Virus record (IMG/VR): IMGVR_UViG_3300028829_005743
Coordinates: 1 to 26,797 of that record
Origin: a virus
Length of the DNA stretch: 26,797 nucleotides
Reading direction: 5' to 3' (one strand)
Shown here in pieces: positions 1-26,797 of the stretch. Position 1 is the first letter of the stretch, and each line of letters starts with the position of its first letter. The position numbers and the translations under genes were made by a program. The notes under the pieces are model-generated. The model did not search any database, was not told the DNA's origin, and saw only the letters and a list, made by a program, of their open reading frames with translations.

Positions 1-2
1 GT

Positions 3-3000
3 TTGCTAAAGAAAGTAGAATCATCATCACCTCTCCAAAAAAAGAAATCTGATAAAAATAATAGATTTTATGTCGAAAAACTTAAAAGTGAAGTAGTAAA
101 TCAAGTTGAACCTCACGATGTTACTATAATTTCGAGTAGTACAGATACAGAAATTAAAAAAATAAAATCCTTTGGGAAACTACCTGCTAATTACGGCCAC
201 AGAGACATAGTTGATATTCAACTTACAGATGATATACTGCAATCTTCTAATCAAATCACATTTTATAGTATGACTGAACTCGGTGATCCGTATACACAAC
301 ACAGTGGTTTGGAAGATGAGATTTCACTTAATTGGGGAAACTTCAGAGAAGGTGTGAGTTTCTACTATCCAACCATTTCAAAAAAATCATTAGATACAGA
401 TGAGTACCACATGAGTATATACATGAACCACATCACCGAGAGTGGTTATGATAAAAACAGACTTCTGGCAGAAGTAAAATCAAATAGTGCATTAAACGGA
501 GAGATTGTTAGATTGGTTCTTAATGAAGATGAGAATACGGAAATTTTCTATGAATTTCTATTTGATGGTACACTAGAAGGAACTCATTACACAATCACAG
601 AGTTGAATGAGACAATTTCTCCAAATTTAAATAAACCTTTGATAGTCCACTCTCCTGAACTTGAAAATTGCAAAGTTAGAATAGATAAAAATCAACTTAC
701 ACCTGGGTTGCACAAGTTGTATATATTACTATTAGATTCATCTGATCAACCAATTGGTGAAGAGTCAAAAATAGAGATGTACAACAATCCAATTATTTAT
801 GATGTAGAGACTCGTAAAAACTTAGTTAAAAAATCATACACCTATTCAACAAATATAAAATCTAAATTTGGAAAGGGAATAGATGCTTCGGATAATTTTT
901 TGGTTATTGGAAATCCGGTAGATAGGAAGTACTACACAGATTATACAACATCATATACGGCCGGAAGTGCATATGTATTTAGGGTAAACGAACAAAATTT
1001 AGACTTCGTTGAAAAAATTTACGGTGAAGATAACTTTGAAAACGAATTTAGTTCAGAATTCGGAAACGATATATCTGTACTCGGAAGTAACTTTCTAGTT
1101 GGGAGTCATTCAACAGAAATGACGAATATTAACATAAACGAAAGTGGTGGAATTAAAAAACTTGATATTGAAGACTTAGAATTCGGTGCAACAAAATATT
1201 TAGACGAGAACTATAATACAAACGAAGCACTGATAACTGATTACGAACTTGATTTAAATAGTGAGGTGGGAGATGCGATAGTAAAAGTAAAAATAGATGA
1301 TTTGAACATAAATAAATCACTACTCAGTGAAGCAACATTAAAAGCAAACTTTATTGATACGGGTTACGAAACTTTGAGAATTTCTGATGTGGATGGTGAA
1401 TTAACTGAATCTATAAACGGAGTGTATAGGTTAGTAAAATCCCCAATTAATGTTGTATCGGGTTGTGATATAGATTTAAATTCAATGAATCGTGTTTACA
1501 TGAATAAACATAACTGGTCGGTGTTTTACGATAAGTTACGAAGTTGTTGGGTTCTTACTGATAAACCTAATATATCAGTTGAATATGAAATACCATGTAG
1601 TTGGAGTAATACTCTTGAAATATTTGAACGAATTAATTTAATAAGTGAGTTTAATTTGTTGACCGAAGAGATGCTGACAAGTGCGTTTGCGTTGTATAAT
1701 ATAAGTGACCAAGATACGATAACTAAATGGAAAGCACGAACACAAACTAGAATTCCTAGCATACAAATTCGGTACGCGGATTTAATCAGAGAACTTGAGT
1801 CAATTACTAAACTTGAATTAAACGGAGAACTTATCGAAGAGTTGTTTTATTTGTATAGTTCAAATTCAAGAAAACGAATCGGTGTAGACATACTGAATAG
1901 GTGGAAAGAGTCTGATGGTAATTTAGGGATGTTACCTTTTATATATGAACTAGATTCAGTTAACCCCATTTTTTTAAATTTTAATTTATTGGTTAAAACT
2001 TTGGACATCTATAAATTAAAAGATTATGAAATACTAAAATCATGGTCAGTTAAACTTGGTTATGAACACCTTCTTGGTGATTTATTGAGAGAAATTAGAC
2101 CAAGTTACCATGATAAATTATCATTATATAATCTACGGGTATTAAGTAAAATTGCATTGGACTTTATAAATCAAAGAAAATATAACTCACTGCCCTCGGT
2201 TGAAAATCAGTGTTCCGATGACGAAAACTTTCATTTAACTGAAGAGGAACTTGTTAGTTATAGACAAAAATGGAAACCACGTGTAGATAGTGGGTTTTTG
2301 TTGAGTGATGTATTCAAAGATATAAATGAAAACATAAATATCAATTTTGCATTGTCAAGTGAGTCATCCGAAGATGAACTTCCAATGAATTTCAAATCAG
2401 GAGTTGGAACTCTTGGTGATAAAGTTGTTAATGTATATTCAAAAAATGATACAACAGGTCAAACTTCATCATTAACATGGGGCATATATCGTGATGAAAC
2501 AAAGATAGTAGGAAATCACATACACTTTTATATCAACTTACTTCCCGACACCGAACTTGATAGTACATTAGTCTTTGTGTACAATTCTGTAAAGTCCGCA
2601 ATTAACGGGTATGTATATTATTACTCAATGGACAAAACTAACAATAAATGTAATAAACTAAAAAGAATGAAAACCAACAAGACATCATATTCATGTAAAA
2701 AACAATATGGTCATTCCGTAAGTTTAAGTAAAAACTTCATTTCAGTTGGGTCTCCTGTGCTTGGCAATTTTAATATTGATGAAATTACTACATTTGGTGG
2801 AAGGTCATTGGTATCGTTTGGGGAGTCTGATAAACTTTTTATAGAGTATGATATGATACACCCTACTTATATAAATCAACTTAGTAAAAAGGTTGTGGGT
2901 TCTATTATTGCATATGACCACTCGGCTATACGAGACAATAAACGTCATTATATAGGAAATATATTCTATAAGAATGGTATTATAGCACTTACCGATAGAA

Positions 3001-3830
3001 GTGGGTATTTCTCAGATGTACTAAGCAACAGTGGTGTGTCTGGATTTGAGTTAGAGTTTAAATCTATGCATACCTTATATGAAAACGAAATATTGTGTAA
3101 AGTTGAACCACATGAATTTAATTTCAGCACAAATCCCACATCCGTAGCAACTGGAAGTGCCTCGTATGATATAAATCAAGATGGAAAATTTGATATTATT
3201 GATGCATCCTACATATTTAAATACATAATGGGTGAAGTTGGTGATATAGAAATAACCGATGATGAGATAATAGAAAGTGAAACATCAATCAAGTTGTCAG
3301 ATAAAAATAAGTGGCCAAAGCAAGATATATTGATGACAGAATCAGAAGATGCTTTGTTGATGGATTTATTTTTTAGTTCTGATGTAATTGAAAATCGTCC
3401 AGTACACGATAAAATAGTATCAAATTTAAAAGAAAAATATGATAATGGAGAGTTTGATATTAACGGAGACGGAAAAACTGATGAAGTTGATGCGAATTTA
3501 TTATTAAGATATTTCATAGGAAGACGTGGAGCATATTTAACTCGTGATTTGGTAAGTAAATATAACGATTCATCTAGAACAGATTCAAATAGTATAGTGA
3601 AGTTTCTAGATGAAAAGACTGGCAAAAACTTAGGTCGTGAAATATTAAAAGATTTTCAAGACTTTTCTGAAAATGACAAACAAGATTCTACTGGAAGTTA
3701 TCTTGCTCCATATGCAACTACAATTGGATTATATAGTGGTTTGGAACTTGCTATGGTTGCAAAATTAGGCAAGCCTGTGAAAATACTTCCGAACTATCCT
3801 ATAAACTTTTTAATAAAATTTGATAATTAA
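3..3830 (+). CDS. Large modular adhesin / tail-associated protein, 5' end outside window
   Basis: The frame is open to the left edge, so the N-terminus is missing; the TTG at position 3 is not a credible start. About 1,275 residues are visible. Numbering from position 3, FG-GAP/beta-propeller-like strands occur near 289-308 (KFGKGIDASDNFLVIGNP), 352-370 (EFGNDISVLGSNFLVGSH) and 901-920 (QYGHSVSLSKNFISVGSP). A mostly helical region (about 550-780) with a recurring Trp (W576, W634, W681, W757) separates the propeller blocks. Two dockerin-like Ca-binding loops lie near the C-terminus: D1056-I-N-Q-D-G-K-F-D-I-I-D and D1152-I-N-G-D-G-K-T-D-E-V-D. Such modules are typical of surface adhesion or carbohydrate-associated proteins. 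By inference this is a virion surface or tail-fibre-like receptor-binding protein. I see no chaperone or peptidase domain. The virion role is inferred; the domain motifs are directly visible. Confidence 0.7.
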   Translation: MLKKVESSSPLQKKKSDKNNRFYVEKLKSEVVNQVEPHDVTIISSSTDTEIKKIKSFGKLPANYGHRDIVDIQLTDDILQSSNQITFYSMTELGDPYTQHSGLEDEISLNWGNFREGVSFYYPTISKKSLDTDEYHMSIYMNHITESGYDKNRLLAEVKSNSALNGEIVRLVLNEDENTEIFYEFLFDGTLEGTHYTITELNETISPNLNKPLIVHSPELENCKVRIDKNQLTPGLHKLYILLLDSSDQPIGEESKIEMYNNPIIYDVETRKNLVKKSYTYSTNIKSKFGKGIDASDNFLVIGNPVDRKYYTDYTTSYTAGSAYVFRVNEQNLDFVEKIYGEDNFENEFSSEFGNDISVLGSNFLVGSHSTEMTNININESGGIKKLDIEDLEFGATKYLDENYNTNEALITDYELDLNSEVGDAIVKVKIDDLNINKSLLSEATLKANFIDTGYETLRISDVDGELTESINGVYRLVKSPINVVSGCDIDLNSMNRVYMNKHNWSVFYDKLRSCWVLTDKPNISVEYEIPCSWSNTLEIFERINLISEFNLLTEEMLTSAFALYNISDQDTITKWKARTQTRIPSIQIRYADLIRELESITKLELNGELIEELFYLYSSNSRKRIGVDILNRWKESDGNLGMLPFIYELDSVNPIFLNFNLLVKTLDIYKLKDYEILKSWSVKLGYEHLLGDLLREIRPSYHDKLSLYNLRVLSKIALDFINQRKYNSLPSVENQCSDDENFHLTEEELVSYRQKWKPRVDSGFLLSDVFKDINENININFALSSESSEDELPMNFKSGVGTLGDKVVNVYSKNDTTGQTSSLTWGIYRDETKIVGNHIHFYINLLPDTELDSTLVFVYNSVKSAINGYVYYYSMDKTNNKCNKLKRMKTNKTSYSCKKQYGHSVSLSKNFISVGSPVLGNFNIDEITTFGGRSLVSFGESDKLFIEYDMIHPTYINQLSKKVVGSIIAYDHSAIRDNKRHYIGNIFYKNGIIALTDRSGYFSDVLSNSGVSGFELEFKSMHTLYENEILCKVEPHEFNFSTNPTSVATGSASYDINQDGKFDIIDASYIFKYIMGEVGDIEITDDEIIESETSIKLSDKNKWPKQDILMTESEDALLMDLFFSSDVIENRPVHDKIVSNLKEKYDNGEFDINGDGKTDEVDANLLLRYFIGRRGAYLTRDLVSKYNDSSRTDSNSIVKFLDEKTGKNLGREILKDFQDFSENDKQDSTGSYLAPYATTIGLYSGLELAMVAKLGKPVKILPNYPINFLIKFDN

Positions 3831-3843
3831 GCAAGTTGGCTTG

Positions 3844-3851
3844 ATATTTAT
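3844..3851 (+). promoter_or_regulatory. AT-rich late-promoter-like element (weak)
   Basis: ATATTTAT lies in the gap between the adhesin and the Gly-rich gene, about 33 bases before its ATG. It is a shorter version of the TATATTTAT element found in several other gaps of this window. The gene has a good ribosome binding site (GGAG at 3871-3874). Promoter function is inferred from recurrence only. Confidence 0.25.
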
Positions 3852-3883
3852 GAATAACAACCTATTAATCGGAGAAAAATAAA

Positions 3884-4477
3884 ATGAGTTTAGATGCAAA
3901 AACAGCAGACGCAAGATCAAAAACACTTAACAATTCAAGTGGACGTTGGTCTATTGATCATGGCAAAGGTCTTGAAGATTTATACGCAAACGCAAAAGGA
4001 AGTATTTATACCGCAATGGGTGGTGGTAATATACCAGCAGGAGCAAAGTCACCTGGTTTGAATGATCAAATTGGTTCTGGTATGAACAGAACTGAGGGTG
4101 GTCAAAGTTTCTTCGGATTTGGTCGTGGCAATGTACAAGCACGTGGAGGAAAGCAAGGTCAATCAGCAACTGGATCTGAGAATGTAGCAGGTGGAGAGGG
4201 TCGTGGTAAACAAGCACCAAAGCAAAAGGGGTCAGTTGAGATTAAAGGTTTTACAACTTATCGTGTACCAATGACAGACCACGACTACGGTTCAAATGCG
4301 GATGGAGTAAAAAGTTTGGCAATGGCAAGTTGGTATACACAAGGCCTAGACAATCCGGCAAAATACGGAACTACAATGACAGGTCTTGGTGGTAGAAGCA
4401 AAAGTTCACGTGGTCGTACTGCGGGTGGTAAGGACAATGCTAGAAGTGGTGGAGACGGAGGTCAAAGCAAACTCTAA
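3884..4477 (+). CDS. Gly-rich phage protein of unknown function
   Basis: 197 residues. ATG is preceded by GGAG 9 bases upstream. The protein is rich in Gly, Ser, Lys and Arg, with low-complexity GGxG/GRG stretches (for example GGGNIPAGAK, FFGFGRGNVQARGG, TAGGKDNARSGGDGG) around a more ordinary central segment with VEIKGFTTYRVPMTDHDYG and LAMASWYTQGLDNPAKYG. There are no Cys residues, no signal peptide and no membrane segment. It sits directly after the adhesin and before the replication genes. The composition suggests a flexible structural or nucleic-acid-associated protein, but I do not recognise a family. Codon use and gene spacing support a real gene. Confidence 0.8.
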   Translation: MSLDAKTADARSKTLNNSSGRWSIDHGKGLEDLYANAKGSIYTAMGGGNIPAGAKSPGLNDQIGSGMNRTEGGQSFFGFGRGNVQARGGKQGQSATGSENVAGGEGRGKQAPKQKGSVEIKGFTTYRVPMTDHDYGSNADGVKSLAMASWYTQGLDNPAKYGTTMTGLGGRSKSSRGRTAGGKDNARSGGDGGQSKL

Positions 4478-4506
4478 TATTTAGTCTTGCTTTTTTAACA
4501 CAATAC

Positions 4507-4526
4507 GCATAACATATAAGTTATGC
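4507..4526. promoter_or_regulatory. Perfect inverted repeat overlapping the resolvase start codon
   Basis: GCATAAC (4507-4513) and GTTATGC (4520-4526) are exact reverse complements separated by six A/T bases. The right arm contains the ATG (4523-4525) of the RuvC-like gene, which has no visible Shine-Dalgarno sequence. It could be a repressor operator or an RNA hairpin that hides the start codon. Function is inference. Confidence 0.4.
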
Positions 4527-5053
4527 AAAATAAATCCTATTGTTTAGGATTGGATATCAGTTCAACTGTAGTAGGTTATAGTGTATCCTCTTCTAAAAAT
4601 AAAGTAACTCATGCTGGATACATTGATATTCGTAAAGAAACGAGTATCAAGCAAAAAGCACACGGTGTAGCACAAATACTAGATAAGTTAGAAATAGAAC
4701 CATCTGTAATTATAGTAGAAGATACATTAAGTGGATTTGGTGGGGGTAGAACAAGTCAACAGACTATTGTCAAGTTGGCAAAGTGCAATGCAGTAATAAG
4801 TTATGTAATAGAAGCATTGTATGAATTGGACGTAGAACACGTAAATGTGTCGTCTCTTCGCAAGGTTGTATTCGGAAAAAGTCGTGAACAAGGAGTTGAT
4901 AGTAAAACTTTTGTACGTGAACAACTTGAGAAAAAGATTGATTTAAATGAATTTATTGTCTATAATAGTAGAAAAAATTATGATAAAAGGAACTACGATA
5001 TGTTGGACGCAACGGTAGCATCGCTATATCATTGGTATACTATTGACAATTGA
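4523..5053 (+). CDS. RuvC-like Holliday junction resolvase
   Basis: 176 residues, RNase H-fold resolvase family. The first strand motif is CLGLDISSTVVGYS with catalytic Asp D11. The second acidic motif is VIIVEDT with E66, and the C-terminal acidic helix is DMLDATVASLYHW with D159 and D162. This matches the D-E-D/D arrangement and usual length of RuvC (about 170). Cellular RuvC cuts Holliday junctions symmetrically. In a T4-like phage the expected job is resolving branched replicative DNA before packaging, the role T4 gives to gp49 (endonuclease VII). The stop overlaps the primase ATG (TGATG), so the two are probably translationally coupled. The start lies inside a perfect inverted repeat and lacks a clear ribosome binding site. 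Family assignment is confident; the exact substrate is inferred. Confidence 0.85.
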   Translation: MQNKSYCLGLDISSTVVGYSVSSSKNKVTHAGYIDIRKETSIKQKAHGVAQILDKLEIEPSVIIVEDTLSGFGGGRTSQQTIVKLAKCNAVISYVIEALYELDVEHVNVSSLRKVVFGKSREQGVDSKTFVREQLEKKIDLNEFIVYNSRKNYDKRNYDMLDATVASLYHWYTIDN

Positions 5054-5979
5054 TGGGGATTTCCGAACAAAAGTTATATGCCTTGTTGCAGAAGGTGTTA
5101 GGTGAAGGTAAAATCGTTTCTAAAGACGAAGCAATGTTTGTGTGTCCGTTTTCACATCACCACAAACCAAAGTTAGCAGTTAATCTTACAACGCAACGGT
5201 GGCAAAGTTGGATTGATACAAATGCCAAAGGTCGTAGTATTTTTTCGTTATTCAAAAGAATGCAGGTTCCAAGCAATTATTTTGCAGAGTTATCTAAAAT
5301 TGTTAAACTTCCAAAAAACACTAAACTTGCAGATACCGAAGAGCAATTTGTATCATTGCCTTATGAATTTAAAAGATTGACCGAAACACATACTGATTTT
5401 TCTTATTCTAAAGCAATGAAGTATTTAAAAAATCGTGGAATTAAATCGTATGACATTGAAAGATACGATATAGGATATTGTGACAAAGGAGATTATGCAG
5501 GTCGTATCATTGTTCCATCATTTGATGTAGACAACAAATTAAATTACTTTCTTGCAAGAGATTTTACAGGTAATGCCTATTTGAAGTATAAGAACCCACC
5601 TGTGAGCAAAGATGTGGTTGTATTCGAAAACCAAATAGATTTCTCTGAACCTTTGATTTTATGCGAAGGTGTTTTTGATGCGATGGCAATCCGTAGAAAT
5701 GCAATTGCTTTACTTGGAAAAAATATTCCAAGCAAACTTAAAATGCGTTTGATAGAACATGGTGTAAAAGAAGTTAGTATTGTATTAGATAATGATGCGT
5801 ATAAAAACGCATTGCATATATCAGAAACTTTAATGAACGATAATATAAAAGTAAAATTGGTAAGGATGGGAAATGAAGACGCAGCCGATTTGGGATTTAA
5901 CAAAATTATTCATAAAATCAGAGAAACTAATCTTCTTGATTTTAGTGAATTGATGAAGCAAAAGTTATGCATGAATTAA
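5053..5979 (+). CDS. DnaG/gp61-like DNA primase with Toprim domain
   Basis: About 308 residues, starting at the ATG that overlaps the resolvase stop. The N-terminal region carries the primase zinc-ribbon framework (VCPFSHHHKPKLAVNLTTQ followed by RWQSWIDTNAKGRS), but most metal ligands are altered: only the first Cys of the usual two CxxC/H pairs remains. The catalytic Toprim domain is intact, with PLILCEGVFDAMAI (Glu near 205) and VSIVLDNDAYKNA (Asp-Asn-Asp near 246-248). An RNAP-core-like segment (GRIIVPSFDVDNKLNYFLAR) precedes it. The enzyme makes RNA primers for lagging-strand synthesis, normally with a gp41-type helicase that is not in this window. It overlaps the next gene by 13 bases, consistent with an operon of DNA-metabolism genes. 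Confidence 0.85.
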   Translation: MGISEQKLYALLQKVLGEGKIVSKDEAMFVCPFSHHHKPKLAVNLTTQRWQSWIDTNAKGRSIFSLFKRMQVPSNYFAELSKIVKLPKNTKLADTEEQFVSLPYEFKRLTETHTDFSYSKAMKYLKNRGIKSYDIERYDIGYCDKGDYAGRIIVPSFDVDNKLNYFLARDFTGNAYLKYKNPPVSKDVVVFENQIDFSEPLILCEGVFDAMAIRRNAIALLGKNIPSKLKMRLIEHGVKEVSIVLDNDAYKNALHISETLMNDNIKVKLVRMGNEDAADLGFNKIIHKIRETNLLDFSELMKQKLCMN

Positions 5980-6671
5980 AAACTAATTTAAAGAATGTAG
6001 AAAAAGTATATCATCTCGCTGATATTCATATACGTAACGTAAAAAGACACACAGAGTATTCAGCTGTTTTTGATAATTTTTATGAACAAGTTAAAAAAGA
6101 CAATCTTGATAATGCTATTATCTTTGTTGGAGGAGATATTGCTCATGCCAAAACAGAAATGTCACCGGAACTTATTCAGCAAATTTCATCATTTCTTCGT
6201 AAATGTTCTCAGTTACATCCTACCGTTGTAATTGCAGGTAACCATGATTGTAATTTAAATAATCCTGATCGTCTTGATGTATTATCTCCTATTATGGATA
6301 TGATGGATGATGATAATCTTTTTTATTTAAAAGATACCGGTGTATATAAAATCGGTGATGTTGCGATAAGTGTGTTTGGTATATTTGAAGAACCAACTGA
6401 ATACATACATGGTAATGAAATTGATGATCCATCAATTAATACAAAGATTGCAGTTTATCACGGAGCAATAAGAAGAAGTACAACAGATATTGGTTATATT
6501 GTAGTTGGGGGAGACTTAACACTTCCACAATTTGATGGATATGATATTGTCATGCTCGGTGATATTCACAAATATCAAGTTCTACAAGAGTACAAAACCG
6601 AACATAGATTTATACCAGAAAGTAAATTAGATTCATATAAACTAGATGGGTGGGATGTGTGTAATGACTAA
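5967..6671 (+). CDS. SbcD/gp47-like nuclease subunit, N-terminal metallophosphoesterase part (split gene)
   Basis: 234 residues. All five calcineurin-like phosphoesterase motifs are present: HLADIH (D19, H21), GGDIAH (D57), GNHD (N92, H93), VYHGAI (H165) and MLGDIHK (D199, H201). Family members continue past this point into a GSxIQQNHGE segment; here that segment is found 900 bases downstream at the start of the next nuclease ORF. Homology to gp47 ends near K210. The last 24 residues (TEHRFIPESKLDSYKLDGWD and four more) are foreign and resemble a short RFIPxSKxxxYxxxGW domain I recall from phage proteins. So the gene is interrupted by an insertion. The catalytic centre is complete, but the capping and partner-binding part is now on a separate polypeptide. 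The start codon overlaps the primase end. Confidence 0.85.
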   Translation: MHELKTNLKNVEKVYHLADIHIRNVKRHTEYSAVFDNFYEQVKKDNLDNAIIFVGGDIAHAKTEMSPELIQQISSFLRKCSQLHPTVVIAGNHDCNLNNPDRLDVLSPIMDMMDDDNLFYLKDTGVYKIGDVAISVFGIFEEPTEYIHGNEIDDPSINTKIAVYHGAIRRSTTDIGYIVVGGDLTLPQFDGYDIVMLGDIHKYQVLQEYKTEHRFIPESKLDSYKLDGWDVCND

Positions 6672-7557
6672 GATTTTAATAAATTGTATTGATCTGGACA
6701 TAGGTGATATTTTATTTGCAAGTAGTGTTGCTAAAAAAATAAAAGAAGAATCTCCGTGGGAAACATCCTGTCAACTTGAGTTTAATGTAAATTATTTACA
6801 ACCACTTGAACTTTTGAATAACAACCCATACATTGACAAAGTTTACTATAAAGATTCAGGTAGTGGTTATACTGATATTTTTGACATAAACAAAAGTAGT
6901 CACGAATTAAATCTTTCCACATCTGTGGTTTCTCAATACCAAAGAATGTGCAATATTAAAAATTTCAACGATACCTTTGAGATTTTTACAAATCCTGTAA
7001 GTGATTATTCAATTGAGTGTAGCATGAAGGAACTTGTTGAAATTGAGTATTGGAATTCTGACATAATAAAAGTTTGTTATGTAATGGATTGGGATAGAAA
7101 AAGTTTCCCGTTAAACAATTCAACTGATAGACCAATTACACGAAATGCTCATTCAATAATTGAATCACTAAAAGGTAATGAACAAATTATGCTATTTGCG
7201 ATAGGGATTGAATCTAAAGATTCTAAAAAGTTTCCAAGTATAAACTCAGCAAGCAAATTTAGCTTTACTGCAAGTTTAATTAAAAATTCTGATTATGTAA
7301 TTGGTCCAGAAGGGTGTCTTACCAATTTAAGTTCTGCAATTGGAACACGCACAATAATAACAACTGATTACATTCATGGTGTATATGGACCCAATGGTAC
7401 TAAGGTAGATACAAATAAAACTTATATAGAACCATTTCTAGGACCTCGTAAGTATTTTCCGTCAGGAGGTCATATACATCTTGATCCCAATTTAACTGAT
7501 CAAGAAGTTGGAAACGAAATTTTGAAGATTATATCATATGGAAGATAAAGAAGAGTA
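6586..7557 (+). mobile_element. Putative ~965-bp insertion in the gp47-gp46 gene, flanked by 7-bp direct repeats
   Basis: AAGAGTA occurs at 6586-6592 and again at 7551-7557, 965 bases apart. Both copies lie at the same codon phase: GAG is a codon at 6588 in the upstream ORF and at 7553 in the downstream ORF. Removing one copy plus the intervening sequence joins QVLQEY directly to IKVKRHNANKPVVVYSGSM, restoring one uninterrupted nuclease reading frame. The block carries a short RFIP...GW domain fragment and a complete glycosyltransferase-like gene. No transposase, homing endonuclease or inverted ends are visible, so the mechanism is unknown. The repeat and frame arithmetic are seen directly; calling it an insertion is inference from family structure. 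Confidence 0.5.
6664..7548 (+). CDS. GT9/heptosyltransferase-like glycosyltransferase
   Basis: 294 residues from the ATG at 6664; an in-frame ATG at 6646 would add six residues and overlap the upstream gene further. The N-terminal Rossmann-like start is KILINCIDLDIGDILFASSV, followed by a LNNNPYIDKVYY segment of the kind seen in GT9 proteins. The C-terminal donor-binding region is YVIGPEGCLTNLSSAIGTR, which aligns with the GPDSGxxHLAxAxGTP motif of ADP-heptose-type transferases. Enzymes of this fold add sugars to LPS or other acceptors; in phages they may glycosylate virion proteins or DNA, or modify host surface sugars. The substrate cannot be told from sequence. It lies inside the split nuclease gene, overlapping the fragments by 8 and 11 bases, so expression is likely coupled to them. 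Confidence 0.65.
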   Translation: MTKILINCIDLDIGDILFASSVAKKIKEESPWETSCQLEFNVNYLQPLELLNNNPYIDKVYYKDSGSGYTDIFDINKSSHELNLSTSVVSQYQRMCNIKNFNDTFEIFTNPVSDYSIECSMKELVEIEYWNSDIIKVCYVMDWDRKSFPLNNSTDRPITRNAHSIIESLKGNEQIMLFAIGIESKDSKKFPSINSASKFSFTASLIKNSDYVIGPEGCLTNLSSAIGTRTIITTDYIHGVYGPNGTKVDTNKTYIEPFLGPRKYFPSGGHIHLDPNLTDQEVGNEILKIISYGR

Positions 7558-9859
7558 TATAAAGGTAAAACGACACAACGCAAATAAACCTGTCGTGGTT
7601 TATTCGGGAAGCATGATTCAACAAAATCATGGTGAAAAACCAGTCGGTCATGGATATGTTATGTGGGACATTCCAAACAGAACACATACCCACCACGAAG
7701 TCCAAAACGATTATGGGTATTATACAATAGAAGTTCGTGACGGAAAGTGTGTAAGTGATTTAAGTCAACTTCCAAAAAAAGCAAGATTGCGTGTAAAGGT
7801 ATTTAACACAACTGCAACGGAAACTAAAGAAATCATTGCTGAAATTCGCAAGCAAACCAACATTACAGATTTAAATGTAACACGATGTGACGCAATATCA
7901 GAAGCAAAGAAGTATGATCGTGACAACAAATTTGACTTTGGTGATATATCGTTAGTTCAGGTTCAGAATAATTTGATAGAAGATTATTTAAGACGTAATT
8001 TTGTGGTGGAGGATGAACAAGTTAAAACCGCACTTGATATAAACAAAGAAATAAACGAAAAACTCATAATAAAAGAAACACTTAGAAATTGTATTTGGAA
8101 ACCAAAGAAATTTGAGTTTGGAAATATGTTTAGTTACGGAGACGGTAACATTGTTGACTTTTCTAATATGAAAAGTGTTATGGGATTGTTCGCATCTAAT
8201 GCAAGTGGTAAAAGTAGTGTTATGAGTGCTTTGAGTTTCTGTCTGTTTGACAAATGTGATCGTGCATTCAAAGCTGCTCATGTACTGAACACACAAACAG
8301 ATTCCTTTTACTGTAAATTAAATTTTGAAATATCGGGAGTAAACTATTACATAGATAGAACTGCAACTACTAAAAAAAATGGAGATGTTACCGTTGTTGT
8401 TGATTTCTGGAAGTTAGATGAAGATGGTCAACAATTATCTTTGAACGGAGAACAGCGGGCGGGAACAAATGCAGCTATTCGTGATCATGTTGGTTCGTAT
8501 GATGACTTTGTTCTTACTGCACTTAGTTTGCAAAATAACAATGCGATTTTTATAGACAAAAGTCAAAGTGAAAGAAAGGATTTGCTTGCTCAGTTCATGG
8601 GCATTGATACATTTGATCAACTACATTCAACTGCATCTGAAGACATCAAAGAAATTAATGCTTTGTTGAAACGATTTAATCGTGAAGATTTTGATGAAAC
8701 ATTATCCGATATCCAAGAAAAACTTGAAGATGTTAAAACTAGATACACAGAACAAGATAGTAAAACTAATGTGGCACTACTTGAACAGAAACGTTTCAAT
8801 AAACAACTATCAGATAAAAATTCTCAATTCAAGAATTGTTCTTTTGACGAATCATCGGTGGACATAGATAAACTTGAGTTTAATAAAAAGAACTTACACG
8901 AACGACTAGATGTTGCTAAAGAAAATAGAAACGATGAATCTGATAGAAAAAAACAATTAGTAACGAACAGAAAAACTAAATCAACCGAATTATCCTCACT
9001 TGATGGTACAGAAGAAAAGTATGTTAAAGTTCTAGCAATCCGTGAAGAAATAACAACCGTTGAAAAAGACTTAGCAGTTCTTCGTACATCTGTAAATGCT
9101 AAATTAGACAAACTCAAACACTACGATAGTCACAAATATGATCCTAAGTGTAAGTTTTGTGTAACTAATTCTAAAAATCTTATAGAAAGTGCTTCACAAA
9201 CAAAAGAAGAACTTGATAAAGATAAAGCAGCTGCTGATGATCTTGTAACACAAAAAAATGAATTGTTAAAAATATTAGATGAATGTAAAGATGTTGAATC
9301 CAATTATGAAAAACTCGGTGAGTTAAAATCTACGACAACTCATCTTACCTATGAAATTAACGAAGCAGATTCTAAGGTTCTCGCACTATCTAGTATGATA
9401 GAATCGTTGGAAAAGGATATTGTTATTAACGATAAAAATATAGAATCATATTACGAATGCAAGGACATCATAGAGTTTAATAAAAAACTACAATTGGATG
9501 TAGATAAAATTCAGAACGAGTTAATCAACATAAACGCTATAGCAAATAATGAAACAGAAAAACTTCAAACTTTATTTGGTGAAGTAAAAATTGTTGAAAA
9601 AGAACACGAAGACATTTTGGCATCTATCGAAGAAGCAAAAGGTTACGAACGAAAAAAACGTGGTTACGAATTATATCTTGATGCAGTAAAACGAGATGGT
9701 ATTTCATATGAACTTATATCCAAGACAATTCCAAGCATTGAAAGTGAAGTTAATAATATTCTTTCTCAAATCGTTGATTTTGGAATGCAACTTGAAATGG
9801 ACGGAAAACATATCTATTCAAAGATTACATATGAAGATCGTCATATTAGAAATGTGTAG
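7538..9859 (+). CDS. gp47 C-terminal part fused to SbcC/gp46-like ATPase (frameshifted before the ABC signature)
   Basis: 773 residues. Residues 12-180 are the missing C-terminal part of the SbcD/gp47 nuclease (VVVYSGSMIQQNHGE, then WDIPNRTHTHHEVQNDYGYY). From about 187 it continues in frame into the SbcC/gp46 ATPase: KKFEFGNMFSYGDGN, Walker A LFASNASGKSS (K225), Q-loop region LTALSLQNNNAIFID, a long coiled coil, and a zinc hook CKFC (C538, C541). It stops at 9857 after TYEDRHIRNV, just before the ABC signature, which resumes in another frame at 9843-10133. Together the subunits would form an Mre11-Rad50-like complex that processes DNA ends for recombination-dependent replication. As written, this ORF cannot bind ATP productively because signature and Walker B are missing. 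The start is chosen at the ATG overlapping the glycosyltransferase stop. Confidence 0.85.
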   Translation: MEDKEEYIKVKRHNANKPVVVYSGSMIQQNHGEKPVGHGYVMWDIPNRTHTHHEVQNDYGYYTIEVRDGKCVSDLSQLPKKARLRVKVFNTTATETKEIIAEIRKQTNITDLNVTRCDAISEAKKYDRDNKFDFGDISLVQVQNNLIEDYLRRNFVVEDEQVKTALDINKEINEKLIIKETLRNCIWKPKKFEFGNMFSYGDGNIVDFSNMKSVMGLFASNASGKSSVMSALSFCLFDKCDRAFKAAHVLNTQTDSFYCKLNFEISGVNYYIDRTATTKKNGDVTVVVDFWKLDEDGQQLSLNGEQRAGTNAAIRDHVGSYDDFVLTALSLQNNNAIFIDKSQSERKDLLAQFMGIDTFDQLHSTASEDIKEINALLKRFNREDFDETLSDIQEKLEDVKTRYTEQDSKTNVALLEQKRFNKQLSDKNSQFKNCSFDESSVDIDKLEFNKKNLHERLDVAKENRNDESDRKKQLVTNRKTKSTELSSLDGTEEKYVKVLAIREEITTVEKDLAVLRTSVNAKLDKLKHYDSHKYDPKCKFCVTNSKNLIESASQTKEELDKDKAAADDLVTQKNELLKILDECKDVESNYEKLGELKSTTTHLTYEINEADSKVLALSSMIESLEKDIVINDKNIESYYECKDIIEFNKKLQLDVDKIQNELININAIANNETEKLQTLFGEVKIVEKEHEDILASIEEAKGYERKKRGYELYLDAVKRDGISYELISKTIPSIESEVNNILSQIVDFGMQLEMDGKHIYSKITYEDRHIRNV

Positions 9860-10133
9860 TGGAATGGAACGATTTATCAGTAGTATCGCAATGCGAGTAG
9901 CACTTATCAACGTAAGTAGTTTACCACGTTCTAATTTCCTTGTTATTGATGAAGGATGGGGTTCGTTGGACGGAGACAACATAAGTAGTGTATTTAATCT
10001 GTTTACCTATTTAAAGGGGCAGTTTGAGTTCGTGATGGTTATTAGTCATTTGGACGTAATGAGAGATATGGTGGACGAAATTATTGAAATTCAAAAAGAA
10101 GGTTCTTTTAGTAAGATAAAATACACATCATAA
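9852..10133 (+). CDS. SbcC/gp46-like ATPase, C-terminal fragment after a frameshift
   Basis: This reading frame carries the final part of the Rad50-like ATPase: ABC signature LEMCSGMERFISS, Walker B NFLVIDEGWGSLD with the D-loop, and a switch-like VISHLD. Homology begins near 9846, in the +1 frame relative to the upstream ORF. The frame is open from 9696, but the earlier part is an out-of-frame shadow. The ATG at 9852 could permit separate translation, but no ribosome binding site is evident. Joining the frames requires a +1 shift at or just before 9845; family members usually have about two more residues (WP-like) between the DxH and LE positions, so a small deletion is likely. It could be a sequencing error, a true lesion, or less likely programmed frameshifting. 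Confidence 0.75.
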   Translation: MCSGMERFISSIAMRVALINVSSLPRSNFLVIDEGWGSLDGDNISSVFNLFTYLKGQFEFVMVISHLDVMRDMVDEIIEIQKEGSFSKIKYTS

Positions 10134-10147
10134 AACATATTTAGATA

Positions 10148-10156
10148 TATATTTAT
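10148..10156 (+). promoter_or_regulatory. TATATTTAT element before the kinase operon
   Basis: An exact TATATTTAT lies 20 bases upstream of the ATG at 10177, in the short gap after the nuclease genes. The same word appears in the gaps before terminase, before the 288-residue gene and before scaffold. It resembles the A/T-only late promoters of T4-like phages in composition, but is not the T4 consensus TATAAATA. Promoter function is inferred. Confidence 0.35.
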
Positions 10157-10176
10157 TATGTACCTGAAGTGTATTT

Positions 10177-11226
10177 ATGAGCAATTCCGAAGAAAATCAA
10201 GAAGTCCAAGAAGAAAGTCTTATCAAGGCTGGTCTTCGTAAAGGATACTTTACTCTTGTAGAAGGAGTATATGATCCTGGTATTTTAAAGGCTGTATTTT
10301 TAGCAGGAGGACCTGGATCAGGAAAATCTGCAACTGTTAATACTTTGTTTGATCTAGCTCCTCCCACCAAAAATCTATCACCAAGTGGATTAAAGGTAGT
10401 TAATAGTGATCCTGCATTTGAAATACTTCTTAAAAAAGCAGGATACGATTTAAATCTTGCTAAAATGGATGATAAAACATTTCAAACTGTTACAAGTGAT
10501 GATCCAAATAGTATACGTTCTCGGGCAAAAAAAATAATGCTTAAACAATTTGAGTTATTCAAAGAAGGTCGTCTTGGGGTCATTGTTGACGGAACTGGTG
10601 ATAATTACGATAAAATATCAAAACAAAAGAAAGTTTTAGAAAAACTTGGTTATGATTGTTATATGGTATTTGTAAATACATCACTTGATGTTGCTCAACA
10701 AAGAAATGCGGCCCGTGAACGAAAATTGAAACGATCATTAGTTAAGAATATTTGGACAGACGTTCAAAAAAATCTTGGAGCATTTCAAAATACATTCGGA
10801 AAAAACTTTGTAATTATTGACAATTCCGAAGATACACGAAGTAAAACTAAACCAGGAAGATTAGATTTAGTTCCTCATGTATTAAAAGCAACTGCACGTT
10901 TTATATCAAAACCTATTCGTAATCCTATTGGAAAAAAATGGATTAAAATGATGATGGCACATGATAAAATGACTAAAAGTGGTGATAAACGAAACCAAGT
11001 AAACGAAGAACTTGATATGGTATCTATGGAAAGTGTTGTATTACCGATGGATTTAGAACGACATTTAAGTCGTTCAATTCATGTTATCAACAAGTTCAAG
11101 TTAAATGAAAAAAGAAATCTTGCGGTGTTATCTAGATTAGTAGAAAGTTTAAATCTTAGTAGAAATCAAATGGTGAAGTACTTCCATCACATTAGAACTT
11201 TGAAATTCAAAGGAGAACAAGACTAA
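10177..11226 (+). CDS. P-loop kinase of the zeta-toxin/polynucleotide-kinase type
   Basis: 349 residues. A clear Walker A is seen in AVFLAGGPGSGKSATVN (about residues 39-55), followed by KVVNSDPAFE, a DGTGDNYDKISKQKKVLEKL segment matching the zeta/PNK-like fold, and VFVNTSLDVAQQRNAARER, which looks like the Arg-rich lid. The C-terminal 100 residues form an additional helical domain with no known motif (MVSMESVVLPMDLERHLSRS). Kinases of this superfamily phosphorylate nucleotides, nucleic-acid 5' ends or UDP-sugars; the substrate here is not determined. I recall very similar proteins in marine T4-like phages beside the nucleotidyltransferase fusion, as here (12103-14619). The stop overlaps the next ATG (TAATG), so these genes form one operon. 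Confidence 0.75.
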   Translation: MSNSEENQEVQEESLIKAGLRKGYFTLVEGVYDPGILKAVFLAGGPGSGKSATVNTLFDLAPPTKNLSPSGLKVVNSDPAFEILLKKAGYDLNLAKMDDKTFQTVTSDDPNSIRSRAKKIMLKQFELFKEGRLGVIVDGTGDNYDKISKQKKVLEKLGYDCYMVFVNTSLDVAQQRNAARERKLKRSLVKNIWTDVQKNLGAFQNTFGKNFVIIDNSEDTRSKTKPGRLDLVPHVLKATARFISKPIRNPIGKKWIKMMMAHDKMTKSGDKRNQVNEELDMVSMESVVLPMDLERHLSRSIHVINKFKLNEKRNLAVLSRLVESLNLSRNQMVKYFHHIRTLKFKGEQD

Positions 11227-11576
11227 TGTTTGATAAACTCATAGACGAGCTAATCTCAGAAGATAAGTTAGGAGAAACCTGGCATCTTGAAATGGCTCCT
11301 ATTCACGCTCGTTACAGTTTTTCCTCAAAAAAACACGGAAATGAAAACTGGGCAACATCACTTGCAACTAAACTTACACAAAAAGAAAAAGACGATTTTA
11401 AGTTTATAGGAATATTTAGTGAAGGAGAAACGAGTGAAGGTCCTGTGGTTGATGGTTATGTCTTTCATTGTACCGATGATTATTTGAAAAGCGCACCTCA
11501 TATGCATCGTGATAAACGTAAAGCGTGTAAACGACATCTTAAAACAAACAAAGCAGAAGAATATCTTGAGGATTAA
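11226..11576 (+). CDS. Small unknown protein in the kinase/ligase operon
   Basis: 116 residues. A strong ribosome binding site, AGGAG at 11211-11215, sits 10 bases before the ATG, which overlaps the upstream stop. The N-terminus MFDKLIDELISEDKLGE is amphipathic and acidic. A conserved-looking His-rich part follows (WHLEMAPIHARYSF) and the C-terminal third is basic with His and Cys (HMHRDKRKACKRHLK). There is no signal or membrane segment. I do not recognise the family. Its position between the kinase and the nucleotidyltransferase-ligase gene suggests a shared function or simple co-expression, which the sequence cannot distinguish. Confidence 0.7.
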   Translation: MFDKLIDELISEDKLGETWHLEMAPIHARYSFSSKKHGNENWATSLATKLTQKEKDDFKFIGIFSEGETSEGPVVDGYVFHCTDDYLKSAPHMHRDKRKACKRHLKTNKAEEYLED

Positions 11577-11578
11577 GA

Positions 11579-12106
11579 ATGAGCATCAGCGAATATAAAA
11601 AATATAAAGATGATCCATTTTGGATGAAGTCAAAATATGACGGAGTATCTGGTGAACAAAACTTACCCATTCAACGCAGATTGCGTAAAGGTGAAGTAAA
11701 ATTTAAGAAGGGTGATGAAATACTTTATTATCCAAAAGGAAAAGTAATATTAGTAGGAAAAAAAGCAGAGCAAGCATACCGAGATTTTCAGGCAGCTGCT
11801 TCTGATGAAGATTTTTATATGTCTCAGTATGAGGAGTCCACCATGAAAAAAGAAACAAACGAAATTAAAATTACAAGTGATGAGTATAAAAAGGCAATCA
11901 ACTTTATGTCTGACTTACATTCAAGCATTCTAAAAGCAAAAGACAAAGTAATTAAGTTTTTACAAAGAAAAGGATTTGATGAAATGGCAGACGAACTTAT
12001 GGGTATGTCCAAAGGTGAGTTTAATAAATTCGTACAAAGACGAGTGTATGAACAAAAACTTCGTAAACAAATCCGCACTATATTGTCAGAAATGCTTAAT
12101 AAATGA
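11579..12106 (+). CDS. Conserved-looking phage protein, unknown function
   Basis: 175 residues, starting two bases after the previous stop. The N-terminal half is a small beta-rich domain with EYKKYKDDPFWMKSKYDG, RRLRKGEVKFKKGDEILYYP and VILVGKKAEQAYRDFQAA, which I recall in similar form from other T4-like marine phages. The C-terminal half is helical and basic, ending in KLRKQIRTILSEMLNK. That ending resembles the N-terminal helices shared by several head-module proteins further right in this window. The stop TGA overlaps the next ATG (ATGA), so it is coupled to the nucleotidyltransferase-ligase gene. There are no catalytic motifs to support an enzyme call. Confidence 0.7.
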   Translation: MSISEYKKYKDDPFWMKSKYDGVSGEQNLPIQRRLRKGEVKFKKGDEILYYPKGKVILVGKKAEQAYRDFQAAASDEDFYMSQYEESTMKKETNEIKITSDEYKKAINFMSDLHSSILKAKDKVIKFLQRKGFDEMADELMGMSKGEFNKFVQRRVYEQKLRKQIRTILSEMLNK

Positions 12107-14619
12107 ATGAAAGAATGTCAGAATTGCTATCTGAAGATTTAGCAACCTATATGGTTGACGATATCTTACAAGAAGCAAAAATTAAAAAAGTAATCGGCAT
12201 TTATCCAGGTAGATTTCAACCTGCTGGTATTCATCACTACAAAACATACAAGTGGTTAGATGGTAAGTTTGATAAAGCATATGTAGCAACAAGTGATAAA
12301 ACAGATTCTACAAAAAGTCCATTGAATTTTAAAGAAAAGAAAATGATATGGACAAAACACAAAGTAAAAAATGTTGTTAAGGTTAAGAATCCGTATGTGT
12401 GTGAAGAACTTTTAAAAAAATATGATCCCAATACAACTGCCGTAGTTTATATATTTGGTGAAAAAGATGCAGGTAGATTAAAAACAACAAAAGCAGATGG
12501 TTCTCCTGCTTACTATCAATCATACGAAGATAATAAAAACAATTTAAAACCATATGCTGAACATGGATATTTCATCGTTGCACCTCATGTAAGTATTAAA
12601 GTTCTAGGTAAAGAAGTAAGTGGAACCCGTATTCGTGATTTACTTGGAAGTCCTAAACACGACAAAATGACCAAAACCCGTGCATTTGAAGAATTGTTCG
12701 GATGGTATGATGAAAAAATATTTAAATACTTGACCGACAAGTTTGCAACTCTTTTTGAAAATGAAAAGTTATTTGAAAGTTTCTTGTATGAATATCCTAA
12801 GTTTGAAACATATATAGATAATATACCCGACTTACTAAATGAAATAAGTGCAATTGGTCCAATGGGAATAAATATGGTTGATGATGGTCCAAGTATGTTT
12901 TATCCTGGTAAGTCATATGAAGGATATACAAATAAACGAGCACAACAACTCGGATATGATCTACTTGACTATGTGGTAGGAAAGCACGGTTTAGGCAGAA
13001 ACGCAGACTACCGTGAATGGGGAAAGTATACCGGACCAGTACCTGCGGTTAGTTTTTATCCAGCAGGTGACATTGGTGCAAAGACTCCAATGAATCAAAT
13101 TGACACAGATGCATCAAAATCTGCTCACCAACAATGGGTTGGTTTTATCAACGGAGTTGCAGAAACTGCTGGTTACAAGTTGGTTGATTTCCTTGGTTCA
13201 GAAAAGTCAATACGAACCAAAGACGAACATGGAGACGAAGATGTTAGTGGGAATGTTATTGATACACAAAAGGCAGAAGATGGTGATGAAATAGATAAAG
13301 GAGTTGAGGGTCACGCTGTCAAAGAAAGTAAACTAATATCAGAAGGAGGTGCGGCTGGTCATATGAGTCATCCGTTTGATGATAAAGATTTAACTTTTGC
13401 GGATTTAAAGGAAATGATTCGTAGATCACTAGCAGGTGAACTTAATGTTGAGAAAGAAGTTACTGAAAAACTTGATGGTCAAAATTTAATGTTTTCTTGG
13501 AAAGATGGAAAGTTGGTCTCGGCGAGAAATCAAGGTCATTTGAAAAACGCAGGTGCTAATGCTCCAGATGTAACTGCATTTGAAAATATTTTTTCGGATC
13601 GTCCTGAGAACATTCGTGATGCGTTCGTAACAGCAGTTAAAGATTTAGAATCAGCAATTTCAAAGTTATCGGATGCACAAAAAAATAAAGTGTTTAAAGA
13701 AGGTGAACGATTTATGAACATAGAGGTTATGACACCTGCTACACAGAATGTTATTCCTCAAAATGTAGATATGTTAGTCTTCCACGGAACACAAGCATAC
13801 GATTCCGCAGGAAAACCAGTTTCAGTAGACTCTGATGGAAACGACATAACAAGTGAATTAAAAGATTCTGCTCGTATGCTAAGTGGAATGCTCAAACAAA
13901 TCAATGCAGATGTTCAAAGTCGTTATTCACTGAACGCACCTATTGTCGTGGAACTTCCTAAAAGTAAAACATTCGGAGATTCGTTTAAAAAGTATTCTGC
14001 GATGCTTGATAAACTCAAAAAAGAATTTAAATTAAAAGACAACGATAAAGTAATGAAGTATCACGATTCTTGGTGGAGAAATCTTTTGAATAAACAACAA
14101 AGCAAATTAAAAGAGATATTTCCATCAAAAGTATATGAAGCACTTATAGGTCGTTGGGCATATAATGACAAATCAAACAAAATTACAACGATACGAATGG
14201 ATTTATCTGAGCAACCCAAATTAAAAGATTGGGTAAACAAATTTGAAAAAGAAGATATCGTAAAACAATTTGAAGCAAATATGTGGCCATTTCAATTCAT
14301 CTTTTTGAAACTTGGAGCAGAAGTTCTTCAAAATGTAAAAGGATTTGTAGCAGCCGGTGGAAGTGATGATATAGCAAAAGCACTCGATGCACACACTAAA
14401 ACTTTAAAAGCAAAAAAGATTAGTTCGGTGGAATCTCCTGAAAAGTTCAAAAAAGATATTGCAAAACTTTTCAAAAATCTTGATAGATTAACTGCGATTG
14501 GTGGATCAAAAGTAATCGCACCAAGTGAGGGAGTTGTATTTCAATACAAAGGTGGAACATATAAACTTACTGGTACATTTGCTCCTATAAATCAAATTAT
14601 GGGAATAATGAGGTTTTAA
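12103..14619 (+). CDS. Cytidylyltransferase-like domain fused to a ligase-like covalent nucleotidyltransferase (DUF6267-like)
   Basis: 838 residues. Residues 29-185 form an NMNAT/cytidylyltransferase-like Rossmann domain: IGIYPGRFQPAGIHHYKTYK (H44/H45 at the HxGH position, with the first His replaced by Gly), KSPLNFKEKKMIW, VYIFGEKDAGRL and EVSGTRIRDLLG (the ISSTxxR-like motif). From about 430 a second domain shows the order expected of RNA/DNA ligase-like enzymes: motif I EKLDGQN (K456), a motif III-like NIEVM (E541), motif IV SEGVVF (E809) and motif V YKLTGTF (K821). The I-to-IV spacing is much larger than in classical ligases. I recall this C-terminal part as a phage domain of unknown function (DUF6267). 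Activity on NAD-like molecules or RNA ends is possible but inferred. It lies in one operon with the P-loop kinase. Confidence 0.75.
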   Translation: MNERMSELLSEDLATYMVDDILQEAKIKKVIGIYPGRFQPAGIHHYKTYKWLDGKFDKAYVATSDKTDSTKSPLNFKEKKMIWTKHKVKNVVKVKNPYVCEELLKKYDPNTTAVVYIFGEKDAGRLKTTKADGSPAYYQSYEDNKNNLKPYAEHGYFIVAPHVSIKVLGKEVSGTRIRDLLGSPKHDKMTKTRAFEELFGWYDEKIFKYLTDKFATLFENEKLFESFLYEYPKFETYIDNIPDLLNEISAIGPMGINMVDDGPSMFYPGKSYEGYTNKRAQQLGYDLLDYVVGKHGLGRNADYREWGKYTGPVPAVSFYPAGDIGAKTPMNQIDTDASKSAHQQWVGFINGVAETAGYKLVDFLGSEKSIRTKDEHGDEDVSGNVIDTQKAEDGDEIDKGVEGHAVKESKLISEGGAAGHMSHPFDDKDLTFADLKEMIRRSLAGELNVEKEVTEKLDGQNLMFSWKDGKLVSARNQGHLKNAGANAPDVTAFENIFSDRPENIRDAFVTAVKDLESAISKLSDAQKNKVFKEGERFMNIEVMTPATQNVIPQNVDMLVFHGTQAYDSAGKPVSVDSDGNDITSELKDSARMLSGMLKQINADVQSRYSLNAPIVVELPKSKTFGDSFKKYSAMLDKLKKEFKLKDNDKVMKYHDSWWRNLLNKQQSKLKEIFPSKVYEALIGRWAYNDKSNKITTIRMDLSEQPKLKDWVNKFEKEDIVKQFEANMWPFQFIFLKLGAEVLQNVKGFVAAGGSDDIAKALDAHTKTLKAKKISSVESPEKFKKDIAKLFKNLDRLTAIGGSKVIAPSEGVVFQYKGGTYKLTGTFAPINQIMGIMRF

Positions 14620-14620
14620 C

Positions 14621-15472
14621 ATGGATCATCAACATGAAAGAAAGTTGTCAATTGCATCTAGACGAAAAATGGCAAGAGCTGCCAAACGTACTGCAAAAAA
14701 ACGACAACTTAAAAAGAAACTTTTGGCAAAACGACCAAAATCTCCTGAAAAGTTAAAAAATACTGCAAAGAAGGCTGCAAAAAATGTGTTGGTAAAAAAG
14801 TTAACTGGAGGTAAATCCTACTCAGATTTAAGTATTAGTCAAAAACAAACTATTGATAATAAATTGAAACCTGCTATTATTGCAAAAGTTGCAAAGAAGT
14901 TGCTACCAAAGGTGAAAGCAAAAGAAAAAGAAAGACTTAAACGAATGAGACAAAAACCACAAAACGAAGAATTTGGTATCAGCAAACACAAAATCGGTGG
15001 AGGAGAAATGAATGTGTCGGGTGTTAAACAAAATGGAAATGTAGAACCTTTAAAATTTGATAACGCAGATGATGCTAAAAAACACTCAAAACAAGTCGGT
15101 GGTAAAATAATTCAGGATCAAGATGGTACTTATTATGTAGAATTTACAAAAATAGATGGACCTGTTGATGAGGATTTTAAAATGGAAGATACAGAAAACG
15201 AAGAAAATAAAAAAGAGTTAAAAGCAATGCTTGATATAGCAAAAATGTTGAGTGATAAAAGCCCATACTTTAAGGGTCGTGGCAGTAAAAAAGAATATAT
15301 CAAAATGCTTGTTCATAAAATACGAAAGTTGTCGGAATCAAAAAAGAAAAAGTTTATGTCTAAGATGGATGCATATAAAAAAGTTCGTAAAGAAACATTG
15401 CCTAAAAGTAGACCAATGAAGAGTAAAAAGTCATATGATAGAAAAGATTTTAAAAAAGGGAAATATGACTAA
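14621..15472 (+). CDS. Lys-rich, probably nucleic-acid-binding virion protein
   Basis: 283 residues, starting one base after the preceding stop. The first 115 residues are strongly basic and helical (SRRKMARAAKRTAKKRQLKK, AKKAAKNVLVKKLTGGKSYS, AKEKERLKRMRQK). A small mixed domain follows (about 125-185, NADDAKKHSKQVGGKIIQD then DGTYYVEF), then an acidic linker and another Lys-rich tail (SKSYDRKDFKKGKYD-type composition). I recall the basic N-terminal part as conserved in marine T4-like phages. The charge suggests DNA binding, for example as an internal head protein packaged with the genome. No enzymatic motif is visible. The end is followed by a gap of about 60 bases before the next start. 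Confidence 0.75.
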   Translation: MDHQHERKLSIASRRKMARAAKRTAKKRQLKKKLLAKRPKSPEKLKNTAKKAAKNVLVKKLTGGKSYSDLSISQKQTIDNKLKPAIIAKVAKKLLPKVKAKEKERLKRMRQKPQNEEFGISKHKIGGGEMNVSGVKQNGNVEPLKFDNADDAKKHSKQVGGKIIQDQDGTYYVEFTKIDGPVDEDFKMEDTENEENKKELKAMLDIAKMLSDKSPYFKGRGSKKEYIKMLVHKIRKLSESKKKKFMSKMDAYKKVRKETLPKSRPMKSKKSYDRKDFKKGKYD

Positions 15473-15531
15473 AACTGAATTCCCTCGGATACATAACTAA
15501 ATATATACATTGATTGAATAGGGAGCATAAT

Positions 15532-15933
15532 ATGATCAAGTTGAATGGCAATGTTTATTTGACAGAGATGGAGATAGAACGCATAGTGACTGATACATCA
15601 ACACAATTTAGAACTTCACATCGTGCTATTTTACCAAAACAAGTAACATATTTAGACAGAGAATTTGTAGAAGCAATACACAATGAAGCAAAAAATGTAA
15701 CATTGTCAGTGTTTTATTTATATGGATATGGAGAAAATTACGCAGCTGTTAACAAAATAGCAAAAGCAATTGTAGATAGATTTAGAAAAATAGAAGAGTG
15801 TTGTAGTAAACTATATTTTATGCAGTACGACTTAACGGATTCTCAACGCAAAAAGCACAGAAATCAATATGAAAACTTTTTGATAAATGTTTTTTTAGAA
15901 GAATGTATATTAAATTTTAAAAAGTTATCATAG
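15532..15933 (+). CDS. Small unknown phage protein
   Basis: 133 residues from the ATG at 15532, chosen because GGGAG (15521-15525) lies six bases upstream; an upstream in-frame TTG at 15514 has no such support. The protein is mixed alpha/beta with MIKLNGNVYLTEMEIERIV at the start and a helical C-terminal part containing a Cys pair (KIEECCSKLYFM) and one further Cys. There is no signal peptide or transmembrane segment. I do not recognise a family. It ends three bases before a host-type promoter. Confidence 0.7.
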   Translation: MIKLNGNVYLTEMEIERIVTDTSTQFRTSHRAILPKQVTYLDREFVEAIHNEAKNVTLSVFYLYGYGENYAAVNKIAKAIVDRFRKIEECCSKLYFMQYDLTDSQRKKHRNQYENFLINVFLEECILNFKKLS

Positions 15934-15936
15934 TAT

Positions 15937-15964
15937 TTGACAAAATCGTAAAAAAGTGTAATAT
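15937..15964 (+). promoter_or_regulatory. Sigma70-type promoter, TTGACA-16-TAATAT
   Basis: A perfect -35 box TTGACA (15937-15942) is separated by 16 bases from a -10-like TAATAT (15959-15964). The expected transcription start is about 15971, immediately before the ATG at 15972, so the transcript may be leaderless or nearly so. It drives a single gene ending in a strong terminator (16597-16625). The boxes are seen; activity is inferred. Confidence 0.6.
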
Positions 15965-15971
15965 TACTATT

Positions 15972-16598
15972 ATGGCTAAAATGGACAAAGAAGATTTAAA
16001 GTACGTTATTAAACGTTCTAAAAAGTTATTTAAAGGAGAAGAAATTCCCAAAGTACATGGTTATGAAGGAGAAGTCGAAGAACTTATTATTCGTCAACCA
16101 GGTGAAATTTGGACGGATAAGCATGGAAAAGAGTGGAAGCAAGTTGGTGCTACTTCTAAGGTTAGAACTGAGACCATGATGGACAAGGTTAGAAAAACTT
16201 TACGTGAAGCACCCAACTGCCCAAAGAAAATGTGTACAGTTGACCCAACTAAAAATTTAGATAAACGAATGCTTGCTATGAAAGGTATGTGTTTTGATTG
16301 CGTCCAAGAGCATGAACAAAAACTAAAAGACGAAGGTAAATACGAAGCATATGAAAAAAAGACAATGCTTGAAAATGAACTTAGTTTTCTATCGGACACT
16401 AAATCTAAATTAGTTGAATCAAAAGAACATATAACCAAAGATCCTAAATTTTTAAATGAAGATGGTTCTCTTGAGCAATGGAATATTCCAAATAAAGAAG
16501 AACTTATGAACGATTTAGAGTCGGATTTAAAAGAACTTGAAAACAGACTTTCTGAGGTTGAAGAAAGTCTATCTGAATATGCTGATATGAAATTTTAA
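15972..16598 (+). CDS. Unknown protein with Cys cluster and coiled coil; self-contained transcription unit
   Basis: 208 residues. The N-terminal part is basic (KMDKEDLKYVIKRSKKLFKG). A segment GEIWTDKHGKEWKQVG follows, then a Cys cluster NCPKKMC...KGMCFDCVQEHE (residues about 93-116) that could bind zinc. The C-terminal half is a charged coiled coil (LESDLKELENRLSEVEESLS). It lies directly upstream of the large terminase, where small terminase subunits often sit, but I see no terminase small-subunit motif and would not assign it on position alone. It has its own sigma70-like promoter at 15937-15964 and a perfect stem terminator overlapping its stop codon, so it can be expressed independently of the late genes. 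No Shine-Dalgarno sequence is present. Confidence 0.75.
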   Translation: MAKMDKEDLKYVIKRSKKLFKGEEIPKVHGYEGEVEELIIRQPGEIWTDKHGKEWKQVGATSKVRTETMMDKVRKTLREAPNCPKKMCTVDPTKNLDKRMLAMKGMCFDCVQEHEQKLKDEGKYEAYEKKTMLENELSFLSDTKSKLVESKEHITKDPKFLNEDGSLEQWNIPNKEELMNDLESDLKELENRLSEVEESLSEYADMKF

Positions 16599-16626
16599 AA
16601 GTTTCAACGATACCTTGAAACTTTTT
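16597..16626 (+). terminator. Rho-independent terminator after the Cys-cluster gene
   Basis: AAAAGTTTCAA (16597-16607) and TTGAAACTTTT (16615-16625) form a perfect 11-bp stem around a 7-base loop, ending in a short T run. The left arm overlaps the TAA stop of the 208-residue gene. Both flanks are A/T-rich, so it could also work toward the left, but all genes here run rightward. Confidence 0.8.
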
Positions 16627-16650
16627 ATATTATAGAAAATTAAATACATA

Positions 16651-16659
16651 TATATTTAT
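16651..16659 (+). promoter_or_regulatory. TATATTTAT element just before terminase
   Basis: An exact TATATTTAT ends five bases before the terminase ATG at 16665 and follows a terminator, so a new transcript must begin nearby if terminase is not read from far upstream. If this is a late promoter with T4-like geometry, transcription would start at about the start codon, giving a leaderless terminase message. Inferred from recurrence and position. Confidence 0.4.
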
Positions 16660-16664
16660 CCTTA

Positions 16665-18266
16665 ATGGCAGACGGTCAGAAAATGCCCTTAAGGGAAATA
16701 ATAAAACAAGAGTATACTGCGTGTTTAAAATCACCTATATACTTTATGAAAAAGTATTGCAAGATTCAACATCCGACACTTGGAACTATACCGTTTCATC
16801 TGTATGAATTTCAAGAAAGAACTTTAGAAAGTTTTAAAGATGAACAATTTAATATTGTTCTTAAAGCACGTCAAATGGGAATATCCACATTAGTTTCTGG
16901 ATATGCGTTGTGGTTAATGACATTTTTTACAGATAGATCAATATTATGCATTGCGATTAATCAAGAGACTGCTAAAAATATTGTTACTAAGGTAACTCAT
17001 ATGTCAGAAAATCTTCCTAGTTGGTTACGAAGTGAATGCACGGAAAAAAATAAACTCAGTATGCGTTTTAAAAACGGAAGTAGTATTCGTGCAGCTTCAA
17101 GTAGTGTAGATGCTTCTCGTTCTACTTCATTGAGTTTACTTATCGTGGACGAGTGTGCTTTCATTACAAACATGGAAGATATATGGACTGCATCACAATC
17201 AACGATTACAACAGGTGGTCGTTCTATTTTGCTATCTACTCCAAATGGTATCGGTAACTTCTTTCATAAAACTTGGGTTGGTTCAATGGATGGATCAAAT
17301 GAATTTAATCCTATAAATTTACATTGGTCACTTCATCCTGACCGAGACCAAGCATGGAGAGATTTACAAACTAAAAACTTGGGTGAAAAGGACGCCGCAC
17401 AGGAATGTGATTGCGACTTTATATCCAGTGGTCGTTCGGTCGTTGATGCCAGTTTGATAGATTGGTACAAAGATACACTGATGAAAGAACCTGTTGAAAA
17501 ACGAGGAGCTAACAAAGAGTATTGGATATGGGAGTATCCAAATCACACAAAAGATTATGTAGTTGCAGCTGATGTTGCAAGAGGAGATGGTCGTGATAAA
17601 AGTGCATTTCACGTGTTTGATGTAGAAAATGTAAAACAAGTTGCAGAGTTCAAAGGAGAAGTTGAAACTAAAGACTTTGGAAATCTTCTTGTCGCAGTTG
17701 CAAGTGAATTCAATGGAGCATTGCTTGTAGTGGAAAATGCTAATATAGGTTGGGCAGTTTTGCAACAAATTATAGATAAAGGATATAGTAATTTATACTA
17801 CACACAACGAGATTACCAATACATAGACGAATTTACACAACACACCAATAAATTAAACCGACAAGAAAAGAAACAAGTTCCTGGATTTACAACATCAATC
17901 AAAACAAGACCTTTAATTATCAGTAAAATGGAAAGTTACATTCGTGAAAAGGAAGTTGAAATTAGATCAGAACGAACTTTAGATGAGTTATTTACATTCG
18001 TGTGGAATGGACAAAAAGCAGAAGCAATGCAAGGATATAACGATGATTTAGTTATGAGTCTATGCATCTCATTGTGGGTAAGAGATACAGCTTTAAGATT
18101 TCGTTCTGAAAATGTTCAATCTCAAAAATCATTATTTGATTATATGGGAAGTACAACTAATTTAAATGTCGGACAAAACTTCGCAAACTCAGGCCTGAAA
18201 CATAATCCATATGAAATGAAAAACCCACACGGTGGAACTGAAAATTTAGATTGGTTATTAAAATAG
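16665..18266 (+). CDS. Terminase large subunit (gp17-like)
   Basis: 533 residues. ATPase motifs: Walker A LKARQMGIST (about 66-75), Walker B LLIVDECAF (D162, E163) and coupling motif LLSTPNG (191-195). RNase H-fold nuclease motifs: VVAADVARGDGRDKSAFHVF (D303), LLVVENANIGW (E357) and GYNDDLVMSL (Asp pair near 460). This is the DNA-packaging motor, which cuts concatemers and pumps DNA through the portal. The length is slightly shorter than T4 gp17 (610) but usual for marine relatives. There is no ribosome binding site before the ATG; an in-frame ATG at 16683 is the next possible start. The stop is followed ten bases later by a lipoprotein gene rather than by the portal. Confidence 0.95.
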   Translation: MADGQKMPLREIIKQEYTACLKSPIYFMKKYCKIQHPTLGTIPFHLYEFQERTLESFKDEQFNIVLKARQMGISTLVSGYALWLMTFFTDRSILCIAINQETAKNIVTKVTHMSENLPSWLRSECTEKNKLSMRFKNGSSIRAASSSVDASRSTSLSLLIVDECAFITNMEDIWTASQSTITTGGRSILLSTPNGIGNFFHKTWVGSMDGSNEFNPINLHWSLHPDRDQAWRDLQTKNLGEKDAAQECDCDFISSGRSVVDASLIDWYKDTLMKEPVEKRGANKEYWIWEYPNHTKDYVVAADVARGDGRDKSAFHVFDVENVKQVAEFKGEVETKDFGNLLVAVASEFNGALLVVENANIGWAVLQQIIDKGYSNLYYTQRDYQYIDEFTQHTNKLNRQEKKQVPGFTTSIKTRPLIISKMESYIREKEVEIRSERTLDELFTFVWNGQKAEAMQGYNDDLVMSLCISLWVRDTALRFRSENVQSQKSLFDYMGSTTNLNVGQNFANSGLKHNPYEMKNPHGGTENLDWLLK

Positions 18267-18276
18267 GAAAAAATAT

Positions 18277-18882
18277 ATGAAAAAAACGTCAAATATACTC
18301 GTAGCATTTAGTTTATTATTAACAAGTAGTTGTGCAACTCAGTCATTGTTGCCAACGCAGGGAGTGTATACAGAATCTTCGTTTGAAACTTATACGCAAG
18401 TTGAAGAATTAGTTGACGGAATCGTTCCTGGTAAAACCAAGTATTCTTATTTAGTTAATGTGGGTCTTGATTTGGAAAATATGCCCAATGTTAAACGTTT
18501 AACATATCTTGATGTAATGACTAAGTTTAAGTTACATAGTCCGTCACGATACACATTATTTAATAAAATAGAACTTCCTACTGGAGTTTTGAAGACACTG
18601 GCTGCAAGAGAAAGTGGGTTAGCATATGAACTTAATTTAGAAAGATTAAAAAATCAACGAGAAGGTAGTTTATTTTTGGATATGCTAAACTTTAGAAAAA
18701 ACGTGCATATAACTGGATGGAATATAAATGTTCTTATTCTCGTTGTAGATGACACGGTAGAATATGTTTTATTTTCAGGAGAGAAAAACATTGATCGTCA
18801 TGAACGTGAAAGAAATCCACTAGGTCCTTTTCAAGGATTTGATGGTGGAGACATCATCGGAGCAGCTAGTGAGTTTCAGTGA
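18277..18882 (+). CDS. Phage-encoded lipoprotein between terminase and portal
   Basis: 201 residues with a good ribosome binding site (AGGAA 7 bases upstream). The N-terminus is a lipoprotein signal: MKK, a hydrophobic stretch NILVAFSLLL, then TSSC with Cys19 as the lipidation site. The mature part starts CATQSLLPTQGV and contains VDGIVPGKTKYSYLVNVGLD, LTYLDVMTKF, VHITGWNINVLILVVDD and NPLGPFQ. From memory these motifs recall a family of proteobacterial envelope lipoproteins, which would imply acquisition from a host; I cannot check this. It is exported and lipid-anchored in the infected cell, so a role in superinfection exclusion or envelope modification is plausible (compare T5 Llp). It is inserted in the head-gene order and followed at once by a host-type promoter. 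Confidence 0.8.
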   Translation: MKKTSNILVAFSLLLTSSCATQSLLPTQGVYTESSFETYTQVEELVDGIVPGKTKYSYLVNVGLDLENMPNVKRLTYLDVMTKFKLHSPSRYTLFNKIELPTGVLKTLAARESGLAYELNLERLKNQREGSLFLDMLNFRKNVHITGWNINVLILVVDDTVEYVLFSGEKNIDRHERERNPLGPFQGFDGGDIIGAASEFQ

Positions 18883-18894
18883 TATATATACTTG

Positions 18895-18923
18895 TTGACA
18901 ATTAGATATATATCTTTTAGAAT
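18895..18923 (+). promoter_or_regulatory. Sigma70-type promoter, TTGACA-17-TAGAAT, before portal
   Basis: A perfect -35 TTGACA (18895-18900), the optimal 17-base spacer, and -10 TAGAAT (18918-18923, five of six consensus bases). Transcription would start near 18930, leaving about 20 bases of leader with AAGG (18936-18939) ten bases before the portal ATG. The boxes are seen; use during infection is inferred. Confidence 0.65.
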
Positions 18924-18949
18924 CATATAATTTATAAGGTTACATAAAT

Positions 18950-19246
18950 ATGGCAGACGAAACTAGAACAAAAAAACTATTGCGTGGGTTGAAAAAATTA
19001 TTTTCAACTGATGTGGTTGTTAGAAATGTAGGTGGAAAGAAGTTAAAAGTTGTAGATACTGATAACATTCAACACTCATCCAAGACCAAAGACAGATATG
19101 GTCGTATGCACACTTTGTATAGTGATTATGCGAGTAAATACAATAACATAGGATTTGAAACTGCGAGACTTGAGTTGTTTTCGGACTACGATACAATGGA
19201 AAATGATCCTATTATTGCAAGTGCATTAGACATATACGCAGATTAG
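18950..19246 (+). CDS. Portal protein, N-terminal fragment (interrupted)
   Basis: 98 residues. The fragment shows the expected start of a T4-like portal: basic N-terminus, then DRYGRMHTLYSDYASKYNNI and DTMENDPIIASALDIYAD, after which a stop codon follows directly. In relatives this segment continues with roughly 35 residues before the EFNLWxWTRNMCKYGD segment; here that second segment begins immediately, in another frame, at about 19243. So the gene has both a frame change and missing sequence. A ribosome binding site (AAGG) and a sigma70 promoter precede it. Alone, the fragment cannot build a portal. Confidence 0.8.
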   Translation: MADETRTKKLLRGLKKLFSTDVVVRNVGGKKLKVVDTDNIQHSSKTKDRYGRMHTLYSDYASKYNNIGFETARLELFSDYDTMENDPIIASALDIYAD

Positions 19247-19275
19247 AGTTTAATTTATGGGGATGGACTCGTAAT

Positions 19276-20703
19276 ATGTGCAAATACGGTGATTTTTATT
19301 TAAATTTACAAATTGAACCAGAGTATGGTGTTTTAAATGTAAAACCTATATCTACCTATGAAATGACACGGATTGAAGATATGGATCCTGCAAATCCAAA
19401 TTATGTTATTTTCAAACAAGAAGGTGAAGTCAAAGATCAATATGAAAATTATGAAATCGCACACTTTAGAATGCTAGGTGACAGTAACTTTTTACCCTAT
19501 GGAAAAAGTGTAATTGAACCTGCTCGGAGAACATGGAAGCAACTTCAACTTATGGAAGATGCTATGTTGATTCATCGTGTAATGAGAGCACCTGAGAAAC
19601 GAATGTTTTATATAGATATCGGTAACATCCCACCGAACGAAGTTGATAACTTTATGCAGAAAGCAATCAACAAAATGAAAAAAGTTCCATTTGTTGATGA
19701 ACAAACGGGAGATTATAACCTAAAATTCAATCTACAAAACATGACTGAAGACTTTTTTATGCCAGTTCGTGGTGGTGATAGTGGTACACGGATTGAAAAT
19801 TTAGGAGCAATGACATACGATGGAACAGAAGATATTGAGTATTTAAAAAATAAAATGATGGCTGCATTAAAAGTACCAAAGGCATTTTTAGGTTATGATG
19901 AAAGTATAACTGGTAAAGCAACTTTGGCAGCTGAAGATATACGATTTGCTAGAACAATTGAACGGGTACAGCGTATAACGGTAAGTGAATTAACAAAAAT
20001 TGCAGTAGTTCATCTGTATTCACAAGGTTACACAGATGCAAAACTTGTAGATTTTAGTCTTCAATTAACTAATCCATCTACTATTTTTGAAGAAGAACGC
20101 ATACGAATATTCGGTGAGAAGTTAAATACCGCACGTGATATGGTTGATGCAAAGTTCTTTTCTAAAGAATGGATTTATAATAATATTTTCAATATATCCA
20201 ACGATGAACAAGAAGAAATTAGAAACTCATTTGTAGATGATGCAAAAGAATTTTATAGACTAGAAGCAATTCAAAACGAAGGAACTGATCCTGCTGATCC
20301 AAATGCGGTTACTGATTCTGAAGAAGGTGATGAGGAAACTTGGGGGTTTGGTAAGTTTGAAAACATGACAGATGAAGAAAAAGCAAGAGTAAAAGAACGA
20401 GAAAAGGAAGAAAAGAAACGCAGAAATGCGGATAAAGAATATGATCATCCTGACGATAAACCTATGGGTCGTGATCCACTTGGTAGAGACGAAAGAAAAG
20501 TATCTGGTAGATCATGGTCAGAAAGTCCTCTAAAGTTAGAGTCCGATTTACAACGACTGGATAAATTTTTAAATAAGAATTCAAATAAATCTGTGCAACA
20601 GAAAAAGCAGATTATCTCCGAGTCTAAAGAAAAACGAGATATTAAAAAAGAACTTAATGATATAATGAATGATGATAAATCTAAAATAGAAGAATCAAAA
20701 TAA
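19276..20703 (+). CDS. Portal protein (gp20-like), main C-terminal part
   Basis: 475 residues from the ATG at 19276; homology begins earlier in the same frame, at 19243 (LEFNLWGWTRN). Portal signatures include MCKYGDFYLNLQIEPEYGV, the FRMLGDSNFLPYGKSVIEPA segment, RVMRAPEKRMFYIDIGNIPP, FFMPVRGGDSGTRIENLGA and KVPKAFLGYDESITGKATLA. The last 130 residues are acidic then basic and poorly conserved. The portal is the dodecameric ring at one capsid vertex through which terminase loads DNA, and it nucleates prohead assembly. It is essential in all known relatives, so the break from its N-terminal fragment (18950-19246) is suspicious. No ribosome binding site supports independent translation from 19276. 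Confidence 0.9.
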   Translation: MCKYGDFYLNLQIEPEYGVLNVKPISTYEMTRIEDMDPANPNYVIFKQEGEVKDQYENYEIAHFRMLGDSNFLPYGKSVIEPARRTWKQLQLMEDAMLIHRVMRAPEKRMFYIDIGNIPPNEVDNFMQKAINKMKKVPFVDEQTGDYNLKFNLQNMTEDFFMPVRGGDSGTRIENLGAMTYDGTEDIEYLKNKMMAALKVPKAFLGYDESITGKATLAAEDIRFARTIERVQRITVSELTKIAVVHLYSQGYTDAKLVDFSLQLTNPSTIFEEERIRIFGEKLNTARDMVDAKFFSKEWIYNNIFNISNDEQEEIRNSFVDDAKEFYRLEAIQNEGTDPADPNAVTDSEEGDEETWGFGKFENMTDEEKARVKEREKEEKKRRNADKEYDHPDDKPMGRDPLGRDERKVSGRSWSESPLKLESDLQRLDKFLNKNSNKSVQQKKQIISESKEKRDIKKELNDIMNDDKSKIEESK

Positions 20704-20731
20704 CAAATATTTTAAGAAAAAAATCAATAAT

Positions 20732-20740
20732 TATATTTAT
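20732..20740 (+). promoter_or_regulatory. TATATTTAT element in the gap after portal
   Basis: Exact TATATTTAT in the 83-base gap between portal and the 288-residue gene, with a related ATATTTAT a few bases further on. The following gene starts at 20787. Part of the recurrent intergenic element set; function inferred. Confidence 0.35.
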
Positions 20741-20765
20741 ATCCATATTTATGTTTGTATACATT

Positions 20766-20777
20766 TTATCTAGATAA
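20766..20777. promoter_or_regulatory. 12-bp perfect palindrome TTATCTAGATAA
   Basis: TTATCTAGATAA is its own reverse complement and ends nine bases before the GTG start at 20787. No other ribosome binding site is apparent there. It may be an operator; it is too short and without a loop, so it is unlikely to be a terminator. Confidence 0.3.
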
Positions 20778-20786
20778 TAATTTCAC

Positions 20787-21653
20787 GTGAAAAAATTAAA
20801 GCATAGTAAGTTTAAAAACACAGGAATTCTGTTTGAGTTACTCATCAGACAGATAACTGCTGACATACTTGATAGTAGTGAATCTCCTGCTAATAAGTTG
20901 GTAAAAAAATACTTTGCTGAAGATACTGATTTAGGAAAAGAGCAACGTTTGTACCAAGTTTTACTTGAAGAAACATCTAAAACCGAAGGTTCTGCATATA
21001 AACTTGTGGATGCGGTTGTAACTGAGCATAAAAAACTTGATAGCAAAGTTTTATCTCGTCTTCGTTATGAATTAGTTAAAGAAATGAAAGATGTATACCC
21101 AATCGATGACTTTTTTCGTTCTAAGATAAGAAACTACAAAACATACGCAAGTATCTACAAACTTTTTGAAGGAAGTAAAAATGATGTATTTTGTGATCCA
21201 CGTGAATTAGTTGAATCTAAAAATACTATCGTAGGTGGGTTATGTAGAAATAAAGTTGTCAATAACGAACTTGGTCAATTAGAAGATTATGTTCAACATA
21301 ACGAAGATTTAAGACTTATTTCATATAAACTATTAGTAGATAGATTTAATGAAAAGTATAGTGAACTTAATGAAGATCAAAAATTATTACTCAAAAACTA
21401 TATTAATAATATTTCAAATACAAATAGTTTGAGAGAATACATCAACGAGCAACTTCCTGTAATTAAGACTAAAATTGATAAATTGAGTGCCAATATTGAT
21501 GATGATGTAGTCAAAATCAAACTTAAAGAGGTAACTACACAACTCAATAAAGTCAGAGAAGGCCGTGTGGTGAAAGATTCACAAGTTTCTGCTGTATTAA
21601 TGTCGTATGAATTGATAAAGGAACTTGAAAAGAATGAGCAACCAACGAAATAA
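20787..21653 (+). CDS. Conserved head-module protein of unknown function
   Basis: 288 residues with a GTG start; the next in-frame Met is far downstream, past the well-formed N-terminus VKKLKHSKFKNTGILFELLI (the first residue is translated as Met). The protein is almost entirely helical and charged, with SRLRYELVKEMKDVYPIDDF, RNYKTYASIYKLFEG and a C-terminal coiled part. I recall similar proteins between portal and prohead protease in marine T4-like phages, where T4 itself has gp67 and gp68. A role in prohead core or assembly is therefore plausible but not shown. No catalytic motif, signal peptide or membrane segment. The 3' end overlaps the next gene by 20 bases. Confidence 0.8.
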   Translation: MKKLKHSKFKNTGILFELLIRQITADILDSSESPANKLVKKYFAEDTDLGKEQRLYQVLLEETSKTEGSAYKLVDAVVTEHKKLDSKVLSRLRYELVKEMKDVYPIDDFFRSKIRNYKTYASIYKLFEGSKNDVFCDPRELVESKNTIVGGLCRNKVVNNELGQLEDYVQHNEDLRLISYKLLVDRFNEKYSELNEDQKLLLKNYINNISNTNSLREYINEQLPVIKTKIDKLSANIDDDVVKIKLKEVTTQLNKVREGRVVKDSQVSAVLMSYELIKELEKNEQPTK

Positions 21654-22122
21654 ACTCAAGCAGTTAATTCGTTCAATTTTAGAAGAAATAATTTCGGAAG
21701 AAGATTCCGACATCATCGAAGTAAATACAACCGGTAACATTGAAGGTTACCAAACTCCCCGTGCGTTTGCAGGTACAGATGAAGATGAGCATAAAAAACG
21801 CATAAAAGATAAAGCAGAGGTATTTGATTACAAATCTATTGAAAATGAAAAAACCAATACTGTAAAATTGAGTGAAGGTCGTAGTCTTTATCATATGTTT
21901 CGTGACCACCCGGATTTAACACCAAAACAAAAAATAGGTGTAACAATGCGACAAGTTAATAAAAGTTTGGCAGAGGTTGAGAAATTTTTAAATGTAGCAT
22001 CAAAATTTAAAATGGAAAATGATGTATCCAGTAGTTCTTATTGGAAAACTACAAGTAAGTATCTTCTTAAATTAGACGAAAAGATACAAAGAATAAATCA
22101 AAAACTAAAAGAATTAAAGTAA
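21634..22122 (+). CDS. Conserved helical head-module protein
   Basis: 162 residues from the ATG at 21634 (an in-frame TTG lies nine bases earlier). The N-terminus NKLKQLIRSILEEIISEE is an amphipathic helix of a type shared by four other proteins in this module. The C-terminal half has LTPKQKIGVTMRQVNKSLAE and SSYWKTTSKYLLKLDEKIQR, a pattern I recall as conserved in marine T4-like phages. It is wholly helical after a disordered acidic linker. The start overlaps the preceding gene by 20 bases and the stop overlaps the next ATG by one base (TAATG), so translation is coupled. Function unknown; a prohead core or internal protein is possible. Confidence 0.75.
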   Translation: MSNQRNKLKQLIRSILEEIISEEDSDIIEVNTTGNIEGYQTPRAFAGTDEDEHKKRIKDKAEVFDYKSIENEKTNTVKLSEGRSLYHMFRDHPDLTPKQKIGVTMRQVNKSLAEVEKFLNVASKFKMENDVSSSSYWKTTSKYLLKLDEKIQRINQKLKELK

Positions 22123-23015
22123 TGAATATCAACTTTGATGATCTTGATGACACGGGTGAAACAAAAGACCCAACTTTAGATGAGTTCAAACTTGCAATAA
22201 AAAAATTAGCAGTAGCAACAAAGAACCTATCCAAGTCATCCGAAGGTAAAAAACTTCCATCTGATTATTGGGTTAGTATAGTTGATCTTATTAAGAAGTC
22301 TAAGGTAGGTGTATCCATGATTGAGTTGGGGATTGATGATCTTGAAAGTTTCAAGAATACACAAGAACCTGATGATTTAGAATTAAAGAAAACAGGTCCT
22401 ATTACAAAATCCGATGATGCAGAACCTACAACTTCTGATGATTCAACTACTGCACAGGATAGTAAACCACAGAAACCTGTATCAAAACCAGTACCACAAG
22501 AAGAACCAGAATCCGATGACGAGGATGAAGAAGACGAAGAAGTAAATGAAGAAGCAAAATCTAAATCACAACAAAGATTATTTGGACTGGTACACGCATA
22601 TAATAAAGGTGAGTTAAATAAAAGTGATATTGATCCTGATTTATATAGTAAGGTTAAGAAAATAGCAGGTGGTATGACTGACAAAGATGCAAAGAAAATT
22701 GCCAAAACAAATCATGATGACTTACCTGAAAAAGTACCAACTGATGAATACTATGATACCTTAAATCATTTAGGCATATTACTTTCCGGTGAAATGTTTG
22801 ATAAAGTAGAAGGAACTGGTACGGGATTTATAGTAGAAAAGGATGAACGTAAATTTACAATTGAGTTTGATCAAAGCTTTTATATGAAGTCAGATAACTA
22901 TAATTTTGATTTAGGTGATGACTACGATTTGACAGAAGTCGTTGATACATTTAAACGTTTATCAAAACATTCTGATAGAATTTTAAAAAAAGAATACGAA
23001 ACTCTGATAAAATAA
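22122..23015 (+). CDS. DUF3008-like domain protein of the head module
   Basis: 297 residues, start overlapping the previous stop. Residues 1-85 are a helical acidic domain (LDEFKLAIKKLAVATKNLSK). Residues 86-145 are a low-complexity Ser/Thr/Pro/Asp/Glu linker. Residues about 146-203 match the DUF3008 pattern: SKSQQRLFGLVHAYNKGEL, KIAGGMTDKDAKKIAKT and HDDLPEKVP. The C-terminal domain (about 205-297) is a small alpha/beta unit ending in KRLSKHSDRILKKEYETLIK. DUF3008 has no established biochemical activity to my knowledge; in T4-like marine phages it often occurs in structural neighbourhoods. The gap to the protease gene carries a promoter-like element. Confidence 0.75.
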   Translation: MNINFDDLDDTGETKDPTLDEFKLAIKKLAVATKNLSKSSEGKKLPSDYWVSIVDLIKKSKVGVSMIELGIDDLESFKNTQEPDDLELKKTGPITKSDDAEPTTSDDSTTAQDSKPQKPVSKPVPQEEPESDDEDEEDEEVNEEAKSKSQQRLFGLVHAYNKGELNKSDIDPDLYSKVKKIAGGMTDKDAKKIAKTNHDDLPEKVPTDEYYDTLNHLGILLSGEMFDKVEGTGTGFIVEKDERKFTIEFDQSFYMKSDNYNFDLGDDYDLTEVVDTFKRLSKHSDRILKKEYETLIK

Positions 23016-23051
23016 TTCATTAGAAAAACTCTAATAAATAAAAAATATGTA

Positions 23052-23060
23052 TATACTTAT
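23052..23060 (+). promoter_or_regulatory. TATACTTAT, variant of the intergenic element
   Basis: One mismatch from TATATTTAT, placed eight bases before the prohead protease ATG at 23069. No Shine-Dalgarno sequence is seen. As at terminase, a start of transcription next to the start codon would give a very short leader. Low confidence because of the mismatch. Confidence 0.25.
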
Positions 23061-23068
23061 TTAATAAC

Positions 23069-23701
23069 ATGGGAAAGAATTTAATAGTATCCACACTGCC
23101 ATTTGAGTTTACTCGTCAACAGATAAGTGAAAGTATTGAACAAAACTCTGGAAGATTAGTTGTAAAGGGCATTTTGCAAAAAGCATCTGAGCAAAATCAA
23201 AATGGCAGAGTTTATTCTCGTAATTTATTAGAACGAGAAGCAACTAAATATAATGAACTTATAGACGATAGACGTGCACTCGGAGAACTTGATCATCCTG
23301 AAAGCAGTGTAGTCAATTTACAAAATGTAAGTCACAATGTTACTAAGATGTGGTGGGAAGATAATAATTTGGTGGGTGAAGTGGAAGTATTAAGTACACC
23401 ATCCGGTAATATTTTAAAAGAACTTTTTAAAAGTGGAATCACACTTGGAATTAGTTCTCGTGGAATGGGAACAACACGTGAACATGAAGGAAAGACCCTA
23501 GTAAATGATGATTTTGAATTGGTTGCATTTGATTTTGTAAGCAATCCATCTACACGGGGTGCATTTCTCGAACCTGTGAATTTAAATGAATCAGTTTTAT
23601 CTGACAAGAAAGTAATTACAAATGGTCGTGTATGCACAAAGTATTGCAAGGTTGAGGGAATTATTCACGAAATATTAGGAGAAATAGGAGACTCAAAATG
23701 A
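23069..23701 (+). CDS. Prohead core protease (gp21-like)
   Basis: 210 residues. The family pattern is clear: NGRVYSRNLLEREATKY, then GELDHPESSVVNLQNVSHNV with the candidate catalytic His H76, LVGEVEVLSTPSGNILKELF, and GISSRGMGT with the candidate nucleophile S129/S130, followed by LVAFDFVSNPSTRGAF. In T4, gp21 sits in the prohead core and cleaves the scaffold and capsid proteins, typically after Glu in (L/I)xE sites, before DNA packaging. It lies four genes before the scaffold, as expected in this module. The stop overlaps the next ATG (ATGA). Confidence 0.9.
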   Translation: MGKNLIVSTLPFEFTRQQISESIEQNSGRLVVKGILQKASEQNQNGRVYSRNLLEREATKYNELIDDRRALGELDHPESSVVNLQNVSHNVTKMWWEDNNLVGEVEVLSTPSGNILKELFKSGITLGISSRGMGTTREHEGKTLVNDDFELVAFDFVSNPSTRGAFLEPVNLNESVLSDKKVITNGRVCTKYCKVEGIIHEILGEIGDSK

Positions 23702-24162
23702 GCAAAAATTCTAGTATAAAAAGAGTTTTAAAAGAAGCAATCCTTGAAGTTCTTAACGAAGAAAAAGAATTGCTAAAAGAGTATGATCCACAAACTGATA
23801 GATTTTCAGATGAGGGATTATCAACCGAGCAAAAAAAACTTGCTTCCGAAAAAATATCTAAATTTGGAAAGTATCAAAGATTTATTGCATTAGAAGCAAA
23901 AGACATGGATGTTGCTGAAGATATTTGTAATATCATTGAGAATGCTTCTCAGTGTATTTTAAATGAAACGGATGATTGGTTTGATGGAATTAGTGTTAAA
24001 CGAAACTTAAAAGAAGTTAAAACACTTGCGAAAGATTTTTACAAAACTGCAAAAGAACGACAAGTTTATACACAACGAATGCAAAGTCTTTACGAAGACA
24101 TGGGTAACATTCTAAACAGATACTTTGAAATTTCAGGAGATACCGAACATGAACAAAAATGA
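23698..24162 (+). CDS. Helical head-module protein with shared N-terminal helix
   Basis: 154 residues with a strong ribosome binding site (AGGAG 23686-23690, seven bases upstream). The N-terminus SSIKRVLKEAILEVLNEEKE is one of five related amphipathic helices in this module. The rest is helical with two Cys (EDICNIIENASQCIL) and a coiled C-terminal part (FYKTAKERQVYTQRMQSLYE). No enzyme motif. It overlaps both neighbours by 4 and 14 bases. Function unknown; possible prohead core protein by position and N-terminal tag. Confidence 0.75.
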   Translation: MSKNSSIKRVLKEAILEVLNEEKELLKEYDPQTDRFSDEGLSTEQKKLASEKISKFGKYQRFIALEAKDMDVAEDICNIIENASQCILNETDDWFDGISVKRNLKEVKTLAKDFYKTAKERQVYTQRMQSLYEDMGNILNRYFEISGDTEHEQK

Positions 24163-24880
24163 TTTAAAAACATTCGTTAGAAAAGTTTTGTTGGAAAAAC
24201 TTAACCAACAACCAAGGGTACACGGAAAACTTTTAAAAAAGACTATTAGTTTTAGTGGAATTCAACGAGAGTGTGTATGTGAAGGAACAGTTGAAGATGT
24301 TAATGAATTTGCTTCGTCTAATAATTTAAAGTTTACATTGTCTGAAGATTCTTACTTCGGTGGCCATTATTTAGACGAAATGACTTCGTATGAATTTCAA
24401 CCAAATCCTGAATTTTATGGTGAACTAATGGAAACTTCTATGTCTGCACGTGAGCAGTTGTCAAGAATTTGCGGAACAAACGACCAAGTATTAACCGAAG
24501 TAGATGCCAACTCAGTTGAAACCTTAGTTGACTATATATGTGAAGATACTGATTTTACCGACAATTACACATTTGTTGTATTTGAGCATATACAAGAAAT
24601 GGTATCTGAAAAATTATACGATAAAACTCAATTTAAAAAACTATTTGAGTATTTAATTAATCGCTCATGTGCAACATATACTGATGCTGAACTGAGTTTA
24701 TCGGAATCAGAACTTGAATATGCTACACAATTAGTATCAAGTAAATTTTTCGCAAATAGATTGCACGACACACAACCAACACATGAAACAAAAACACAAT
24801 GTGGAAAGAAATCTTTTACAACAGGTACTGCATTTGAAAATATGCAAAGAATAGTATCTGGACATAATATGTTTTTATAA
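24149..24880 (+). CDS. Unknown head-module protein with shared N-terminal helix
   Basis: 243 residues from the ATG at 24149, supported by AGGAG at 24135-24139. An upstream in-frame TTG (24125) lacks this support. The N-terminus NKNDLKTFVRKVLLEKLNQQ again has the shared amphipathic pattern. The body contains GIQRECVCEGTVEDVNEFAS, a beta-rich portion (YFGGHYLDEMTSYEFQP) and a helical C-terminal part. Several Cys are scattered, not in an obvious metal-binding cluster. I do not recognise the family. It ends ten bases before the tandem-repeat gene. Confidence 0.7.
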   Translation: MNKNDLKTFVRKVLLEKLNQQPRVHGKLLKKTISFSGIQRECVCEGTVEDVNEFASSNNLKFTLSEDSYFGGHYLDEMTSYEFQPNPEFYGELMETSMSAREQLSRICGTNDQVLTEVDANSVETLVDYICEDTDFTDNYTFVVFEHIQEMVSEKLYDKTQFKKLFEYLINRSCATYTDAELSLSESELEYATQLVSSKFFANRLHDTQPTHETKTQCGKKSFTTGTAFENMQRIVSGHNMFL

Positions 24881-24889
24881 GGAACTAAC

Positions 24890-25666
24890 ATGAAAATCAC
24901 AAAACAAGAACTTAGAGATATTATCAAAGAAGTCGCAGATGAAATGGGACTTTTTGAAGGACTTACTAAAGCACAAGAAAAACTTCCTGAACCACTCAAG
25001 AAGGCAATTCTTAAAAAACAAGGAAATTCTGATGATTCCGATGAAACGGAAGATGTGGAAGAAGGTCTTACCAAAGCACAAGAAAAACTTCCTGAACCAT
25101 TAAAGAAAGCAATTTTAAAGAAGCAAGGAAATTCTGATGATTCGTCCGAAGACGAAAAGGAGGATGTAGAAGAGGGTCTTACTAAAGCACAAGAAAAACT
25201 TCCAGAACCATTAAAGAAAGCAATTTTGAAGAAGCAAGGCAACTCTGATGATTCATCTGAAGATGAAGATGAAAAAGAAGAAATTGATGAAGGTAATGCT
25301 TTTGGTGCGGCTGTAAAGGCTGCACGTGAAAATGGGGAATCCGAGTTTCAAGTTGGTGGAAAAACTTATCAATTGCGAGAAAAGGTAACTGAAGAAGTTG
25401 AAGACACAGAAGAATTTACCGGAGAAGTAGAAGAAGAATGTGAAGAGTGCAATCAAGAACTTGCCGAATCATCATGTACATCCGAAGATGATGAGGATGA
25501 TGTAGAAGAAGGTAATGCGTTTGGTGCAGCTGTTAAGAAAGCAAAAGAAGACGGAGAAATTGAATTTGAAGTAGGTGGTAAAACCTATAAAGTCAGTGAA
25601 AACTGGAAAAAAATTACTTTAGCAGAAAAATTAAACAGAATTTTAGGAAATCGTAAAGTTTTGTAA
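24890..25666 (+). CDS. Acidic tandem-repeat protein with shared N-terminal helix
   Basis: 258 residues, ribosome binding site AAGGA at 24879-24883. The N-terminus KITKQELRDIIKEVADEMG matches the amphipathic helix of neighbouring genes. Three tandem units starting at residues 23, 58 and 95 share an identical 28-residue core beginning EGLTKAQEKLPEPLKKAIL, each followed by an acidic spacer of different length. Two units of a second kind follow at 134-164 and 207-237 (EGNAFGAAVK...EFxVGGKTY). A Cys-containing acidic linker (EEECEECNQELAESSC) separates them. I recall both short motifs as recurring in marine phage proteins. The acidic, modular structure beside the scaffold suggests a prohead core or internal protein. 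No catalytic motif. A strong terminator follows. Confidence 0.8.
   Translation: MKITKQELRDIIKEVADEMGLFEGLTKAQEKLPEPLKKAILKKQGNSDDSDETEDVEEGLTKAQEKLPEPLKKAILKKQGNSDDSSEDEKEDVEEGLTKAQEKLPEPLKKAILKKQGNSDDSSEDEDEKEEIDEGNAFGAAVKAARENGESEFQVGGKTYQLREKVTEEVEDTEEFTGEVEEECEECNQELAESSCTSEDDEDDVEEGNAFGAAVKKAKEDGEIEFEVGGKTYKVSENWKKITLAEKLNRILGNRKVL
24956..25288 (+). repeat. Three in-frame tandem repeats (105, 111, 117 bp)
   Basis: Units begin at 24956, 25061 and 25172. The 28-residue cores are identical in protein but differ at several synonymous codons (for example CTC versus TTA, CTT versus TTA or TTG, TCC versus TCG versus TCA). Length differences come from the acidic spacers. Duplications are therefore not recent and the amino-acid sequence has been kept. 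Confidence 0.9.
25289..25600 (+). repeat. Pair of EGNAFGAAVK repeats separated by an acidic linker
   Basis: Two 31-residue units lie at 25289-25381 and 25508-25600. Both begin EGNAFGAAVK and end VGGKTY plus five residues; they differ at about ten positions. The intervening 126 bases encode a Glu-rich, Cys-containing linker. Seen directly in the translation. Confidence 0.85.
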
Positions 25667-25692
25667 AATTTAATAAAAGTTTCTTAAAAATG

Positions 25693-25722
25693 AAAAAAAG
25701 AGTGGTTTTCCACTCTTTTTTT
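25693..25722 (+). terminator. Rho-independent terminator before the scaffold gene
   Basis: A 13-bp perfect stem (25693-25705 with 25710-25722), GAGTGG/CCACTC plus seven A-T pairs, around a TTTT loop, with a T tract after the stem. It closes the protease-to-repeat-protein operon. The A-tract before the stem means it could also act in reverse. Confidence 0.85.
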
Positions 25723-25764
25723 ATAATAATTTCTTTTTTTTTTTAATATTTTTGTATTTAAGTA

Positions 25765-25773
25765 TATATTTAT
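25765..25773 (+). promoter_or_regulatory. TATATTTAT element before scaffold, following a terminator
   Basis: Exact TATATTTAT in the 200-base gap between the terminator and the scaffold gene, about 95 bases before the ATG at 25868. Because a strong terminator lies just upstream, a promoter is needed here, which makes this the best-supported copy of the element. The leader it would give has no long ORF; a 15-codon ORF at 25782 has no support. Confidence 0.5.
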
Positions 25774-25867
25774 CTATCAAAATGCTTCCACAATTATTGG
25801 AAACAACAAAGGTTTCAAGATTACATTAAAGTCCACAATGACTTTAGAAAACAGGAAAACAAAACAC

Positions 25868-26797
25868 ATGAGTAAATTATTAAAAGAAGCTATTGCTGAT
25901 GCGAAAGCAGTTCGTGAAACTGCACTTGCTAACGCACGTCTCGCTCTTGAAGAAGCATTTGCACCTAGACTGCAAAGTATGCTTACCAAGAAACTCCGTG
26001 AGGAAGAGGCAGAGTTAGATGGTGTAGAGGATGAAGAATCAATTGAAGACGAAGTCGAAATTGAAGAACCATCTGATGAAGTTGAGGAAGTATCATACTC
26101 CGAAGACGATGAATCAGAAGACGAAGTTGCTGACGTAGATGCTGAAGAAGAAGCACCTGCTGAAGATTCAGTTGAAGACGAAGTTGAAGTTGACGATGAA
26201 ATTGAAGACGAAGAAGAAATTGAAGAAGATTCTTTTGACTTGGATTCTATCATTGCTGAACTTGAAAGTGAGTTGACAACTGAGGAAGAAGAAGGTGAGT
26301 CTGAAGAATCCGAAGAGGAAGAATCAGTTGAAGAACAATCTTGTTCATCAGAATTAGGTATTAAAGGTGAAGAACACGTAAACATTGCTGATAGTGATGA
26401 TGAGGAACTTCCAGATGATACTAAAGTTCAAAGTTCAGATGTTGGAAACGAAGATGACGAAATGCCAAAGGTTGCAGAAATTGACGAAGAAATTGATATT
26501 GAAATCGTTGACGAAGAAGCAAAGGCAGGAGAAGAGTCTGACGAACCAACTGCAACAGAGTCTGATGAAGAACTTGCTTTTCCAACAAACGAGTCCGAAG
26601 AAGCATCTGATAGTGAAGACGATTCATCTGAAGAAGATGAAGAAGTTAATCTTGAAGAAATTCTTAAAGAACTCGAAGATGAATCATCTTTGGAAGACGA
26701 AGAAGCAGACTCGGAACTTGAGGAAATAAAGGCAACAAACAATAAGCTTCAAAAAGAAAACGAAGAATACCGCAAGGTCTACAAATATTTGCGTGGT
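25868..26797 (+). CDS. Prohead core scaffolding protein (gp22-like), 3' end outside window
   Basis: 310 codons are open to the right edge without a stop. ATG at 25868 with AGGA about 12 bases upstream; an in-frame ATG at 25838 would add ten residues. The N-terminus SKLLKEAIADAKAVRETALA and the following LALEEAFAPRLQSMLTKKL form a basic/amphipathic helix as in T4-like scaffolds. Residues 50-270 are extremely acidic with Glu/Asp/Ser repeats. Near the end are EVNLEEILKELEDE and a coiled coil NNKLQKENEEYRKVYKYL, where scaffold conservation usually lies. The protein forms the prohead core and is degraded by the gp21-type protease before packaging. The major capsid protein gene is expected next. 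The call rests on composition, the coiled coil and gene order. Confidence 0.85.
   Translation, partial: MSKLLKEAIADAKAVRETALANARLALEEAFAPRLQSMLTKKLREEEAELDGVEDEESIEDEVEIEEPSDEVEEVSYSEDDESEDEVADVDAEEEAPAEDSVEDEVEVDDEIEDEEEIEEDSFDLDSIIAELESELTTEEEEGESEESEEEESVEEQSCSSELGIKGEEHVNIADSDDEELPDDTKVQSSDVGNEDDEMPKVAEIDEEIDIEIVDEEAKAGEESDEPTATESDEELAFPTNESEEASDSEDDSSEEDEEVNLEEILKELEDESSLEDEEADSELEEIKATNNKLQKENEEYRKVYKYLRG

Follow-up and report, generated by a model that had tools for sequence, protein, structure and literature searches.

A phage SbcD–SbcC nuclease gene apparently broken recurrently at one site, with related tail peptides at the breaks and a glycosyltransferase gene in one of them

We analyzed a 26,797-nt stretch of viral DNA (IMG/VR record IMGVR_UViG_3300028829_005743, positions 1 to 26,797, one strand; hereafter the window) in which the two parts of a recombination nuclease are encoded on either side of a glycosyltransferase gene. 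A DNA primase gene (5050–5979; phrog_47, E 1.1e-43) lies upstream and overlaps the start of an SbcD/Mre11-like nuclease half (5967–6671), which consists of a phosphoesterase domain and a tail and matched Pfam Metallophos (PF00149, E 2.5e-8; 35 bits against a cut-off of 21.5) and the SbcD-like family phrog_100 (E 1.7e-11). The glycosyltransferase gene (GT; 6664–7548) is complete, as the earlier note had it. It is followed by a second nuclease ORF (7538–9859) holding the last phosphoesterase strands, the capping region and an SbcC/Rad50-like ATPase, assigned from phrog_77 (SbcC-like, E 1.5e-30) and from alignment with fused relatives. A further frame (9696–10133) carries the SbcC C terminus with Walker B (phrog_77, E 1e-9; Pfam SbcC_Walker_B, E 0.0015, under its cut-off). 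N- and C-terminal parts of the ATPase are thus both present, phrog_77 covering the two frames; Pfam SMC_N stayed below its cut-off in each. All of these genes are on the plus strand, and SbcD, GT and SbcC run end to start, the overlaps of GT being 8 bp with SbcD and 11 bp with SbcC. Given these overlaps, translation of the three ORFs is probably coupled. An ORF at 10177–11226 encodes a zeta-toxin-like kinase (PF06414, E 1.6e-11).

The phosphoesterase motifs are all in the first polypeptide, and the strands that come next (VVYSGSMIQQNHGE onward) open the SbcC ORF. Between them, SbcD ends in a 25-residue tail (KTEHRFIPESKLDSYKLDGWDVCND; 6594–6668), which short-linker fused relatives lack, and the SbcC half begins with a 16-residue head (MEDKEEYIKVKRHNAN; 7538–7585), which is new compared with fused genes. 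What had been taken for a separate “RFIP...GW” fragment is this C-terminal tail, residues 210–234 of SbcD, and it was found in all 31 distinct variants of the locus described below.

Uninterrupted gp47–gp46 relatives without the block, which the earlier note had proposed to look for, do exist. A single fused SbcD–SbcC ORF with a short linker was found at 193 of the 238 distinct loci among the matches listed; these counts are not frequencies, since several of the splits were found with tail-containing queries and the census covers listed matches only. Loci without either an SbcD or an SbcC part were dropped, and L350/L412 and L411 (contig ends in the split) and L383 (SbcD truncated) were left out. 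Annotated records with one fused ORF include Microcystis phage Mel-JY01 (1066 aa), LR756501 (1202 aa) and Thermus phage phiLo. Across the site, the fused locus L068 reads QEY-NEDEN-KPVIVYAGS, to which the window aligns as QEY, tail, stop, GT, start, head and KPVVVYSGS. Judging from fused alignments of this type, the break falls after GDIH, the final metal-binding motif, and before the strand that follows it. The ancestor would most likely have been one gene for a fused SbcD–SbcC nuclease.

We then asked how stable the arrangement is. A first search with SbcD returned 25 contigs at 78%–100% identity, with GT in between in every one. Over all searches, 149 loci, many from the same contig seen repeatedly, had SbcD at ≥65% identity to that of the window and reduced to 31 distinct variants among the matches listed, the window included. 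In all 31 (SbcD identity 72%–100%), SbcD had a GW-containing tail and was followed by GT; the closest SbcD relatives beyond these among the matches listed were at 53% identity or less. The SbcD/GT overlap was 8 bp in all 31 variants, and the GT/SbcC overlap was 11 bp in 25, 14 bp in four and 8 bp in two, counted from the start codons closest to the upstream stop. Eight SbcD positions (D19, H21, D57, N92, H93, H165, D199 and H201), to which we assign presumed metal-binding or catalytic roles from the Mre11 motifs, were invariant in 31 of 31; the GDxH motif here presumably corresponds to the usual GHxH. The claim that a fused nuclease had been turned into two polypeptides with its catalytic residues intact is therefore upheld for the whole clade, though not the AAGAGTA-bounded mobile unit offered as its cause.

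Both nuclease halves and GT are under purifying selection, as indicated by low median dN/dS across 30 variants (0.086 for SbcD, 0.225 for GT and 0.056 for the N-terminal part of SbcC, from 209, 188 and 195 pairs, respectively, with dS of 0.1–1.5). These ratios bear on whether the split nuclease is simply a decaying, non-functional gene, a reading to which the window lends something, its sbcC also being frameshifted near the 3' end. The shift is caused by a 5-bp deletion near 9845 (9840–9850) and may reflect misassembly or a rare mutant; the relatives L001, L003 and L004, against which it was identified, do not have it. Together with the low dN/dS of both halves and the invariance of the presumed catalytic residues, this makes decay very unlikely. 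We also noted that protein distances of GT and SbcC were hardly correlated among GT-clade loci (Spearman 0.09, compared with 0.46 each for SbcD–SbcC and SbcD–GT), a mosaic pattern suggesting possible exchange within the locus.

The earlier note had regarded the block as an insertion with target duplication, or as a reversible recombination unit, on the strength of a 7-bp direct repeat. AAGAGTA does occur at 6586–6592 and 7551–7557 on the plus strand, each copy having the same codon phase within its ORF, and this in-phase pair is what favors either a transposon-like insertion that duplicated a 7-bp target or a reversible cassette. Phase and position had been thought to make chance less likely, which they do not. 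The heptamer occurs seven times on the plus strand of the window. In 20,000 draws of two 80-nt zones from the window, 50% of pairs shared some 7-mer and 21% shared one in a given phase, the true rates being slightly higher since draws <200 nt apart were skipped and kept in the denominator. An exact copy on both sides was found in only two of the 31 distinct variants, one of them the window itself, and the pair was missing from the other 29. The AAGAGTA pair is a chance match. Every close relative was split, with diverged ends, an outcome that the earlier note had named as refuting its reading, and no variant at 72% SbcD identity or more was without the block; nor was there a transposase, as the note had said, among the block's proteins scanned against Pfam and PHROG. 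We give transposition or a reversible cassette next to no probability. For this clade, target duplication and the reversible unit are ruled out, the repeat being at chance level and not kept and the block present in every variant.

An intron or intein whose splicing restores the full-length protein would be another way to house a gene here, and such elements typically insert in conserved nuclease domains. A related fused locus, L104, has an intein-like insert, seen by eye, in the same gene. The details speak against splicing at the window's site. The window and seven relatives gave no Rfam match at the gathering threshold, and positions 6450–7750 gave two weak sRNA matches and no intron family at a relaxed threshold. 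A Pfam scan at E 1 detected no intein family in either half, the broken ends are just 25 and 16 residues long, and the start/stop overlaps are conserved among the variants. We consider a spliced element highly improbable. The L104 insert (fused SbcDC at L104:3369–7532) sits within an active-site motif, between GNHD and C, and is a different invader of the same gene from the GT and endonuclease-like ORFs.

We next considered the inserted gene itself. An AF2 model of GT (pLDDT 75) gave Foldseek matches to 3tov (E 3.9e-9) and 1psw (E 3.9e-8), indicating a GT9 (heptosyltransferase-like) fold. The fold is common to the GT9 heptosyltransferases 3tov, E. coli 1psw and WaaC 2h1f, although identity to these in the matches was only 8%–11%; no Pfam family, curated GT9 sequence models included, matched at E ≤1. 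Other phage contigs carried relatives at 30%–37% identity, located apart from sbcD and sbcC, and in 10 of the 14 loci examined (of 15) the relative adjoined other genes of a glycosyltransferase cluster. By Pfam, the cluster of locus L222 has group 1, family 2 and group 7 glycosyltransferases. A relative of the cluster's first glycosyltransferase was present elsewhere in nine of 13 GT-clade contigs, and nine also gave a weak hit to the group 7 glycosyltransferase of the cluster. Contig G002 had four relatives of cluster genes (28%–42% identity) some 30 to 45 kb from sbcDC, all glycosyltransferases by Pfam, with the fourth below cut-off. The GT family itself was single-copy in all 13 contigs, some of which are fragments, the sbcDC-located gene being the only member. 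From the neighbors of its relatives, the cluster-gene relatives in GT-clade contigs and the lack of a second family copy, GT most likely derives from a phage glycosyltransferase cluster; we infer both the direction and the route of this move. A pattern search of cellular genomes gave 33 GT pattern matches, of which none was confirmed, a result that concerns those patterns only, and a search of annotated phages for GT gave none. SbcD had no match in 10 contigs with a free-standing GT, a search that by itself does not show absence.

The same site is split in other phages without the window-type GT. Among the matches listed there were eight further distinct loci in six lineages, and in every split lineage SbcD carried an additional tail and SbcC began at a new start. 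In one of them (L027, the 484-kb phage record LR756508), the break holds a 305-aa endonuclease-like ORF (L027:6701–7618). Its residues 35–137 matched the HNH endonuclease family phrog_1271 (E 3.5e-15), and a Pfam TnsA-like N domain was detected (E 5.8e-6). The ORF also matched the head closure family phrog_218 (residues 199–282, E 2.3e-10); residues 199–289 are 37% identical to a protein called an endonuclease in Bacillus phage Moonbeam, and a cysteine-rich region was evident by eye. Relatives of this ORF occurred at 11 loci (the best at 43% identity over residues 1–185), in which sbcD and sbcC profiles found neither gene. The earlier remark that no homing nuclease is present thus holds for the window's block, although an endonuclease-like ORF occupies the same site in LR756508. 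In L326, the gap of ∼600 bp contains an antisense 111-aa ORF (L326:5814–6149) matching the phage family phrog_30542 (E 5.8e-36); with all six frames read, forward ORFs of 96 and 68 aa overlap it. The breaks of the remaining lineages (L263, L309, L435 and L271/L380/L437) hold no gene, since the stop-to-start distance, computed from gap, tail and head lengths, is at most ∼70 nt or the ORFs overlap.

We inferred a phylogenetic tree of 76 rows from the SbcD and SbcC parts. The split and fused states required seven changes on it, gains and losses not being told apart, and the simplest reading is that one site was broken independently about seven times. Several split lineages sat beside fused ones: L263 with L332 (100/100), the L271 group with L057 (100/99), L326 with L264 and L325 (100/97) and, on long branches, L027 with L296 (99/91). 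Five of the 31 GT variants were included and formed one side of a 100/100 branch. The weaker spots are the long branches of L027 and L435 and the placements of L309 and L435, which were not starred. Counting the long-linker fused rows as having the hairpin module, its presence and absence required 10 changes.

The tails of these lineages resemble one another. A tail HMM built without a given lineage recovered that lineage's best member at E 1e-10 to 2e-4 for L027, L263, L309, L326, L271, L435 and the incomplete L411, each best tail outranking all 29,390 background pieces; the second and third members scored less well (E 0.01 to 4.9). For the GT-clade tails, six of which were scored, the resemblance was weak: the best had E 0.003 and the other five E 0.3 to 63. 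As tails were part of several search queries, the split lineages are not a random sample. No convincing Pfam family was found for the tail peptides, and a search of annotated phage records for further tailed phages returned LR756508 again and no other. In other frames of the fetched loci, the tail motif reached at least 8 bits outside sbcD only once, on the minus strand of L237 (9.5 bits). Judged from one representative per lineage, six of the seven lineages pair an acidic tail (−3 to −10) with a basic head (+2 to +6); in the window, with a tail of −2 and a head of +1, the pattern is weak.

Some fused genes have a longer linker at the same place. Six distinct loci of this kind, with gaps of 106–145 bp, were found among the matches listed. 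An AF2 model of one, L400, has an Mre11 fold in which the linker forms two strands (210–219 and 244–254), a short helix and a loop predicted with low confidence (pLDDT 53–77 for the block of the hairpin module). By analogy with this model, the break is at the tip of a predicted surface β-hairpin. The charge pattern and the L400 model together suggest that tail and head are the paired strands of a lengthened hairpin, which would dock the two polypeptides without a peptide bond. The tail model had no significant match to the long linkers (E 1.6 for L400, E 2 for L434, none for L436). In one fused locus, L306, half of a tail is still present within a single reading frame. In the tree it is placed with L411 (support 100/69, L411 by its SbcD part only), whose tail reaches GW before the contig ends; L306 looks like a re-fused split.

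Taken together, these data make us favor, with moderate confidence, a stable gene-in-pieces nuclease with hairpin-docked halves, broken at a recurrent site that was probably opened by homing endonucleases and later occupied by GT. The fused gene would have been broken at the hairpin tip directly after the last metal-binding motif, giving two polypeptides; since the halves would dock without a peptide bond, the nuclease would putatively still work through them. The ∼seven breaks would probably be the work of homing endonucleases, one of which may persist in the huge phage LR756508, and the homing gene would later have been lost or replaced by other genes, among them the GT that now occupies the window's break. 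A homing origin is plausible, with a single endonuclease-bearing lineage as its basis. Against it, an endonuclease-like ORF was present in only one of seven split lineages, in one metagenomic genome, and its nuclease part matched a head closure family as well; in the GT clade no homing endonuclease gene was found in the break, which holds GT.

Fission could also have been gradual, without a mobile element, if the nuclease's hairpin loops accommodate inserts, the linker grew, a stop and a restart arose and GT was added to the gap later by ordinary illegitimate recombination. The breaks of L263, L271/L380/L437, L309 and L435, too short for a gene, fit such a course, as do the long linkers of the six fused loci. 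It is harder to reconcile with tails that are related across lineages, several of whose nearest relatives are tailless, a pattern not easily obtained from independent growth, and with the endonuclease-like ORF at the site in LR756508. We regard gradual fission as possible but on the whole doubtful. A more speculative idea, which we put forward tentatively, is that tail and head are a traveling adaptor: a site-specific element moving between phages into one SbcDC hairpin and hosting unrelated genes, such as an endonuclease or a glycosyltransferase. Such an adaptor would bring its own strands to join the half-enzymes and would keep a permanent docking place within the nuclease gene for genes translated in step with it.

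Natural, selected cuts through catalytic domains are rare and mostly single cases. The nuclease described here is recurrently broken, with related tail peptides, and its split is real and of a known gene-in-pieces kind. Dassa et al. (2009) reportedly described fractured genes that carry split inteins together with a free-standing endonuclease; the LR756508 case is similar in having a gene in two with an endonuclease between, and a difference is that a Pfam scan of the window's two halves at E 1 found no intein halves at the broken ends. In Aeromonas phage Aeh1, according to the portions available of PMC2988022, the ribonucleotide reductase gene nrdA is split by mobE and the split enzyme is reported to be active. 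As there, one gene has become two ORFs through insertion of another gene into a region critical for function; unlike there, the target is SbcDC, a glycosyltransferase is in the break, the site was hit repeatedly with related tails and activity is only putative. The same portions describe a split of DNA polymerase gene 43 in Aeromonas phages 25 and 44RR, by a seg-like insertion or an untranslated spacer (PMC2988022). There too, related phages have the gene broken whether or not the gap contains an endonuclease, whereas the gene differs and the unrelated metabolic gene in the gap here has no counterpart in what those portions describe.

The unbroken relatives are of the fused Mre11/Rad50 (SbcD/SbcC) kind known from viruses, plasmids and others, as stated in parts of PMC3175470, in whose main text, so far as available, the word “split” is absent. 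In jumbo phages, SbcC and SbcD are nearly universal and the DNA polymerase III core is split in two (PMC7824862, available portions), and those portions make no mention of a split SbcD. A literature search over titles and abstract openings turned up no description of SbcD/SbcC being split with a gene inserted.

A single hairpin of this nuclease has apparently been cut about seven times. The related tails, the uncut relatives, one copy that may retain the invading nuclease and the long-linker fused copies make the order of invasion, split, loss, replacement and possible re-fusion testable. The recurrence suggests where Mre11-type nucleases can be split naturally. In the window's clade, moreover, a phage glycosyltransferase gene is placed within the reading series of a recombination nuclease.

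Finally, we noted two repeat-bearing ORFs elsewhere in the window. The large ORF at 3–3830 has two DxNxDGxxDxxDA-type repeats, which we take to resemble dockerin type I repeats, and the ORF at 24890–25666 has three EGLTKAQEKLPEPLKKAILKKQGNSDDS units and two EGNAFGAAVKxAxExGExEFxVGGKTY units.
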